This document shows, piece after piece, positions 1 through 64,000 of a DNA stretch of 64,000 nt. Made by a program: the position numbers and the translations under genes. Below the pieces are notes generated by a model, which worked only from the letters and a program-made list of their open reading frames with translations, was not told where the DNA came from and made no database searches. Location: NCBI GenBank assembly GCA_022843945.1, contig JALHMR010000001.1:62001-126000 (forward strand), written 5' to 3'. Position 1 is the stretch's first letter; each line of letters begins with the position of its first letter. The stretch is from Rhodospirillaceae bacterium (GTDB lineage Bacteria > Pseudomonadota > Alphaproteobacteria > CACIAM-22H2).

Positions 1-2971
1 ACTTGAGGGCACCGACCGAAGGTAGAACCGTGCTGGCATAACGCTTGGCCAGCCACTGCGTCTGGCGATAGCCGGAGAAGTCGGCGACCGGCGCCTCCGG
101 TGCCTCGCTCACCAGCACGCCCAGGGGCAGGCTCTGCAGCCCGGCATCCGGGACGATGAAGACGTTGCGGGCGCCGCTTAGCGCCGGCTCGATTGGCGCG
201 AAGATTGACTTGTAGAGTTCGTGCGCCTTGGTCGTGTCGAAGCGTGGAATATCCTGCAGGCTGGTGACGTTGCTCGGATCGAGTCCCAGGCGCAGCTCGC
301 GGATCGCGTCGTTCAGCGCCTGCCGGCCGATATCGAGACGCACGAACATGGCGGTGTCACGTCGAATGGCCATGACCAGGGTGCGTCGGTTGCCGACCAG
401 CCAGAGGACCACGGCTTCATCGCGAGCGAGCAACCCCTGCATCTCGGCCAGAGGGACGGGCTGCGGCGAGGCCAGCGAGGCATAGTCGGGGTAGTCCTTC
501 GCGATCCGGGCATCGAGCTCCTTCAGCCGGACGTCGAGCTGCTGCAGCTCTGTGCGGAGCGCCGCTTCACGGGCGGCGTCACGCTCGGCGCTCGGCCGGC
601 CGAGGAACTGCACCAGGGCCGCATCCTTGCTGCGCCAGCGCTCGATCGTGTCCTCACGCGCCCGCACGACTTCCGCCAGGCCGCCGGTGCCGGAGGCGAA
701 ACGGGCTGCCATCCGGGCCACGGCCGCCTCGGTCCCCGTGGCCTGGGCAAGCTGCGCCACCTCGAAGGCTTCGGCGGTCAGAACTCCGCTGCGGGCCGCA
801 TCGGCCGCCTGCGCCCGCCACAGCAGGAACACGTGATCCATGAAGGCGCCGCGGTAGCTGGCCTGCTCGGCCTGATTGGCGGTGGACCGCTCGTCCTTGG
901 AGCGCGCCATCTGCGTGCGGAAGGAGCGCGTTGCCTGGCGCAGCTCGGTCAGCGCCGGCTCGAAACGGTCCTGGTTCTCCAGCGCCGACGCCAGCTGGAT
1001 GCGGGCCCAGGCGGTCTCGAAGTCCTCGGCGCCGCGCAGCCGCGTCAGGTTGGCGACGGCCTGCGCAGCGAGCGTCTCGGCTTCCGCGTGCCGGCCGAGT
1101 CGCAGTTTGATGCGTGCGAGGTTGACCTTGTCGAAAGCCACGGCCACGGAATCCGCGCCCAGCTGGGCCTCGTTGATGGTCAGGGCCCGCGCCAGCAGCG
1201 GCTCGGCTTCGCCAAGACGGCCGGTTTCCAACAAGGACCGGGCCAGCGAGCCGATCGTCTGGGCGACGCGGCGGTTATCCGGGCCATAGGCCGCTTCGGC
1301 GACGCCCACGGCCCGGGCCAGGAACGGGATGCCTTCCGGGGTCCGGCCCATCCGGCGGTAGCTCTGCCCGATCATGCGCAGCGGGAAGACCAGATGCGGG
1401 TGCGAAGGACCGGAAGACTTCACAATGATCTCGGCCGCCCGGCGGAACATGTCGATCGCCTCGGCATGGCGACCTTGCGTGTAGTAAGTCTCCGCCAGGC
1501 TGGCGAGCCCCGAACCGGTCTGCCGGTGCTCGGGGCCGAAGACGCGTTCGAAGGTCTGCAGGGAGCGCCGCTTCAGCTGCTCCGACTCGGCGAAGCGACC
1601 CATCACCATGTAAAGGATGCCGAGCTCGTCGGCGCTGTACGCGGTGAATTCATGATCGGCGCCAAAGAGTTTTTCGCGGATGGCCAGTGCCCGCTTGCCT
1701 ACCTCTTCCGCCTGCGGGAAGCGTTCGGTCCAGCGGTAGGTCCGGGCCAGCCCATTCAGCACCGGCGGAATCCGGAAATCCTCAGGCCCGTACACCTCTT
1801 CCCGGATCTTCAGGCTGCGCAGCAGCAACGGTTCCGCATCCTGGAAGCGATAGGCGGAGATGTAGAAATCCGCCATCGCAAGGGCCGTCAACGCAAAATC
1901 CGCAGAGTCCGCACCCTTGCTCGCCTCCATGATCGCCAGCGCCCGCTGGAACGTCTCCTCGGCGGCGGCATAGCGCCCTTGTGACGCATGACAGCGCGCC
2001 ACTGTTTCCAAAGCACGCCCGACAAGCTCGTGCCCGGGACCCAGTCGTTTTTCGCGAATCTCCAAGGCGCGCCGGTGAAGAGGCTCCGCTTCCTCGCAGC
2101 GCCCCGTGCGACGCAACGCCTCGCCCAGGTTGTACAGCCCCCACTGGACGTCCATCGTGTCACCCGCGAACCGTGCCTCGGCAATCGCCAGCTGTCGGCG
2201 GAAGGTGGCCTCTGCCTCGTCGAACCGGCCGCTGTCCAGCAGGGCGAAGCCGAGGCGCGACAACGGGGTTAGAAGGCGCGCGTCCTCGGAGCCGAACCGG
2301 GTTTCGCGGATCGTCACCACCCGGCTCATTACCTCGACGCCCTCCGGGTAGCGGCCGGTGCGGACATAGTGGTCGCCAAGGTCGCTGGCCACGGTCGCAG
2401 CTTCAGCCGAGTCGACGCCGCTGACCCGTTCCATGATGGCCAATGCCGCCTTGAGCGATGCTTCGGCCTCGCCGTAGCGGATCAGGTTGGTCTGGCACTG
2501 GCCCATGCGGTGAAGGGAGCGCGCGATCTCCACATGATCGGGACCTTGCCGCTTTTCGCGGATCGCCAGGGCCTGGCGATAGAGCGGCAGCGCTTCGGCG
2601 CAGCGCCGGCTGGCGCGATACACTTCACCCAGGTGGTGGAGCGGGAACGCGACCTCGATCGTCTCGCCCGGGAAATGCCGCTCCGCCACGGCCAGCTGGC
2701 GCCGGAAGGCCTGCTCGGCTTCCTCGTAACGCCTGTCATCCAGCAGTGCATAGCCCAAGCGGGCTAGCGGCGTCAGCAGCCCGCGCGCGCCATCCCCCAG
2801 ACGCGTGGTGGCGTCGCGCAGCTCCTCGCGACGCCGCACGACGTCGGCCGATTCCGGTCGCGTGACTTCGGGCCGTGCCTGGGCACGCCCCTCCGGCGCG
2901 CCGGAGGCGAGCACGGCCAGCGCAACGACCATTGCCGCGGCGACACTGCGAGCGAGCGCCAAGCCCTTCAT
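1..2971 (-). CDS. Secreted TPR-repeat protein with CHAT (caspase-like) domain, 3' part missing
   Basis: The frame stays open from an ATG at 2971 to the left edge, giving about 990 residues with the C-terminus outside the window. The N-terminus is a Sec-type signal peptide ending near residue 31 (GRAQA). Most of the rest is tetratricopeptide repeats of about 42 residues (for example EEAEQAFRRQLAVAE), of the kinesin-light-chain/TPR_12 kind. The last visible residues (FIVPDAGLQSLPLGVLVSE, then QWLAKRY and LPSVGALK) match the start of a CHAT domain. The catalytic His and Cys would lie beyond the edge. TPR-CHAT proteins are putative proteases. The export signal suggests action outside the cytoplasm, which is inference. 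A five-codon frame (2985-2968) ends on the start codon. Confidence 0.85.
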   Translation of the reverse strand, partial: MKGLALARSVAAAMVVALAVLASGAPEGRAQARPEVTRPESADVVRRREELRDATTRLGDGARGLLTPLARLGYALLDDRRYEEAEQAFRRQLAVAERHFPGETIEVAFPLHHLGEVYRASRRCAEALPLYRQALAIREKRQGPDHVEIARSLHRMGQCQTNLIRYGEAEASLKAALAIMERVSGVDSAEAATVASDLGDHYVRTGRYPEGVEVMSRVVTIRETRFGSEDARLLTPLSRLGFALLDSGRFDEAEATFRRQLAIAEARFAGDTMDVQWGLYNLGEALRRTGRCEEAEPLHRRALEIREKRLGPGHELVGRALETVARCHASQGRYAAAEETFQRALAIMEASKGADSADFALTALAMADFYISAYRFQDAEPLLLRSLKIREEVYGPEDFRIPPVLNGLARTYRWTERFPQAEEVGKRALAIREKLFGADHEFTAYSADELGILYMVMGRFAESEQLKRRSLQTFERVFGPEHRQTGSGLASLAETYYTQGRHAEAIDMFRRAAEIIVKSSGPSHPHLVFPLRMIGQSYRRMGRTPEGIPFLARAVGVAEAAYGPDNRRVAQTIGSLARSLLETGRLGEAEPLLARALTINEAQLGADSVAVAFDKVNLARIKLRLGRHAEAETLAAQAVANLTRLRGAEDFETAWARIQLASALENQDRFEPALTELRQATRSFRTQMARSKDERSTANQAEQASYRGAFMDHVFLLWRAQAADAARSGVLTAEAFEVAQLAQATGTEAAVARMAARFASGTGGLAEVVRAREDTIERWRSKDAALVQFLGRPSAERDAAREAALRTELQQLDVRLKELDARIAKDYPDYASLASPQPVPLAEMQGLLARDEAVVLWLVGNRRTLVMAIRRDTAMFVRLDIGRQALNDAIRELRLGLDPSNVTSLQDIPRFDTTKAHELYKSIFAPIEPALSGARNVFIVPDAGLQSLPLGVLVSEAPEAPVADFSGYRQTQWLAKRYASTVLPSVGALK

Positions 2972-2995
2972 GGCGGGACCTTCATTGAAGTCGCC

Positions 2996-3039
2996 AGTAT
3001 AGACCTGAACCGCAACTTACCCCTGTGACCGCTGTCACC
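2996..3039 (-). promoter_or_regulatory. Possible promoter with CRP-like palindrome upstream of the TPR-CHAT gene
   Basis: On the minus strand a TATACT hexamer (3001-2996) could be a -10 element 25 bases before the ATG at 2971. Upstream lies TGTGA-N6-TCACC on the plus strand (3024-3039), nine of ten bases of the classical CRP half-sites. No good -35 hexamer is present, which would suit an activator-dependent promoter. This is pattern matching only. Alphaproteobacterial CRP/FNR-family proteins differ in their preferred sites. Confidence 0.3.
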
Positions 3040-3054
3040 GGGAGAAGGTTAACG

Positions 3055-4128
3055 CTAGGCCGGCTTGACGGTCGCCGTCATCAGCTCGCCGGCATCAACC
3101 TCGCGCTCAGAGGCGACGCGGTTGCGCCCGCGCCGCTTGGCGGCATAAAGCGCCGCGTCGGCGCGCTGCACGAAATTCGCGGCCGGCTCCCCCGGCCGGT
3201 AGCATGACACGCCCAGCGACAGGGTGACGTGCCCGAGGTCACGGTCGTCGCCGCGCATGATCACCCGGCGCGAGCCGATCGAGGACCGCAGCTGGTCGGC
3301 CAGCTTCAGCGCGTCTTCCAGCCGGGTCTTGGGCAGCAAGATGCCGAATTCCTCGCCGCCGTAACGGCAGGCCACGTCGCGGCCCTTGATGCCGTCGGTC
3401 AGCGCCCGGGCCACGAGCCGCAGCACGAGATCGCCGAGCTGATGACCGTAGGTGTCGTTGAAGCGCTTGAAATGGTCGATATCGGCCATCATCAGGCAGA
3501 GATCGCCGCCCTCTTCGAGAGCAAGCTTGAGGCTCTCGCGCAGCCGCATGTCGAACATCTTGCGATTGCCGACACCGGTCAGCGCGTCGACCAGCGTCTC
3601 GCGCTGCGCGGTCTCGATCTGGCGGCGCAGCACGTCGATCTCCTGCGAGGACTGGGCGAGCTTGCCGACGATCTCCTCGTTATGGGCGACCATGCGCCGC
3701 GTCTCGTCGAGAATCGCCTCGACCACCACCTGCATCCGGTCGGCGTCGGCGCTGATGTCCTCGATCGTGCCCGAGGCTTTACCCAGCGCTTCGCCGTAGC
3801 TCTTCTGGCCGGCGCCGGCCTTCTGCACCAGCGACAGGACGACCGCGGCGGCGGCCGAGATGCGCTCGCCGGCCTCGCGGATCTGCTCGGCCTCGCGCGA
3901 AGGACCCAGCAGCTGCTCGTAGAGATCGATGTTGCGCTCGGGCGTATACTCGATGCGGTTGGAATCGAGGATGTCGATCGCCCGCGCCAGGGCGGGATTG
4001 CTGCCGCTGGAATAGGCGTACCAGACGGCAAAGTTGTGCGGCGTCGGCGGAATCCGCCGCGCGGCCATGCTGGCGACCGCCTGTTCGGCGAAATGCCGCG
4101 TGCGATCGAGGTCGGCTGACCCTTCCAC
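3055..4128 (-). CDS. Diguanylate cyclase (GGDEF domain protein)
   Basis: This 357-residue soluble protein would make cyclic di-GMP from two GTP. Its N-terminal region carries the PPTPHNFAVWYAY stretch (residues 27-39) typical of one alphaproteobacterial GGDEF class. A long helical, probably coiled-coil part (about 75-180) follows. The catalytic domain starts at DALTGVGNR (181-189), has DIDHFK at about 216, and has the active-site GGEEF at 257-261. The product-inhibition I-site RxxD is KGRD here, so feedback inhibition may be weak. The start is GTG at 4128. It lies upstream of the TPR-CHAT gene on the same strand, 83 bp apart. No transmembrane segment is visible, so the input signal is unknown. 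Confidence 0.9.
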   Translation of the reverse strand: MEGSADLDRTRHFAEQAVASMAARRIPPTPHNFAVWYAYSSGSNPALARAIDILDSNRIEYTPERNIDLYEQLLGPSREAEQIREAGERISAAAAVVLSLVQKAGAGQKSYGEALGKASGTIEDISADADRMQVVVEAILDETRRMVAHNEEIVGKLAQSSQEIDVLRRQIETAQRETLVDALTGVGNRKMFDMRLRESLKLALEEGGDLCLMMADIDHFKRFNDTYGHQLGDLVLRLVARALTDGIKGRDVACRYGGEEFGILLPKTRLEDALKLADQLRSSIGSRRVIMRGDDRDLGHVTLSLGVSCYRPGEPAANFVQRADAALYAAKRRGRNRVASEREVDAGELMTATVKPA

Positions 4129-4278
4129 CCTCTAACCCTCCCACACGCCGGTCCCCAGCCAACCGGCGCAGCGTCCCCTGATATTAGTTCTTTTGCGGAC
4201 CTACGTCTGTAATAGAGCGCGAATTCGCACCTTTCGTCCATAGACTAAAACGTCGCAACGCACTACCGCCCGCGGGTA

Positions 4279-5664
4279 TCAAGCGCCGAACCGCGCCGCG
4301 ATGACCCCGAAAACCGCGCGCAGGGTCTGCGTTTCCGCCCCTTCCGGCCGGCCCGGCCGGTGATAGGGATTCCAGGCGTAGATATCGAGATGCGCCCAGG
4401 GAATGCCGGCGCCCACGAATTCCTGCAGGAACAGGGCGGCAGTCACCGACCCGGCAAACGGGCCGTCCGAGATGTTGTTGAGGTCTGCGACCTTGCTGTC
4501 GAGACGCGCGCGGTACGGCGCCCAGAGCGGCATGCGCCACAGCGGATCGGCCTCGGCCTGGGCCTGGGCGAGGAGTTCGTCGGCCAGTGCATCGTCGTTG
4601 CAATAGAGCGGTGGCAGATCCGGCCCGAGTGCCACGCGGGCCGCCCCGGTCAGGGTGGCGAAATCCACCATCAGCGCCGGCTTCTCCTCGGAGGCGGCGG
4701 CCAGCGCGTCGGCCAGGATCAACCGGCCTTCGGCATCGGTATTGCCGATCTCGACCGTCAGGCCCTTGCGCGAACGGATCACGTCGAGCGGGCGGAAGGA
4801 ATTTCCGGAAACCGAATTCTCGACGGCGGGCACCAGGACACGCAGGCGCACCGGCAATTTCGCCTCGACCACCATCTGGGCGAGGCCGAGCGCATGTGCC
4901 GCTCCGCCCATGTCCTTCTTCATGATCTTCATGCCGGCATCGTTCTTGAGGTCAAGGCCGCCGGTGTCGAAGCACACGCCCTTGCCGAGGATGGTCACCT
5001 TGGGGTCCGTGGCCTTGCCCCACCGCAGATCGATCAGGCGTGGGGCCCGCGGGCTCGCCCGCCCGACAGCGTGGACGAGCGGGAAACCCTGCTTGAGCAG
5101 CGCCTCGCCCTTGATGACGCTGAAATCCATGCGCAGCGCCTTGGCCATGTCGCGCGCGGCATCCGCGAGCTCCCCCGGCCCCATGTCTTCGGCCGGCGTG
5201 TTGACCAGATCACGGGCAAGGTCGCTGGCCCGGCTGACGCGTTCCACTTGGGCGCGATCGGTCCGGCGCGGCCAGACCAGCTCGGCCGGCTTGCGCGTGG
5301 CTTTGCGATAGCGGGTAAAGCCGTAGGAGCCGACCGCCCAGGCGATGGCCCAGCGCGTCGCCCCGGCATCCGGCTCGGGATCCAGCCGGTAGCTGCCTTC
5401 GGGCAACCGCAAGGGCAGGCCGGCCAGGTGCCAGAAATCGTCGGGGCCGCCGCTGCCGGCGATGCCGGCCAGGACACGGCCGGGAGCCCCATCGCGTCCG
5501 GGCAGAACGCAGACCTCGCCAGGCTTGGCGCTGAAATTGTTGCCCTCGACCCAACGCCGGGTCGCAGCCGGGGCGCTCTTGAGCCAGGCGGCGAACTCCC
5601 GCTTGGTCAGCAGGGTGAGCGGACGCGTGGCGGATGCAGGGCGCGGACGAAAGGGCAGCGGCAA
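4279..5664 (-). CDS. M17 leucyl aminopeptidase family protein
   Basis: A cytosolic zinc/manganese aminopeptidase of about 461 residues, removing N-terminal amino acids from peptides. The catalytic half carries the M17 signatures: GKGVCFDTGG with metal-binding Lys and Asp, a KKDMGGAA segment, and the family signature NTDAEGRL holding the paired Asp and Glu metal ligands. The N-terminal half is divergent, as in the shorter alphaproteobacterial branch rather than E. coli PepA. No ATG or GTG start fits. A TTG at 5664 has GGAGG eight bases upstream and is preferred; a TTG at 5682 is the alternative. It stands alone between the GGDEF gene and the divergent glutathione transferase. Confidence 0.85.
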   Translation of the reverse strand: MPLPFRPRPASATRPLTLLTKREFAAWLKSAPAATRRWVEGNNFSAKPGEVCVLPGRDGAPGRVLAGIAGSGGPDDFWHLAGLPLRLPEGSYRLDPEPDAGATRWAIAWAVGSYGFTRYRKATRKPAELVWPRRTDRAQVERVSRASDLARDLVNTPAEDMGPGELADAARDMAKALRMDFSVIKGEALLKQGFPLVHAVGRASPRAPRLIDLRWGKATDPKVTILGKGVCFDTGGLDLKNDAGMKIMKKDMGGAAHALGLAQMVVEAKLPVRLRVLVPAVENSVSGNSFRPLDVIRSRKGLTVEIGNTDAEGRLILADALAAASEEKPALMVDFATLTGAARVALGPDLPPLYCNDDALADELLAQAQAEADPLWRMPLWAPYRARLDSKVADLNNISDGPFAGSVTAALFLQEFVGAGIPWAHLDIYAWNPYHRPGRPEGAETQTLRAVFGVIAARFGA

Positions 5665-5806
5665 GACACGGGCCTCCGGCAAAAGGATCGGCGGACAGGT
5701 AAGCGGGTTGGTGGGACCGCGTCAAACCCGAGCCCTAGTTTTTCTCGGCTCCTGCCCCAGCTAAGATCGCTGCCCCGAAACGGCGAAACCCCTTAGCGTG
5801 GCGTCC

Positions 5807-6472
5807 ATGAGCGAATTCACCCTGCATATCGGCAACAAGGCCTACTCATCGTGGTCGCTGCGCGGCTGGCTGGCCTGCAAGCTGGCCGGCATCGACTTCC
5901 GCGAGGAGGTGCACGATATGGGTGCCCCCGACTGGTCGACCTTCGTGCGCTCGATCTCGCCCAGCGCCCGGGTTCCGGTGCTCCGCCACGGGGAGATCAC
6001 GGTCTGGGAATCGCTGGCCATCGGCGACTACCTGGCCGATCTGTTTCCGAAAGCCGGGTTGTGGCCGGAAGATCGCGCGGCCCGGGCCGAGGCGCGGGCC
6101 ATTTCGGCGGAGATGCATGCGGGCTTCACCGCCTTGCGCTCGTCGATGTGGATGAACACACGGCGGCGTTTCCCGGGCCGGGGCCGCAATCCCGGCTCGC
6201 TGGCCGATATCGCCCGCATCGTGGCGATCTGGGAGGAGGCGCGCCGCCGCTTCGGTGCCGGGGGGCCGTATCTCTTCGGCAGCCGCATAACCCTGGCGGA
6301 CGCCATGTACGCGCCGGTCGTGGCGCGTTTCGTCACCTGGGAGCCGGATCTGCCGGCCGGCGCCAAGGCCTATGTCGCGGCCGTCTGGGAACACCCGGCC
6401 GTCGTCGAATGGCGCAAGGCGGCCGAGGCCGAGCCCTGGCTCATCACCAAATACGAGACCCCCGGCCCCTGA
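5807..6472 (+). CDS. Glutathione S-transferase family protein
   Basis: This 221-residue cytosolic protein has a thioredoxin-like N-terminal domain starting FTLHIGNKAYSSWSLRGWL. The SSWS segment is where GSTs place the glutathione-activating Ser or Tyr. It continues through RVPVLRHGEITVWESLAIGDYL, the glutathione-binding cis-Pro and Glu-Ser region. The C-terminal half is all helical, with the conserved ITLADAMYAPVVARF motif. It probably conjugates or reduces small electrophiles, but the substrate cannot be told from sequence. ATG at 5807 is chosen over an in-frame GTG at 5798. It converges on the TAXI gene 15 bp downstream. Confidence 0.88.
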   Translation: MSEFTLHIGNKAYSSWSLRGWLACKLAGIDFREEVHDMGAPDWSTFVRSISPSARVPVLRHGEITVWESLAIGDYLADLFPKAGLWPEDRAARAEARAISAEMHAGFTALRSSMWMNTRRRFPGRGRNPGSLADIARIVAIWEEARRRFGAGGPYLFGSRITLADAMYAPVVARFVTWEPDLPAGAKAYVAAVWEHPAVVEWRKAAEAEPWLITKYETPGP

Positions 6473-6487
6473 GGCCCGGCCACCGGC

Positions 6488-7516
6488 CTATTTGATCAGG
6501 CCGGCCTCGAAGTAGTAGAGCGCCGCCCCGGGGTGCAGCTGCAGGGCGACCGCCTCGGTCGACTGGTCGCGGCGGATGAGCTTGCCGTAAGGATGGCCGT
6601 TTTCCAGGGCGCGGCGGTTATTGGGATGCCAGAGCGCCCGGGTCAGCCCGTAGACGACGCTTTCCTCGATCTCGGCCGCGACGATCCATAGAACGCCCAC
6701 GCTCACGGTGTAGGTCTCGGTGACGCCCGCATAGGCGGTCACCGGCACGTAGGTCTCGGCGAAGAACGGGTAAGCCGCCATCAGGCGCTGGGCAAACGGT
6801 CCGGCAATCGGCAGCAGGCTGATTTCGGTCGAGGCGGCAAGATCGGCGATGATCGGCGAGGGCAGGCCCGCCATGTCGAAGAAGGCGTCGAGCTTGCCCT
6901 CGCGCAGGGCATCGGCGGCTTCGGCCGGCTTCAGGAACTGGGCCTTGATGTCTTTTTCCTGAAGCCCCGCGGCCTGCAGCACCGCCCGGGCGGTCACCAG
7001 GGTGCTCGAATCCTTCTCCCCCAGCGCAACGGACTTACCCCGCAGCTGGCGAAACTCGCGGATATTCGCCGCCCGCCGGGTCACGACATGGAGGGCTTCC
7101 GGGTAGAGATTGGCGATCGCCCGCAGGTTCCGGACCGCGCCCTGTTTCCGGTAGAGGCTGGTGCCGTGATAGGCCCAGTAGGCGATGTCGGCCTGGCAGA
7201 GCGCGGATTCCACGCGCTGCGTCCGGATCGCCTCGATATTGGCAATGGCGCCCGGCGTGGTCTGGGTCACCGCGATCAGGCCCGGAACGCCGCAACTGCC
7301 GCCCCGGTCGCACTCGCGGCCCCCGGGGGGAGAACTGACGATGTTGCCGAGCAGCGAGCCGATCTCGAAGTAGCCGGATTCGGTCGGCCCGGTGGCGATG
7401 CGGAAAAACCGGGCTTCCTGGGCGGAAACGGCCGCGGCCGGCAGCGGGCGCAGAGCAGGCATGGCGAGAAGCGCCCCGCCCCCTGTCAACACCATCCGCC
7501 TGGAAAGCCCAGCCAT
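6488..7516 (-). CDS. TAXI-family TRAP transporter solute-binding protein
   Basis: A 342-residue periplasmic binding protein with a Tat-like leader (SRRMVL followed by a hydrophobic run and an AAA cleavage region). The mature part begins FFRIATGPTESGYFEIGSLLGNIVSSPPGG, characteristic of TAXI proteins (TRAP-associated extracytoplasmic immunogenic). Members bind small carboxylates such as glutamate or 2-oxoglutarate for a fused 4TM-12TM permease. No such permease is adjacent. The nearest membrane genes, 150 bp upstream, are the DctQ/DctM pair with its own DctP protein. It may therefore work with a permease elsewhere. It closes an eleven-gene same-strand run. Confidence 0.88.
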   Translation of the reverse strand: MAGLSRRMVLTGGGALLAMPALRPLPAAAVSAQEARFFRIATGPTESGYFEIGSLLGNIVSSPPGGRECDRGGSCGVPGLIAVTQTTPGAIANIEAIRTQRVESALCQADIAYWAYHGTSLYRKQGAVRNLRAIANLYPEALHVVTRRAANIREFRQLRGKSVALGEKDSSTLVTARAVLQAAGLQEKDIKAQFLKPAEAADALREGKLDAFFDMAGLPSPIIADLAASTEISLLPIAGPFAQRLMAAYPFFAETYVPVTAYAGVTETYTVSVGVLWIVAAEIEESVVYGLTRALWHPNNRRALENGHPYGKLIRRDQSTEAVALQLHPGAALYYFEAGLIK

Positions 7517-7666
7517 TGCTGCGAATCTCGTGCGCCGCGAAGGCTCTTCGGCCGCGCGTGCGTTTTTCGGTCTAGGGCAGTTTTACTCCCGGACTGTGAC
7601 CTTTTGAAGGAAAACCGGCGTGTTTCCTGCAAAGTAATTGCCTGCGCCGCACCACCGGCCGGCGGC

Positions 7667-8974
7667 CTAGGTTTTTCCCATCATCTGCCGCGGGAGATAG
7701 GTCACGATCTCGGGAAAGAGCGTGATCAGCGCCACGGCAACGACCATGAGCAGGAAGTACGGCAGGGCCACCCGGGCGATGTAGGTGATCTGGTGGCCGG
7801 TCATCCCCTGCAGCACGAACAGATTGAAGCCGACCGGGGGGGTGATCTGGGCCATCTCCACCACCACGACGACGAAAATCCCGAACCAGATGAGATCCAG
7901 GCCGGCGCGCTCGATGGTCGGCAGCACCACCGCCATAGTCAGTACCACCATCGATATGCCGTCCAGGAAGCATCCCAGGATGATGTAGAAGACCATGAGC
8001 GCCGCGATGAGCATCGCCGGCGATAGCTGAAGGCTGTCGATGTACTCGGCCAGCGACCGGGGCAGGCCGGTGAAGCCCATGGCGAGCGTCAGGAACGCCG
8101 CACCGGCGAGGATGAAGGCGATCATGCAGGACAGCCGCGTCGCCCCGAGCAGGCTCTCGATGAAGACCTTGCGGTCGAGCGTGCCCTGCACCGCCGTAAG
8201 CGCCAGGGCACCGGCGACCCCAACGCCGGCCGCTTCGGTCGCCGTCGCCAGCCCGGCGTAGATCGAGCCCAGAACGACTACGATCAGGAACACGGCGGGC
8301 AGCAGATGACGGGAGGCGTAGATCTTTTCGCCGAAGCTCATGGCGATATCGGAGGCGGGGATGCGGTCACGGTTGAACAGCGACCAGACCACGACATAAC
8401 CCATGAAGAGGCTCGCCAGCATCAGGCCGGGCAGGACGCCGGCGATGAAGAGCTGGGCGATCGAGACTTCGGCGGCCACCCCGTAGACGATCATGATCAG
8501 GGAGGGCGGGATCAGCAGCCCGAGCGTGCCCGAGCCGGCCAGCGAGCCGACGATCATCTCCTCGGGATAGCCCCGCCGGCGCAGTTCGGGAATGCTCATC
8601 TTGCCAATCGTCGCGCAGGTGGCGGCTGACGATCCTGAGACAGCGGCAAAGATCGTGCAGCCAACGACATTGGTGTGCAGCAGGCGCCCGGGCAGCCGGC
8701 TCATCCAGGGCGCCAGGCCCTGGAACATGTCTTCCGAAAGCTTGGAGCGGAAAAGGATCTCGCCCATCCAGATGAACATCGGCAGGGCCGTCAGTGTCCA
8801 GCTCGATGAAGCTCCCCAGATCGTGGTCACCATGGCATCGCCGGCTGGACGAGAAGTAAACAGCTCCATGGCGATCCAGCCGACTCCGAGCAGAGCCAGA
8901 CCGATCCACATGCCGGCACCCAGGATGACGAACAGGCAGATGATCAGGAAGCCGGTGAGGAGAAGCCCATCCAT
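7667..8974 (-). CDS. dctM: TRAP transporter large permease (DctM type)
   Basis: A 435-residue polytopic inner-membrane protein with about 12 hydrophobic segments. It starts MDGLLLTGFLIICLFVILGAGMW and contains the DctM features SGSSAATCATIGKMSIPELRRRGYP and GTLGLLIPPSLIMIVYG. It is the transport subunit of a sodium-driven tripartite ATP-independent periplasmic transporter for organic acids. It begins four bases after dctQ, so the two are surely cotranscribed, with dctP further upstream. Length is usual for the family. The ligand is unknown; the neighbouring CoA-dependent catabolic genes suggest a carboxylic acid. Confidence 0.93.
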   Translation of the reverse strand: MDGLLLTGFLIICLFVILGAGMWIGLALLGVGWIAMELFTSRPAGDAMVTTIWGASSSWTLTALPMFIWMGEILFRSKLSEDMFQGLAPWMSRLPGRLLHTNVVGCTIFAAVSGSSAATCATIGKMSIPELRRRGYPEEMIVGSLAGSGTLGLLIPPSLIMIVYGVAAEVSIAQLFIAGVLPGLMLASLFMGYVVVWSLFNRDRIPASDIAMSFGEKIYASRHLLPAVFLIVVVLGSIYAGLATATEAAGVGVAGALALTAVQGTLDRKVFIESLLGATRLSCMIAFILAGAAFLTLAMGFTGLPRSLAEYIDSLQLSPAMLIAALMVFYIILGCFLDGISMVVLTMAVVLPTIERAGLDLIWFGIFVVVVVEMAQITPPVGFNLFVLQGMTGHQITYIARVALPYFLLMVVAVALITLFPEIVTYLPRQMMGKT

Positions 8975-8978
8975 GGCG

Positions 8979-9497
8979 CTACTCGACGTGGGCCGGCTCG
9001 GAATCGGCTGACGCGGCGACGGCTTGGCGCCCGCTCGCCACCGCGATCAACTCGTCCACGAAGGCGATGAACAGAACCGTGACGCCGATGGCCATGGAAA
9101 GCTGCGGGATCCACAGGGGCGTCCTGTCCTGGGCGTCGGAGACAGCATGGAACTCGTAGGACCACCATGCCATGGTCCACGAGAACCAGGCGAAGAGCGC
9201 CGTCAGTACCACCGCCAGCAACAGGCAGCCGACCTCGAAGCGCTGGCGCCAGGGCGGCGGCAGACGTTGCAAAATCAGGGTGACGCGGATGTGCTCTCCG
9301 CGTTTGAGCGTGTGCGCCAGGGCGAAGAACGAAGCCGCCGCCATGCTGTACCCGGCGTAGGCGTCGGTGCCCTGGATATAGAGGCCGAAATAGCTGCCCG
9401 CGACCTGAACCAGGATATTGAGCAGGATGAGGACCATGAAGGCGCCGGCAACCCAAGCGCAGATGTCATAGGTCCGATCGAGAAGTCGACGCATCAT
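8979..9497 (-). CDS. dctQ: TRAP transporter small permease (DctQ type)
   Basis: A 172-residue protein with four transmembrane helices. The first is MVLILLNILVQVAGSYFG, which runs into the region ending YAGYSMAAASFFALAHTLKRGEHIRVTLI, typical of DctQ. It partners DctM in the membrane and is needed for transport. The C-terminal tail (after FVDELIAVASG) is short and hydrophilic. It lies between dctP and dctM. An intercistronic hairpin with a U-rich tail separates it from dctP. Confidence 0.9.
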   Translation of the reverse strand: MMRRLLDRTYDICAWVAGAFMVLILLNILVQVAGSYFGLYIQGTDAYAGYSMAAASFFALAHTLKRGEHIRVTLILQRLPPPWRQRFEVGCLLLAVVLTALFAWFSWTMAWWSYEFHAVSDAQDRTPLWIPQLSMAIGVTVLFIAFVDELIAVASGRQAVAASADSEPAHVE

Positions 9498-9520
9498 GAG
9501 ATCAATACGAAAGCACGGCT

Positions 9521-9556
9521 GAAAAAGAAACGGGGCCGATCCGTCGATCGGCCCCG
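9521..9556 (-). terminator. Hairpin with U-tract between dctP and dctQ (attenuating terminator)
   Basis: On the minus strand the transcript leaving dctP forms a perfect 11-bp GC-rich stem (arms 9556-9546 and 9541-9531) with a four-base loop. It is followed by TTTCTTTTTC, the complement of plus-strand 9530-9521. This is a textbook intrinsic terminator. Because dctQM lies 24 bases beyond, partial read-through would give more binding protein than permease. Confidence 0.75.
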
Positions 9557-9584
9557 ATGCAGAATCAATGCCGTTCCGGCTCCG

Positions 9585-10562
9585 TCAGGAGCCTGTCCGG
9601 TAAGCCTTGACCAGCGCCTCGCCATCGGCACCGGCCCGTTTCAGCCAATCCTTGGTCAGCTCTTCGCCGAACTTCTGGAAACCCGCCTTGAGGGCCGGCG
9701 GCGGCGGCGCCGACACGGTCATGCCGTTCTTGCGGAACTCGTCGAAATAGAACGTGGCCAGCCGCGCGCTCTCCGCCCAGCCGCGGGCCTCGGCGACACC
9801 GGCGGCCGTCACCACGGCCTTCTGGGTAGCGGCATCAAGCTTCTTCCAGGCCGCCTCGTTGACGAAGATCATATTCTTCGGCAGCCAAGCCTGCACGTCG
9901 TAGAAGAACTTGATGTGCTCCCAGATCTTGATGTCGAAGCCTGTCGAGCCGGACGAGATCATCGAATTGACGCGGCCGGTGGCGAAGGCCTGCGCCGCCT
10001 CAGCGGCCTGGATGGTCGTGACCTGCATGCCCGCGAGCTGGCCGAGAAGCCCAGCCGAGGCGCCATAGGAGCGGAACTTGAGACCCTTCAGATCGTCGGC
10101 CGTGGCCAGCGCCTTGGGCGAGTAGAAACCCTGCGGCGGCCACGGCACCCAATAGAGCAGACGCATGCCCTGGGCGGCGAGGCGCTTTTCGATCATCGGC
10201 TTCTGGGCATTAGCCAGCTTGCGGGACTCGTCGAAGCTGGTCGCGAGGAACGGCACGTTGTCGGCGCCGAAGATCGCATCCTCGTTGTCGAGCACGACCA
10301 TCAGCAGCTCGCCGATCTGCGCCTGGCCGGTCTGCACGGCGCGCTTGATCTCGGGCACCTTGAACAGCGAGGCGCCGGGATGCACGGTGATCTGCAGCTT
10401 GCCCGCCGTCGCATCCTTGATGTCGTTGGCGAACTTGACGAGGTTCTGAGAATGGAAATTGCCCGCCGGATAGCCGGCCGGCAGATCCCACTTCGTCTGG
10501 GCTGCGGCGGTGCCGGCGACGCCCAACGTCAAGGCAGCTGCCAGTGACACGATCTTGCGCAT
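9585..10562 (-). CDS. dctP: TRAP transporter solute-binding protein (DctP type)
   Basis: A 325-residue periplasmic ligand-binding protein with a classical signal peptide (hydrophobic run, then GTAAAQ cleavage). The mature chain has HSQNLVKFANDIKDATAGKLQITVHPGASLFK, then the family's FYSPKALATADDLKGLKFRSYG region with the carboxylate-binding Arg. It delivers a carboxylate to DctQM. It sits downstream of the catabolic run (98 bp after the lipoprotein hydrolase) and upstream of dctQM, so the transporter probably imports the substrate of that pathway or a similar acid. The start is ATG at 10562. Confidence 0.92.
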   Translation of the reverse strand: MRKIVSLAAALTLGVAGTAAAQTKWDLPAGYPAGNFHSQNLVKFANDIKDATAGKLQITVHPGASLFKVPEIKRAVQTGQAQIGELLMVVLDNEDAIFGADNVPFLATSFDESRKLANAQKPMIEKRLAAQGMRLLYWVPWPPQGFYSPKALATADDLKGLKFRSYGASAGLLGQLAGMQVTTIQAAEAAQAFATGRVNSMISSGSTGFDIKIWEHIKFFYDVQAWLPKNMIFVNEAAWKKLDAATQKAVVTAAGVAEARGWAESARLATFYFDEFRKNGMTVSAPPPPALKAGFQKFGEELTKDWLKRAGADGEALVKAYRTGS

Positions 10563-10660
10563 GGGAAACCCCGTTCGTCGTTTTTGTTGAAGGCCGGCCT
10601 TGAGCCGGGTTTCGCAACACTGTGCCGGCTCATCGGAGCGAGGTCAAGACAGGGTGCCTG

Positions 10661-11743
10661 CTAAACCCGCTCGGCCATCAGCGCCGTCAGCGCCGCCCAC
10701 AGGCGGTAGAGATCGACGAGCCCGGTCGGGCTGAGCGCGGCATGGGCGAAGCTGCCCAGCACGGTCAGCCGAACCTTGTCCGGCGGCAAGGCTACTGCGA
10801 GAGCTTCGCTCTCGGTATAGGGGATGATGGCGTCGTCGCGGCCGTGCACGAGATGGAAGCGCGCCTCGACGCCGCTGAAATCGCGCCCGGCCAGGCTCAG
10901 GGCGTTCAGATCGTCGCGGATCGCCTGGGGCAGTTTCGCGATCAGGGCGGGCACGCGCTCCGAGTCACGATTGGCGAGCAGCGCCACCACCGCCTCCCCC
11001 TCCGGACCCAGGCCGGTCTCGAGATCGGCGACGTTGGCGTCGAGATCGGCCAGCTTGCGGCGCGCCATGGCGGTGAGCGCCGCGCGGTCGTGTAGGCTTT
11101 CGAGGCGCTCGGCATTGGCCAGCACGAAGACCCATTTGCCGTAGGCGTTGGGCACCGCCTGCTGCCAGGCACCGCCCGGCGAGCGGAACTGGCCGGTGGT
11201 GAAGAAGGTCGTCACCGCGACACTGTCCGAGTAGCCACCGATGGCGACCACGAAGTCGGTGCGGTGGCGGAGGTCGGGCTCGAGCACGGCGAGGATCGCC
11301 GGCCCCGAGGCGTAGGAGATGGCGGCGACACCGACCGGCACGCGCGCCGCACTCTGCGCGATCAAATGCCGGAGCGCCGCAGCGATGGGCTGCTTGTCAT
11401 CGGCCGAGATACGCTGCTGGGAGAAGTTCGGCAGGTTGGGAATCAGAACGGCAAACCGTTTGCGGGCCAATGCGTCGGCCAGCAGGACGAGACGCGGGTC
11501 ACGCCGGCCCTCCGGCGCCAAGCCGGGAACGAGCACTAGCGCCGCCTCGGGCGTCAGGCCGGGCAGCTGGTAAAGATCGCCCTCGCCGCCGGTCCATTTG
11601 ACTTCGCGGCGCGCGGGCGCGGCCTCGCCCCGGCCGGGATCGCCGGCGCTCTGCAGCTGGACCAGCGCGTCGAAGGCATCGAGCGCGTCGAGCGGCGAGC
11701 AGGCCGACAGCGCCAGGAACAGGACCGCGGCGAGGCGCCGCAT
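10661..11743 (-). CDS. Lipoprotein alpha/beta-hydrolase
   Basis: A 360-residue protein with a lipobox (LSAC at residues 12-15) and therefore probably lipid-anchored. The body looks like an alpha/beta-hydrolase: ALVLVPGLAPEGRRDPRLVLLADALARKRFAVLIPNLP in the first part, and a late FHLVHGRDDAIIPYTES segment that fits the acid/His region. The nucleophile region reads VAAISYASGPA, where a Ser sits in an elbow-like A-I-S-Y-A rather than canonical GxSxG. Substrate unknown; an ester or lactone is plausible from context. It starts three bases after the SMP-30 gene stop and is last of the catabolic set before dctP. Confidence 0.7.
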   Translation of the reverse strand: MRRLAAVLFLALSACSPLDALDAFDALVQLQSAGDPGRGEAAPARREVKWTGGEGDLYQLPGLTPEAALVLVPGLAPEGRRDPRLVLLADALARKRFAVLIPNLPNFSQQRISADDKQPIAAALRHLIAQSAARVPVGVAAISYASGPAILAVLEPDLRHRTDFVVAIGGYSDSVAVTTFFTTGQFRSPGGAWQQAVPNAYGKWVFVLANAERLESLHDRAALTAMARRKLADLDANVADLETGLGPEGEAVVALLANRDSERVPALIAKLPQAIRDDLNALSLAGRDFSGVEARFHLVHGRDDAIIPYTESEALAVALPPDKVRLTVLGSFAHAALSPTGLVDLYRLWAALTALMAERV

Positions 11744-11746
11744 GGC

Positions 11747-12661
11747 CTAAGCGTGGGAGACGAGCTTGCGCCCGGCCACCGGCAGCGTGGCGGTCAGGAT
11801 GCGGCCGCCGTGAGACTCGGTGATGTAGAGGGTCTTGTTGCCCGGCCCGCCGAAACAGGCGTTGGTCCAGGGCAGGCCTTCGCAATCGATCAGGTGCGTC
11901 GGCCGGCCGAGTCTGTCGAAGCGCCAGACGCCGATGCCGAGCTGGCAGACGATGATGCCGCCCTCGGCGTCGAGCGCCAGCCCGTCCGGTCCGCCGGTGC
12001 CGCCGGAGAGCTGGATGAAAGTGCCGACCTTGGCCAGGGTGCCGTCCTTCATCAGTGGCAGACGCCATACTGCATTGGCCCGCGTCACCGCGAGATAAAT
12101 CTGGTCCTCGTGCAGGTTGAGCACCAGGCCGTTGGGGCTCGGCACCTTGTCGATCAGCAGATCGAGCCTGCCGGCCGTCGTCAGGCGGTAGACGCGGCCG
12201 GTCGGATCCTGCCAGCCGGTCTGGCCCTGGTCGGTGAAATAGAGATCGCCGTTGGCGGCATAGGTCAGGTCGTTGAGGCCCTTGAAGCTCTGGCCGTTAT
12301 GGGTCTCGCGCAAGGGCGTGACCTTGCCCGTCGCCGGATCGAGGTTGAGCAGGCCCCGCTTGTAGCAGGCGATGACCATCTTGCCGTCCTGGCGGATGAC
12401 CAGGCCGTTGGGCCAGCCGTCATACTCCGCGATCACCGACCAGTCGCCCGCCGGCGTGATCTTCAGGATGCGGCCGTTGGCGATGTCGGTGATGAAGAGA
12501 TTGCCGGCGCGGTCGAAGCTCGGCCCCTCGAAGAACGAGTCCGGCGCCACACCGCCGCGGTTGCTGTCCACCCATTCGCTGGGCGTCTTTTTGCGCAGCG
12601 TCTCGGGCAGGCGGGCGAACTCCTCGGGCACGAGGCGCTGGGGCGGGGCAAACAGGCTCAT
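11747..12661 (-). CDS. SMP-30/gluconolactonase/LRE family protein
   Basis: A 304-residue six-bladed beta-propeller type protein. Recognisable repeats are FFEGPSFDRAGNLFITDIANGRI, GLNDLTYAANGDLYFTDQG and GGPDGLALDAEGGIIVCQ. These supply the Glu, Asn and Asp ligands of the catalytic divalent metal in SMP-30 lactonases, which hydrolyse sugar or other lactones. No signal peptide is visible, so it should act in the cytoplasm. ATG at 12661 overlaps the stop of the CoA-transferase gene by four bases (ATGA), indicating translational coupling. The reading frame continues upstream through the CoA-transferase gene without a stop, but that part is antiparallel noise and not a fusion. Confidence 0.88.
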   Translation of the reverse strand: MSLFAPPQRLVPEEFARLPETLRKKTPSEWVDSNRGGVAPDSFFEGPSFDRAGNLFITDIANGRILKITPAGDWSVIAEYDGWPNGLVIRQDGKMVIACYKRGLLNLDPATGKVTPLRETHNGQSFKGLNDLTYAANGDLYFTDQGQTGWQDPTGRVYRLTTAGRLDLLIDKVPSPNGLVLNLHEDQIYLAVTRANAVWRLPLMKDGTLAKVGTFIQLSGGTGGPDGLALDAEGGIIVCQLGIGVWRFDRLGRPTHLIDCEGLPWTNACFGGPGNKTLYITESHGGRILTATLPVAGRKLVSHA

Positions 12662-13851
12662 GAGACGGTGATGACCTTGTCGTTGATCAGGGCGTCGATC
12701 TCCGAAGCAGAATAGCCGAGACCGGCCAGGGTTTCGCGCCCGTGCTCGCCGATACGCGGCAGGTCGTGCCGCAGGCCGAAGCGGCGCCCGGCCATCTCCA
12801 GCGGCAGCGCCGGCACCTTGGTCGGCGTGCCGTTGGGCAGCGTGATGTCGAGCAGGCCGCCGGAGGCGTTGAGATGCGGATCGTCGAACAGGTCCTCGGG
12901 CCGGGTGATTGGCGCGAAGGGCAGGCCCGTCGCCTCGCATTTTGCCATCAGCTCCGCCTTGGGAAATTTCTTGAACACGGCGGCGACAATGGGAATGAGC
13001 CGGTCGCGGGCGTGCACGCGCTGCACGTTGGTGGCGAGCGCGGCATCGGCCAGCAGGTCCGGCCGGCCGAAGGCCTCGCAGAACTGCTTCCACTGCGTGT
13101 CGCTGACCACGCCGATGAAGATCTGCTGGCCGTCCGCCGTCTCGAAGATGTCGTAGACCGCCCAGGCGGCCACCCGGATCGACATCGGCGGCAGCTGCTT
13201 GCCCGTGGTCGCGGCATAGGCCATGTGCTGGCCCATCAGCAGCACCACGCTCTCGAAGAGCGAGCTGGTGACCTCCTGGCCCTCGCCCGTCCGCTGTCGC
13301 TGGATCAGGGCCGCCATCACGCCCATCGCCCCGAACATGCCGCCCATGATGTCGATCACCGACGAGCCGGCGCGCAAGGGGCGGCCCGGCAGGCCGGTCA
13401 TGTAGGCGAGCCCGCCCATCATCTGCGCCACCTCGTCCAGGGCCGTGCGTTGCTCGTAGGGACCGGCGAGGAAACCCTTGTGCGAGGCGTAGATGAGGCG
13501 CGGGTTGAGCTGGCGCAAGGAGGCGTAGTCGAGACCGAGCCCGGCCATGGCCCCGGGACGGAAATTCTCGGTCACCACGTCGGCGGTGCCGATCAGGCGC
13601 AGGACGATCTCCCGCCCCTTCGGCGATTTGAGATCGAGGGCCAGGCTGCGCTTGTTGCGGTTGAACATGGCGAAGAAGCCCGCCCCCGAGCCGGTCAGCC
13701 GACGCGTATTGTCGCCGGCGGGCACGGGCTCGATCTTGATCACCTCGGCGCCGAGGTCGGCGAGCATCAGGCCGCAGGTCGGGCCCATGACCATATGGGC
13801 GAACTCGACCACCCGGATGCCGGCGAGCGGCAGATCGCCAGGCTCGTTCAT
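12658..13851 (-). CDS. CaiB/BaiF family class III CoA-transferase
   Basis: A 397-residue enzyme moving CoA between carboxylic acids. The family opening LPLAGIRVVEFAHMVMGPTCGLMLADLGAEVIKIEP is intact, as is GDNTR. The nucleophilic Asp is the D of ALDEVAQMMGGLAYMTG, at about residue 140. It probably activates the pathway acid to its CoA thioester for the lyase and dehydrogenase encoded beside it. It shares one base with the lyase gene stop (TGATG) and four with the SMP-30 gene. The donor and acceptor cannot be read from sequence. Confidence 0.92.
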   Translation of the reverse strand: MNEPGDLPLAGIRVVEFAHMVMGPTCGLMLADLGAEVIKIEPVPAGDNTRRLTGSGAGFFAMFNRNKRSLALDLKSPKGREIVLRLIGTADVVTENFRPGAMAGLGLDYASLRQLNPRLIYASHKGFLAGPYEQRTALDEVAQMMGGLAYMTGLPGRPLRAGSSVIDIMGGMFGAMGVMAALIQRQRTGEGQEVTSSLFESVVLLMGQHMAYAATTGKQLPPMSIRVAAWAVYDIFETADGQQIFIGVVSDTQWKQFCEAFGRPDLLADAALATNVQRVHARDRLIPIVAAVFKKFPKAELMAKCEATGLPFAPITRPEDLFDDPHLNASGGLLDITLPNGTPTKVPALPLEMAGRRFGLRHDLPRIGEHGRETLAGLGYSASEIDALINDKVITVS

Positions 13852-14780
13852 CAGGCGGCGGCTCCGAAACCCTTGGGCAGGCCGGCCATGGCGAGGTTGC
13901 CGTGGAACTCGGCGCCCGGCAGCGCCGCCTCGATCTGCCGGCGCACGCCCAGCAGCTTCTCCATGTCGATCCCGGTGCGCAGGCCCATGGCCTCGAGCAT
14001 GAACACCAGGTCCTCGGTGACGACATTGCCCGAGGCGCCCGGCGCGTAGGGGCAGCCGCCAAGTCCACCCAGCGAGGAATCGAGGGTCTTGATGCCAGTC
14101 TCGAGCGCCGCCACCGCGTTGGCCAGGCCCAACCCGCGCGTGTTGTGCAGATGCGCGCCGGTCAGCCTGTCGCCGATCTCGCGGCGCACGGCGGTGAACA
14201 GGCGCTTGATCTGCGCCGGGTTGGCGTAGCCGACGGTGTCCGCCAGGCCGACATCGTCGGCGCCGGCCTCGACCAGGCCGACCGCGAGGCGCACTACTTC
14301 ACGCTCGTCGACCGGCCCGTCGATGGTGCAGCCGAAGGCCGTCGACAGCCCGCCGGACAGGGCCGGGCGCTTGCCCTTGGGGAGCGTGCGCAGGAAATCG
14401 GCGATGCGGCGGAACTCGGCCAGCTGCTCGTCGGGCGTCTTGCGCACGTTGGACTGGCTGTGACCCTTGCTGACCGACAGCGGGAAGCTGAGCTTGTGCA
14501 CGCCCGCTGCCACGCCACGTTCCGCGCCCTTGAGGTTGGGGATCAGCGCCGCCACGGAAAGACCGGGAATGGTCAGGGCGTGCGCCACGACCTCGGCTGC
14601 ATCGGAAAACTGCGGAATCAGCTTCGGCGGCACGAAGGAGCAGACCTCGATCTCGCGCACGCCGGCCGCCGCCTCGGCGGTGATCCAGGCCTTCTTGGCC
14701 TCGGTCGGCATGAACTGCTTGGTGTTCTGCAGCCCGTCGCGAGGGCCTACCTCGCTGATCTCGACATCGATGGTGCTCAT
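13851..14780 (-). CDS. Hydroxymethylglutaryl-CoA lyase family protein
   Basis: A 309-residue TIM-barrel lyase of the HMG-CoA lyase/DRE-TIM group. It has EVGPRDGLQN (metal-binding Asp and catalytic Arg), SFVPPKLIPQFSDA, the AHLHNTRGLGLAN metal-His motif, and the signature GGCPYAPGASGN with the catalytic Cys. The usual FASASE segment is replaced by LSVSKGHSQSN, so the substrate may be a 3-hydroxy-3-methylglutaryl-CoA analogue (citramalyl-CoA-like or longer) rather than HMG-CoA itself. It sits between the alcohol dehydrogenase and CoA-transferase genes in one operon and probably cleaves the tertiary hydroxyacyl-CoA made there. Confidence 0.88.
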   Translation of the reverse strand: MSTIDVEISEVGPRDGLQNTKQFMPTEAKKAWITAEAAAGVREIEVCSFVPPKLIPQFSDAAEVVAHALTIPGLSVAALIPNLKGAERGVAAGVHKLSFPLSVSKGHSQSNVRKTPDEQLAEFRRIADFLRTLPKGKRPALSGGLSTAFGCTIDGPVDEREVVRLAVGLVEAGADDVGLADTVGYANPAQIKRLFTAVRREIGDRLTGAHLHNTRGLGLANAVAALETGIKTLDSSLGGLGGCPYAPGASGNVVTEDLVFMLEAMGLRTGIDMEKLLGVRRQIEAALPGAEFHGNLAMAGLPKGFGAAA

Positions 14781-14791
14781 GGCTCTTCAGA

Positions 14792-15841
14792 TTAGGGCGT
14801 CAGCACCGTGCGGCCAATGACCTTCCCGGCTTTCAGCTCCGCGAGCGCCGCCGGCGCGTCGTCAAGCGGCCGCGTCCCCATCGGGATACGCGGCACCTTC
14901 CCCTGGCGCACGAGGGCCAGCAACTCCTCGAGCTCACGAAGGCTGCCGGTGTACGACCCTTGGATGGTGAGCGCTCGCTGCGGAAATAGCGGCAGCGGGA
15001 TGGTGATCTGGCCGCCATAAAGGCCGACGATCACCAGCTTGCCGCCCTTGCTCAGGATGTCGATGGCGAGCTGCGCCGTCGTCGGGCCGCCGAACAGGTC
15101 GAGCACCGACCAGACCGCACCACCCGCGGCCTGCTTGAGCTGCGCCACGGCATCGGGGGCAGCACCATCGACCGCGGCGACCGCGCCGGCCTTCAGCGCC
15201 GCCGCGCGCTTCTCCGGGCTGATATCGACCGCAATTGCCGCCTTGCCGCCGAGTGCCTTGTGGATGGCGATGCACTGCAGGCCCAAGCCGCCAGCACCGA
15301 TGATGACCAGCGGATGGCGCTGCAAGGTGTCGAACTTGCGCAGCGCGCTGTAGGTCGTCAGGCCCGAACAGGCATGCGGCGCCGCCTCGGCCGGCGAAAT
15401 GTTGCCGATGTCCAGCAGGTAGCGGGGATGCGGAGCGATGATGTGGTCGCTGTACCCACCCGGTTTCTGGATGCCGAGATAGCGGGGTGCCATGCAGTGA
15501 TTCTCGAGCCCGTCCCGGCAGACGTCGCACGCACCACAACCGATCCATGGAAAGATGAGGCGTTGATCGCCGGGCTTCACGCCCTTCGCGTCGGGCCCGC
15601 AGGCCACGACCTCGCCCACCGTCTCGTGGCCGAGCGTGTGCGGCAGCTTCATGCCGCGATCGGCCATGTTGAGCCGCTTGCCGCCGCCCATGTCGAAATA
15701 GCCATCAGCGATGTGCACATCGCTGTGGCACACGCCGGCCGCCGTCACCTTGAGCAGTACCTCGGTGCCGGAGGGTTTCGGCGTGGGCCGCTCGATCGGC
15801 TTCAGCGGCGCGCCGTACTCGACGATGTCGTAGCTCTTCAC
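14792..15841 (-). CDS. Zinc-dependent alcohol dehydrogenase (MDR superfamily)
   Basis: A 349-residue NAD(P)-dependent medium-chain dehydrogenase. The catalytic zinc region has GVCHSDVH and LGHETVGEV. The structural zinc lobe is CGACDVCRDGLENHC with four Cys, and the Rossmann motif is IIGAGGLGLQ. It interconverts an alcohol and an aldehyde or ketone. The start is GTG at 15841, with AGGAG seven bases upstream (GAGGAGAACGCAC). The open frame continues upstream inside the acyl-CoA dehydrogenase gene but that part is not coding. It lies 11 bp after the acyl-CoA dehydrogenase stop, so they are cotranscribed. Confidence 0.93.
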   Translation of the reverse strand: MKSYDIVEYGAPLKPIERPTPKPSGTEVLLKVTAAGVCHSDVHIADGYFDMGGGKRLNMADRGMKLPHTLGHETVGEVVACGPDAKGVKPGDQRLIFPWIGCGACDVCRDGLENHCMAPRYLGIQKPGGYSDHIIAPHPRYLLDIGNISPAEAAPHACSGLTTYSALRKFDTLQRHPLVIIGAGGLGLQCIAIHKALGGKAAIAVDISPEKRAAALKAGAVAAVDGAAPDAVAQLKQAAGGAVWSVLDLFGGPTTAQLAIDILSKGGKLVIVGLYGGQITIPLPLFPQRALTIQGSYTGSLRELEELLALVRQGKVPRIPMGTRPLDDAPAALAELKAGKVIGRTVLTP

Positions 15842-15852
15842 GTGCGTTCTCC

Positions 15853-17028
15853 TCAATAAGACTTGGGCAGGCCAAGGACCTTCTCGGCGATGAACGAGAG
15901 GATGAGCTGCGGGCTGACCGGGGCCAGGCGCGGCACCCAGGCCTCGCGCAGGTAGCGCTCGACATGGAATTCCTTGGCGTAGCCCATGCCACCATGGGTG
16001 AGCACGGCCGTCTCGCAGGCCCGGAAGCCCGCTTCGGCGGCGAAGTATTTCGCGGCATTGGCCTCGGCGCCGCAAGATTTCTGCTGGTCGTAAAGCGTGG
16101 CCGCCTTGAGCACCAGCAATTCTGCCGCCTCGAGCTCGATCCAGCGCTCGGCCAGCGGATGCTGGATGCCCTGGTTCTGGCCGATCGGCCGGTCGAAGAC
16201 CACGCGCTCGCCGGCGTAGCGCGCCGCCCGGCGCAGTGCGGCCTTGCCCAGCCCCACCGCCTCGGCCGCGATCAGGATGCGCTCCGGATTGAAGCCGTGC
16301 AGGATGTAGGAGAAGCCCTTGCCCTCTTCGCCGATGCGGTCGCCCGCCGGCACGCGCAGATCGTCGATGAACAGCTGATTCGAATCGACGGCCTTACGCC
16401 CCATCTTCTCGATTTCGCGCACCTCGACCTTCTCCCGGTCGAGGTCCGTGTAGAACAGGGTCAGCCCGTCGGTCGGCCTGGCGTCGCTGCGGGCGGCGGT
16501 GCGAGCGAGGATCAGGATCTTGTTGGTCACCTGCGCGGTCGAGATCCAGATCTTCTGACCGGTGATGACGTAATGGTCGCCTTCGCGCACGGCCTTGGTC
16601 TTGATCCGCGAGGTGTCGAGCCCGGCATTGGGCTCGGTGACGGCGAAGCAGGCCTTGTCCCGGCCCTGGATCAGCGGCGGCAGGCAGCGCTGCTTCTGCT
16701 CGTCGCTGCCAAAGACCACGACCGGGTTGAGGCCGAAGATGTTCATGTGGATCGCCGAGGCGCCGGAGAAGCCGGCGCCGGACTCGGCAACCGTCTTCAT
16801 CATCAGCGCCGCCTCGGTGATGCCAAGCCCGGCACCACCGTACGCCTCGGGCATGGCGATGCCGAGCCAGCCGGCCTCGGCAAAGGCCTTGTGAAACTCG
16901 TGCGGATAACCGCCGTCGCGATCCTTCTCCAGCCAGTAGGCGTCGTCGAACCCGGAGCAGAGCTTCGCCACCTGGTCGACGATCGCCTGCTGTTCGTCGG
17001 TCGGCGTGAAGTTCAGGCTCACGGACAC
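15853..17028 (-). CDS. Acyl-CoA dehydrogenase
   Basis: A 391-residue FAD enzyme introducing a 2,3-double bond into an acyl-CoA. Family marks include FAVTEPNAGLDTSRIKTKAV, HYVITGQKIWISTA, the FDRPIGQNQGIQHPLAE helix and a C-terminal THGGMGYAKEFHVERYLREA. The GTG at 17028 (AGGAG five bases upstream) is preferred; a second in-frame GTG lies six bases on. Electrons would pass to ETF. It is the second gene of the minus-strand operon after the MFS carrier and supports a beta-oxidation-like branch. Branched-chain acyl groups would fit the HMG-CoA-lyase-like neighbour, but this is inference. Confidence 0.93.
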   Translation of the reverse strand: MSVSLNFTPTDEQQAIVDQVAKLCSGFDDAYWLEKDRDGGYPHEFHKAFAEAGWLGIAMPEAYGGAGLGITEAALMMKTVAESGAGFSGASAIHMNIFGLNPVVVFGSDEQKQRCLPPLIQGRDKACFAVTEPNAGLDTSRIKTKAVREGDHYVITGQKIWISTAQVTNKILILARTAARSDARPTDGLTLFYTDLDREKVEVREIEKMGRKAVDSNQLFIDDLRVPAGDRIGEEGKGFSYILHGFNPERILIAAEAVGLGKAALRRAARYAGERVVFDRPIGQNQGIQHPLAERWIELEAAELLVLKAATLYDQQKSCGAEANAAKYFAAEAGFRACETAVLTHGGMGYAKEFHVERYLREAWVPRLAPVSPQLILSFIAEKVLGLPKSY

Positions 17029-17041
17029 ACGATCTCCTGAG

Positions 17042-18310
17042 TTACGGGCGGCCCGTCTCGCCGACCTGCTTCGCATAGGTCTCGCGGCCGCAGAAAGCGG
17101 CAAGGGCGCCCACCATACAACCGGCCGGCAGGATGGCAAAAGCGAGGGCATAGCTCCCGGCGCTGTAGTGGCGCGCACCCGCCACCAGCGTGCCGTCCCA
17201 GTGCAGATCGAGCAGCAGCCCGACCAGCGGCTGGAAGAGCGCGCCCGAGCCGATCACCGCCGTGTTGATGAAGCCATAGGTGCTCGACGACAGGAAAGCG
17301 GGGTTGTGCTCGCGCGCGGCGGCGAAGGACAGCACCATGCAAGAGGCGCCGAAGCCGTGGATGATGATCAAGGCGGAGAAGGCGATGAGCGGCAGGCCAG
17401 GCAGATAGAGGGCCAGGGCCAGCGCCACGCCGGCGAGCGCCGAACCCGCCACCATCACCGGCCGGCGCCGCTGCCAGTGATCGGAGAGCCAGCCGAGCAG
17501 CGGCGCGCCGAAGGCCCAGCCGACGAACATCAGGGACAGCGTCGCCGCCGCCGGCGCGCGCTCCATGCCGTGCACCGTGGTCAGCCAGGGCACGCCCCAC
17601 AGGCCGGCGAAGGCGAGCATCGGACCGGTCATGGTCAGGCCGAACAGGGCGTTGAGCCAGGTCTGGCGATTGGCGGCAACGCGGCGGATCCCCTCGCCCA
17701 GGCCGATGGCCGAGCTCTCGGCATGGCGCTGGTCGCGAATCACCAGCCACAACGCCACGGCGAAGAAAACCGCCGCGCCGCCGATGACCAGGACCGTGGC
17801 GCGCCAGCCGACCTCCGAGACCGCGGCGGCCAGCGGCGCCTGGCCGAGCACCGCCCCCGCCATGCCCGCCGCCTGGGCCAGGCCGCCGAGCAGCGCGAAG
17901 CGATGGGGCGGGAACCACTGCGTGATCACGGTCAGCACACCGACCCAGGAGAACGCGGCACCGGCCCCGATCAGCAGCCGGCCCAGCGAGGCCACCGCGG
18001 TGCTGTCGGCCACGGCGAAGACCAGGCTGCCGACGGCGCAGAGCAAGGCCGCCGCCGTGGTCAGGCGGCGCGGGCCCACGCGATCCATCAGCAGGCCGAC
18101 CGGAATCTGCAGGCCGGCATAGGCGTAGAAATAAAAGGCCGAGAGGTTGCCGAGGATCGCCGCACCCACGGCGAAGTCGCGCATCAGCTCCTCGACCATG
18201 ACGCTGGGCGAGACGCGCTGCAGGAACGCATAGGAGAAGAAGAGAGCCGCGACCAGCCACGCGGCCAGCGCGCGGCCACGACCGGCGCTGGAAGGGGATA
18301 CCGACGTCAC
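17042..18310 (-). CDS. MFS transporter
   Basis: A 422-residue inner-membrane carrier with about 12 transmembrane segments. It resembles the Nar/ACS-like MFS group with the N-terminal FFSYAFLQRVSPSVMVEELMRDF, and has LMDRVGPRRL as the loop 2-3 motif. A second-half loop reads FGAPLLGWLSDHWQRRRP. It probably imports or exports an organic anion. As first gene of the catabolic operon (13 bp before the acyl-CoA dehydrogenase start) it likely serves that pathway. The divergent Bug gene starts 67 bp away, so the operon promoter must lie in that gap. No convincing hexamer pair is visible. Confidence 0.9.
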   Translation of the reverse strand: MTSVSPSSAGRGRALAAWLVAALFFSYAFLQRVSPSVMVEELMRDFAVGAAILGNLSAFYFYAYAGLQIPVGLLMDRVGPRRLTTAAALLCAVGSLVFAVADSTAVASLGRLLIGAGAAFSWVGVLTVITQWFPPHRFALLGGLAQAAGMAGAVLGQAPLAAAVSEVGWRATVLVIGGAAVFFAVALWLVIRDQRHAESSAIGLGEGIRRVAANRQTWLNALFGLTMTGPMLAFAGLWGVPWLTTVHGMERAPAAATLSLMFVGWAFGAPLLGWLSDHWQRRRPVMVAGSALAGVALALALYLPGLPLIAFSALIIIHGFGASCMVLSFAAAREHNPAFLSSSTYGFINTAVIGSGALFQPLVGLLLDLHWDGTLVAGARHYSAGSYALAFAILPAGCMVGALAAFCGRETYAKQVGETGRP

Positions 18311-18377
18311 GGGCGGGAGATTAGCCGCCGGGCGCCGCTTGGGCTACGATCCCGCGACCGCTTTCGGGGAGATGTGA

Positions 18378-19340
18378 ATGTACCGGTACATTGCCTTGCT
18401 CGTCGGTGCCGTCGCGATGCTGAACGGCGCCGAGGCGACCGCCCAGGCCGCCTATCCGTCGCGGCCGGTGAAATTCGTCGTTCCCTTCCCGCCCGGCCCG
18501 GCGGACATGTTCGTGCGTCTGTACGCGCAGAAGCTGACCGAGCAGCTCGGCCAGCCCTTCGTCATCGAGAACCGGCCGGGAGCGACCGGCACGATCGGCG
18601 CCGCCGCCGTGGCCGCGGCTCCCGCCGACGGTTACACGCTCCTGGGCACCGTCGATCTGCCGATCGTGAAGGCGCCGAATCTGGTGAAGATTCCTTATGA
18701 CCCGATCAAGGATTACATACCCATCGCCTTGATCGGAGAAGACTTCAATATGCTGGCGGTGCATCCCGCCACCGGCTTCCGCGCGCCCGCCGACCTGGTG
18801 AGCGCCGCCAAGGCGAAGCCGGGTACGCTGAATTTCTCCTCGGCCGGCAACGGATCACCCGGACATATGTGCGGCGAGATGGTCAAGCGGGCAGCGGGCA
18901 TAGAGATGACCCATGTTCCCTATCAGGGCGCCGGACCGTCGCTGACAGCCCTTCTCTCTGGCGAAGTGCAGGTGTTTTGCGGCCCGCCCGCCGCCCTCGC
19001 GCCGCATATCCAGGCCGGCAAGGTCACGCCGCTCGGTATTACGGCGCAGACGGTGTCGCCCCTGACCCCCGGCCTCGCTCCACTGGCCGCTACCTGGCCC
19101 GGCTTCGACCTCACCAACTGGTACGGCTTCCTGGCCCCGGCCGGTACGCCCGAGCCCATCATCGCGACGCTGCGCCAGGCGCTGCGCAAGGTTTTCGACG
19201 ACGACACCGTGAAGCAACGGCTGACCGCCTCGAATATTCAGCCGCGCTGGACCGAAGGCCCGGCGGCGGCCGCGCGCGTCAGCGGCGATCTGGAGAAATG
19301 GGCGAAGGTCATCAAGGACGCCAATATCAAGGCCGATTGA
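18378..19340 (+). CDS. Bug-family (TctC-like) tripartite tricarboxylate transporter binding protein
   Basis: A 320-residue periplasmic binding protein with signal peptide (cleavage near TAQA, residue 25). Bug hallmarks are YPSRPVKFVVPFPPGPADMF, ENRPGATGTIGAAAVAAAPADGYTLL and THVPYQGAGPSLTALLSGEVQV. It captures a small organic acid or amide for a TctAB permease, but no tctAB genes are in the window, as is usual for the very numerous Bug proteins. GGGGAG lies shortly before the ATG. The sulfatase gene follows after 19 bp, so the two form an operon and the ligand may be a sulfated or desulfated compound. Confidence 0.93.
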   Translation: MYRYIALLVGAVAMLNGAEATAQAAYPSRPVKFVVPFPPGPADMFVRLYAQKLTEQLGQPFVIENRPGATGTIGAAAVAAAPADGYTLLGTVDLPIVKAPNLVKIPYDPIKDYIPIALIGEDFNMLAVHPATGFRAPADLVSAAKAKPGTLNFSSAGNGSPGHMCGEMVKRAAGIEMTHVPYQGAGPSLTALLSGEVQVFCGPPAALAPHIQAGKVTPLGITAQTVSPLTPGLAPLAATWPGFDLTNWYGFLAPAGTPEPIIATLRQALRKVFDDDTVKQRLTASNIQPRWTEGPAAAARVSGDLEKWAKVIKDANIKAD

Positions 19341-19359
19341 GTATTTCTGTCAGCGCATC

Positions 19360-20952
19360 ATGAACAAGCGCCCGAACTTCCTGCTGATCATGACCGATCA
19401 GCATCGGGCGGATCATCTCGGCTGCTACGGCAACCGGATCGTCCGCACGCCTCACATCGACTCCATCGCCGCCACCGGCGTGGCCTTCGAGCGCTTCTAC
19501 GTGGCTTCGCCGATCTGCATGCCCAACCGGGCGACACTGATGACCGGGCGCATGCCGTCGCTGCATGGCGTGCGCCACAACGGCATCCCGCTGCCGCTCG
19601 AAGCCACCACCTTCGTCGAGCTGCTGCGGCGCGCCGGCTACCGGACCGCCATGGTGGGCAAGTCGCACCTGCAGAACATGACCGGCGAGGCGGCGAATCT
19701 GCCGCCGGGCAAGTACGCAAGAGGCGGCCCGAGAAGCACGGAAGGCCTCGTTCCCGCGGAGCGGCCAGGACCGGGGCGCTACGACCAGGAGCTGGCGCCG
19801 AAATGGCGCGACGATCCGTCGCACGATCTCGATCTGCCCTATTACGGGTTTGACAGCGTCGATCTCGCCATCGATCACGCCGACCAGGTCGAAGGGCACT
19901 ACACGCGCTGGCTGCGCCAGAAACGCAACGACGCCGACTCCCTGCGCGGGCCGGAGAACGCCCTTCCGTCGCCCGACTATGCGACGCCGCAAGCTTGGCG
20001 CACGCGCCTGCCCGAGGAGCTCTACCCGACCTCCTACATCGCCGAGCGCAGCCTCGCGCGGCTGGACGAATGCGCGCAGGAACGCGACCGTCCGTTTTTC
20101 CTCAAATGCTCGTTTCCCGACCCCCATCACCCGTTCACGCCGCCGGGACGATACTGGGGCATGTACGACCCCAAGGACATGGAGCTGCCGGCGAGCTGGA
20201 ACGTCGATCGCGCCACGGCGGCGCCGCCTCTGCGCTGGCTGCTCGATCAGCGCGACGCCGGCAAGGCGCGGACGGATACGCCGGCCTTGTTCGCCTGCAG
20301 CGAGCGCGAGGCGCGCGAGACGACGGCGCTCACCTTCGGCATGATCACCATGGTCGATGACGCGGTCGGCCGCATTCTCGAGCGCCTGACGGCACTGGGG
20401 CTGGCCGACAACACCATCGTCATCTTCACTGCCGATCACGGCGACTACATGGGCGATCATCAGTTGCTGCTCAAAGGACCGCTGCACTACCAGGCGCTGG
20501 TGCGCGTGCCGTTCCTGTGGCGCGAGCCGGATGGCGGGGTGCGCGGCCGCCGCAGCGCCCTGTCCTCAACCCTGGACATCGCCCGCACGGTGCTCGAGCG
20601 CGCCGGGCTGGAACCCTTCCAGGGGCTGCAGGGCCTGTCGCTGCTCCCGGCGCTCAACGGCGCCCGGGACGGCCGGGAGGCGATCCTGATCGAGGAGGAA
20701 GGCCAGCGCATCTACCTTGGCTTCGATCGCCGCGTGCGGGTGCGCACCGTGGTGACCGAGCGGCACCGTCTCAGCCTCTATGACGGGGCAGCCTGGGGCG
20801 AGCTCTACGACCTTGCCGAGGATCCGCACGAACTGACCAATCGCTGGGCGGATCCGGCCTGCGCGGGGACGCGATCGGCCCTCAGTGAGCAGCTGGCCCG
20901 GGCGATGATCGAGCATTCCGACACACACCCGTATCCCACGGGACTGGCGTAA
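19360..20952 (+). CDS. Sulfatase family hydrolase
   Basis: A 530-residue alkaline-phosphatase-superfamily hydrolase of sulfate (or phosphonate) esters. The metal-binding start is FLLIMTDQHRADHLGCYG. The active-site motif is CMPNR at residues 53-57, a CxPxR sequence, so Cys53 should be converted to formylglycine by a maturation enzyme encoded elsewhere. The late FTADHGDYMGDHQLLLKGP gives the remaining metal ligands. No signal peptide is seen, so the substrate must be imported, which fits the upstream Bug binding protein. Phosphonate monoester hydrolase-like activity is an alternative. Confidence 0.9.
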   Translation: MNKRPNFLLIMTDQHRADHLGCYGNRIVRTPHIDSIAATGVAFERFYVASPICMPNRATLMTGRMPSLHGVRHNGIPLPLEATTFVELLRRAGYRTAMVGKSHLQNMTGEAANLPPGKYARGGPRSTEGLVPAERPGPGRYDQELAPKWRDDPSHDLDLPYYGFDSVDLAIDHADQVEGHYTRWLRQKRNDADSLRGPENALPSPDYATPQAWRTRLPEELYPTSYIAERSLARLDECAQERDRPFFLKCSFPDPHHPFTPPGRYWGMYDPKDMELPASWNVDRATAAPPLRWLLDQRDAGKARTDTPALFACSEREARETTALTFGMITMVDDAVGRILERLTALGLADNTIVIFTADHGDYMGDHQLLLKGPLHYQALVRVPFLWREPDGGVRGRRSALSSTLDIARTVLERAGLEPFQGLQGLSLLPALNGARDGREAILIEEEGQRIYLGFDRRVRVRTVVTERHRLSLYDGAAWGELYDLAEDPHELTNRWADPACAGTRSALSEQLARAMIEHSDTHPYPTGLA

Positions 20953-20970
20953 AAATAAGGTACCCGGCAA

Positions 20971-20994
20971 CCCGGTTTTGACGTCATGACCGGG
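20971..20994. promoter_or_regulatory. 24-bp concentric palindrome (possible operator)
   Basis: CCCGGT (20971-20976) and ACCGGG (20989-20994) flank a perfect TGACGTCA (20979-20986) with the same centre, so 10 of 12 base pairs are symmetric. It lies 18 bp after the sulfatase stop and about 100 bp before the tandem unknown genes. There is no U-tract, so an operator for the downstream genes is more likely than a terminator. This is inference from symmetry alone. Confidence 0.35.
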
Positions 20995-21090
20995 CTATGA
21001 TCGCGGGGTTGGCGCGAACCATGCTTGCGGCTTGCTTCCAACGGCGTTTCTTGGTTGAGTAAGACTTCAGTATAGGGATCGGGGGGTTGA

Positions 21091-22275
21091 ATGTTCCGGT
21101 GGGGGATGGGATTGGGCGTGGCCGCTGCCTTATTGGCCAGCGCCGTATCGGCCCAGGACTTCAAAGCCAATCAGGTCATTCGCGACCGTGTCACCATTGG
21201 CGGCAAGCAGATTCCGCTGCCCGAGGGTGAATGGCGGGTCGCCGGCTACGGCTACTCTTCGATCAAGGATTCGAGCTTCAGCAATCTCGGCGCTTTCGGA
21301 TCGGTCGAGAACATCGTCGCCTTCCGCCGTTCGGGAAACACGATCGATTCCTTCGTCGAGATCAATACCAATACGCTGCCGATCATCGACGGCTGGGGCC
21401 TGTCGAAGGAATGCCTGCGTACCGACCTCTATCTGACGGTTACGCGCTTTCGCACCGGCTTTGACGGCGCCTGCTTCTTCATCAAGCGCACCGCGACCGG
21501 CGCCACTAACGGCTCGCTCAAGGCCTGGGTAGCGGCCAAGAACTTCGCCCAGAGCAACAGGCTCGAATTGCCGGCGGGCTGGGTCACGGTCGGCTTCCGC
21601 TTCGCCGACCGGCAGGACATCGTCGACGTGCGTTTCCATTTCAACCCGGCGACGCGCGGCCTGCCCGCCGCGACGCCGACCGCCGACCCGGCAATGGACC
21701 CGTGGGGTGACGAAAAGGTCAAGGCCGACGTGGCGAAGATGCGCTTCGTCGAGGAACTCTCGGTCTGGGGCACCTTTGTCAGCGGTTATTTCCAGAAGGG
21801 CCTGCGCAATCAACTCGCCGCGGCGGACGTGATGCCCATGCCCTCGGCGGCACTGCTCAACCAGCAGCGGCCGGATGTCCAGGAGCGCCTCAAGGCCCTT
21901 GAGAAATTCCGCGCGGAGAACGCGCTGACCCAGTCGCAGTTCGAATCGCAGCGCAACATGATTCTCAATGAAGCGACCGCGGTGGATGCGGGCGGCTGGC
22001 TCAGCCACTCGGTCAAGAAGAACATCTCGTTCCGCGTCTTCGGCTCGATCGTCGACTGGATGCTGGCCTTCGGCGTGACCCTGAGCGCGCCGATCTCGAC
22101 GGCCCTCACCGCGAGCATCGTCGCCGTGCACTCGGTGATCTTCGTGTTCAACGACCGCTACTGGGACAATTACTGGGTCGAGAAGGGCCGCCGTGACGGC
22201 AGCCAGACGGTCGATTTCCACTACATCGGCGACCAGCCGGCGCCCAACATGGTGGTGTCCCATGCGCGCTCCTAA
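21091..22275 (+). CDS. Secreted membrane-anchored protein of unknown function, copy 1 (SHOCT-like and DUF2061-like parts)
   Basis: I do not recognise the whole protein (394 residues). It has a signal peptide (about 1-21) and a periplasmic-type domain with two Cys (108 and 128) that could pair. A short helical SHOCT-like segment follows at about 263-294 (ALEKFRAENALTQSQFESQR). A C-terminal hydrophobic region at about 305-366 ends in DRYWDNYW, resembling DUF2061 (two helices, HERxW-like end). Copy 2 follows with overlap. The two share GKQxPLPxGxWRVAGY, DGWGxSKxC and DxRFxFNPxTRG. GGGGGG lies before the ATG. Function unknown; an envelope stress or sensing role would be guesswork. Confidence 0.85.
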   Translation: MFRWGMGLGVAAALLASAVSAQDFKANQVIRDRVTIGGKQIPLPEGEWRVAGYGYSSIKDSSFSNLGAFGSVENIVAFRRSGNTIDSFVEINTNTLPIIDGWGLSKECLRTDLYLTVTRFRTGFDGACFFIKRTATGATNGSLKAWVAAKNFAQSNRLELPAGWVTVGFRFADRQDIVDVRFHFNPATRGLPAATPTADPAMDPWGDEKVKADVAKMRFVEELSVWGTFVSGYFQKGLRNQLAAADVMPMPSAALLNQQRPDVQERLKALEKFRAENALTQSQFESQRNMILNEATAVDAGGWLSHSVKKNISFRVFGSIVDWMLAFGVTLSAPISTALTASIVAVHSVIFVFNDRYWDNYWVEKGRRDGSQTVDFHYIGDQPAPNMVVSHARS

Positions 22276-23446
22276 GATGATCGCCCGCGTCGCGCTCGGC
22301 GCGGTTTTCCTGGCGGCAGCGGCCGCCCTCCCGGCCGCCGCCCAGCCCCTGGGCACGGACGATTTCAGGCTCGATCAGCGGCTCTCGGGCGTCTTCACGG
22401 TCGCCGGCAAGCAGGTGCCGCTACCCGCCGGCGACTGGCGGGTGGCGGGCTATCGCAAGATGACGATCGAGACGGGGCTGATCAATTACGGCGCCTATGG
22501 TGTCATCCACAACATCGTCCTGTTCAAGACCAGCGGCAGCACGGTCGACGCCCTGCTCGATCTCAACGTCAACGCGCTGCCCGTGAACGACGGCTGGGGC
22601 ATCTCCAAGGATTGCGAGCGGCAGGATTTCTACGCGACGATCGCCCGCTACAAGTCCGGCTGGGATGCGTCGTGCCTGTTCCTCTATCACACGCAGACCG
22701 CCGCCACGGACAAGACGTCGCGCGCCTGGGGCGACGCGATGAACTACGCCAAGGAAAAGAAGCTGACCCTGCCGTTGAGCTGGGTCACGGCCGGCTTCCG
22801 CGTCGCCACCCGCAGCGACGTGGTTGACGCCCGCTTCTCCTTCAATCCCGAGACCCGCGGCATGAAAGCCTCGAACGGCGCCTGGGACCAGAGCCCTTGG
22901 CACAAGACCAAGTTCGAGGCCGATCCGGCCAAGGTGGCGTTCATCGCGGCGCTGGCGACCTGGGCCGGACCCTATGCCCAGAACATCGAAGAGGGCATGA
23001 AGAACCGCCTTCTGGTGAAAGACGGCTATCCGATGCCCTTCGCCAACGCGGCGAAGGCGGAGGACAAGAGCATCGCCGCGCGCCTCAAGACCCTCGACAA
23101 GCTGTATGCCGAGAAGGGCGTGACGGAAGAGGACTACAAGGCCCAGCGCGAGGCGATCGCCTCGGGCAAGGCCGACGAGCCGATTGCCCAGCCCGACGCG
23201 CCGACCATCGCCTTCTGGAAGACCGTGGCCTACCGGCCGATGGTCTCCACCGCCAACATCTTCATCGACTACTACTGGGTCGGCTCGCCCTTCGCCACCG
23301 GCGTGCTCGTCATCCTGCAGATCCTGGTCAACACGACCAAGTTCTACTTCCACGAGGTCGCCTGGGAGCGCTTCGTGGGGGCGGGATCCGGCAAGCGCGA
23401 CGCGCCGCGGACGATCGACTTCACCTACGCCGCCGTCAACAGCTGA
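22262..23446 (+). CDS. Secreted membrane-anchored protein of unknown function, copy 2
   Basis: A 394-residue paralog of the preceding protein. It has a signal peptide ending near PAAAQ. The N-terminal domain has the same Cys pair (SKDC and DASC) and the same conserved WRVAGY and DGWG segments. A SHOCT-like segment (LKTLDKLYAEKGVTEEDYKAQR) follows, then a C-terminal part with FHEVAWERFVG that matches DUF2061 better than copy 1 does. The start could be ATG at 22262 (14-bp overlap with copy 1) or ATG at 22277 (one base after its stop). An intrinsic terminator follows, so the two genes are a closed transcription unit. Tandem duplication and divergence are clear; the role is not known. Confidence 0.85.
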   Translation: MRAPKMIARVALGAVFLAAAAALPAAAQPLGTDDFRLDQRLSGVFTVAGKQVPLPAGDWRVAGYRKMTIETGLINYGAYGVIHNIVLFKTSGSTVDALLDLNVNALPVNDGWGISKDCERQDFYATIARYKSGWDASCLFLYHTQTAATDKTSRAWGDAMNYAKEKKLTLPLSWVTAGFRVATRSDVVDARFSFNPETRGMKASNGAWDQSPWHKTKFEADPAKVAFIAALATWAGPYAQNIEEGMKNRLLVKDGYPMPFANAAKAEDKSIAARLKTLDKLYAEKGVTEEDYKAQREAIASGKADEPIAQPDAPTIAFWKTVAYRPMVSTANIFIDYYWVGSPFATGVLVILQILVNTTKFYFHEVAWERFVGAGSGKRDAPRTIDFTYAAVNS

Positions 23447-23467
23447 CGCTGTTCGCCAGATAGGCTC

Positions 23468-23514
23468 AAGGGGGCCGGCAGCACCCGGAAGGGCGCTGCC
23501 GGCCCTTTGCTTTT
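23468..23514 (+). terminator. Intrinsic terminator after the tandem secreted genes
   Basis: A perfect 11-bp stem, GGGCCGGCAGC (23472-23482) with GCTGCCGGCCC (23495-23505), and a 12-base loop is followed by TTTGCTTTT. It lies 25 bases past the stop of copy 2 and would end that two-gene unit. Confidence 0.85.
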
Positions 23515-23564
23515 GGCGGCCGATCCGGCACCCTTGAGCCGCCCGCGGAATCACGATCAGGATC

Positions 23565-24434
23565 ATGGACGTCACGCTTCTCGGCACCGGCTGCCCCCAG
23601 GTCTCCACCGAGCGTTACGGGCCCGCCAATCTGGTGCGCCACGGCGGCCGCGCCTTTCTCGTGGATTGCGGCTCGGGCACCACCCAGCGGCTGCTGGGCG
23701 CCGGCTCGGCCGGGCGCGATCTCGATGCGGTGCTGCTCACCCATCTCCATTCCGATCATCTCGTCGACCTCTACCAACTCATCGTCTCGAGCTGGCACCA
23801 GGGACGCGACCGTCCGCAGCGCGTCTACGGCCCGCCCGGCACCCGGCGCTTCGTCGAGAGCACGATGACCGTCTGGCGGACCGAACTCGAGCAGCGCATC
23901 GCCCATGAGAAGCGTCCTTCGACCCGTGCCCTCGAAACCGAGGTCACCGAGATCGGTCCGGGGACCGTGCTGAACCAGGATGGCGTCGCCATCACCGCCG
24001 TGGCGGTGGCGCACCAGCCGGTCAAGCATGCCTTCGGCTTCGTCTTCGAGGCCGGCGGCCGCAAGCTGGCCTTCAGCGGCGACACCGCCTATTGCCCGGC
24101 GCTGATCGAGGCGGCGCGCGGCGCCGATGTGCTGGTGCACGAATGCTTCATCCATCGCGAGATGAAGCTCACCCCCGGGCGCACGGCCGAAGGACTGGCG
24201 AACGTCGCCTCCTATCACACCCTGTCGTCCGAGGTCGGCAAGGTCGCCGCCGAATCCGGAGCGCGCTGCCTGGTGCTCAACCATTTCGTGCCCATCGCCT
24301 TCGACAAGGCCGCCCTGCTCGCCGAGGTCCGCAAGGACTACGCCGGCCCGATCGTGGTGGGCGAGGACCTGATGCGCCTCGACCTCGACACGCGCGTGGC
24401 GACGCATGCCGGCGGCCTGATCGGTCTCGCTTAG
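23565..24434 (+). CDS. MBL-fold metallo-hydrolase (RNase Z-like branch)
   Basis: A 289-residue metallo-beta-lactamase fold hydrolase. The opening MDVTLLGTGCPQVSTERYGPA and metal motif HLHSDH (H60, H62, D64, H65) are those of the RNase Z/arylsulfatase-like branch. Later ligands are in FSGDTAYC and LVLNHFVP. The substrate could be a cyclic phosphodiester, an ester or tRNA precursor; length and lack of an exosite favour a small-molecule hydrolase. The stop TAG shares a base with the GTG of the antiporter gene, so the two are translationally coupled. Confidence 0.88.
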   Translation: MDVTLLGTGCPQVSTERYGPANLVRHGGRAFLVDCGSGTTQRLLGAGSAGRDLDAVLLTHLHSDHLVDLYQLIVSSWHQGRDRPQRVYGPPGTRRFVESTMTVWRTELEQRIAHEKRPSTRALETEVTEIGPGTVLNQDGVAITAVAVAHQPVKHAFGFVFEAGGRKLAFSGDTAYCPALIEAARGADVLVHECFIHREMKLTPGRTAEGLANVASYHTLSSEVGKVAAESGARCLVLNHFVPIAFDKAALLAEVRKDYAGPIVVGEDLMRLDLDTRVATHAGGLIGLA

Positions 24435-26173
24435 TGGAAACCCTGGCCGCGTCGGACACAGGCATCCCGTTTCTCCGCGAGGCGGTCATCCTGCTGGCCT
24501 CCTCGGTGGTGGCAGTCGCGGTGCTGCATCGCCTGCGCATCAGCCCGGTGCTCGGCTATCTCGTCGCCGGCCTGGCCATCGGTCCCTCGGGCCTGGCGCT
24601 GGTCGGCCACGTCGAATCGGTGCGCACCTTTGCCGAGCTCGGCGTCGTGTTCCTGCTGTTCATGATGGGGCTCGACTTGTCATTCGAGCGCCTGAAATCG
24701 ATGCGCCGCATGGTCTTCGGGCTGGGAGGCTTGCAGGTCCTGCTCTCCGCCGGCGCCATCGCCGCCGTGGTCTACGGGCTGGGTTTCCGGGGGCCCGAGC
24801 TCGTGGTCATCGGCGGGGCGCTGGCCCTGTCCTCGACAGCGGTCGTGCTGCAGGTGCTGATCGACCGCGGCGAGATGGCCTCGCGGCTGGGTCGCGTATG
24901 CTTCGCCGTGCTGCTGCTCCAGGACCTGGCCGTCGTGCCGCTGCTGGTCGTGGTCAACGTGCTGGGCAGCGGCGCCGAAGCCCTGGGCCTGGCGCTGGCC
25001 CTCACCTCGGCCAAGGCCGTGGTGGCGATCGCCGTGATCCTGTTCGTCGGACGCTATGCGCTGCGCGCCCCGTTGCGGGCCGTGGCGGCGACACGCAGCT
25101 CCGAGCTCTTCATGGCCTTCGCCCTGCTGGTCATCCTGGGCACCGGCTGGCTCACCCATGTCGCCGGCCTGTCGATGGCGCTGGGCGCCTTCCTGGCCGG
25201 GCTGCTGCTGGCCGAGACCGAGTTCCGCCACCAGGTCGAGACCGATATCGGGCCGTTCAAGGGCCTGCTCATCGGCCTGTTCTTCATGGCCGTGGGCATG
25301 TCGGTCGACGCCGACGTCGTGGCCCGCGCGCCGCTCGCCCTGATCGGCGCGGTGCTCGGCCTGATCGCGCTCAAGGCGCTGATCGTCGCGGCCCTGTGCC
25401 TGCTCTTCGCTCTGCCGCGCGCCGTGGCCTTGCGCGCCGGCCTGCTGCTCGGGCCGGGCGGCGAGTTCGCCTTCGTGATCCTGACCACCGCCATCGCGCG
25501 CCAGGTGCTCGACGATACGACCGCGCAGTTCCTGCTCGCCGCGACCACCCTGTCGATCCTGCTGACGCCGGGCCTGGCGGCGCTCAGCGCCAGCCTCGCC
25601 GAGCGCCTTGATTCAGCGCAGGCCCGGCGCGGCAGCGACGGCATCGACCAGGCCCGCGATACCACCGACGATCATGTCGTGATTGCTGGCTTTGGCCGCG
25701 TCGGCCAGACGGTAGCCGCGCTGCTCGGCGCGCAGAAGGTCAGCTTCGTCGCGCTCGACCTCGATCCGAGCCGCGTCAAGGAATGGCGCGCCAGGGGCGT
25801 GCCGGTCTATTACGGCGACGCGAGCCGCGAGGATATCCTTGAAAAAATTGGCCTTTCACGCGCCGCCGCGCTGATCATCACGATCGACGATCCCGAGGCG
25901 GCGCGCCGCACGCTCGCCAATATCCGGCGTAAATCGCCGCATCTGCCGATCTTCGTGCGCGCCCACGACGCCAGCCATCTGAAAGAGCTGCAGAAACTGG
26001 GGGCGGCTGCGGTGGTGCCCGAGACCCTGGAATCGAGCCTCACCCTCGCCCGTCACGCCCTCGAGGCGCTCGGCACCCCCGCCGAGGCGGCCGAGCGCCT
26101 GGCCGCCGAGGTCCGCGCCCTGGGCTACGCCGAAAAACCCGCCGAAAAAGGTAAGAGCGGCACACCGACATAG
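24434..26173 (+). CDS. CPA2 cation:proton antiporter with RCK_N domain (KefB/YbaL type)
   Basis: A 579-residue membrane protein. About 12 transmembrane segments form a Na/H-exchanger domain (residues 1-390) with GPSGLALVGHV, FMMGLDLSFERL, and GPGGEFAFV near the ion site. The C-terminal cytosolic RCK_N/TrkA-N domain (about 413-530) has the Rossmann motif IAGFGRVGQ and binds NAD(H) or a related nucleotide. It exchanges K+ or Na+ for protons. The GTG start at 24434 overlaps the upstream stop (TAGTG). The open frame reaches further upstream but only inside the MBL gene. Its last 49 bases overlap the convergent AllA-like gene. Confidence 0.9.
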   Translation: METLAASDTGIPFLREAVILLASSVVAVAVLHRLRISPVLGYLVAGLAIGPSGLALVGHVESVRTFAELGVVFLLFMMGLDLSFERLKSMRRMVFGLGGLQVLLSAGAIAAVVYGLGFRGPELVVIGGALALSSTAVVLQVLIDRGEMASRLGRVCFAVLLLQDLAVVPLLVVVNVLGSGAEALGLALALTSAKAVVAIAVILFVGRYALRAPLRAVAATRSSELFMAFALLVILGTGWLTHVAGLSMALGAFLAGLLLAETEFRHQVETDIGPFKGLLIGLFFMAVGMSVDADVVARAPLALIGAVLGLIALKALIVAALCLLFALPRAVALRAGLLLGPGGEFAFVILTTAIARQVLDDTTAQFLLAATTLSILLTPGLAALSASLAERLDSAQARRGSDGIDQARDTTDDHVVIAGFGRVGQTVAALLGAQKVSFVALDLDPSRVKEWRARGVPVYYGDASREDILEKIGLSRAAALIITIDDPEAARRTLANIRRKSPHLPIFVRAHDASHLKELQKLGAAAVVPETLESSLTLARHALEALGTPAEAAERLAAEVRALGYAEKPAEKGKSGTPT

Positions 26174-26826
26174 CCGCCGAATTCCCCGACGAAGTCGACA
26201 GAGACGCAGGCATGCACCTTGCCCTGGCGGTCGTCGAAGGTCGCCCGTGGCCCAAGCGGGAAGACCGGCTGGTGCCAGACATTCGGATCGATGTGAATCC
26301 CGTGATGGCCGTCGACCTGGAAGGCGACGAAGTCCTCGGGCTTGACGTCGTCACCCGCCTTGGCCAGCAGCGCCACGAACGGCGCCGCGCCGCGCGCGAA
26401 GAAGATCTGCCCGCCATCGGGATGGTAGTTGGCCTCGTGGGTGTAGAGCAGCGTCGTGTCCTTGGCCGCCACGTCCTCGCGCGCCGTCGCCGGATCGTCG
26501 AACCAGCCGGTGACGTAGCTGCGCCCCACCGCGTGGTTGACCGCATGCTGCACCTGGCCGCGGCGCACCATCTCGAACGTGTCCTCGACCACCCCGCCCT
26601 CGTTGCCCGTGCCGTCGACGATCGGCCGCCAGCCCGGCTGCGGCCAGGTGACGATGGTCACCTTGGCCGAGGCGAAATCCCCGACCAGATGGCCGTAGCC
26701 CTTGAGGCTCTCTTCCGTCGCCCGCACCAGCCGCGCCCTGACCACGCGGGCCTCGCCGCGCGCGACCGACGGCAGGTTCGCGAGGTCGATCCCGGTGAAG
26801 TTGGAGAACTGCGCGTCGTCCGGCAT
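26125..26826 (-). CDS. Ureidoglycolate lyase-like (AllA family) cupin protein
   Basis: A 233-residue cupin of the AllA family, which splits ureidoglycolate into glyoxylate and urea in allantoin breakdown. The supporting stretches are FFARGAAPFVALLA, then FQVDGHHGIHIDPNVWHQPVFPL, the cupin core with metal-binding His and the family's WHxPxFPL end. The ATG at 26826 is chosen because an upstream one would run into the divergent amidohydrolase gene. The 3' end overlaps the antiporter gene by 49 bp. No other allantoin genes are near, so the family name may not give the real substrate. Confidence 0.75.
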   Translation of the reverse strand: MPDDAQFSNFTGIDLANLPSVARGEARVVRARLVRATEESLKGYGHLVGDFASAKVTIVTWPQPGWRPIVDGTGNEGGVVEDTFEMVRRGQVQHAVNHAVGRSYVTGWFDDPATAREDVAAKDTTLLYTHEANYHPDGGQIFFARGAAPFVALLAKAGDDVKPEDFVAFQVDGHHGIHIDPNVWHQPVFPLGPRATFDDRQGKVHACVSVDFVGEFGGYVGVPLLPFSAGFSA

Positions 26827-26863
26827 GCCCGCCCCGTTTCGGTGTATATCAGCAGTATAGACG

Positions 26864-27736
26864 ATGAGGTTCCGCATGCTCCACCGCTGGCTGTTCGGTT
26901 TCGCCGCCCTCCTCGCCGCCGCGCCGGCGGCCGCGCAAGCCCCGGCTCAAACTCAGGAACGCCTGCCGATCATCGACACCCACGTCCATTACAGCCAGCC
27001 GGCCTGGGGCGTGCACAATCCCGAGGCGGTGTTCAAGGCCTTCGACGCCGCCGGCGTGTCCTGCGCCCTGATCTCGAGCTCGCCGGACGAAGGCACGCTC
27101 GCCCTGCAGCGCGCCGCCCCCAACCGCGTGGTGCCGATCCTGCGGCCCTACCGCGAGGGCGTCACCTCCTCCAACTGGTTCGCCGATGCGGCGACTCCCG
27201 CTTATCTCGAGGAGCGCCTGAACCAGCGTCCCTACAAGGGGATCGGCGAGTTCCACCTGTTCAACGAGGCCGCCGCCTCGACCCCGGTGGTGCGCAAGGT
27301 GATCGAAATGGCCGTGGCGCGCGATATCGTGGTCCACGTCCATTCCGGTGTCGGGCCGGTGCGCGTGCTGCTCGCCACGGATCCGCGGCTCAAGGTCTTC
27401 TGGGCCCATGCCGGGATGAGCGAGTCGCCCGACACGGTGGCCGAGATCCTCGGCCGTAACACGCGGGTGATGACCGAGGTCTCGTTCCGCGCCGGCTCGA
27501 TCGGCGGCGACGGCGGCATCGACCCGGCCTGGCGCACGCTGTTCCTGCGCTACACCGACCGCATCATGATCGGCACCGATACCTACGTCACCAGCCGCTG
27601 GGACGACTACGGCCGGCTGATCGACGAGCACCGGCGCTGGCTCGCCCACCTGCCGCGCCCGGCCGCCGAGGCCATCGCCTGGCGCAACGCCCAGCGCCTG
27701 TTCGGCGCCTGCGAAGGGCGACAGCTGACGAATTGA
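26864..27736 (+). CDS. Secreted amidohydrolase (metal-dependent TIM-barrel)
   Basis: A 290-residue protein with signal peptide (cleavage near AAAQA, residue 25). It has the amidohydrolase metal motif IIDTHVHYSQ (HxH at about residues 45-47), a later HVHSGVGPVRVLL and FWAHAGMSESPDTV (His ligands), and IMIGTDTYVTSRWDDYG (final Asp). It hydrolyses or decarboxylates an unknown compound in the periplasm. The start is 37 bp from the divergent AllA-like gene, so their promoters overlap. The downstream region is the repeat-flanked gap. Confidence 0.88.
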   Translation: MRFRMLHRWLFGFAALLAAAPAAAQAPAQTQERLPIIDTHVHYSQPAWGVHNPEAVFKAFDAAGVSCALISSSPDEGTLALQRAAPNRVVPILRPYREGVTSSNWFADAATPAYLEERLNQRPYKGIGEFHLFNEAAASTPVVRKVIEMAVARDIVVHVHSGVGPVRVLLATDPRLKVFWAHAGMSESPDTVAEILGRNTRVMTEVSFRAGSIGGDGGIDPAWRTLFLRYTDRIMIGTDTYVTSRWDDYGRLIDEHRRWLAHLPRPAAEAIAWRNAQRLFGACEGRQLTN

Positions 27737-27749
27737 TACCGCCTTCGGC

Positions 27750-27849
27750 GTCACCCCGGACAAGCGCCATTCCGATGGCGCGCGATCCGGGGTCCATGGC
27801 TCATGCCGCATGATGGACCCCGGCTCGCGCTTCGCTTGGCCGGGGTGAC
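27750..27849. repeat. Palindromic dispersed repeat, copy A
   Basis: A 100-bp imperfect palindrome beginning GTCACCCCGG and ending CCGGGGTGAC, with inner CCGGGGTCCAT/ATGGACCCCGG symmetry. Its last 35 bases (27815-27849) are the exact reverse complement of the first 35 bases of copy B (28236-28270). It starts 14 bp after the amidohydrolase stop and is followed by TTGTTCTTTT, so its transcript could act as a terminator. Repeats of this form are common between genes in alphaproteobacteria. Confidence 0.8.
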
Positions 27850-28235
27850 GTTGTTCTTTTCCTGAATTGAGGCAATCGCGACTCGCGGCCGCCCGCGAGC
27901 GGTCGTTATGGTACAGATCTGGTACAGATTCCGCGGGCTCCGCGCGGCTATCCCATAATTTGCGAAGCGATTCCAACGGCCGCGCGGAGTTATGATACGG
28001 CCGCCTTCTTGAAGACAAAATCCACAATGATGCCGCAATCCCGGGAAAACCGCGGCTAAGTGATGTTCGACTTAAGCAGCGCGGCGACGGAAAGATGCGC
28101 CGCGGCGGGACGCCAACCCGCCGCGCGCAACGACAGACCTTCACCATGTCAAAGAGCCAACCCGGACATATGGTAGACAATTTGGATTTTACAAGGTAGC
28201 TCCAGGCGCACCGGTAGTGACGCGAAGAAAGGTTC
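27850..28235. other. 386-bp gene-free spacer between the two palindromic repeats
   Basis: No convincing gene is seen, though the composition is more AT-rich than the neighbours. It contains an exact tandem pair of an 11-mer that differs only at the last base (TGGTACAGATC/TGGTACAGATT, 27909-27930). It also contains an 11-bp perfect stem CTCCGCGCGGC/GCCGCGCGGAG (27938-27948 and 27979-27989, 30-base loop) and a 9-bp perfect stem CGCGGCGGG/CCCGCCGCG (28101-28109 and 28117-28125). A small structured RNA is possible but not shown. Confidence 0.5.
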
Positions 28236-28359
28236 GTCACCCCGGCCAAGCGAAGCGCGAGCCGGGGTCCAGCGTCATGAGGAAAACGGGCGCGCTACGC
28301 GCGCAACTTTGTGCTGGGCCCCGGATCGGCGCTCGCTACGCTCGCTGGTCCGGGGTGAC
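28236..28359. repeat. Palindromic dispersed repeat, copy B
   Basis: A 124-bp element with the same GTCACCCCGG and CCGGGGTGAC ends as copy A, oriented so that its first 35 bases mirror the last 35 of copy A. The middle holds additional palindromes (GCGCGCTACGCGCGC). It lies 13 bp after the stop of the minus-strand debranching gene. Read on that strand it ends in CCTTTCTTCG, so it may terminate that operon. Confidence 0.8.
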
Positions 28360-28372
28360 GATCGGAAGGGCG

Positions 28373-30583
28373 CTACAGCGTGATGGAGACGCCGGGCGCG
28401 CCGCTGCGCTCGATGACGTTCAGCGAGACGTGCTGGCCGAAGCGGCGCAGCAGGACGCCGAGGTGTCCCGAGCCCACGCGCAAGCCGCGGATCGACACCT
28501 GGTCGACGATTTCCGGCAGCACCGGGTGTGAAAAGCGGACGTTCCCCGAGCCATGCTCGAACTCCGCCCCGATGCAGGCCTGGAGCAAGGCGAACGGCAC
28601 CGCACTGGCCCAGGCCTGGGGCGAGCAGGCCACGGGATAAAGCGTCGGGCCGCGGTTGGACAGCCGCTGGAAGCCGCAGAACAGCTCCGGCAATCGGCGC
28701 AGCTCCATGTACGCACCAGCCGCGAACAGCGCCGTGAACAGGCGCTTGATGTGCTCCTTGAAGCCATAGCGCGCGAAGCCCAGGGCAATCAGCGCGTTGT
28801 CGTGCGGCCAGACCGAGCCGTTGTGGTAGGACATCGGGTTGTAGCGCGCTTCCGTCGCCGCCACGGTGCGAATCCCCCAGCCGGAGAAGAACGCCGAACC
28901 CATCAACTGGTCGGCAACCCGGGCGGCGCGCTCGGGCGAGGCAATGCCGGAAAACAGCAGATGCCCGGCGTTCGACGCCCGCACGCAACAGGGCGCTTTC
29001 GCGCCGTCGAGCGCCAGGGCATAGGTACCGATCTCCTCGCACCAGAAGGCCGCCTCGAACTGCACGCGCAGCCGCTCCGCCTGAGCGTCGAGCGCAGCGG
29101 CACGATCCTCGTGGCCGAGCAGCCGCGCCATCTCGGCGGCATGGCGCCTGGCCGCGTAAACATAGCCCTGGACCTCGCAGAGCGCGATCGGGCCCTCGGC
29201 AAGTCGGCCATCGGCATGAAAAACGGCGTCGTAGGAATCCTTCCATCCCTGATTGGCCAGGCCCGCCTCGGTGGCGCGGAAGTATTCGACGAAGCCGTCG
29301 CCATCCCGGTCGCCATAGGTGTCGATCCAGCTCAATGCCGCTTCGACATGCGGCCACAAGGCCCGTGCCGTCTCCAGATCGCCCGTCCGTTCGAGATGAA
29401 GCCCAGCCAGGCTGACGAAGAGGGGCGTCGCGTCGACGGAGCCGTAATAGAGGCGGAACGGAACCTCGCCGAGCCGGGCCAGCTCGCCGGCTCTCGTCTC
29501 GTGCAGGATCTTGCCGGGCTCGGCATCGGCGGCCGGATTGTGCTCACGCGCCTGCGTCGCCGCGAGAAACCTGAGCACGCCCTTGGCGACGTCCGGATCG
29601 ATCGCCAGAAACTGGATCGCGGTAATGATGCCGTCCCGGCCGAACGGCGTGCTGAACCACGGTATTCCGGCATAGGGATAAGGACCGAACGGGGTGTCGG
29701 TCATCAGCGTGTAGAGATCGGCCATTGACCGGCAGAACAGCTCATTCAGGAGCGCGTTCGAGGTCTCGACCCAGGCCGCGCGGGCCGTCGATTGGCGCAT
29801 GGCCTGGCGCGCGGCGCGAAAGCTGGGCGCGAAGCGTCGATGCATGACCGGCGGAATTTCGCCTTCGCGGCAAAGCACGCTGATGAATACGCTGCGCCGC
29901 TCGCCGGGGGACAAGGTGATCAGCAGCCGTGCCGAACCCGGATTGAGCCGCGTGGGCACCGGCTCGAGCGTCACCCGCGTGTAGCGGGTGACGTCGTCAA
30001 GACCCGCGTACTGGAAAAGCACCGAGTCCGGCGCGTCGACGACGGTGCTCCGGCGGCCGCGCGTGGTTCGCTGATGGCCGCGGACCTCGAAGAGATCGGC
30101 GAAGTCGGTGCCGAAGAGAAGCGTGAGCTCGATGGTGTGCGTATGAGGGCTGAAATTGTGGACGCGCAGCCGCTCGTAGCAGCCACCCTGCCAGAGGAAC
30201 TTCGAGCGCACGATATGAATCGTGTCGCGCGGCAGGCGGAGCTGCTCGCCGTCGAAAATGTCGGGATTGGTGAGGTCCGTGGACAGGACACCGTTGTCGT
30301 CCTGCACGGCCGAGCTCAGGAGCAGCGGCCGCTTTCGCTCGATGCGGAACTGCAGCTTCGACAGGCACCGCATGTCGGCGTGATAGAGGCCTTCGGGGCT
30401 GCCGTCGCGCGCCGGGATGTCGCCATACTGGTCGAAAAGCCCGAACGTATCGCCGTGCTTGAGGGTCTGCGGACGCCGCTCCAGCAGCGAGGCCGTCGCC
30501 GGAATGGAGTACTCGATGTCGGGCAACGACCCTTCATCCGGGTCCTCGAGCATGACGTGATGCATGGCGGCGGCCTCGTTCAC
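28373..30583 (-). CDS. Glycogen debranching-type amylo-alpha-1,6-glucosidase family protein
   Basis: A 736-residue cytosolic protein. The N-terminal half is the GDE_N/bacterial trehalase-fusion-like domain (TFGLFDQYGDIPARDGSPEGLYHADMRCLS). The C-terminal half is an (alpha/alpha)6 glycosidase domain with YAGIPWFSTPFGRDGIITAIQFL, DSYDAVFHADGRLAEGPIALCEVQGYVYAARRHA and NPMSYHNGSVWPHDNALIALG. It is expected to hydrolyse alpha-1,6 or related glucosidic links. The start is GTG at 30583, overlapping the glycosyltransferase stop by four bases (GTGA). With the glycosyltransferase this resembles the stress-glycan gene pairs of rhizobia and relatives. Confidence 0.9.
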   Translation of the reverse strand: MNEAAAMHHVMLEDPDEGSLPDIEYSIPATASLLERRPQTLKHGDTFGLFDQYGDIPARDGSPEGLYHADMRCLSKLQFRIERKRPLLLSSAVQDDNGVLSTDLTNPDIFDGEQLRLPRDTIHIVRSKFLWQGGCYERLRVHNFSPHTHTIELTLLFGTDFADLFEVRGHQRTTRGRRSTVVDAPDSVLFQYAGLDDVTRYTRVTLEPVPTRLNPGSARLLITLSPGERRSVFISVLCREGEIPPVMHRRFAPSFRAARQAMRQSTARAAWVETSNALLNELFCRSMADLYTLMTDTPFGPYPYAGIPWFSTPFGRDGIITAIQFLAIDPDVAKGVLRFLAATQAREHNPAADAEPGKILHETRAGELARLGEVPFRLYYGSVDATPLFVSLAGLHLERTGDLETARALWPHVEAALSWIDTYGDRDGDGFVEYFRATEAGLANQGWKDSYDAVFHADGRLAEGPIALCEVQGYVYAARRHAAEMARLLGHEDRAAALDAQAERLRVQFEAAFWCEEIGTYALALDGAKAPCCVRASNAGHLLFSGIASPERAARVADQLMGSAFFSGWGIRTVAATEARYNPMSYHNGSVWPHDNALIALGFARYGFKEHIKRLFTALFAAGAYMELRRLPELFCGFQRLSNRGPTLYPVACSPQAWASAVPFALLQACIGAEFEHGSGNVRFSHPVLPEIVDQVSIRGLRVGSGHLGVLLRRFGQHVSLNVIERSGAPGVSITL

Positions 30584-31653
30584 GCCGCGTGGATAAGCAG
30601 CGCCCGGCTCTGCGGCACCGGTTCGATGCCTGGATCGGCCGCTTCCCGGTAAACATCAAGATAATCGGCAGCCATGCGTTCGGCGGTGAAACGCTGCGCG
30701 AAGCGCGCCCGGACCAGCGCTCGATCGAACAGGGCGGCCTGCTTGACGCCGGCGGCCGCCTCTTCGATATCGCTCACCACGACTCCGGTCACCCCCTCGT
30801 CAATCACTTCGCGGACCGCACCGCAGCCGAAGGCCACGACCGGGGTGCCGCAGGCCATCGCCTCGATCATCACCAGGCCGAACGGCTCCGGCCAATCGAT
30901 CGGGAAGAGCAGGGCCGCCGCACCGCCCAGGAACTCCGCCTTCTGGTGCTCGCCGATCTCCCCGATGAACTCGATGCCGGGCTGATCGAGCAGCGGCCGG
31001 ATCCGGGTCTCGAAATACTCGCGGTCGACACGGTCGACCTTGGCGGCGATGCGCAGCGGCAGCCCGGCGCGCCGGGCGATGGAAATGGCCAGGTCCGGCC
31101 GCTTCTCGGGAGAGATGCGCCCGAGGAATGCCAGGTAGCCGCGGGCGCTCGGCGTGAACGGAAGAAGCTCCCGTGGGAGGCCGTGGTAGACGTTGCCGCA
31201 CCACCCGGCATCAGGCAGAGGCCGCCGCTGGCTGTGGGAGATCGACACCACTTTCGCCTGGTCGAAGCCGCGATAGAAGGGCACCAAGGCGGGCAGGTCG
31301 AGGCGGCCGTGCAGCGTGGTCACCGCCGGCGCGTCGAACGCGCCCAGCAGCGGAAAATGGAGAAGGTCCGTGTGAAAATGCAGGATGTCGAAGCTGCCGG
31401 CGCGGCGCCGCACCGCCTCCAGCTGCAGCATCTGGTAAGGCAGCGGATCGAGCAGGCGGGGATCGAGGCGCAACGCAGTATCGCAACTGGCGACAAGTTT
31501 GGCGGCGGTCCGGGAGTCTCCGCTGGCAAACAACGTGACGTCATGCCCCTGGCGCACCAGCTCTTCCGTCAGATACGAGACGATGCGTTCCGTCCCTCCA
31601 TACAGGAGCGGCGGGACGGCCTCCATCAGGGGCGCGATCTGCGCAATCTTCAT
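30580..31653 (-). CDS. GT4-family glycosyltransferase
   Basis: A 357-residue GT-B fold enzyme that adds a sugar from an activated donor. It starts MKIAQIAPLMEAVPPLLYGGTERIVSYL, the usual GT4 N-terminus with the Gly-rich loop. It ends with the donor-binding EX7E region in WPEPFGLVMIEAMACGTPVVAFGCGAVREVI. ATG at 31653 is preferred to an upstream in-frame ATG because the extension is unlike any GT4 and would cover the promoter. An EcfG-type promoter lies about 150 bp upstream. It is coupled to the debranching-type enzyme downstream; product unknown. Confidence 0.9.
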   Translation of the reverse strand: MKIAQIAPLMEAVPPLLYGGTERIVSYLTEELVRQGHDVTLFASGDSRTAAKLVASCDTALRLDPRLLDPLPYQMLQLEAVRRRAGSFDILHFHTDLLHFPLLGAFDAPAVTTLHGRLDLPALVPFYRGFDQAKVVSISHSQRRPLPDAGWCGNVYHGLPRELLPFTPSARGYLAFLGRISPEKRPDLAISIARRAGLPLRIAAKVDRVDREYFETRIRPLLDQPGIEFIGEIGEHQKAEFLGGAAALLFPIDWPEPFGLVMIEAMACGTPVVAFGCGAVREVIDEGVTGVVVSDIEEAAAGVKQAALFDRALVRARFAQRFTAERMAADYLDVYREAADPGIEPVPQSRALLIHAA

Positions 31654-31801
31654 CTCGTGCCTTTTCGGTCGAAGCCGGCGTTGCCAAACCTGACGCTCCG
31701 GCAGCGCGGTCTGGCCTGAAAGTCGCGATTGGAGCGGCGGGAGGTACCCGGGTGGCCCGGTGGGTGCCCCGATGTCCCGAAACACACTCACCCGCCAGCT
31801 A

Positions 31802-31826
31802 AACGGCACGCCCGGCAAGCGGTTCC
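31802..31826 (-). promoter_or_regulatory. EcfG-type (general stress sigma factor) promoter
   Basis: On the minus strand GGAAC (31826-31822), exactly 16 bases, then CGTT (31805-31802). This matches the alphaproteobacterial EcfG consensus GGAAC-N16/17-CGTT. Transcription would start near 31795 and give a roughly 140-base leader before the glycosyltransferase ATG. It lies in the 186-bp gap after spoVR. A short hairpin (AGCGG/CCGCT) overlaps the -35. Confidence 0.6.
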
Positions 31827-31839
31827 CCGCTGTGACGCC

Positions 31840-33411
31840 TCACACGAACGGGTCGCGCGGCTCGATATCCTCGTACTCGCGCGTCACGCGGTCGTTGCCC
31901 GCGTCGACCTCGACCAGGCGCACCGGGTAGCCCCAGAGATTGGCGATGTGCCGGAGCACGCGTCTCGCGTCCTCGGCCTCCAGCGGGATGCCGGCGCGCT
32001 GCCGGTGATGCAGCACCAGCCGGCGGTCCCCGGCCAGGTCGACGTCGACGATCTGGATGTCCGGTTCCTGCAGCCCGACATCGTAGGAGCGGGCCAGCGC
32101 CTCGCGCACCTCGCGATAGCCGCGCTCGTCATGGATGGCGTTGACCGTAAGCTCCCGCTCGTCGGCATCGTCGTGCAGGCGGAACAGCTTCATCTTGCGC
32201 ATCAGGTGCGGGCTGAGGAACTGCAGCACGAAGCTTTCGTCCCGGTAGTCGCGCCAGACGTTGCGCAAGGTCCCCCAGGGATCGCCGTTGCCGGCGATGG
32301 CGGGGAACCAGGCGCGGTCCTCGTCGGTCGGCTCGGTGGCAATGCGCATGATGTCGCTCATCATGCCGAAGCCGAGCCAGTACGGGTTGATGCCGCTGTA
32401 ATGGGGATGGTCGAAGTCGAGCTGGCGCACGACCGCGGTGTGCGAGTCGAGAATCTCCAGCATCGCGCCTTCCGAGAGCTGGCCTGAATCGTAGAGCTGC
32501 TCCACGGTCTTGTAGTGGACGAAGGTGGCGCAGCCCTCGTTCATCACCTTGGTCTGCTGCTGCGGATAAAAATACTGAGCAAGATGCCGGACGATGCGCA
32601 GGATCTCGCGCTGCCAGGGCTGCAGGCGCGGCGCCACCTTCTCCAGGAAATAGAGCAGGTTCTCCTCGGGCAGGCGCAGGCGCGTCTTGCGCCTGGCGGC
32701 CTCGTCCGGCGGGAGCGGCGCATCGGCCATGCCCGGCACGGTGCGCCAGATATCGTTGTAGATGCTCTCCTGGTACTGCTGGCGCTCGCGCTCGCGCTTC
32801 TCCTCCTGCCGAAGATCGAGCAGGCGCTTGCGCGGGTAGCGGTGCACGCCATGGCTCATCAGCGCATGCGCGGCGTCGAGCACCCGTTCCACCGCCTTGT
32901 GGCCATGGCGCTCCTCGCACTTCGCGATATAGGACTTGGCGAAGTCGAGATAGCCGAGGATGCTGTCGGCATCGGTCCACTGGCGGAAGAGCTGGTTGTT
33001 CTTGAAGAAGTGGTTGTGGCCGAAGGCGGCGTGCGCGATCACCAAGGTCTGCATGGCCATGGAGTTCTCCTCCATGACGTAAGAAATGCAGGGGCTCGAA
33101 TTGATGACGATCTCGTAAGCGAGACCGCGGTAGCCCTTGCGGTACATCACCTCGTTCTGGGCGAACTGCTTGCCGAACGACCAGTGCTTGTACATGAGCG
33201 GCATGCCGATGGACGAATAGGCGTCCAGCATCTGCTCGGCCGTGATCACCTCGATCTGGTTGGCATAGACGTCGAGGCCGAACTGGCCGACGGCGATCTT
33301 CTCGATGGCGTCGTGGACCCGCCGCAGCCGGTCGAAGTCCCAGTCCGGGCCGGAGACCAACATCTCGGGCGTGGCGCGCATGGTGGCGGGAGTCAGGGCG
33401 GGGATGTTCAT
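31840..33411 (-). CDS. spoVR: SpoVR family protein
   Basis: A 523-residue cytosolic protein of the SpoVR/YcgB family, usual length. Typical stretches are GPDWDFDRLRRVHDAIEKIA, SIGMPLMYKHWSFGKQF and NSSPCISYVMEENSMAMQTLVIAHA, and a C-terminal half rich in His and Asp (HYSGINPYWLGFGMMSDI). The biochemical role is unknown. In enterobacteria the homologue YcgB is a stress gene that goes with yeaGH. ATG at 33411 overlaps the yeaH stop by four bases. It is third in the prkA-yeaH-spoVR unit. Confidence 0.95.
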   Translation of the reverse strand: MNIPALTPATMRATPEMLVSGPDWDFDRLRRVHDAIEKIAVGQFGLDVYANQIEVITAEQMLDAYSSIGMPLMYKHWSFGKQFAQNEVMYRKGYRGLAYEIVINSSPCISYVMEENSMAMQTLVIAHAAFGHNHFFKNNQLFRQWTDADSILGYLDFAKSYIAKCEERHGHKAVERVLDAAHALMSHGVHRYPRKRLLDLRQEEKRERERQQYQESIYNDIWRTVPGMADAPLPPDEAARRKTRLRLPEENLLYFLEKVAPRLQPWQREILRIVRHLAQYFYPQQQTKVMNEGCATFVHYKTVEQLYDSGQLSEGAMLEILDSHTAVVRQLDFDHPHYSGINPYWLGFGMMSDIMRIATEPTDEDRAWFPAIAGNGDPWGTLRNVWRDYRDESFVLQFLSPHLMRKMKLFRLHDDADERELTVNAIHDERGYREVREALARSYDVGLQEPDIQIVDVDLAGDRRLVLHHRQRAGIPLEAEDARRVLRHIANLWGYPVRLVEVDAGNDRVTREYEDIEPRDPFV

Positions 33412-34688
33412 GCGGCCTGCCGATCGCGCGAGAAGAGGTCGCGGAAGACGGGGAAGATATCGGCGCGCCGCCGCACCTTGCGCATGGCCATGTTGGCGCC
33501 GGGCTTGCGCAGGACCTTGTAGGCGTTCCACAGCTCGGTATCGGGCGCCGTCCAGTCCTTGTCCTCCGAGCCGACCTCGATATAGGCGAAGTACTGGCTG
33601 AGCGGCAGCAGGACCTGGTCGAGCAAGGTGACGGCGCGGCCGTTGTCGTCGCTGCTGTTGTCGCCGTCCGAGGCCTGGGCGGCATAGATGTTCCAGCTCC
33701 CCGGCGGGTAGCGCTTGGCGATGACGCGCTTCATCTCCTCCAGCGCCGTCGAGACCACGGTGCCGCCGGTCTCGGTCGAATAAAAGAAGGTCTGCTCGTC
33801 GACTTCCTGGGCCTCGTGCGTATGGCGAATGAAGACCACCTCGACATGCTTGTACCGCCTCGTCAGGAACAGGTGCAGCAGCATGAAGAACCGCTTGGCC
33901 AGGTCCTTCATCGATTCGGTCATCGAGCCCGAGACATCCATCAGGCAGAACATCACGGCCTGGGCGATCGGCTTGGGCACGGGCTCGAAGCGCTTGTAGC
34001 GGAGGTCGTACGGGTCGATGAACGGGATGCGCTTGCGCCGGGCGAGGAGCTTCGCGTGCTCGGCTTCGAGACTGATCACCAACTCGGCATCATCGCCGGC
34101 CTTGGCCTCTGCCAGGCGGGCTTCCAGATCCTCGAGTTCGCTCAGGCTCGGCCGCCGCAGCGCCTGGCGGCGCGACAGCGAGTGCCGCAGGGTGCGGACC
34201 AGGCTCAGGCTGGCCGGCGAGCCGGTGACGGAATAGCCGGCGCGCGCATAGGCAGGGAACTCGGTCTGCTTGACCGCCTTCTTGGCGAGGTCGGGGAGCT
34301 CCAGGTCCTCGAGGAAGATGTCGAGAAACTCGTCCTTGGAGAGCACGAAGCGGAACTCGTCCTCGCCGCCGCCATCGGGGCTGCCCTGGGAACCACCGCC
34401 GCCGCCGCCCGAAGGCGGGCGCGGGACCTTATCGCCCTTCACGAACTGCTTGTTGCCGGGCAGCACGTGGTCGCGCACGCCGCCCTCGCCGGCATGGTGG
34501 AAGGACGGCTCGCGCAGGTCGTCCATGGGGATGGAGATGTTCTCGCCCTCCGCGACGTCGGCGACGCCGCGGCCGCGCGCCGCATCCCGCACCGCGTCCT
34601 GGATATGACGGCGGGCGCGACGCAGGAAGCGCTGGCGGTTGGCGAGGCTCTTGCCCCGGGGATTCAGGCGGCGGTCGACGATGTCCAC
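33408..34688 (-). CDS. yeaH: YeaH/YhbH family protein (DUF444)
   Basis: A 426-residue protein of the YeaH family. The N-terminus VDIVDRRLNPRGKSLANRQRFLRRARRHI matches the family. A Gly-rich linker (GGGGGGSQG) follows, and the C-terminal half looks like a von Willebrand A domain with MIDAS start LMDVSGSMTESMKDLAKRFFMLLH. Its role is unknown, but it always accompanies the PrkA kinase and SpoVR, and a complex of the three is plausible. The start is GTG at 34688, 28 bp after the prkA stop. Overlap with spoVR shows coupling. Confidence 0.94.
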   Translation of the reverse strand: MDIVDRRLNPRGKSLANRQRFLRRARRHIQDAVRDAARGRGVADVAEGENISIPMDDLREPSFHHAGEGGVRDHVLPGNKQFVKGDKVPRPPSGGGGGGSQGSPDGGGEDEFRFVLSKDEFLDIFLEDLELPDLAKKAVKQTEFPAYARAGYSVTGSPASLSLVRTLRHSLSRRQALRRPSLSELEDLEARLAEAKAGDDAELVISLEAEHAKLLARRKRIPFIDPYDLRYKRFEPVPKPIAQAVMFCLMDVSGSMTESMKDLAKRFFMLLHLFLTRRYKHVEVVFIRHTHEAQEVDEQTFFYSTETGGTVVSTALEEMKRVIAKRYPPGSWNIYAAQASDGDNSSDDNGRAVTLLDQVLLPLSQYFAYIEVGSEDKDWTAPDTELWNAYKVLRKPGANMAMRKVRRRADIFPVFRDLFSRDRQAA

Positions 34689-34716
34689 GAGCCCAGCCTT
34701 TCCGGGTGGTGCCCGG

Positions 34717-36675
34717 CTACCCGGCCTGCTTGACGCGCATATACCACTCGACCAGCCGGCGCACCTGACGTTCGGTGTAGCCGCGGGTCATCATGCGTCT
34801 GACGAACTCGGTGTGCTTCTTCTCGGTCTCCGAATCCTTCTTCGAGCCGAAGCTGATCACCGGCAGCAGGTCCTCGACCTGGCTGAACATGCGCCGCTCG
34901 ATGACCTGGCGGATCTTCTCGTAGGAGGTCCAGGACGGGTTCTGGCCGTTGTTCTGGGCCTTGGCGCGCAGCGCGAACTTGACGACCTCGTTGCGGAAGT
35001 CCTTGGGGTTGGCGATGCCGGCCGGCTTCTCGATCTTGGACAGCTCCTGGTTCAGCAGCTCGCGGTTGAGCAGCTGCCCGGTGTCCGGATCCTTGAAGTC
35101 CTGGTCCTCGACCCAGGCGTCGGCGTAGTCGACGTAGCGGTCGAAGAGGTTCTGGCCGTAGTCGCTGTAGGATTCGAGATAGGCCTTCTGGATCTCGTTA
35201 CCGATGAACTCGGCGTAGCGCGGCGCCAGCTCGCCCTTGATGAACTCCAGGTACTTCTTCTCGGTCTCGTTGGCGAACTGCTCGCGCCGGATCGACATCT
35301 CCAGCATGTACATGAGATGGACCGGATCGGCTGAGATCTCGGTGGTGTCGTAGTTGAAGGCCTGCGACAGGACCTTGAAGGCGAAGCGGGTCGAGATGCC
35401 TTCCATGCCCTCGTCGACGCCGGCGGCGTCGCGATATTCCTGCATGGACTTGGCCTTGGGATCGGTCTCCTTGATGTTCTCGCCGTCGTAGACCCGCATC
35501 TTGGAGAAGAGGTTCGAATTCTCGTGCTCCTTGAGGCGCGACAGCACGCAGAAGCGGGCCAGCATCTCCAGGGTGGCCGGGGCGCACGGCGCCTTCACCA
35601 GCTCGGAACTGCGGATCAGCTTCTCGTAGATCTTCTGCTCTTCGGTGGAGCGCAGGCAGTACGGCACCTTGATCACGCAGATGCGGTCGATGAAGGCTTC
35701 GTTGCTGCGGTTGCTCTTGAAGTTCTGCCATTCCGATTCGTTGGAATGGGCCAGGATGATGCCCTGGAAGGGCAGGGCGCCGATATTCTCGCTGCCGACG
35801 TAGTTGCTTTCCTGGGTCGCCGTGATCAGCGGGTGCAGCATCTTGATCGGCGCCTTGAACATCTCGACGAATTCGAGCAGGCCCTGGGTGCAGCGGTTCA
35901 GCCCCCCGGAGTAGCTGTAGGCATCCGGATCGTTCTGGCTGAAGACCTCGAGCTTGCGGATGTCCACTTTGCCGACCAGCGTCGAGATGTCCTGGTTGTT
36001 CTCGTCGCCGGGCTCGGTCTTGGCCACGGCGATCTGCTTGAGCCGCGACGGATAGAGCTTCACCACCTTGAATTTCGAGATGTCGCCGCCGAACTCGTCG
36101 AGCCGCTTCACCGCCCAGGGCGACATCAGGCCGCCGAGGCGGCGCGCCGGAATGCCGAATTTTTCCTCAAGCGGCTTGGCGAAGGTCGCCGGGTCGAACA
36201 GGCCGAGCGGGCTCTCGAGCAGCGGGCTGAGCTCGTCGCCGGCCTTGAGGACGTAGATCGGCTCCTTCTCCATCAGCGCCTTCAGGCGCTCGGCCAGCGA
36301 CGACTTGCCGCCACCGACGGGGCCGAGCAGGTAGAGGATCTGCTTGCGCTCCTCGAGACCCTGCGCGGCGTGGCGGAAATAGCCGACGATGCGCTCGATC
36401 GTCTCTTCCATGCCGAAGAAATCGGCAAAGGCCGGGTAGACCTTGATCGTGCGGTTGAGGAAGACGCGCGAGAAACGGGCATCGCGGGCCGTGTCGATCA
36501 GCTCCGCCTCGCCGATCGCCGCGATCATGCGCTCCGCCGCGGAGGCATAACGCATCGGGTCGGTCCTGCAACCGTCGAGGAATTCCTGCAAGGTCATCTC
36601 GACGGCGCGGCGCCCCTCATGGGCGCGCGAGTAGCCGGCGAAGATGTCATCAACCAAAGCGGCGGAGTCGGGCAT
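34717..36675 (-). CDS. prkA: PrkA-family serine protein kinase (YeaG)
   Basis: A 652-residue protein. The N-terminal AAA+ part has Walker A GPVGGGKSS (118-126). The C-terminal PrkA domain has LMYMLEMSIRREQFANETEKKYL and ends near RRLVEWYMRVKQ. Homologues include E. coli YeaG, induced in starvation, and Bacillus PrkA. Kinase activity has been reported for YeaG and ATP-dependent protease activity argued for PrkA, so the reaction is not settled. It is first gene of prkA-yeaH-spoVR. The 762-bp gap upstream must hold its promoter. Length and motifs are normal. Confidence 0.95.
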   Translation of the reverse strand: MPDSAALVDDIFAGYSRAHEGRRAVEMTLQEFLDGCRTDPMRYASAAERMIAAIGEAELIDTARDARFSRVFLNRTIKVYPAFADFFGMEETIERIVGYFRHAAQGLEERKQILYLLGPVGGGKSSLAERLKALMEKEPIYVLKAGDELSPLLESPLGLFDPATFAKPLEEKFGIPARRLGGLMSPWAVKRLDEFGGDISKFKVVKLYPSRLKQIAVAKTEPGDENNQDISTLVGKVDIRKLEVFSQNDPDAYSYSGGLNRCTQGLLEFVEMFKAPIKMLHPLITATQESNYVGSENIGALPFQGIILAHSNESEWQNFKSNRSNEAFIDRICVIKVPYCLRSTEEQKIYEKLIRSSELVKAPCAPATLEMLARFCVLSRLKEHENSNLFSKMRVYDGENIKETDPKAKSMQEYRDAAGVDEGMEGISTRFAFKVLSQAFNYDTTEISADPVHLMYMLEMSIRREQFANETEKKYLEFIKGELAPRYAEFIGNEIQKAYLESYSDYGQNLFDRYVDYADAWVEDQDFKDPDTGQLLNRELLNQELSKIEKPAGIANPKDFRNEVVKFALRAKAQNNGQNPSWTSYEKIRQVIERRMFSQVEDLLPVISFGSKKDSETEKKHTEFVRRMMTRGYTERQVRRLVEWYMRVKQAG

Positions 36676-37437
36676 GGCTGGTTACTCCGAGCGGGCAGAC
36701 GAGCCCGCGGTCTGTTGGAAGGTGTTTGGATTTGCGCTATCCGCGTTTGCGAAGAGCATGGGCCGTGCCAAGCACGGCGGTGTGCCGGCTGTAGCCGACC
36801 GAGTCACGCGGACGAGGAGAGCGGATCGCACCATGACGTCCTCATACTTCGAGTCGCCCTCTGCGTTTATTGTACGGCACCATCGCAAATCCTCGATCGA
36901 TAACGACGCACGCGACCGCTTTAGTTCATCAGTGTGATAACGACGCATCACCAAGGCCGTATCTTTCGTGAACTCGTTTGTCATGGCATTGCTCAAGTCG
37001 TTCACCTGTGTGGCGGCAACAAGGCGGCGGCGCGGGACTGCATCGATCACCTAAATGCCTATGGCGACGACAAAACACGGCGCCTATCGCCCAATCGAGG
37101 TATGGGTCGTTATCGTTTGCGATCTGGGGGCGCGCAGCCGGGGTTTCAGGCAACGGCCTAGCCCCAATGGCTCGCATCGCTATCCGTCGGGTTGGGCTGA
37201 TGCCAATCGTGCTTCGGCCACCATTCCGGCTGGGGTGCCAGGCCGCCCCGGACGGCTCCGCTTCCCCTTGACCCCCGAGCGCCGAAAATGCCCAATTAAG
37301 GCATCCGGCGGCGGCTGAAACCGGCCGAGTCGGCAAAAGAAAGAACCGTCTTTACGGGGTACGCCAGCGCCAGCCCGGACAATGCGTTATAGTGCCGAAG
37401 CCGCCCGTCAGAACGGAGCGGTTGGGGAGAACGTCGC
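36676..37437. other. 762-bp intergenic region between prkA and the oxidoreductase operon
   Basis: It separates two divergent operons and must contain both promoters, but I find no clear sigma70 pair. A weak EcfG-like match on the minus strand reads TGAAC-N18-CGTT at about 36929-36903, one base off consensus and one over usual spacing. An 82-codon minus-strand frame (36929-37177) contains ANDND near residue 22, a motif frequent at the N-termini of small alphaproteobacterial proteins. The rest of it is not protein-like. Nothing else is recognised. Confidence 0.4.
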
Positions 37438-39231
37438 GTGAAGCCGACCGATATTGGTGCGCCTGAGTACTTCCACAAGGTCGTGGATTGCCAATGGGCG
37501 TGCCCGGCCCATACCCCGGTTCCTGAATATATCCGGATGATCGCCGCCGGCCGCTACGCCGACGCCTACATGGTTAACTGGACGTCGAACGTCTTCCCGG
37601 GCGTGCTCGGCCGCACCTGCGACCGCCCCTGCGAACCGGCCTGCCGCCGCGGCCGGGTCGAGGACGAGCCGGTCGCCATCTGCCGGCTGAAGCGGGTCGC
37701 CGCCGACTACAAGGGCGACATCAAGGACCGGCTGCCCCAGCCCGCCACGAGCAGGAACGGCAAGCGCGTGGCGCTGATCGGCGCCGGCCCCGCCTCGCTC
37801 ACGGTCGCCCGCGACCTGCTGCCGCTTGGCTACCACGTCGTGCTCTACGACCAGGATCCCAAGGCGGGCGGCATGATGCGCACGCAGATCCCGAAATTCC
37901 GCCTGCCTGAGTCGGTGCTCGACGAGGAGGTCGACTACATCCTCGGCCTGCAGCCGGAGCTGCGCCTGGGCAAGCGCATCGACAGCCTGAAGGCGCTGCT
38001 CGACGAAGGCTACGACGCGGTCTTCGTCGGCTCGGGCGCGCCGCGCGGCCGCGACCTCGAGATTCCCGGCCGGCAGGAAGCCAAGGCCAACATCCATGTC
38101 GGCATCGACTGGCTGTCGAGCGTCTCGTTCGGCCATATCGACAAGATCGGCAAGCGGGTGATCGTGCTGGGCGGCGGCAACACCGCCATGGATTGCTGCC
38201 GCTCGTCCAAGCGCCTCGGCGGCGAGACCGTCACCGTCGTGGTGCGCTCGGGCTTCGAGGAGATGAAAGCCAGCCCCTGGGAGAAAGAGGACGCGATGCA
38301 CGAAGGCATCCCGATCCTCAACTTCCTGGTGCCCAAGGCCTTCATCCACAAGAACGGCAGGCTCACCGGCATGACCTTCGACAAGGTCAAGGCCGAGTAC
38401 GACGCCAAGGGCCGGCGTAACCTGGTGCCGACCGGCGAGCCCGAGACGCTGATCGAGTGCGACGACGTGCTGGTCGCGGTCGGCCAGGAGAACTCCTTCC
38501 CCTGGATCGAGCGCGACATCGGGCTCGACTTCGACAAGTGGGGCATGCCGGTGGTCGACACCACGACCCTGCAGTCGACCAACCCCAAGGTGTTCTTCGG
38601 CGGCGACGCGGCCTTCGGCCCGAAGAACATCATCTGGGCGGTGGCGCACGGCCACGACGCCGCGATCTCGATCCACAAGATGCTCCAGGGCGAGGACATC
38701 AAGGACCGCCCGCCGCCGACCGTCAATCTCGCCAGCCAGAAGATGGGCATCCACGAGTGGAGCTACGACAACGACGTCTCCAACGACCTGCGCTACAAGG
38801 TGCCGTGGCGCGATCCCAGCGAGACGCTCAAGAACATCCGGCTGGAGGTCGAGCTCGGCTTCGATCCCAAGCTCGGCTTCGCCGAGGCGCAGCGCTGCCT
38901 CAACTGCGACATCCAGACGGTGTTCGAGGCCAAGCTGTGCATCGAATGCGATGCCTGCGTCGACATCTGCCCGATGGACTGCATCACCTTCACGCCCAAC
39001 GGCGAGGAGGATGAGCTGCGCCAGCGCCTGATGGCGCCGGCCAGGAACAAGACCCAGGACCTCTACGTCTCGCCCGAGCTCAAGACCACGCGGGTGATGG
39101 TCAAGGACGAAGACGTCTGCCTGCATTGCGGGCTGTGCGCCGAGCGCTGCCCGACCGGCGCCTGGGACATGCAGAAATCCCTTATCCAGATGACCCACGC
39201 GGAGCACGCATGCAGCCGATCGCACGCGTAA
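37438..39231 (+). CDS. GltD-like FAD/NAD(P)-binding oxidoreductase with C-terminal 2x[4Fe-4S] ferredoxin domain
   Basis: A 597-residue electron-transfer subunit. The N-terminal Cys-rich part (CQWACPAH, later TCDRPCEPACRRG) is the GltD-type iron-sulfur region. FAD and NAD(P) Rossmann motifs follow as ALIGAGPASLTVA (about 115) and VLGGGNTAMD (about 243). Two [4Fe-4S] motifs close the protein: CIECDACVDICPMDC and CLHCGLCAERCP. It should pass electrons between NAD(P) and the oxoacid oxidoreductase encoded next. The start is GTG at 37438 with GGGGAG upstream. The alpha gene begins 22 bp before its stop. It resembles the third (KorC-like) subunit of 2-oxoglutarate:NADP+ oxidoreductases. Confidence 0.88.
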   Translation: MKPTDIGAPEYFHKVVDCQWACPAHTPVPEYIRMIAAGRYADAYMVNWTSNVFPGVLGRTCDRPCEPACRRGRVEDEPVAICRLKRVAADYKGDIKDRLPQPATSRNGKRVALIGAGPASLTVARDLLPLGYHVVLYDQDPKAGGMMRTQIPKFRLPESVLDEEVDYILGLQPELRLGKRIDSLKALLDEGYDAVFVGSGAPRGRDLEIPGRQEAKANIHVGIDWLSSVSFGHIDKIGKRVIVLGGGNTAMDCCRSSKRLGGETVTVVVRSGFEEMKASPWEKEDAMHEGIPILNFLVPKAFIHKNGRLTGMTFDKVKAEYDAKGRRNLVPTGEPETLIECDDVLVAVGQENSFPWIERDIGLDFDKWGMPVVDTTTLQSTNPKVFFGGDAAFGPKNIIWAVAHGHDAAISIHKMLQGEDIKDRPPPTVNLASQKMGIHEWSYDNDVSNDLRYKVPWRDPSETLKNIRLEVELGFDPKLGFAEAQRCLNCDIQTVFEAKLCIECDACVDICPMDCITFTPNGEEDELRQRLMAPARNKTQDLYVSPELKTTRVMVKDEDVCLHCGLCAERCPTGAWDMQKSLIQMTHAEHACSRSHA

Positions 39232-41045
39232 ACGATTTCGTCGTCAAGTTCGCCAACGTCAACGGCTCGGGCTCGGCCTCCGCCAACCAGCTGTTCGCCA
39301 AGGCGATCCTGCGCATGGGCGTGCCCTGCACGCCGCGCAACATCTTCCCCTCGAACATCCAGGGCCTGCCGACCTGGTACGAGGTGCGCGTCTCCGAGGC
39401 CGGGCATCTGGGGGCGCGCGGCGGCGTCGACTTCTTCGTCGCCATGAACCCGCAGACCTGGGACAAGGACGTCGCCGAGATCGAGCCCGGCGGCTACCTG
39501 TTCTACGATTCCTCCAAGCCGATGCCGAAGTCGAAGTTCCGCGACGACGTGAACGTCATCGGCGTGCCGCTCACCGAGATCTGCAACCAGACCTACAGCG
39601 ACCCGCGCCAGCGCCAGCTGTTCAAGAACATCATGTACCTGGGCGCACTCTCGGCCCTGCTCGACATGGACGTGCCGGCGATCGAGACGCTGATCAGCGA
39701 GCAGTTCCAGGGCAAGGACAAGCTGATCGCGCCCAACCTCAAGGCGCTGCATCTGGGGCGCGACTGGGCGCTGGCCAATCTGCAATGCCCGCTGGGCCTG
39801 AAGCTGCAGCGCTCCGACAAGGTCGGCGACCGCATCTTCCTCGAAGGGAACAGCGCCGCGGCGCTGGGAGCTGTGTACGGCGGCGCCACGATGTGCGCCT
39901 GGTATCCGATCACGCCCTCCTCCTCGCTCGCCGAGGCCTACTCCCGCCATTGCCGCAAGTTCCGCACCGCGCCCGACGGCAAGGCGCGCTACGCCATCAT
40001 CCAGGCCGAGGACGAGCTCGCCTCGATCGGCATGGTGATCGGCGCCGCCTGGAACGGCGCGCGCGCCTTCACCGCCACCTCGGGCCCCGGCATCTCGCTG
40101 ATGCAGGAGTTCATCGGCCTGTCCTATTTCGCCGAGATCCCGGCGGTCATCTTCAACGTGCAGCGCGCCGGCCCCTCGACCGGCATGCCGACCCGCACCC
40201 AGCAATGCGACGTCATGGCCTGCGCCTACGCCTCGCACGGCGACACCAAGCACGTGCTGCTCTTCCCCGAGGATCCGCGCGAATGCTTCGAGATGGGTGC
40301 CTTGTCCTTCGATCTCGCCGACCGGCTGCAGACGCCGATCTTCGTGCTGCTCGATCTCGACATCGGCATGAATGAGCGGCTCTGCGCGCCGCTTGCCTGG
40401 GACCCGCAACGGCGCTTCGACCGCGGCAAGGTCATGACCCATGCCGAGCTCGAATCCGGCAAGGAGTTCGGCCGCTACCTCGACGTTGACGGCGACGGCA
40501 TCCCCTACCGCACCCTGCCCGGCACGCACCCGACCCGCGGCTCGTTCTTCACCCGCGGCACCTCGCGCGACCGCTACGCGCGCTACACCGAGGAAGGCGC
40601 CGCCTACCAGGACAACATGCAGCGGCTGCTCAAGAAGTTCGAGACCGCCAAGAAGCTGGTGCCGGCCCCGGTCAAGCGGGCGGCCAAGCAGCCGACGCGT
40701 TTTGGTGCTCTTTATTACGGGTCGACGGCGCCGGCGATGAGCGAGGCGCTCGACCAGCTGGAGGCCGAGGGACTGCATCTCGATGCGCTGCGCGTGCGCG
40801 GCTTCCCGTTCTCGGACGAGGTCATCGACTTCGTGCGCGCCCACGAGCATGTCTTCGTGGTCGAGCAGAACCGCGACGGCCAGCTGCGCGCCCTGCTCAC
40901 GGTCGAAGGCAATATCGATCCCGCCAAGCTGGTCCCGGTCCTGCATTACGACGGCTCGCCGATCACCGCCCGCTTCATCAAGGGCGCCATCGGCAAGCGT
41001 CTGGCCGGCGCCAACGTCACGCCGCTGCGCAAGGTGGTGTCATGA
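39210..41045 (+). CDS. korA: 2-oxoacid:acceptor oxidoreductase, fused gamma-alpha subunit (KorA type)
   Basis: A 611-residue protein. Residues 1-190 are the gamma domain (NGSGSASANQLFAKAILRMGV, SEAGHLGARGGVDF). The alpha pyrimidine-binding domain follows, with the family motif YPITPSSSLAEAY, QAEDELASIGMVIGAAWNGAR and TSGPGISLMQE. With the beta subunit it decarboxylates a 2-oxoacid (2-oxoglutarate best guess) to an acyl-CoA and passes electrons to iron-sulfur centres. ATG at 39210 (GGAG six bases upstream) overlaps the flavoprotein gene by 22 bp. Its stop overlaps korB (ATGA). Confidence 0.92.
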   Translation: MQPIARVNDFVVKFANVNGSGSASANQLFAKAILRMGVPCTPRNIFPSNIQGLPTWYEVRVSEAGHLGARGGVDFFVAMNPQTWDKDVAEIEPGGYLFYDSSKPMPKSKFRDDVNVIGVPLTEICNQTYSDPRQRQLFKNIMYLGALSALLDMDVPAIETLISEQFQGKDKLIAPNLKALHLGRDWALANLQCPLGLKLQRSDKVGDRIFLEGNSAAALGAVYGGATMCAWYPITPSSSLAEAYSRHCRKFRTAPDGKARYAIIQAEDELASIGMVIGAAWNGARAFTATSGPGISLMQEFIGLSYFAEIPAVIFNVQRAGPSTGMPTRTQQCDVMACAYASHGDTKHVLLFPEDPRECFEMGALSFDLADRLQTPIFVLLDLDIGMNERLCAPLAWDPQRRFDRGKVMTHAELESGKEFGRYLDVDGDGIPYRTLPGTHPTRGSFFTRGTSRDRYARYTEEGAAYQDNMQRLLKKFETAKKLVPAPVKRAAKQPTRFGALYYGSTAPAMSEALDQLEAEGLHLDALRVRGFPFSDEVIDFVRAHEHVFVVEQNRDGQLRALLTVEGNIDPAKLVPVLHYDGSPITARFIKGAIGKRLAGANVTPLRKVVS

Positions 41046-42097
41046 CCTATCTCGCCAAACCCAAGCTCCGCCATCCCGATCTGCCGATCAACAAGCTCGG
41101 CTATACCCGCCGCGACTACGAAGGATCGGTCTCGACCCTGTGCGCCGGCTGCGGCCATGACTCGATCAGCGCCGCCATCATTCAGGCCTGTTTCGAGCTC
41201 GACCTGCCGCCGCACCGCATCGCCAAGCTGTCGGGCATCGGCTGCTCGTCGAAGACGCCGACCTACTTCCTCGGCCACAGCCACGGCTTCAACTCGGTGC
41301 ACGGGCGCATGCCCTCGGTCCTGACCGGCGCCAACCTCGCCAACCGCGACTTGCTCTATCTCGGCGTCTCGGGCGACGGCGATTCGGCCTCGATCGGCCT
41401 GGGCCAGTTCGCTCACTGCATCCGCCGCGGCGTCAACATGGTCTACATCGTCGAGAACAACGGCGTGTACGGCCTGACCAAGGGCCAGTTCTCGGCCACC
41501 GCCGACCGCGGCTCGAAGAGCAAGCGCGGCGCGATCAACGGCGATTCCTCGATCGACCTGGTCAGCATGGCCCTGCAGCTCGGGGCGACCTACATCGCGC
41601 GCAGCTTCTCCGGCGACAAGACGCAACTTGTCCCCCTCATCAAAGCGGCGATCCTGCACAAGGGGGCGGCCTTCCTCGACGTGATCAGCCCGTGCGTCGC
41701 CTTCAACAACCATCTTGGCTCGACCAAGAGCTTCGACTACGTGCGCGAGCACAACGAGGCGGTGAACCGGCTCGACATGATGACGCCGCGCGCCGCGATC
41801 ACCGCCGAGTACGCGCCGGGCACGGTCGAGAGCGTGACCCAGCACGACGGCTCGACCATCCACCTGCGCAAGCTCGCCGCCAACTACGATCCGCACGACC
41901 GCATCGCGGCCATGACCTACCTGCAGGAGCGCGCCTCGGCCGGCGAGGTCGTGACCGGGCTGCTCTATGTCGATAACGACCCGAGCGACCTCCACGACAG
42001 CCTGAACACCGTCGCTGCCCCGCTCAATGGGCTGGGCGAGACCGAGCTCTGCCCGGGCCCGGCGGCGCTCGACAAGATCAACGCCAGCCTGCGCTAA
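41042..42097 (+). CDS. korB: 2-oxoacid:acceptor oxidoreductase, beta subunit (KorB type)
   Basis: A 351-residue thiamin-diphosphate subunit. It has LCAGCGHDSISAAI and GIGCSSKTPTYF (Cys ligands for a [4Fe-4S] cluster) and the TPP/Mg motif GDGDSASIGLGQFAHCIRRG, followed by NNGVYGLTKGQFSAT. The latter is the usual GQ.S.T segment in KorB proteins. It forms the catalytic core with the gamma-alpha protein. The final gene of the operon, it converges with the rRNA methyltransferase gene, overlapping it by four bases. Substrate specificity for 2-oxoglutarate is inferred from family likeness. Confidence 0.93.
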   Translation: MTYLAKPKLRHPDLPINKLGYTRRDYEGSVSTLCAGCGHDSISAAIIQACFELDLPPHRIAKLSGIGCSSKTPTYFLGHSHGFNSVHGRMPSVLTGANLANRDLLYLGVSGDGDSASIGLGQFAHCIRRGVNMVYIVENNGVYGLTKGQFSATADRGSKSKRGAINGDSSIDLVSMALQLGATYIARSFSGDKTQLVPLIKAAILHKGAAFLDVISPCVAFNNHLGSTKSFDYVREHNEAVNRLDMMTPRAAITAEYAPGTVESVTQHDGSTIHLRKLAANYDPHDRIAAMTYLQERASAGEVVTGLLYVDNDPSDLHDSLNTVAAPLNGLGETELCPGPAALDKINASLR

Positions 42098-42888
42098 CGC
42101 GTCTTCGCCAGGTCGTGGATGAGGATCGCCGCCGTGGCGGCGACGTTGAGCGACTGCACGGCGCCCGATCCCGCCAGCATCACCACCTGATCGCAGGCCG
42201 CCAGCGTCGCGTCCTCCAGCCCCTGCTCCTCGTTGCCCAGCACCAGGGCCAGCGGCTTGTCGCGCGGCAGCGCCGCCAGCGCGCCGCCCTTGCCCAGGGC
42301 CGTGCCGACGACGCGGTAGCGCGGACGCAGCCGCTTGAGCGCCGCCGGCAGGTTGGCGGCGCGATAGACGGTGACGAACTCCAGGCCGCCTTCGGCCACC
42401 CGGTGCGCGGCCGCCGAAGGCCCGGCCTGCGCCGGGTGCCCGGAGATCACCACCCGGTCGAGGCCGAAGAAGGCGGCGGTGCGCACGATCGCGCCGAAGT
42501 TATGCGGATTGCTCACCCCGTCGAGGACCAGCAGCAGCGGCACCGCGGTAGTTCCAGGATCGAAGTCGAGCACCGGCTTGGGCCGGGCCAGGGCCACGAT
42601 CCCGCCATGCAGCACCGTGCCGGCAATCTTGGCCAACTCGTCGGCGCCGACCTCGCGGAAAGGCTTGTGCGCGCGGCCCAGCACGGCACAGAAGGGCGCC
42701 GCCTCGCGCCGCCGCTCGGGCGTGAAGAACAGCCGCTCGACCCGCTCGGGCTGCTGCTGAAACACGGCCTGCACCGCCGGCAGGCCGCCGACACGTAGGA
42801 GATCCTCGGCCGGGTGCGACGGCTTGGAGTGTCGCGACGGGCGATCCTGTCGCGCCCGCTTCCCGGGACGGGGGCGGCGCGAGTTCAA
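42094..42888 (-). CDS. TrmH/SpoU family RNA 2'-O-ribose methyltransferase
   Basis: A 264-residue SPOUT methyltransferase for rRNA or tRNA. The N-terminal part is a basic tail and a substrate-binding (SpoU_sub_bind) domain. The catalytic domain has motif 1 DGVSNPHNFGAIVRTA, motif 2 LALVLGNEEQGLE and motif 3 AGSGAVQSLNVAATAAILIH. The only fitting start is TTG at 42888, which overlaps the stop of the upstream gene (TTGA); coupling may compensate for the weak codon. The RNA target is not identified. Confidence 0.88.
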   Translation of the reverse strand: MNSRRPRPGKRARQDRPSRHSKPSHPAEDLLRVGGLPAVQAVFQQQPERVERLFFTPERRREAAPFCAVLGRAHKPFREVGADELAKIAGTVLHGGIVALARPKPVLDFDPGTTAVPLLLVLDGVSNPHNFGAIVRTAAFFGLDRVVISGHPAQAGPSAAAHRVAEGGLEFVTVYRAANLPAALKRLRPRYRVVGTALGKGGALAALPRDKPLALVLGNEEQGLEDATLAACDQVVMLAGSGAVQSLNVAATAAILIHDLAKTR

Positions 42889-43301
42889 TCGATCGCCGTG
42901 CGCAGCAGGTAGCCGGCGATGTCCGGCGCCTTGGGCTTCTTGGTGATCTTCTCGTCCTCGCCGGCTATCATCTTATTCACCAGCAGGCGAGTCTGGACGT
43001 TCTTGATCTTGACCTTGAACAGGCCGGCCGCGCCCTTGAGGCGCGGATAGAACAGTGGATCGACCGCCTTCTCCTTGGTGCCGACCTTGGCCAGCAGCGC
43101 CGCCTCGTCCGCCGCCGCCGTCTCCTCGCTGACGACCACGGCCCAGTCGGCCGCGCCGGCGAAGCTCCCGGCATTGAGCGCGGCCATCGCCTCGTCGGCG
43201 GTTCCTTCGCCCACGCCCACCTTATAGACGTGCTCGGTCAAGCCGACATCGGCGGCCCATTCCTGCAGGCTGGGGCTACGGGCGATGTAGACCGTTGGCA
43301 T
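42885..43301 (-). CDS. Hypothetical protein (138 aa), faint GIY-YIG/T5orf172 likeness
   Basis: I do not recognise this protein. It starts MPTVYIARSPSLQEWAADVG and has YKVGVGEGTADEAMAALNAGSF followed by ADWAVVV. That order (VYI, YKVG, repeat of Ala-Leu-Asn, W-VV) vaguely resembles GIY-YIG-type T5orf172 domains, but the catalytic Arg and Glu pattern is not convincing. The C-terminal part is basic with KITKKPKAPDI. It is upstream of, and coupled to, the methyltransferase gene (TTGA overlap), and three bases after the stop of the DMT exporter gene. Cotranscription is likely. Confidence 0.7.
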   Translation of the reverse strand: MPTVYIARSPSLQEWAADVGLTEHVYKVGVGEGTADEAMAALNAGSFAGAADWAVVVSEETAAADEAALLAKVGTKEKAVDPLFYPRLKGAAGLFKVKIKNVQTRLLVNKMIAGEDEKITKKPKAPDIAGYLLRTAID

Positions 43302-43303
43302 CC

Positions 43304-44188
43304 TTATCCTCCCTTGCGGACGCGCTCACGATGCAGCGCGTAGAGCCCGCTCGCGACAATGAGGCCGGAACCGGCCAACGTCCAGACATCCGGCAGGTCG
43401 CCGAAAACCAGCCAGCCGAAGATCACGGCGAAGACCAGCATCAGGTAGGTGAAGGGCTGCAGGGAAGAGGCCGGCGCCAGCACGAAGGCCGCCGAGTAAA
43501 TGGTATGACCTGCCGCGCCGAGCACGGCCGCCGCGGCCAGCAGCAGCCAGCCATAGAGATCGGGCGCCACCCAATCGAAGGGCGCCACGAAGCTGGTGGC
43601 AATGGCCCCCATCGCTCCCGACCAGATCGCCGTCGTGCTTGGAGAATCATCGCGCCCGACGATGCGCAGCATGATCTGGTAGAAGGCGAAGAGCACGGCA
43701 CCGAAGAGCGCCACCAGCGTGCCGACACCGAGCGTCTGGAACCCCGGCCGGACGATGAGCAGCACGCCGGCGAAGCCCACCGCAACCGCCGCCCAGCGCC
43801 GCCAGCCGACGCTCTCGCCGAGCAGCGGCACCGACAGCGCCACGACCATCAGCGGCGTGGCCGCGGCAATCGCCTGCACGTCGGCCAGCGGCATGGTTTT
43901 GAACGCCCAGACGAACATGCCCATCTCGACGACCAGGAGCAGCCCGCGCAGCGCCTGCAGCGCCGGGCGCCGCGAGCGCCAGGCAATGCCCTGCCCGGGC
44001 CGGTAGGCCAGCGCCATCGCCACCACGACGAAGAACAGGAAACGCACCCAGAGGATCTGGCTGACCGGCATCAGGGGCCCGAGCAGCTTGCTGACCACGT
44101 CGAGACCCGAGAACAGCATCAGGGCGACAACGGCCACGGCGATGCCGCGGCCGATCCCAGCGGGCGGGGACGAAGGAATGGCGGTCAC
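43304..44188 (-). CDS. DMT superfamily (EamA) transporter
   Basis: A 294-residue inner-membrane protein of ten transmembrane helices made of two EamA repeats, the first ending near FAGVLLIVRPGFQTLG (about residues 137-152). EamA signals include PLLGESVGWRRWAAVAVGFAG and, in the second half, SSLQPFTYLMLVFAVIFGWLVFGDLPD. It probably exports an amino acid or other metabolite. The start is GTG at 44188. It heads the minus-strand trio with the unknown protein and the methyltransferase. Confidence 0.9.
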   Translation of the reverse strand: MTAIPSSPPAGIGRGIAVAVVALMLFSGLDVVSKLLGPLMPVSQILWVRFLFFVVVAMALAYRPGQGIAWRSRRPALQALRGLLLVVEMGMFVWAFKTMPLADVQAIAAATPLMVVALSVPLLGESVGWRRWAAVAVGFAGVLLIVRPGFQTLGVGTLVALFGAVLFAFYQIMLRIVGRDDSPSTTAIWSGAMGAIATSFVAPFDWVAPDLYGWLLLAAAAVLGAAGHTIYSAAFVLAPASSLQPFTYLMLVFAVIFGWLVFGDLPDVWTLAGSGLIVASGLYALHRERVRKGG

Positions 44189-44389
44189 GGAAACAGAAGG
44201 AGCGAAGCGAGGGCGAAAGGCGCCACGGTGTTTTGGGCCTCAAGGGATGATGCGCCGCCAGCATAGAGGCTTGGCCCACGGTGTCCAAGCGCCACACCCG
44301 CCGTTGCCCGGGGCGAATCATGTTATGAGAAGTCATGGGTCCGATTCGAGCCGACGAGAGGTTTTCGAGCTGATGGTGGCTTCTTTCTG

Positions 44390-45058
44390 ATGAAGACTGG
44401 CCGGCGCATGAAGGCTGCTCGTCGGCTCGGACTGTCGCGCTCGCACGCCGCCACGCTCGCCGCCCTGACCACGCCCGAGAAGATCCAGGATTTCGTGGTC
44501 GCCCTGCCGACCAATTTCGAGCCGGGCGGCGATACCTGCCTGTCGGTAGCCGAGACACTGCGCCAACGCCAGGCGCATTGCATCGAGGGAGCGTTCGTCG
44601 CCGCCTGCGCGCTGTGGATCGGCGGCGAGCCGCCGCTGCTCATGGATTTCCAGTCGGGCGGCGGCGACGACGATCATGTCATCGCGCTGTTCCGCCACGG
44701 TCGCTGCTGGGGCGCCATCTCCAAGAGCAATCACATCTGGCTGCGCTGGCGCGACCCCGTCTATCGCTCGCTCCGTGAGCTGGCGATGTCCTATTTCCAC
44801 GAATATGTGCTCGGGCCCAAGAAGACCTTGCGGCGCTACTCGCGGCCGTTCGATCTGCGCCGCTTCGACCCGGCCGCCTGGGTGACCAACAAGGACAACT
44901 GCTGGGACGTGACCGAGGCGGTGGACCTGAGCCGTCACTATCCGCTGCTCACCGCCTCCCAGGCACGGCGCCTGAAGCCGCGCGATCCGACCGAGCTGCA
45001 GGGCGGCAAGATCGTCCAGTTCACCGCCCCGGACGCGGCCACGGCGCTGCGCTACTAG
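44390..45058 (+). CDS. Hypothetical protein with transglutaminase-like Cys/His arrangement
   Basis: A 222-residue soluble protein I cannot name. QAHCIEGAFVAACAL (Cys64) followed by DFQSGGGDDDHVIALFR (His96) is the order seen in transglutaminase-like cysteine peptidases, which also bring an Asp. CWGAISKSNHIWLRWRDPVYRS follows. No signal peptide or membrane segment is seen. It starts at ATG 44390, sharing a base with the stop of a short upstream frame (TGATG at 44388-44392). It converges with upp, 15 bp away. The function may be a hydrolase, but this rests on the spacing of two residues. Confidence 0.8.
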   Translation: MKTGRRMKAARRLGLSRSHAATLAALTTPEKIQDFVVALPTNFEPGGDTCLSVAETLRQRQAHCIEGAFVAACALWIGGEPPLLMDFQSGGGDDDHVIALFRHGRCWGAISKSNHIWLRWRDPVYRSLRELAMSYFHEYVLGPKKTLRRYSRPFDLRRFDPAAWVTNKDNCWDVTEAVDLSRHYPLLTASQARRLKPRDPTELQGGKIVQFTAPDAATALRY

Positions 45059-45073
45059 CTACTTGGTGCCCCC

Positions 45074-45709
45074 CTACTTCGTACCGTAGAGCCGGTCGCC
45101 GGCGTCGCCCAGGCCCGGCATGATGTAGCCGTGATCGTTGAGCTCGCGGTCGACGGAAGCGGTGAAGATCGGCACGTCGGGGTGGGCCTCGGCAAAGACC
45201 TTCAGCCCTTCGGGAGCGGCGAGCAGACAGACGAACTTGATGCGGGTCGCCCCCATGTCCTTGAGCCGCTCCACCGCTGCCACCGCCGAATTGCCGGTGG
45301 CCAGCATCGGGTCGACGACCACGCAGAGCCGGTCGCCGATCTTGTCCGGCAGCTTCATGTAGTATTCGACCGGCTGCAGCGTGTCGGGGTCGCGGTAAAG
45401 CCCGATATGGCCGACGCGCGCCGAAGGCACGAGATCGAGCATGCCGTCGAGCAGGCCGTTGCCGGCGCGCAGGATCGAGACGAAGCACAGCTTCTTGCCT
45501 TCGAGCTTCGGCGCCTTGAACTTTTCCAGCGGCGTGGTGATCTCCACCAGCTCGGTCTCGAGATCCCGGCAGACCTCGTAGGCCAGCAGCAGGCTCAGCT
45601 CGCGCAGCAGCTGGCGGAACGTGGAGGTCGGCGTGCCGACATCCCGCATGATCGTCAGCTTGTGCTGCACGAGCGGATGGTTGACGACCGTCAGGTTCGG
45701 TTCCGACAT
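45074..45709 (-). CDS. upp: Uracil phosphoribosyltransferase
   Basis: A 211-residue cytosolic enzyme of pyrimidine salvage, uracil plus PRPP to UMP. Family marks are [41 protein letters not shown], the PRPP loop [13 protein letters not shown] and the uracil-binding region near [18 protein letters not shown]. Length and domain are normal for Upp. It is a single gene: the upstream divergent binding-protein gene starts 170 bp away and the downstream neighbour converges. Confidence 0.96.
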
Positions 45710-45879
45710 TCCAGTCTTCCTTGTTCACCGGCCGCCCGGGCGGCCGGACCCTGTTTAGGCCGGATCGGCCCCCGGCACCACCGGCATCCGAGCTGGCCCG
45801 GCGAATGTTAACCTTTTCTTTCCTGCGGCGGATGTTAAGTCCGACTGTGGGGCTTTGCGGCCCCCCCTTTTGTGAGGCC

Positions 45880-46749
45880 ATGCTTGTGAGAGCGCTAACT
45901 GCCAGCCTCTGCCGGGTCCTCGGCTGCGCCATAGCGCTCACGGCTGTGCCGGCACAGGCGGAAACCACGCTCGTCTTCGGCTCGTACACCTCCGAGCAGC
46001 CGTCGGCGCTGGTGGCCCAGCTGCGCCCGGCCTTCGACGTGGTGAGCCGGCGCATGTCCGCGGACCTGGCGGACACGGTCACGATTCGCATCCAGATCAC
46101 GCGAACCTACGAAGAAGGCGTGCGGCTGATCGTCGAACGGCGCGCCGATTTCATGCGGCTCGGCGCCGCCTCCTACATCACGGCCCGCGAGCAGGATCCC
46201 GCCATTGCCCTGGTGGCGGTGGAAAGCATGGGCGGCAAGGCGACGTTCAACGGGGTGATCGCCGTGCACCGCGACGGCCCGATCCGCAGCATCGCCGACC
46301 TCAAGGGCAGGTCCTTCGCCTTCGGTTCGCCGGATTCGACGCTCGGACGCTATTTCGCCCAGCAGTATCTTCTGCACGCCGGCATTCGCGCCGCAGACCT
46401 GTCGCGTTCCGCCTATCTCGATCGCCACGACAAGGTCGGCAGCGCGGTCGGCTCCGGCCTTTTCGATGCCGGGGCGCTCGAGGAAACGATGTACCGCAAG
46501 CTGGCGGCGGCCGGCACACCGATCCGCGCCCTGGTGACCTACCCGAACGTTACGCGGTCGTGGGCCGCGCGCGGCGGCTTCGAGCCGCGGCTGTTCGCGG
46601 TCCTGCGCAAGGCGCTGCTGGCCCTTGACGACGAGGCCGCCCTGCAGGCGATGCGCTTCGATGGCTTCCTCGACGGCCGCGACGCCGATTTCGAGCCGAC
46701 GCGCCGGGCCATGGCGGAGAGCCGTCAGTTTGATGACCGCCGCGATTGA
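45880..46749 (+). CDS. PhnD-like phosphate/phosphonate-type periplasmic binding protein
   Basis: A 289-residue secreted protein (cleavage near PAQA, residue 26). It resembles PhnD-type binding proteins: LVFGSYTSEQP, RTYEEGVRLIVERRADFMRLGAASY, FNGVIAVHRDGPIRSIADLKGRSFAFGSPDSTLGRYFAQQYLL. No ABC permease is adjacent. Its gene overlaps the following histidine kinase gene by 17 bp, so it probably serves as a sensor-accessory protein that binds a small anion. ATG at 45880 has a short spacing to GAGG; a GTG at 45886 fits better and is an alternative. Confidence 0.85.
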   Translation: MLVRALTASLCRVLGCAIALTAVPAQAETTLVFGSYTSEQPSALVAQLRPAFDVVSRRMSADLADTVTIRIQITRTYEEGVRLIVERRADFMRLGAASYITAREQDPAIALVAVESMGGKATFNGVIAVHRDGPIRSIADLKGRSFAFGSPDSTLGRYFAQQYLLHAGIRAADLSRSAYLDRHDKVGSAVGSGLFDAGALEETMYRKLAAAGTPIRALVTYPNVTRSWAARGGFEPRLFAVLRKALLALDDEAALQAMRFDGFLDGRDADFEPTRRAMAESRQFDDRRD

Positions 46750-48229
46750 GACACCTTCCCGGCGCGGAGATGCTGTGGCCGCGCCCTCCGGCGCCCGGTC
46801 ACGGCGCTGGCGGCTTGGCAGCCAGATCGTTCTCGGTTTCCTGGCGATTGCCCTGACGGTCGCCGGTGTCACCGGCTCCATCGTGTGGATCGCGGAACGG
46901 GCCTATCTGATCGATCACCTCCAGCTCGAGCGTGAACGGGCGTTCAGCCTTCTGCAGACATCGCTGCTCGACGACGTGATCAGCGAGGACATTCCGCGCA
47001 TCGAGCTGACCTTGCGGCAGTTCGTGGCTCGTGATCCCTCGGCTTTTTCCATCGACCTCGCCAATGAAGCCGGGGTGACACTGTTCCGCTTTCGTCGACC
47101 GGCGCGGCGGCCCGCGACCCTCGTCTCCTTCTACGAACCCATCACCCACAGCGGCGAACGGTTCGGTACGCTCGCCATGGACTGGGACAACTCCGAGGCC
47201 GAGCGCCAGATCCTGGTGCGCGCCAGCACGATCGCGCTGGCCGTGGGCGCCACCTGCGCCGCGCTCGGCCTGCTGTTCTTCCTGCTGGTGCAGACGCTGG
47301 TCATCCGGCCCATCGACGCGATCGCCGCCCGCCTCGCCGCCATCCAGCGCGGCGCAGCGCCGCGCGACGAGGGGCTGCCGGCGACCAGTGCGGTCGAGCT
47401 GCAGCGCCTGAACGAGTCGCTGAATGCACTCGGCGAATTTCTCGCCCTCAAGGATCGCCGGGAGAACGAGCTGCGCCAGGCGCGCGACCTGGCCGACCAG
47501 GCCAGCCGCGTGAAAAGCGAATTCCTGGCCAATGTCAGCCACGAGCTGCGCACGCCGCTCAATGCCATAAACGGCTTTTCCGAAGTCATGCGCCTGGAGA
47601 TGTACGGGCCGATCGGCAACCGTCGCTACCGTTCCTACGCCGAGGATATCAACGAATCCGGGCTGCATCTTCTGGCGGTGATCAACGACATCCTCGATGT
47701 CGCCAAGGTCGAGGCAGGCAAGCTGGAGCTGCATCTCGAACCCGTCGACCTCGGCGACCTGGCGGCCCTGTGCGTCGACACGATGGGCGAGATGGCGGAG
47801 GGCGCCGGCCTGAAGATCGAGGTCTCGCTGGCCGATGGCCTGCCGCGGGTCTGGGCCGATGGCCTGCGCGTGCGCCAGATCCTGCTCAACCTGCTGTCGA
47901 ATGCCATCAAGTTCACGCCGCGCGGCGGCACCGTCCGGCTGTCGATCACCTGGCACGCCACGCTGGGCGCCATCGTCACTATCAGCGACACCGGCATCGG
48001 CATTCCGCAGCACAAGCTGGCGATCGTGCTCGAGCCCTTCGGCCAGGTGGAGAGCATGCTGTCGCGCCGCTATCGGGGCACGGGGCTCGGCCTGCCGCTG
48101 GTCAAGGCCTTCGTCGAGCTGCATGGCGGCTCGCTGAGCCTGACCAGCGAGGTCGGTACCGGAACCGAAGTGCGCTTCAACCTGCCCCCGGGGGCCGCCC
48201 CGCAAGTACAGGCCGCGACGGCACTCTGA
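46733..48229 (+). CDS. Membrane sensor histidine kinase
   Basis: A 498-residue kinase. It has a short cytosolic tail, a transmembrane helix at about 30-52, a periplasmic sensor domain (53-158), a second helix at about 162-190 and a HAMP region. The H-box SHELRTPLNAINGF has phospho-acceptor His270. The HATPase domain has NLLSNAIKFTPRGG, SDTGIGIP and YRGTGLGLPLVKAFVELHGG. No response regulator is adjacent. ATG at 46733 lies inside the 3' end of the binding-protein gene, so sensing of its ligand is likely. The periplasmic loop is of average length and could contact that protein. Confidence 0.92.
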   Translation: MTAAIETPSRRGDAVAAPSGARSRRWRLGSQIVLGFLAIALTVAGVTGSIVWIAERAYLIDHLQLERERAFSLLQTSLLDDVISEDIPRIELTLRQFVARDPSAFSIDLANEAGVTLFRFRRPARRPATLVSFYEPITHSGERFGTLAMDWDNSEAERQILVRASTIALAVGATCAALGLLFFLLVQTLVIRPIDAIAARLAAIQRGAAPRDEGLPATSAVELQRLNESLNALGEFLALKDRRENELRQARDLADQASRVKSEFLANVSHELRTPLNAINGFSEVMRLEMYGPIGNRRYRSYAEDINESGLHLLAVINDILDVAKVEAGKLELHLEPVDLGDLAALCVDTMGEMAEGAGLKIEVSLADGLPRVWADGLRVRQILLNLLSNAIKFTPRGGTVRLSITWHATLGAIVTISDTGIGIPQHKLAIVLEPFGQVESMLSRRYRGTGLGLPLVKAFVELHGGSLSLTSEVGTGTEVRFNLPPGAAPQVQAATAL

Positions 48230-48237
48230 CGGGAAAC

Positions 48238-48327
48238 TGGCGGAGGGAGTGGGATTCGAACCCACGTTACGGTTTCCCGTAAACACGCTTTCCAAGCGTG
48301 CGCCTTAAGCCACTCGGCCATCCCTCC
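48238..48327 (-). tRNA. tRNA-Ser(GGA)
   Basis: The minus strand folds as a 90-base class II tRNA with encoded CCA (48240-48238). The acceptor arms are GGAGGGA (48327-48321) and TCCCTCC (48248-48242), with discriminator G at 48241. The anticodon stem CACGC/GCGTG encloses TTGGAAA, giving anticodon GGA. The long variable arm TTACGGGAAACCGTAA is serine-like. The T-arm has GGTTCGAATCC. It lies 8 bases after the kinase stop and is transcribed toward it. Confidence 0.97.
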
Positions 48328-48344
48328 GGTCCCGGAGCGGCCGC

Positions 48345-48373
48345 ACCATAGCAGCCGTACCGCGCCTCGCCAA
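48345..48373 (-). promoter_or_regulatory. Sigma70-type promoter for tRNA-Ser
   Basis: On the minus strand TTGGCG (48373-48368), 17 bases, then TATGGT (48350-48345), four of six matches each. The tRNA begins 17 bases further on. Spacing and position are right for a tRNA promoter; no other candidate is seen in this gap. Confidence 0.5.
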
Positions 48374-48454
48374 CGCTTGAGCGCGGGCGCCCCAGCCCGG
48401 CTTGGACCTTGGCGGAGCGCTTGATACAGTGGCCCAGGAGCCTCGGGGGAACGC

Positions 48455-48772
48455 ATGGTCGGGCGCCTGATCGCCTGGATATTGCTGTTGCTGGCGCTCG
48501 CTGCGGCGGGTCGCGACGGCCTCAATTTTTACGAGACCGGCGTCTACAACGCGGTCACGCTGGGAGAGATCTGGTACGCCTTCGATGAGGGTTCGCTCGC
48601 CATGATCCAGGCGGCCAGCGAGCGCTACTCCCTGTCCTTCCTCTGGCACGGGGTGATCGTCCCGCTGCTGGTCTGGCCGGCCTGGGCGGTACTGGCGGGG
48701 GCCGCGGTGATCTTCGGCCTGCTGTTCGGCCGCCGCTCGCGGCGCAAGTGGCGCAGCGGGTCCCTGGGCTGA
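48455..48772 (+). CDS. Small membrane protein of unknown function
   Basis: A 105-residue protein. Two hydrophobic segments, LIAWILLLLALAAAG (about residues 5-19) and IVPLLVWPAWAVLAGAAVIFGLLFG (about 68-92), are separated by a loop with NFYETGVYNAVTLGEIWYAFDEGSL. It ends in a basic tail (RRSRRKWRSG), so the C-terminus is probably cytosolic. No family recognised. GGGGGAA precedes the ATG by a few bases. It converges with lepA, 27 bp away. Confidence 0.75.
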   Translation: MVGRLIAWILLLLALAAAGRDGLNFYETGVYNAVTLGEIWYAFDEGSLAMIQAASERYSLSFLWHGVIVPLLVWPAWAVLAGAAVIFGLLFGRRSRRKWRSGSLG

Positions 48773-48773
48773 G

Positions 48774-48837
48774 AGCGCCGCGAGGAAAGCAGCCCCTTCC
48801 TATTCCTCGCGCGCTTTTAGCGCTGCGAGGAAAGCAG
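48774..48837. repeat. Short direct repeat spanning the lepA 3' end
   Basis: A 19-mer ending GCGAGGAAAGCAG occurs at 48774-48792 and again at 48819-48837, 45 bp apart with one mismatch. The second copy encodes the C-terminal AFLAALK region of LepA, the first lies just past its stop. It looks like a small duplication beyond the gene end. Confidence 0.6.
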
Positions 48838-50602
48838 ATTGGGGGATGTCGACCTGGCCGAACTGGCGCATGCGCTTCTTGCCTTCTTTTTGCTTTTCCA
48901 GAAGCTTCTTCTTGCGGGTGATGTCGCCGCCGTAGCACTTGGCCGTGACGTCCTTGCGCAGCGCCGAGATCGTCTCGCGGGCCACGATCTTGCCGCCGAT
49001 GGCCGCCTGCACGGCGATCTTGAACAGCTGCTGCGGGATCAGCTCCTTGAGCTTGACGCAGAGGGCGCGGCCCCGGCTTTCCGCCTTGGCGCGGTGGACC
49101 ATCATGGAAAGCGCGTCGACCGGGTCGCCGTTGACCAGGATCGACAGCTTCACCACGTCGCCTTCCTGGTACTCGTCGATGTGATAGTCGAAGCTGGCGT
49201 AGCCGCGGCTGACCGATTTCAGGCGATCGTAGAAATCGAAGACCACCTCGTTGAGCGGCAGCTTGTAGATCAGCATGGCGCGGTTGCCGGCGTAGGTCAG
49301 GTTCTCCTGCACGCCGCGGCGGTCCTCGCAGAGCTTGAGCACCGAGCCGAGATATTCGTCGGGCACCAGGATCGTCGCCTTGATCCAGGGCTCCTCGATA
49401 TGGTCGATGCGCACCGGGTCGGGCATGTCGACCGGGTTGTAGAGCTCCATCACCGTGCCGTCGGTGAGATGGACCTTGTAGACCACCGAGGGCGCCGTCG
49501 CGATCAGGTCGAGATTGAACTCGCGCTCCAGCCGCTCCTGGATGATCTCCAGATGGAGCAGGCCGAGGAAGCCGCAGCGGAAGCCGAAGCCGAGCGCCGC
49601 CGAGCTTTCGGGCTCGTAGACGAAGCTGGCATCGTTGAGATGGAGGCGGGTCAGGCTTTCGCGCAGCTTCTCGAACTCCGCCGCGTCGACCGGGAACAGG
49701 CCGCAGAAGACCACCGGCAGGCTCGGCTTGAAGCCGGGCAGCGGCTCGGCGGCGAGGCGCTTCTCCTCGGTGATGGTGTCGCCCACCCGGCAATCGGCCA
49801 CGCTCTTGATCGAGGCGGTGATGAAGCCGACCTCGCCCGGCCCGAGCGAGGCGACTTCCGTGTTCTTGGGCTTGAACACGCCGACGCGGTCGACCTCGTG
49901 GGTGGCGCCGGCCGCCATCATGCGGATCTTGAGGCCCTTGCGGATGCGGCCGTCCTTGATGCGCAGCAGCACGACGACGCCGAGATAGGGGTCGTACCAG
50001 GAATCGACGAGCAGCGCCTTGAGCGGCGCGTTCTCCTCGCCCTTGGGCGGCGGCAGGCGCTTGACCAGGGCTTCGAGCACCTCGGCGATGCCGATCCCGG
50101 TCTTGGCCGAGATATTCACGGCCTCCGAGGCGTCGAGCCCGATGACGTCCTCGATCTGCTGCTTGACCCGCTCCGGCTCGGCGGCCGGCAGGTCGATCTT
50201 GTTGAGGACCGGGATGATCTCGTGGTTGGCTTCGATCGCCTGGTAGACGTTGGCCAGGGTCTGGGCCTCCACGCCCTGGCTGGCATCGACGACCAGGATC
50301 GAGCCTTCGCAGGCGGCGAGGCTGCGGCTGACCTCGTAGGCGAAGTCGACATGGCCCGGCGTGTCCATCAGGTTGAGGACGTAGTCCTTGCCGTCCTTGG
50401 CCTTGTAGTCGAGGCGCACGGTCTGCGCCTTGATGGTGATGCCGCGCTCGCGCTCGATGTCCATGTTATCGAGCATCTGCTCCCGCATGTCGCGGTCCTC
50501 GACCGCGCCGCAAGCCTGGATCAGGCGGTCGGCGAGCGTCGATTTGCCGTGGTCGATATGGGCGATGATCGCGAAATTTCGGATGCGGTCGAGAGCGGTC
50601 AC
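48800..50602 (-). CDS. lepA: Elongation factor 4 (LepA)
   Basis: A 600-residue translational GTPase that back-translocates or remodels stalled ribosomes. G1 is [16 protein letters not shown] (about 12-27). G2 has [14 protein letters not shown], and G3 DTPGHVDF is near 78-85. G4 is NKIDLPAA and G5 is SAKTGIGI. The LepA-specific C-terminal domain has [31 protein letters not shown] and the end [28 protein letters not shown]. The start is GTG at 50602. It is transcribed downstream of the tetR-type gene (105-bp gap). Confidence 0.98.
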
Positions 50603-50707
50603 GAGCAGGCCTGACGGTGCGGAAATCGGGAAAAGCGCCCGGATTCGGGGCCGGAGGCGCGGAAGGCCGGCACCATATTGTGCCGCCGGGACTAAGGCAA
50701 CCGGCGC

Positions 50708-51379
50708 CTAGGCGGGCCGCCGGTGTCCGTCGAGAAAGGCCGATACCGCCGCGGCGATGTAGCGCCCGCGCTCCTCGGGCGAGGGCGGCTCCGCGACCAC
50801 CCCGAGCAGCATGCGGATGTGGATCTGGCCAAGGACCGCGCCCAGGAACTGCTCGGCGGACCAGCGCGGATCGCTGACCGCGAGCACGCCGCGCTCGTCC
50901 AGCCCGGTCAGATACTGGGCCAGGGCGGCGGCACAGCGATCGGGGCCGGCCTCGTAGAAGATACGCCCGAGCTCGGGAAAACGCGGCGCCTCGGCCAGCA
51001 CCACCCGGTAGAGCGGCAGCGAGCCAGGCATCATCAGGACATCGAGGAACTGCCGGCCCAGGCCAGTCAGGGTCTCCGCCACCGGCCGGTCGCTGAGCTC
51101 GGCCAGCATCGAGGACATGGTGCGCTGGCAGCGATGCTGGACGATGGCGCCGAACAAAGCCGGCTTGCTCTCGAAATGGCTGTAGACGGTCGCCTTGGAC
51201 ACCCCGGCCCGGCGGGCGATCTCGTCCATGCTGGCGCTGCCGAAGCCCTGCTCCAGGAAAATCTCGGCCGCCGCCTCGAGGATGGCGTCCTGCTTGGCCG
51301 AACCGGCGGCGGCGGGAGGACGTCCCGCCGTGGACTCCCGCAGGATCTCGGCCTGCGGTAGGGTGCTTGATCTCGTCAT
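50708..51379 (-). CDS. TetR/AcrR family transcriptional regulator
   Basis: A 223-residue repressor-type protein. The helix-turn-helix lies at about 28-72 (KQDAILEAAAEIFLEQGFGSASMDEIARRAGVSKATVYSHFESK). The C-terminal half is a variable helical ligand-binding domain with FLDVLMMPGSLPLYRVVLAEAPRF. It is divergent from the RND adaptor gene, 81 bp away, with a palindrome in between, and most likely represses the pump genes and itself in answer to a pump substrate. Confidence 0.92.
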   Translation of the reverse strand: MTRSSTLPQAEILRESTAGRPPAAAGSAKQDAILEAAAEIFLEQGFGSASMDEIARRAGVSKATVYSHFESKPALFGAIVQHRCQRTMSSMLAELSDRPVAETLTGLGRQFLDVLMMPGSLPLYRVVLAEAPRFPELGRIFYEAGPDRCAAALAQYLTGLDERGVLAVSDPRWSAEQFLGAVLGQIHIRMLLGVVAEPPSPEERGRYIAAAVSAFLDGHRRPA

Positions 51380-51382
51380 TAT

Positions 51383-51403
51383 TATACTGTACCGTCCAGT
51401 TTA
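51383..51403. promoter_or_regulatory. Probable TetR-type operator between regulator and RND genes
   Basis: TATACTG (51383-51389) and CAGTTTA (51397-51403) form a palindrome with six of seven pairs and a seven-base centre TACCGTC. It lies four bases from the regulator start and 57 bases upstream of the adaptor ATG. Arm sequence and length fit TetR-family sites; the left arm could also serve as a -10 for the regulator. Confidence 0.55.
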
Positions 51404-51460
51404 GTTTTCGGCAAGCCCTCCTGCCAGCCGAATTCAATAATAATATCAATAGGCTGTAAG

Positions 51461-52597
51461 ATGCGTACCGTCGTCTCGATGGTGGTGGTTGTGTTGGTTG
51501 CGGCCCTGTTGGGCGGGGCCTGGTGGCTGTTCCTGACTCCGCCGGCGCAGACCGCCGGTCGACCCGGCGCCGGGGGCCCGCCCGGTGGGTTCGCCATGCC
51601 GGTCGAAGCCGCACCGGTGAAGGTCGCACCCAGCCGGCGCGAGCTCACCGCCATCGGCACCTTGCGCTCCAACGAATCGATCATCGTCCGGCCGGAGGTT
51701 TCGGGCCGCGTGATCGAGATCGGCTTTGCCGAGGGCCAGAAGGTCCAGAAGGGCCAGGTCCTGATCAAGCTCGATGCCTCGGTGGAGCGCGCCGAGCTCG
51801 TCCAGGCCCAGGCCTCCCTCGCCCTGTCGAAGGCCAATTTCGAACGCGCCGAGGAGCTCGTGAAGCGCGGTGCCGGTACGGCGCGTGCGCTGGACGAGGC
51901 GCGCTGGAAGCTGCGCACCGACGAGGCGGTCGTGACCCTGGTCCAGGCCCGGCTGGAGAAGTACACGCTGATCGCGCCCTTCACCGGCATCACCGGGCTG
52001 CGCAAGGTCAGCGTCGGCGACGTGATGCCGTCCGGCGCCGACATCGTGAATCTGGAGATGGTCGATCCGCTGAAGGTCGATTTCCGCGTGCCCGAGATCT
52101 TCCTGCCGGCGGTCCGCACCGGCCAGCCCGTCGCGCTCACCCTCGACGCCTTCCCCGGCCGCCAGTTCAACGGCGAGGTCTACGCCATCGACCCGCTGAT
52201 CGACACCGCCGGCCGCTCCATTGTCATCCGTGCGCGCGTCGCCAACACCGACGACGCCCTGCGGCCCGGCCTCTTCGCCCGGGTCACCCTGACCCTGGGA
52301 ATTCGCGAGGACGCGGTCTTCGTGCCCGAGGAATCGCTGATCCCGGTCGGCGACCAGCAGTTCGTGATCAAGCTGCTCGAGCCGCCGCAGGGCGCGCCCG
52401 TGCCGCCGGGCGCCCGGATCGCCAAGACCACGCCGGTCAAGCTGGGCGAGCGTCGCCAGGGCCAGGTCGAGATCGTTGAAGGCCTGGCGTCCGGCGACAC
52501 GGTCGTCACCGCCGGCGTGCTCAAGGTGCGTGACGGCATGCCGGTCCAGGTCGTGCCCTCGCAGCCTCTCGCGGCGGCGCCGACCAACAGTCGCTGA
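51461..52597 (+). CDS. RND efflux periplasmic adaptor (membrane fusion protein)
   Basis: A 378-residue adaptor of the HlyD/MexE type. It has an N-terminal hydrophobic signal-anchor (about 3-25) and then a Pro/Gly-rich linker. The lipoyl half-motifs include EVSGRVIEIGFAEGQKVQKGQVLIKLD; the helical hairpin has EELVKRGAGTARALDEARW; the barrel domain follows, ending near residue 360. It joins the inner-membrane pump to an outer-membrane channel. No outer-membrane factor gene is present here. The pump gene follows after 23 bp. Expression is probably controlled by the divergent TetR protein. Confidence 0.93.
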   Translation: MRTVVSMVVVVLVAALLGGAWWLFLTPPAQTAGRPGAGGPPGGFAMPVEAAPVKVAPSRRELTAIGTLRSNESIIVRPEVSGRVIEIGFAEGQKVQKGQVLIKLDASVERAELVQAQASLALSKANFERAEELVKRGAGTARALDEARWKLRTDEAVVTLVQARLEKYTLIAPFTGITGLRKVSVGDVMPSGADIVNLEMVDPLKVDFRVPEIFLPAVRTGQPVALTLDAFPGRQFNGEVYAIDPLIDTAGRSIVIRARVANTDDALRPGLFARVTLTLGIREDAVFVPEESLIPVGDQQFVIKLLEPPQGAPVPPGARIAKTTPVKLGERRQGQVEIVEGLASGDTVVTAGVLKVRDGMPVQVVPSQPLAAAPTNSR

Positions 52598-52620
52598 CGC
52601 CGGTCTGGATCGCGCAGCCC

Positions 52621-55600
52621 ATGGTTCTTTCCGATCTCTCCATCCGCCGGCCCGTTCTCGCCACGGTGATGAGCCTCACCGTGCTGCTGGTCGGCCTGAT
52701 GTCCTACACGCGGCTTACGGTCCGTGAGTATCCGAACATCGACGAGCCGGTGGTCTCCGTCGAGACGACCTATCGTGGCGCCTCCGCCGAGGTCATCGAG
52801 AGCCGGGTGACCACGCCGCTCGAGGATTCGCTGGCCGGCATCGAAGGCGTGGACGTGCTGCAGTCGATCAGCCGCGCCGAGAAAAGCCAGATCACCGTGC
52901 GGTTCCGCGTCAATCGCGACGCCGACGGCGCCGCCTCGGACGTGCGCGACCGGGTGGGGCGCGTGCGCAACGTGCTGCCCGACGACATCGACGAACCGGT
53001 GATCGCCAAGGTCGAGGCCGACGCCCAGCCCATCATGTATCTCGCCTTCTCCTCCGACCGGCATTCGGCGCTCGAGGTGACGGATATCGCCGACCGCTTC
53101 GTCAAGGACCGGCTGCAGAACCAGCCGGGCGTGGCCCAGGTCCAGATCTACGGCGCGCGTGTCTACGCCATGCGCCTGTGGCTCGACCGGGCGCGGCTCG
53201 CCGCCTACAACCTGACGCCGCAGGAGATCGAAATCGCCCTGCGCCAGCAGAATGTCGAGATCCCCGCCGGGCGGATCGAGAGCACGGCACGCGAGTTCAC
53301 GGTGCTGGCCGAGACCGACCTGCGCACGCCCGAGCAGTTCAACAACCTGATCGTCCGCGAGGCGGAGGGCTATCTCGTCCGCCTGCGGGATGTCGGCAGG
53401 GCCGAGCTCGATGCCCGCGACAAGCGGGTGGTCGTGCGCTTCAACGGCAATCCGGCCGTGGCCATCGGGGTGATCAAGCAGTCGACCGCCAACCCGCTGG
53501 ACGTCTCCAATGCCGTGAAGGAAGCCCTGCCGCGCATCGTGCAGTCGCTGCCCGAGGGCATGAGGGCCGAGGTCGCCTACGACAGCTCGGTTTTCATCTC
53601 GCGCTCCATCGACAACGTCTTCCGTTCGATCGGCGAAGCGATCGTTCTCGTCGTCCTGGTGATCTTCGTCTTCCTGCGCTCGTTCCGCGCCGTCCTCATC
53701 CCGCTCGTCACCATCCCGGTATCGCTGGTCGGCGCTTTCGCGCTCATGTACCTGTTCGGCTTCACCATCAATACCCTGACGCTTCTCGCCATGGTGCTGG
53801 CCGTCGGCCTGGTGGTCGACGACGCCATCGTCATGCTGGAGAACATCAGCCGCTACGTCGAGCAGGGCATGAAGCCGTACGAAGCGGCGATCAAGGGCAG
53901 CCGCGAGATCGCCTTCGCGGTCGTCGCCATGACGATCACGCTCGCCGCCGTCTATGCGCCGATCGGCTTCCAGACCGGCCGCACCGGCCGCCTGTTCACC
54001 GAGTTTGCCCTGGCCCTGGCCGGCGCGGTGCTGGTCTCGGGCTTCGTGGCCCTGACCCTCTCGCCGATGATGTCGTCTCTGCTGCTGCGCCATACCGAGC
54101 GTCACGGCCGCCTCTACCGGCTGATCGAAGCCGGGCTTGAGAGCCTCACCCGCGGCTACGAGCGGACGCTGCGCTTCACCCTGACCGTGCGGCCGGCGGT
54201 CATCCTGATCATGCTGATCGTCGCCGCGGCGGCGGTCGGCTTGTTTCGCTCGCTGCCGTCGGAGCTGTCGCCGGTCGAGGACCGCGGCATCGTCATCGGC
54301 ATCGGCATCGCGCCCGAGGGCTCGACCGTCGATTACACGGACGGCTACGCCAAGCGCGCCGAGGCCTTCTACAAGGCGATTCCCGAGGTCGAGCGTTTCT
54401 TCGTGGTCACCGGCTTCCCGGTGCCGACGAACATGATCTCCTTCCTCGGTCTCAAGGACTGGAGCGAGCGGCAGCGGCCGCAGCAGGCGATCGCCGGCGA
54501 GCTCGCGCCCAAGATGTTCGGCGGCATTCCCGGCCTGCTGGCCTTTCCCGTCAACCCGCCCTCGCTCGGCGCCAGCCCGATCGACAAGCCGCTGCAGTTC
54601 GTGCTGCAGACTTCCGCGCCCTACGCCGAGCTGCAGCAGGCGGTCGACCAGCTGCTGGCCGCGGCGCGGCAGGAGCCACGCCTGATGAACCTCGATTCGG
54701 ATCTCAAGCTCAACAAGCCGGAAATCCGGGTCGCGGTCGACCGCGAGAAGGCCGCGGCGCTGGGCATCGATGTCGAGACCATCGGCCGGACACTCGAGAC
54801 CATGCTCGGCGGCCGCCAAGTGACGCGCTTCAAGCAGAACGGCAAGCAGTATGACGTGGTGGTGCAGATCGCCGATGTCGACCGCACCAATCCCAGCGAC
54901 ATCACCTCGATCTATGTCCGGGCGCGGGGCGGCGAGATGGTGCCGCTGTCCAACCTCGTCCAGCTGCAGGAAACGGTCGCGCCGAAGGAGCTCAACCACT
55001 TCAACAAGCTGCGCTCGGCCACGATCACCGCGACGCTGGCGCCCGGCTATACGCTCGGTCAGGCGGTCGCCTTCCTGGTGAGCGAGGCGCAGAAACTGCC
55101 GCCGACCATCGCCTACGATCTGGCCGGCGAGAGCCGGGAGTTCCGCACCTCCTCGGGTGGCCTCTACATCACCTTCCTGCTGGCGTTGGCCTTCATTTAC
55201 CTCGTGCTCGCCGCGCAGTTCGAAAGCTTCATCGATCCCTTCATCATCATCCTGACGGTGCCGCTGGCCATGACCGGCGCCCTGCTCGCCCTCAAGCTGT
55301 CGGGCGGCACGATGAACGTCTACAGCCAGATCGGGCTCGTCACCCTCGTCGGCCTGATCACCAAGCACGGCATCCTGATCGTCGAGTTCGCCAACCAGCT
55401 CCAGGAGCAGGGCCGCAGCAAGATGGAAGCGGTGGTCCAGGCGGCAACCTTGCGCCTGCGGCCGATCCTGATGACCACCGGCGCCATGGTGCTGGGCTCG
55501 GTGCCGCTGGCCATCGCCACGGGCGCCGGCGCGGAGAGCCGCCATCAGATCGGCTGGGTGATCGTCGGCGGCCTGCTCTTCGGCACGCTGCTGACCTTGT

Positions 55601-55692
55601 TCGTGGTGCCCACCGCCTACACGCTGCTGGCCCGCACCCACCGGCCGCGTAACGAGCCGGTTGAAGCACCGGCCCCGGCGCCGGCGGAATAG
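52621..55692 (+). CDS. RND family efflux permease (AcrB/MexF-like)
   Basis: A 1023-residue inner-membrane proton antiporter. It has 12 transmembrane helices and two large periplasmic loops. RND marks include LSIRRPVLATVMSLTVLLVGL at the start. The proton-relay Asp pair in TM4 is GLVVDDAIVMLENISRYVE, and the repeat in the second half is LILTVPLAMTGALLALKLSGG. The last helix region ends in PTAYTLLAR. It would export drugs, detergents or fatty-acid-like compounds together with the upstream adaptor and an unlinked TolC-type channel. The stop touches the stop of the convergent FkbM gene. Confidence 0.95.
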   Translation: MVLSDLSIRRPVLATVMSLTVLLVGLMSYTRLTVREYPNIDEPVVSVETTYRGASAEVIESRVTTPLEDSLAGIEGVDVLQSISRAEKSQITVRFRVNRDADGAASDVRDRVGRVRNVLPDDIDEPVIAKVEADAQPIMYLAFSSDRHSALEVTDIADRFVKDRLQNQPGVAQVQIYGARVYAMRLWLDRARLAAYNLTPQEIEIALRQQNVEIPAGRIESTAREFTVLAETDLRTPEQFNNLIVREAEGYLVRLRDVGRAELDARDKRVVVRFNGNPAVAIGVIKQSTANPLDVSNAVKEALPRIVQSLPEGMRAEVAYDSSVFISRSIDNVFRSIGEAIVLVVLVIFVFLRSFRAVLIPLVTIPVSLVGAFALMYLFGFTINTLTLLAMVLAVGLVVDDAIVMLENISRYVEQGMKPYEAAIKGSREIAFAVVAMTITLAAVYAPIGFQTGRTGRLFTEFALALAGAVLVSGFVALTLSPMMSSLLLRHTERHGRLYRLIEAGLESLTRGYERTLRFTLTVRPAVILIMLIVAAAAVGLFRSLPSELSPVEDRGIVIGIGIAPEGSTVDYTDGYAKRAEAFYKAIPEVERFFVVTGFPVPTNMISFLGLKDWSERQRPQQAIAGELAPKMFGGIPGLLAFPVNPPSLGASPIDKPLQFVLQTSAPYAELQQAVDQLLAAARQEPRLMNLDSDLKLNKPEIRVAVDREKAAALGIDVETIGRTLETMLGGRQVTRFKQNGKQYDVVVQIADVDRTNPSDITSIYVRARGGEMVPLSNLVQLQETVAPKELNHFNKLRSATITATLAPGYTLGQAVAFLVSEAQKLPPTIAYDLAGESREFRTSSGGLYITFLLALAFIYLVLAAQFESFIDPFIIILTVPLAMTGALLALKLSGGTMNVYSQIGLVTLVGLITKHGILIVEFANQLQEQGRSKMEAVVQAATLRLRPILMTTGAMVLGSVPLAIATGAGAESRHQIGWVIVGGLLFGTLLTLFVVPTAYTLLARTHRPRNEPVEAPAPAPAE

Positions 55693-56538
55693 TCAGGCGG
55701 TCAGCGCCCGCCCGTAAAGCTCGGTGAAACGGCTGCCGGTCCGGCGGTCATGCTCGGCGAGAAAGTGCAGCGCCAGGTCCCACGACTTGTAGATGTCGTG
55801 CAGCACGACCGCGGTCTTGAGCAGCTTGGCCGCCGGCAGCACACCCAGACCCGTGAACGGACGCGCGAACACCGCGTCGGCGAAGAGCAGCTGGCTGAGA
55901 CCGCCCACCGGCGAGGTGCCGACCGCCAGCGGCTTGAGGGCGGGGCTCGCCATCGAGCTGAACTTGTGAAAGGCAAGGCCGAGGCCGCGCAGATGGAGCT
56001 CGAGCTCCGCGAAGAGCGGCTGGCCTTCGTACATCGGCAGGAATTCGACCTCCGACTGGACGATGCCGCAACGGGCGAGCTGACGCGCCCCGTGGCGCAG
56101 CGCCATCAGTTCGGCGCCCTGGATGTCGATCTTCAGGAAATCGACGTCGTCGATCTCGCGCACGTCGTCGAGGCGCACCGTCTCGACCTCGAGCGTGCCG
56201 CGGACCACCGACCATTCCGAAAAGCCGTGATAGTGCGCCAGCAGCGCCTGGTTGGGGCGCAGCAGCGAGGACATGCCCGGCGCCTGGCAGAGGTGAAGCG
56301 TGTGTTTGCGGCCGTCGCCGACGGCATAGGGGAGATAGGTCTCGTGCGGACCCTTCTGGCGGTTCAGCGCCTCGAGCGCCTGCGGATCGGGCTCGAAGCC
56401 GATGACCCGCGCATGGCCGGCGGCGAGAAGGGACTGGTAGACCGGCGGCCCGTCGACCGGGCTGGCACCGATGTCGACGATATGGACGAGGACGTCGACG
56501 CCGAGGATCTCGGCGAGCGGACGATCCCTCGCGGTCAT
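55693..56538 (-). CDS. FkbM family methyltransferase
   Basis: A 281-residue SAM-dependent O-methyltransferase. It has VHIVDIGASPVDGPP (SAM motif I), VIGFEPDPQALEALNRQKG and DDVDFLKIDIQGAELMALRHGARQL, which are FkbM signatures. FkbM enzymes often methylate sugars or lipid-linked oligosaccharides. No signal peptide. ATG at 56538 is chosen because the longer frame would overlap the previous gene. The gene lies 25 bp downstream of the unknown gene at 56564-57211, so the two are probably cotranscribed. Confidence 0.88.
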   Translation of the reverse strand: MTARDRPLAEILGVDVLVHIVDIGASPVDGPPVYQSLLAAGHARVIGFEPDPQALEALNRQKGPHETYLPYAVGDGRKHTLHLCQAPGMSSLLRPNQALLAHYHGFSEWSVVRGTLEVETVRLDDVREIDDVDFLKIDIQGAELMALRHGARQLARCGIVQSEVEFLPMYEGQPLFAELELHLRGLGLAFHKFSSMASPALKPLAVGTSPVGGLSQLLFADAVFARPFTGLGVLPAAKLLKTAVVLHDIYKSWDLALHFLAEHDRRTGSRFTELYGRALTA

Positions 56539-56563
56539 CGTCGCCCGTCCGGACTGGCCGCCG

Positions 56564-57211
56564 TCAGGCGGCGCGAACGCGCCTGTCGACGAGCTCGGGC
56601 AGCGAGCTGGCACGGTCGGCAAGGCGGCCGACGGCCTTGATCAGGGTCTGGATCTCGGCGACGAGCTCGTCGTGGTTGATGGTCTCGAAGCGCGGATCGG
56701 AGACGGTGTTGGCCAGGACCTCGAGGGCGAGCATCTCTTCTTCGAGCATCTCGCGCGCACCCAGCGGCATCACGCCGTCGCGGGCGATGGTGGCGAAGAA
56801 CACGCCGAGGCCGCGGACCGCCGGCTTCAGCACCGCCCCCCACAGGGCATAGAAGCGCTCCTGCAGTTCGCGGCGGCGACGGCTGGCGAGGCCGGCCAGC
56901 TGGGTTTCGATGATGCCGCAGAAGGCCTGGAAGTCCGACAGGCGGCTGCGGAACATGCGGTAGGCGGTGAAGGTGCGGAACGGGGCGACGGTGTTGGATT
57001 CACCGGCCAGTTCGAGGATTTCGCGCGCCTGGAATTCGAGCTGCGCCAGCATCTCCAGCGTCGTGCCGGCGGTCGGCCGGCGGCGGCGACGCGGCGCCAG
57101 GGCTTCCGCCAACGTGGCCACGAACTCGGCCTGGTTGATGGTGGAGGGGTTGGGAGAGCCGGCGGACGCTTTACGCGGGCGCCAGGCTGTGACGGGGAAT
57201 TGGTAGGTCAT
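56564..57211 (-). CDS. Hypothetical protein (215 aa)
   Basis: I do not recognise it. It is a mostly helical soluble protein with an Arg-rich patch (APRRRRRPTAG, about residues 38-48). It contains AQLEFQAREILELAGESN, RTFTAYRMFRSRLSDFQAFCGIIETQLAG and ALEVLANTVSDPRFETINHDELVAEIQTLI. No motif, signal peptide or membrane segment. ATG at 57211 is preferred; an earlier TTG lies inside the AT-rich promoter region. It is upstream of the FkbM gene, and the oppositely transcribed unknown gene begins 223 bp away, with a CtrA-type box between. Confidence 0.75.
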   Translation of the reverse strand: MTYQFPVTAWRPRKASAGSPNPSTINQAEFVATLAEALAPRRRRRPTAGTTLEMLAQLEFQAREILELAGESNTVAPFRTFTAYRMFRSRLSDFQAFCGIIETQLAGLASRRRRELQERFYALWGAVLKPAVRGLGVFFATIARDGVMPLGAREMLEEEMLALEVLANTVSDPRFETINHDELVAEIQTLIKAVGRLADRASSLPELVDRRVRAA

Positions 57212-57248
57212 CGAGGGTAAGCCTAGCGGTACGGTGGTAAATAAAGAA

Positions 57249-57263
57249 TTAAACAAATTTTAA
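57249..57263. promoter_or_regulatory. Full CtrA-type box TTAA-N7-TTAA
   Basis: TTAA at 57249-57252 and TTAA at 57260-57263 are separated by exactly seven bases in a strongly AT-rich island. The box lies 37 bases before the minus-strand unknown gene and 54 bases upstream of the -35 of the plus-strand unknown gene. CtrA, the alphaproteobacterial cell-cycle/motility regulator, binds this pattern. It is AT-rich, so a chance match cannot be excluded. Confidence 0.5.
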
Positions 57264-57317
57264 ATAGATTGGCGAGATGCTGCTTTAGCCCCCCTAATAG
57301 GCCGGCCACCCATGCGT

Positions 57318-57346
57318 TTGTCAGCCCAGGATAGCAAATCTATAGT
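57318..57346 (+). promoter_or_regulatory. Sigma70-type promoter of the plus-strand unknown gene
   Basis: TTGTCA (57318-57323), 17 bases, TATAGT (57341-57346): five of six matches to each consensus hexamer at ideal spacing. Transcription should start near 57353, leaving an 80-base leader to the ATG at 57435. It rules out the earlier in-frame ATG at 57312. Confidence 0.7.
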
Positions 57347-57434
57347 GCCGCGACGGCGCCCGCCGCCGGCGACTCGGCCCGACTTGATCCTCACCGACCG
57401 GGTCGAGACCGGCGCCGAACCAGAAGGAAGCGCG

Positions 57435-58193
57435 ATGCCCAGCCGCGGCGCCCGCCAGATTCGCGAGACTGCCAATACCCTGCTCGACGCGTTCATCACC
57501 GCCGTCGAGCAGGCGTTCCGCGAGGCGCGGCCGTCGGTCGACGAGCTGCGCAAGGTCGCGGCGGCGCTCAAGGAGACTCCCGATCTCGACGTGGTCTACG
57601 AGAAGGCCTACGGCGACCTGCAGTCCGGCGTCCTGAGCCAGGCCAAGGAGGCCCAGCGCGTCGAGGTCTTCCACCGGCTGATGACCCACCCGCTCGATCC
57701 GCTGCTCGACAGTGGGCAGCTCAGCCGCGACGCCCTGCCGAATTTCTTCAATTTCCTGCGCCTGGTGCTCGGCGAGGACGTCGACACCCTGCAGGCGCAA
57801 TGCGTCGTCATTCACGACGAGCTCAAGGAAGCCACCGGTGAGGCCTTCACCTGGGAAACCTTCTATGTCGATCCGCGGGCCAAGGCCGTGCTCTATCGCG
57901 TGCTGGCGCGCATTGCCGAGGCCTTCCGCCGTTTCGAGCCGCGCCGTGACTGGTTCATCGGAGTCATGCAGTACACGCCGACCTCCATCAGTCTCTCCAG
58001 CAACGCCTTCATGCCCAACAAGAACCGCGACACGTCGTACACTTTCGGGCCGGATGATTTCCTGCGTATGTTCCGGCATCTCTTTGCGCCGGTGAAGAAT
58101 CCCGGCGAGGCGGAACGCGCCATCATCGAGCGCGAGCTCGGCGCCTCGCCGGCTCAGCTTTTCGAGCCGCTGCTGCAGGAGCTCGGTCTCTAA
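57435..58193 (+). CDS. Hypothetical protein (252 aa)
   Basis: I do not recognise it. It is a helical soluble protein with ETANTLLDAFITAVEQAFREARPSVDELRKVAAALKETPDLDVVYEKAYGDLQ in its first third, FFNFLRLVLGEDVDTLQAQCVVIHDEL in the middle, and TPTSISLSSNAFMPNKNRDTSYTFGPDDFLRMFRHLF before the C-terminus. There is one Cys only, and no catalytic motif. AAGGAAG lies a few bases before the ATG, and a sigma70-type promoter lies 90 bases upstream. It is divergent from the other unknown gene; a regulatory tie through the CtrA-type box is possible. Confidence 0.75.
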   Translation: MPSRGARQIRETANTLLDAFITAVEQAFREARPSVDELRKVAAALKETPDLDVVYEKAYGDLQSGVLSQAKEAQRVEVFHRLMTHPLDPLLDSGQLSRDALPNFFNFLRLVLGEDVDTLQAQCVVIHDELKEATGEAFTWETFYVDPRAKAVLYRVLARIAEAFRRFEPRRDWFIGVMQYTPTSISLSSNAFMPNKNRDTSYTFGPDDFLRMFRHLFAPVKNPGEAERAIIERELGASPAQLFEPLLQELGL

Positions 58194-58312
58194 GCGTCAG
58201 CGCGCCTATCGCGCGCATTTTAGGTATTAGGAGATGGGTAACCATTTCCTGATCCAATCCGCGCGCCGCAGCGTACCTAACCCCGCGCTGCCGCCCTCAT
58301 AAGGAGAGACCG

Positions 58313-59104
58313 ATGGTCCGTCGATTCCTCACGCTTGCCCTCCTGCTGCCGCTGGGAGTGGCCGCAGCGCCCGCCCAGGCGCTCGACCTGGTCCTGCTGA
58401 CCGCCGCCAACCAGATCATCCTGACCAACGATCAGAACCTGAATCAGCGCACGACCCTCAAGGTCTCGGGCGTGGCGGCTCCGCTGATCGGCATCGACGT
58501 GCGCCCGGCGAACAATGCGCTCTACGGTGTGAGCGCCGACGGCAACATCTATCGCATCGCGACGGCGACCGGCGCGGCGACCTGGGTCAGCAGGCTGTCG
58601 CAGGAGTTCGATGCCTCGCAAGGTGCCGTCGCCGACTTCAATCCGGTGGCTGACCGACTGCGCCTGATGGGCATGGGCGGGAAACTCAACTTCCGCGTCA
58701 ATGTCGACAACGGCCAGGTCGCCCTCGACAAGCCGCTCGCCTACGCGGAAAAGGACCCGAACACCGGCAAAGCCCCGATGGTCACGGCCGGTGCCTATAT
58801 CAACTCCATGTTCGGCGCCAAGGAGACCCAGATCTTCGACATCGACAGCATGATAGGTGCCTACGTCATTCAGGATCCGCCAAATGACGGCATCCTGACC
58901 ACCATCGGCAGTACCGGCATGGGCAGCAAGTGGGTCGAGGCGATCGACATCTTCACCGACGCCCAGGGCAACTACACGGCTTACGCCGTCTCGGGCAACG
59001 TCCTGCACAAGCTCGATGTGAGCAAGGGCACGATTGCGGCTGTCGGCCCGGTCGCCTCCAGCCCGATGAAAATCATCGACCTCGCCATCCTGTCGCCGCG
59101 CTGA
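58313..59104 (+). CDS. Secreted DUF4394 domain protein
   Basis: A 263-residue exported protein (signal peptide to about residue 23, ending PAQA). The mature part is DUF4394, a beta-propeller-like domain: PLIGIDVRPANNALYGVSADGNIYRI, DFNPVADRLRLMG, and GSKWVEAIDIFTDAQGNYTAYAVSGNVLHKL. No enzymatic function is known for the family. AAGGAG sits six bases from the ATG. The gene is followed by a strong terminator and stands alone, with the unknown 252-residue gene 119 bp upstream on the same strand. Confidence 0.88.
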   Translation: MVRRFLTLALLLPLGVAAAPAQALDLVLLTAANQIILTNDQNLNQRTTLKVSGVAAPLIGIDVRPANNALYGVSADGNIYRIATATGAATWVSRLSQEFDASQGAVADFNPVADRLRLMGMGGKLNFRVNVDNGQVALDKPLAYAEKDPNTGKAPMVTAGAYINSMFGAKETQIFDIDSMIGAYVIQDPPNDGILTTIGSTGMGSKWVEAIDIFTDAQGNYTAYAVSGNVLHKLDVSKGTIAAVGPVASSPMKIIDLAILSPR

Positions 59105-59127
59105 CACGCGAGCCAAGGCCAGCATCG

Positions 59128-59160
59128 GGGGCGGGCCCATAAGGCCCGCCCCTTTTGCGT
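59128..59160 (+). terminator. Intrinsic terminator after the DUF4394 gene
   Basis: A 10-bp perfect stem, GGGGCGGGCC (59128-59137) with GGCCCGCCCC (59143-59152), a five-base loop and a TTTTGCGTTT tail. It lies 24 bases past the stop codon. It also reaches the 3' end of the convergent GNAT gene. Confidence 0.85.
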
Positions 59161-59161
59161 T

Positions 59162-59653
59162 TCAGGCCGCCATTTTGGCGACCGGCCCGCTCAGCCCTGC
59201 CACGCCGTCCGGCCGCAGCTCGCGCGCCAGGAAGCGCTTGCGGTCGACGGGCCCCGGCAGCCACAGGCGCTCCGTCGGCGCCCGCTTGAAGCCGAAGCGC
59301 TCGTAATAGGGCGCATCGCCGACCAGCAGCACCGCCTTCTCGCCCTGCTCGCGGGCGCGCTTCAGCGCCTCCGCGGTCAGCCGCGCGCCGATCCCCTGAT
59401 CGCGATAGGCGGGATCGACGGCGAGCGGCCCGAGAAGGAGCGCACGGCGGCGCCCTGCCAGCACCGGCCATAAGCGGACGGTGCCGACGAGCGCGTCGCG
59501 GTCGAGGGCGACGAGACTGAGGCCCGCAAGCGGAGCCTGCCCGTCGCGCAGGCGCTGGCAGGTCTTGTGCCAGCGCTCCTCGCCGAAAGCGACATCGAGC
59601 AGTTGCTCGATCGCCGGCGCATGTTCGTGACGCTCATCAACGAACTGGATCAC
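59162..59653 (-). CDS. GNAT family N-acetyltransferase
   Basis: A 163-residue acetyl-CoA dependent transferase. The fold's acetyl-CoA site is LGPLAVDPAYRDQGIGARLTAEALKRA (about residues 75-101), and the late part has VGDAPYYERFGFKR. The start is GTG at 59653, with GGAGG eight bases upstream. It follows the decarboxylase gene by 13 bp in the polyamine block; acetylation of a diamine or polyamine is a reasonable guess but not shown. Confidence 0.87.
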   Translation of the reverse strand: MIQFVDERHEHAPAIEQLLDVAFGEERWHKTCQRLRDGQAPLAGLSLVALDRDALVGTVRLWPVLAGRRRALLLGPLAVDPAYRDQGIGARLTAEALKRAREQGEKAVLLVGDAPYYERFGFKRAPTERLWLPGPVDRKRFLARELRPDGVAGLSGPVAKMAA

Positions 59654-59666
59654 CTTTTATTCCTCC

Positions 59667-60794
59667 TTACACACAGTACGTCTTCAACGGCTCGAAGCCG
59701 TTGAAGGCCACCGACGCATAAGTCGCCGTGTACGCACCCGCCGCCCGGATCTCGAGCTTGTCGCCGATCTCCAGGTCCTCGGGCAGACGGTAGTCGGCCT
59801 TCTCGTAGAGGATGTCGGCCGAATCGCAGGTCGGTCCGGCCAGCACCACGGGCGTCATCGCGCCCTTGCGCGACGACACGATCGGGTACTGGATGGCCTC
59901 GTCCATGGTCTCGGCCAGACCGCCGAACTTGCCGATGTCGAGGTAGACCCAGCGCTTCTTGTCCGACTCCGCCTTCTTCGAGATCAGCACGACCTCGGTC
60001 TGCAGCACGCCCGCGCTGCCCACCATCTGCCGGCCGGGCTCGACGATGATGTCGGGGATGCGGTTGCCGAAGTGCTTGCGCAGCGACTCCTCGATCGCCG
60101 CGCCATAGGCCGGCATGCCGGGCACGTTGCGCCGGTAGCGGGTCGGAAAGCCGCCGCCGATGTTCAGCATGTTGAGCTGCACGCCGTTGTCCTCGCATTC
60201 GCGGAACAGCCACGCCGCCTGCGCCACGGCCGCGTCCCACTGCGCCGGGTCCCGCTGCTGCGAGCCGACATGAAACGACACACCGTGCGGCACGACGCCG
60301 CGCTTGGCCGCCGCGATCAGGAGCGCGCGCGCCATCTCGACGTCGCAGCCGAACTTGCGCGACAGCGGCCAGTCGGCATTCGCCCCCGAGGTCAGGATGC
60401 GGCAGAACACCTTCGAGCCGGGAGCGGCCTCGGCAAGCTTGCCGAGCTCGGCCTCGGAATCGAAGGCATAGAGCCGCACGCCGCGCTGATACGCGGCCGC
60501 GATATCGGCCTTCTTCTTGATCGTGTTGCCGTACGACAGGCGATCGGGCGCAACGCCGGTGGCCAGCGCCATGTCGATCTCGTTGACGCTCGCGGTGTCG
60601 AAGGACGAGCCGAGCTTCGCCAGGAGCTGGAGGATCTCCGGCGCCGGGTTGGCCTTGACGGCGTAGTAGATGCCGGCGCGCGGCACGGCCGTGCGCAGAC
60701 GGCGGAAGTTATCCGCCACCACGTCCAGGTCCATGACCAGGCAGGGGGTCGCCGGTCGCTGCTCGTTGAGGAACGTCGAGATCTTCTTGGTCAT
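59667..60794 (-). CDS. Ornithine/lysine decarboxylase (alanine racemase fold, group IV)
   Basis: A 375-residue PLP enzyme. It has YAVKANP (PLP Lys47) and SFDTASVNEIDMAL, then GVSFHVGSQQRDPAQW, and the Gly-rich phosphate loop is LNIGGGFPTRY. The catalytic Cys is in GPTCDSADILYEKADY, and the end is FNGFEPLKTYCV. This is the alanine-racemase-fold ODC group that makes putrescine from ornithine (sometimes cadaverine from lysine). AAGGAG lies seven bases before the ATG at 60794. It follows the homospermidine synthase gene by 24 bp, which would use its putrescine. Confidence 0.93.
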   Translation of the reverse strand: MTKKISTFLNEQRPATPCLVMDLDVVADNFRRLRTAVPRAGIYYAVKANPAPEILQLLAKLGSSFDTASVNEIDMALATGVAPDRLSYGNTIKKKADIAAAYQRGVRLYAFDSEAELGKLAEAAPGSKVFCRILTSGANADWPLSRKFGCDVEMARALLIAAAKRGVVPHGVSFHVGSQQRDPAQWDAAVAQAAWLFRECEDNGVQLNMLNIGGGFPTRYRRNVPGMPAYGAAIEESLRKHFGNRIPDIIVEPGRQMVGSAGVLQTEVVLISKKAESDKKRWVYLDIGKFGGLAETMDEAIQYPIVSSRKGAMTPVVLAGPTCDSADILYEKADYRLPEDLEIGDKLEIRAAGAYTATYASVAFNGFEPLKTYCV

Positions 60795-60818
60795 CGTCGT
60801 GCTCCTTCGTAGGCGCCG

Positions 60819-62231
60819 TCAGGCGACACGGAAGTTCTTGAACTGCCAGGGATCGGAGGCGTCGACCGCCTCCGGGAACAAGGCTCCCCTTCCCTCGAGC
60901 GGGGTCCAGTCGGAATAGGCCCCGACCACCTTGCCCAGGTACGGCCGCGCGATCTCCAGGATGCGGGCGTGATCCAAGGCATCGGCCTCGACCACGCCCG
61001 ACCTCGGGTTCTCGATCGCCCAGATCATGCCGGCGAGCACCGCCACCGTGACCTGCAGGCTGGTCGCGTTGTTATGCGGCGCCAGCCGGCGGGCCTCGTC
61101 GATGGACAGGCGCGAGCCGTACCAATAGGCGCCCTTGGCGTGACCCATCAGCAGGACACCGAGCTCATCCACGCCCGTGGCGATCTCCTTCATCATGAGA
61201 CGCTTGCTGGCCTGGAGCGCCCAGTTCTTGCCGGCCAGCTCGTGCAGCGACAGCACCGCGTCGTCGCACGGGTGGTAGGCGTAGTGCACGGTCGGCCGGT
61301 AGCGCACGGTGCCGCCCTCGACCAGCGAGTAATAGTCGGCGATCGAGATCGACTCGTTATGGGTCACCAGGAAGCCGTGGAACGGCCCTTCCATCGGCGT
61401 CCAGGTGCGCACGCGCGTGGACGCACCCGGGCGCATCAGGTAGATGGCCGCGTCGCAGCCGAAGCCGTGGCGCTGCGCGTCCGCCGGGAAGTGGCGCTCA
61501 TGCGTGCCCCAGCCGAGCTCGGCCGGCTGCTGGCCCTCGCCGACGAAGCCGTCGACCGACCAGGTGTTGACGAACTCGCCCGGCTGCTTGGGCGCGCCCG
61601 AGACCTGGGTGTCACGCTCGGCGATGTGCATGACCTTGACGCCGAGGTCGCGCGCCAGCAGCGCCCAGCCCACGCGGTCGCGTGGACCGCGCACCTGGAG
61701 GCCGGTGTCGTGGGCGATGTTGAGCAGCGCCTGCTTGACGAAATGCGAAACCAGGCCCGGGTTGGCGCCATGGGTCAGCACCGCTGTCGGCCCGCCGGCG
61801 AACTTCGGCGCAAGCGCCAGCGCGCTCTCACGCAGGGCGTAGTTGGAGCGCTGCGAGGGCGTGAGCGAGGCATCGGTGTAGCCGCCGGCCCAGGGCTCGA
61901 TGCAGGTGTCGAGGTAGAGCGCGCCCGTCTGGTGGGCGAGCTCGATCAGCGCCACCGACGAGACGTCGACGGAGAGGTTGAGCAGGAAGTCGCCACGGCG
62001 CAGCAGGGGCTGCAGCACGTCGCGGTAGTTGTCGCGGGTGAGCGCGATCTCGCGGAACTCGACGCCGTACTCGGCCGCGACCTCGCGGCCGCGCGCCTCG
62101 GCGGTGACGACGGTGATGCGCTCGCGCGGCATGTCGATGTGACGCAGAATCAGCGGCAGGACGCCCTGGCCGATCGAGCCGAAGCCGACCATGACGAGGC
62201 GGCCGGTGTAGGAAACGTGCTTCTTGTCCAT
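60819..62231 (-). CDS. hss: Homospermidine synthase
   Basis: A 470-residue NAD-dependent enzyme combining two putrescines (or putrescine and spermidine) into sym-homospermidine. It has RLVMVGFGSIGQGVLPLIL (NAD site) and LLNLSVDVSSVALIELAHQTGALYLDTCIEPWAGGYTD, then LTHGANPGLVSHFVKQAL and MEGPFHGFLVTHNESISIADYY. The ATG at 62231 has GGGGA seven bases upstream; a GTG six bases earlier is too close to it. It is the first gene of hss-decarboxylase-GNAT. Homospermidine is a common alphaproteobacterial polyamine. Confidence 0.96.
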   Translation of the reverse strand: MDKKHVSYTGRLVMVGFGSIGQGVLPLILRHIDMPRERITVVTAEARGREVAAEYGVEFREIALTRDNYRDVLQPLLRRGDFLLNLSVDVSSVALIELAHQTGALYLDTCIEPWAGGYTDASLTPSQRSNYALRESALALAPKFAGGPTAVLTHGANPGLVSHFVKQALLNIAHDTGLQVRGPRDRVGWALLARDLGVKVMHIAERDTQVSGAPKQPGEFVNTWSVDGFVGEGQQPAELGWGTHERHFPADAQRHGFGCDAAIYLMRPGASTRVRTWTPMEGPFHGFLVTHNESISIADYYSLVEGGTVRYRPTVHYAYHPCDDAVLSLHELAGKNWALQASKRLMMKEIATGVDELGVLLMGHAKGAYWYGSRLSIDEARRLAPHNNATSLQVTVAVLAGMIWAIENPRSGVVEADALDHARILEIARPYLGKVVGAYSDWTPLEGRGALFPEAVDASDPWQFKNFRVA

Positions 62232-62664
62232 GTTCACTTCCCCAAAGGGCGCGCGCGTTTTCAGGCGCGGCGCAGCGATGCTCAGGGCGCACGTCTCCCG
62301 GTGCCGGGAATCACGATCCCGGCGAAAAGACGGCGCGGGCTTACGAAAAGACGGAAAACGCGGGCGCGGCTTGACTACAGCCGTTGGCCGGGGCGTTTAT
62401 CCAGGAATGCGCGGATGGGGCGCCGAGTGCCTGAACATCGTATCCGTTCCCTAAGGTGCCGGCCCACGGTTGACCGGCTTTGCCGAAAAGAACGCTTACG
62501 TCGTTGCTTGACCTTGGTGTTCGGCCATGGGCACGTGCGATTGGCGTCACGCGTTATTTAGGTAGTGGCAAACCGAATCACAAGAAAAATGCGCGGCGCG
62601 CCGAAGAATTTTTTGTGACAAGCTTTACCGTCGCGCGTTGAGTCGGGAGAAGCGGAGAGCAAGG
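62232..62664. other. 433-bp leader/promoter region between hss and the mini-GNAT gene
   Basis: It holds the divergent promoters but no clear sigma70 pair. Near hss there is a perfect 7-bp stem GCCGGGA/TCCCGGC (62303-62309 and 62317-62323) and the 11-mer CGAAAAGACGG twice, 21 bases apart (62323-62333 and 62344-62354), that is, on one helix face. These could be regulator sites or a structured leader. Nothing else is recognised. Confidence 0.4.
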
Positions 62665-62940
62665 ATGAGCGAGACGATCAGCGACAACGCCGTGCAGCAG
62701 CGCTACGAGCTCGACGTCGACGGGCAGATCGTCTTCGCCACCTACCGGCGCGACGGCGACGTCGTCAGCATCCGCCACGTCGAGGCGCCGGTCGCGCTGC
62801 GCGGCACCGGCGCCGCCGACCGGCTGATGCAGGGCATCGTGGCGAAGGCCCGCGCCGAAGGGCTCAAACTGGTGCCGCTCTGTGGCTATGCCTATGCCTG
62901 GCTGCGTCGTCACGCCGAGCACGCGGACGTGGTGGCCTAG
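62665..62940 (+). CDS. Mini-GNAT (YjdJ-like) N-acetyltransferase
   Basis: A 91-residue protein of the short GNAT group. It contains RYELDVDGQIVFATYRRDGDVVSIRHVEAP, VALRGTGAADRLMQGIVAKARAEGLKLVPLC and AYAWLRRHAEHADVV. RGTG is the acetyl-CoA loop. The partner for acetylation is unknown in this family. ATG at 62665 with GGAG nearby is chosen over an earlier TTG. It converges with, and overlaps by four bases, the MATE gene. Confidence 0.85.
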   Translation: MSETISDNAVQQRYELDVDGQIVFATYRRDGDVVSIRHVEAPVALRGTGAADRLMQGIVAKARAEGLKLVPLCGYAYAWLRRHAEHADVVA

Positions 62941-64000
62941 TTGCGGCCCCAGCGCGTCCAGCGGATGGCCAGCGCCGAGGCCAGGCCATAGGCGACCATC
63001 GACACCGAGACGAGCGCGAACATCATCCACACCGGCGCCTGCTGGGCGAGCAGGAGCCAGCCGCCGCCGGCGACGAGGGCAAGCCGCACCGTGCCGGCGA
63101 GAACCGGGCCGAGGACCTTGCCCGCCCCTTGCGCGGCGAAATAGAGGGCCAGCCCGAGCGCGAAGAAGCCGTAGCCCGGCCCGGCCCAGCGCAGATAGGT
63201 GCGCGCCGCGTCGAGAGCCTCGGGATCGTTGGTGAACAGCGTCGACCACAGGTCCGGCATCCCGGCCACGACGAGACCCACGCTGCCGATCACCACGGCC
63301 GCCACCCCGCCGGCCGTCCAGGCGATACGCCGGGCGCGCGCCACATCACCCGCCCCGATCGCCATGCCGACCAGCGGCACGCAGGTGACGCCGATGGCAA
63401 AGCACGCCGGGACGAGCAGGAACTCGAGACGCGCACCGATCCCGTAGCCGGCCAGGACTTCGGTGCCGAAGCGCGCCACCAGGCCGGTGAGGATCAGCAC
63501 GGTCAGCACCGTCTGCAGCGATGACAGGCAGGCCAGGGCCCCGACCTTCAGGATGTCGTGGAACATCTCCCAGCGCAAAACCACACCGCGCAGAACCAGA
63601 CGCACGCGCGAGCGCGCCAGGACGTACCACAATAGAAACAAGGCGCTGGCGGTGAGCGCAATCACCGGCCCCAGCGCCACACCCGCCATGCCGAGGCGCG
63701 GAAAGGGCCCGAGGCCGAGCCCCAGGCAGCCGCCGATGACGAGCTGCGCTCCGGCGGCGATGAAGAGCGTTGCCGACGGCACCCGCATATTGCCGGCTCC
63801 GCGGATGATCGAGGAGAAGGTGTTGAGCAACCAGATCGCGGGGGCCGCCAGGAAAAAGACATTGGAATAGGCGAGCGCCTGGGCCAACGCCTCCTCGCGC
63901 CCGCCCAGCACCCGATAGATCCATGGCCCCAGCGCCTGAAACGTCACGAGGAAGGCCAGCCCGGCGACGGTGCCGATGATCACCGCGTGCATGACCAGCG
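62937..64000 (-). CDS. MATE family efflux transporter (5' end outside the window)
   Basis: The last 354 codons of a multidrug/toxic-compound extrusion protein. At least eight hydrophobic segments are visible. FSSIIRGAGNMRVPSATLFIA is the typical MATE segment that repeats in the second half of the family. The C-terminal region contains FALGLALYFAAQGAGKVLGPVLAG. It exports cationic compounds using Na+ or H+. The frame is open to the right edge, so about 80-110 residues are missing. The stop TAG lies inside the end of the mini-GNAT gene. Confidence 0.9.
   Translation of the reverse strand, partial: LVMHAVIIGTVAGLAFLVTFQALGPWIYRVLGGREEALAQALAYSNVFFLAAPAIWLLNTFSSIIRGAGNMRVPSATLFIAAGAQLVIGGCLGLGLGPFPRLGMAGVALGPVIALTASALFLLWYVLARSRVRLVLRGVVLRWEMFHDILKVGALACLSSLQTVLTVLILTGLVARFGTEVLAGYGIGARLEFLLVPACFAIGVTCVPLVGMAIGAGDVARARRIAWTAGGVAAVVIGSVGLVVAGMPDLWSTLFTNDPEALDAARTYLRWAGPGYGFFALGLALYFAAQGAGKVLGPVLAGTVRLALVAGGGWLLLAQQAPVWMMFALVSVSMVAYGLASALAIRWTRWGRN

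Follow-up and report, generated by a model that had tools for sequence, protein, structure and literature searches.

The window, that is, the whole stretch of 64,000 nucleotides that was analysed, contains two adjacent genes on the forward strand whose products are paralogs with a common architecture (Table 1). Alignment of the two proteins gave 35% identity over 370 residues (E 4e-85), by which a chance resemblance of the two frames was ruled out. The gene finder favoured ATG 21106 as the start of the first gene. The second gene begins either at ATG 22277, leaving a 1-nt gap behind the first gene, or at the alternative ATG 22262, in which case the genes overlap by 14 nt and the product has 394 amino acids. 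Both proteins have the same order of parts, namely a signal peptide, an N-terminal domain (NTD) with a pair of cysteines, a short SHOCT-like segment, and a DUF2061-like end, as an earlier note on this DNA had described. That note had called the proteins secreted; the signal-peptide-like start is present in both, but the wording is better changed to exported and probably membrane-anchored.

Table 1 Features of the two-gene locus (positions in the window).
Feature	Position	Strand	Remarks
Imperfect inverted repeat, candidate operator	20971-20994		12-nt arms, upstream of the pair
First gene of the pair	21091-22275	+	394 aa; alternative ATG 21106
Signal peptide, first protein	21091-21153	+	MFRWGMGLGVAAALLASAVSA; by eye and hydropathy peak 1.47
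NTD, first protein	21157-21852	+	aa 23-254; C108/C128; PLPxGxW
SHOCT-like two-helix segment, first protein	21871-21978	+	about aa 261-296; from alignments and model
DUF2061 hairpin, first protein	22015-22167	+	aa 309-359; HE replaced by ND
Second gene of the pair	22277-23446	+	389 aa from ATG 22277
Signal peptide, second protein	22277-22342	+	MIARVALGAVFLAAAAALPAAA; by eye and hydropathy peak 1.94
NTD, second protein	22361-23047	+	C118/C138, numbered from 22262
SHOCT-like segment, second protein	23081-23158	+	11.0 bits
DUF2061-like hairpin, second protein	23219-23368	+	HE kept
Terminator hairpin closing the two-gene unit	23469-23508	+	14-pair stem, U-rich tail after it

The terminator previously proposed for the unit was supported by its stem and by RNA folding (-38.9 kcal/mol, z -5.05), none of 200 shuffled sequences being equally stable. 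The consensus terminator scan did not list this hairpin, probably because of the loop limit of the scan. The possible operator fared less well: the inverted repeat is present with arms that are 83% complementary, but its folding was not notable (z -1.15), leaving a weak candidate. The promoter scan of the unit found no sigma-70-like promoter.

According to Pfam, the upstream neighbours of the pair are a TctC-like receptor and a sulfatase, and the downstream neighbours are a metallo-beta-lactamase-like protein and a sodium/proton exchanger with a TrkA_N domain; none of these four nearest genes hints at a pathway shared with the pair. The metallo-beta-lactamase-like protein was matched in 18 of the 23 genomes of the window's family. 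In 11 loci from other genomes, with short flanks and poor gene calls, no counterpart of the sulfatase or the exchanger was detected next to it, and an empty site could not be defined within the family because of these flanks and gene calls. The G+C content of the pair (0.63-0.66) is slightly under that of the surroundings (0.655-0.72), which is not telling. An origin from a mobile element was rejected, the second protein having no match in 72,556 plasmid records and the first none in 50,697 phage records. The sole RNA gene given for the window by Rfam and ARAGORN is a tRNA-Ser (GGA) at 48238-48327 on the minus strand.

The N-terminal domain and the SHOCT-like segment

The NTD is about 230 residues long. 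Its profile search, named in the earlier note as a check, gave no usable match in Pfam, NCBIfam, or PHROGs; the curated families were thus rejected as its identity, and no well-known family was matched. The conserved cysteine pair that had been pointed out held up well: C108 and C128 of the first protein do not vary across a 10-member alignment, and both cysteines occur in 36 of 40 aligned NTD stretches. Three of the others lack coverage of the columns, and the fourth, the relative at L039 (1504-2235), has Ile and Gly in place of the two cysteines. The WRVAGY motif is literally present in both window proteins, but the form found throughout the family is PLPxGxW.

With a profile made from the three copies of the window's genome, 37 distinct open frames were detected in the loci searched. 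In these the NTD stands alone, with a SHOCT-like end, doubled, before an unnamed domain, or before a DUF2061-like end, from which a SHOCT-like segment usually separates it, so that it constitutes an uncatalogued family with several C-terminal contexts. The unnamed C-terminal domain (L006-L009) has roughly 150-170 residues, and one of its members is weakly DUF3108-like (15.3 bits, cut-off 26). Two NTDs in one chain were seen at L049 (357-1757) and L051 (7440-8887), the second NTD of L051 being apparently broken by a frame change. The tandem pair at L050 (7782-9541) is of another kind: both of its NTD proteins lack DUF2061 and end in a SHOCT-like part (15.8 and 23.9 bits, against the cut-off of 27). 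Another genome of the window's family has two adjoining NTD genes, also without DUF2061, 25 nt apart (L007, 1405-3598). Some lone-NTD proteins carry a cysteine at a lipobox-like place; among relatives without DUF2061, this residue was found in four (L027 and L029 by script, L021 and L022 by eye), and it may provide these proteins with another route to the membrane.

For SHOCT (PF09851), the curated cut-off is 27 bits. The second window protein reached 11.0 bits and the first had no listed match, while the model of the first protein has helices at residues 261-275 and 281-296 in the segment. Nine proteins among the relatives scored 12.1-23.9 bits, others were unlisted, and only L042, in which the segment is C-terminal behind the same NTD, exceeded the cut-off (29.3 bits). 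By eye, the segment is absent from L052 and from the first genes of L015 and L048. The likeness to SHOCT is thus weaker in the window than the earlier note had stated.

AlphaFold models of both window proteins, built from one alignment of ten sequences, had pLDDT values of 71.9 and 70.9, and the NTD was a beta sheet with helices in both. In a structural second look, the best Z was 8.0 for the second protein (CyanoP, 4.2 A, 134 residues) and 7.5 for the first (Mog1, 4.2 A, 146 residues), a Z of 7-8 being, by the tool's own note, the typical best score of models without a clear match. Rows of PsbP/CyanoP, Mog1, and PknH, many of them the same protein (PsbP), topped both lists; BT_1490 was also among the top rows (Z 7.5 and 6.0), and TiME, Apa, Tsi3, and DcrB came lower (Z about 5-6.6). 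We take PsbP/CyanoP, Mog1, the PknH sensor domain, Apa, TiME, and Tsi3 to form one Mog1p/PsbP-like group. In Foldseek, run with the second protein only, the top rank went to GntR effector domains (E 8.8e-4, TMt up to about 0.5). The GntR effector fold was not adopted because its rows (GntR/HutC effector-binding, UTRA-like; Z about 4.5-5.5) scored lower in the second look than those of PsbP and Mog1. The window proteins had no sequence match to solved structures (best E 0.19), and no sequence-profile relation to a Mog1p/PsbP-like member was found in Pfam, NCBIfam, or the sequences of solved structures. The models suggest that the NTD is nearest to the Mog1p/PsbP-like fold, a borderline assignment; the domain described as new is so in having no curated sequence family, but possibly not in its fold.

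Recurrence, history, and predicted membrane end of the pair

A third NTD-DUF2061 gene, single, was found elsewhere in the window's genome (L005). It is preceded by a gene for what is presumably an HxlR-like regulator, and about 3 kb upstream of it lie two genes for small exported proteins with hydrophobic stretches; these features were noted at 5282-6170 and 9198-10475 of L005. None of the 22 other genomes of the window's family, the only family of its order covered (23 genomes), has an NTD-DUF2061 pair. In the class sample, at least 80 of 385 genomes matched the three-copy profile, the majority through their DUF2061 part alone, and at least 18 matched in the NTD according to our reading of the ranges. 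In the phylum sample, at least 91 of 398 genomes matched; by the same kind of reading, nearly all did so only in the DUF2061 part and at least 4 in the NTD. Up to four candidates per genome were scored in either sample. A scan of species genomes added four loci, from Thalassobaculum fulvum KCTC 42651 (L013), a Rhodospirillales MAG, and MAGs labelled Nitrosovibrio and Asaia, the last two names being given as labelled.

Altogether, ten loci combine the NTD with a DUF2061-like end, L019 and L048 being one locus counted once. Two are single genes (L005 and L052) and eight are tandem pairs (the window, L012, L013, L014, L015, L046, L047, and L048). Neither protein of L048 matches the DUF2061 model, and this locus was counted among the pairs because of its kinship with L015; without it, seven of nine loci are tandem. 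The co-occurrence in other genomes on which the earlier note had staked its proposal was thus found, as an ordered tandem pair in 8/10 loci (7/9 without L048). The genes of the pair overlap by 4 nt (ATGA) in L013, L014, L015, and L047. L012 has the same overlap from ATG 9068 or a 17-nt gap from ATG 9089, L046 has an 11-nt gap or a 4-nt overlap from an alternative GTG, and L048 has a 10-nt gap.

In a tree of 23 proteins, the first genes of the window, L012, L013, L046, and L047 formed one clade (support 100/98). The second genes of these five loci formed no clade in the best tree; in AU tests, for which the groupings were chosen after the tree had been seen, their grouping was not rejected (p 0.345), and sisterhood of the two window genes was (p 0.0009). 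One duplication for all eight pairs was rejected for the eight first genes (p 0.015) as well as for the eight second genes (p 3e-5). Clades of seven loci were likewise rejected (p 0.017 for the first genes and 0.040 for the second), and L014, L015, and L048 therefore have another or an unresolved history. In the other five loci, an old duplication has been kept in fixed order. The divergence of the copies, from which a heteromer had been proposed, predates the separation of at least five lineages, as indicated by the first-gene clade and by the rejection of the window genes as sisters, and a heteromer is therefore favoured.

The DUF2061 model (PF09834) has a curated cut-off of 23.1 bits, which was exceeded by the first window protein (23.6 bits) and just missed by the second (22.2 bits). 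Together with 52.9 bits for the third copy, these scores bear out the claimed DUF2061-like nature of the C-terminal part. Over the ten loci, the cut-off was passed by 11 of 18 proteins (3/8 first, 6/8 second, and 2/2 single). Both models have two long C-terminal helices, of low to middling confidence, with hydropathy peaks of 1.4-2.0. At the place of the DUF2061 His-Glu, all five first proteins of the clade (window, L012, L013, L046, and L047) have Asn-Asp, and all five second proteins of these loci keep His-Glu.

Residues and flanks were compared in the 16 of 18 fused NTD-DUF2061 rows that passed the search and in 35 DUF2061 rows from outside the NTD family, some of the latter being near-duplicates and a few lying inside longer frames. 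In the outside rows, Lys and Arg averaged 1.4 in the front flank and 2.5 in the rear flank (vs 1.1 Asp and Glu), as would be expected if both ends were cytoplasmic. The rear flank of the fused rows was net negative (1.1 Lys/Arg vs 1.9 Asp/Glu), as would be expected of a position outside. Their front flank keeps Lys and Arg (mean 2.1) despite the exported domain ahead of it, and these charges before the hairpin would fit poorly with the periplasmic side.

In three of the five clade loci (L013, L046, and L047), the first gene is preceded, at a distance of 54-71 nt, by a gene for a small exported glycine-rich protein in which two hydrophobic stretches can be seen by eye. L013 has a second small exported protein downstream of the pair. 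Three of the four small exported protein sequences were scanned against Pfam and had no usable match. In the class sample, with up to 11 candidates scored per genome, the small protein was matched in at least 5 of 385 genomes: it adjoins the pair in G370 and G399, lies at another place in G073, whose NTD-DUF2061 gene is single, and was also matched in G294 and G295, neither of which has a listed NTD match. No small upstream protein was found in the window's genome or at the L012 locus. In L047, an inverted repeat resembling a hairpin was seen by eye in the interval from the small gene to the pair.

A putative envelope complex and alternative explanations

The conserved, uncatalogued protein pair is real, and the earlier note described it for the most part correctly. 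We estimate at about 0.45 the probability that it is one unit coding two subunits of a cell-envelope complex, and a membrane-anchored periplasmic assembly or sensor complex is the most likely form of it. The two products probably work together because the same ordered pair recurs in distant relatives, and a heteromer of the first and second proteins may reasonably be inferred from the sequences. In the proposed mechanism, each protein would be exported by its signal peptide, and its NTD would adopt a disulfide-stabilised Mog1p/PsbP-like fold in the periplasm. Through the SHOCT-like segment, this domain would be joined to the DUF2061 hairpin in or on the inner membrane. There the hairpins of the two proteins, the one carrying His-Glu and the other Asn-Asp in the equivalent position, would pair as a heteromer. 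By analogy, the complex might hold a partner protein, or sense it, on the periplasmic side of the inner membrane; a role as an assembly, stability, or stress-sensing factor is suggested by membrane-tethered Mog1p/PsbP-like proteins. In some lineages, the small exported protein may be a third part. An undescribed envelope complex made up in full of two Mog1p/PsbP-like proteins, asymmetric HE/ND DUF2061 hairpins, and, in some lineages, a small glycine-rich third subunit is rather improbable, and the three-subunit reading is weakened by the hairpin-like repeat in L047; if true, it would assign both a partner and a location to DUF2061.

The paralogs might also act separately, as an old tandem duplicate with diverged binding partners that is held together only by co-transcription. 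This is possible, though on the whole unlikely. Single copies do exist, in the window's own genome and at L052; co-expression alone would keep order and overlap as well, and the DUF2061 part of the first proteins has drifted, as judged from their smaller share above the cut-off. Against it, up to five of the eight pairs share a 4-nt gene overlap, the arrangement spans at least five diverged lineages, and the HE/ND difference splits cleanly by gene position in the five loci.

An envelope stress or redox factor built on DUF2061, in which the hairpin is active and the NTD only localises or gates it, appears distinctly improbable. Outside the window, the genome has a separate DUF2061 gene that follows AhpC-like and AhpD/CMD-like genes in a row (L075, 1441-2849, minus strand; G000 contig C1 near 149.6 kb), and the same row occurs in a genus-mate (L067). 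This setting hints at oxidative or iron stress and is no evidence for the pair itself; of the 38 loci searched, only 3 had an AhpC match within the flanks. Two of these belong to a single genus, and the match in the third, at 41% identity, lies on the other strand. In available passages of the literature, DUF2061 genes appear among the entries of an iron/Fur table for Caulobacter (PMC3751524) and of an SsoR/iron table for Shewanella (PMC12442407), and the DUF2061 protein PA3237 is connected with polymyxin B resistance and, as a suggestion, with oxidative stress (PMC12632274). The absence of the HE pair from the first proteins of the five-locus clade speaks against this reading. Immunity or conflict proteins, that is, Tsi3-like periplasmic Mog1p/PsbP-like proteins duplicated against different effectors, would account for the patchy distribution, the tandem copies, and the Tsi3 and TplEi chains among the fold rows. 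We consider this very unlikely, as the four nearest neighbours are not effectors and the plasmid (second protein) and phage (first protein) records gave no match; to our knowledge, immunity proteins usually have no DUF2061 hairpin. Two subunits of one envelope complex thus remain our preferred reading.

Comparison with known systems

None of the papers available combines SHOCT and PsbP, and no such pair is described in the available passages of the DUF2061 literature (PMC3751524, PMC12442407, and PMC12632274). The window proteins resemble the Mog1p/PsbP-like proteins in their exported location and, at borderline scores, in the predicted fold of residues of about 30-247, but their NTD has no detectable sequence relation to that group and has its own cysteine pair and PLPxGxW. 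Mog1p/PsbP-like proteins have a lipid anchor or a single helix, whereas the window proteins have a DUF2061 end instead; as they carry no cysteine at the end of the signal peptide, a lipid anchor of the DcrB/DUF1795 type is not indicated.

In the available passages of PMC4524185 and PMC7716261, PA0094, DcrB, and PA1624 are placed in the Mog1p/PsbP-like group, and for the Mog1p/PsbP-like EagR1 proteins a role in protein interactions has been suggested (PMC4524185). PA1624 of Pseudomonas aeruginosa is, as proposed for the window proteins, periplasmic with an N-terminal domain only distantly Mog1p/PsbP-like (PMC7716261), but its second domain is OmpA-like, and DUF2061 is unmentioned in those passages. 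The likeness to SHOCT lies in the short two-helix segment and in the C-terminal match of L042; the segment of the window proteins differs in being internal and under the curated cut-off. For SHOCT itself, oligomerisation was unsupported by initial experiments, according to the available part of PMC3581485.

DUF2061, a predicted membrane protein family, is common, and Pfam gives it no function; a conserved pair in which it is coupled with an exported domain and a constant partner offers a way to test its role. The C-terminal 50 or so residues of the window proteins share with this family the KTxS[WYF]R-like start and two predicted helices and, in the second protein, the HExxW end. They differ from it in that the hairpin is fused behind an exported NTD, in that the first protein has ND in place of HE, and in that the flank following the hairpin is net negative in the fused proteins and positive in the family.
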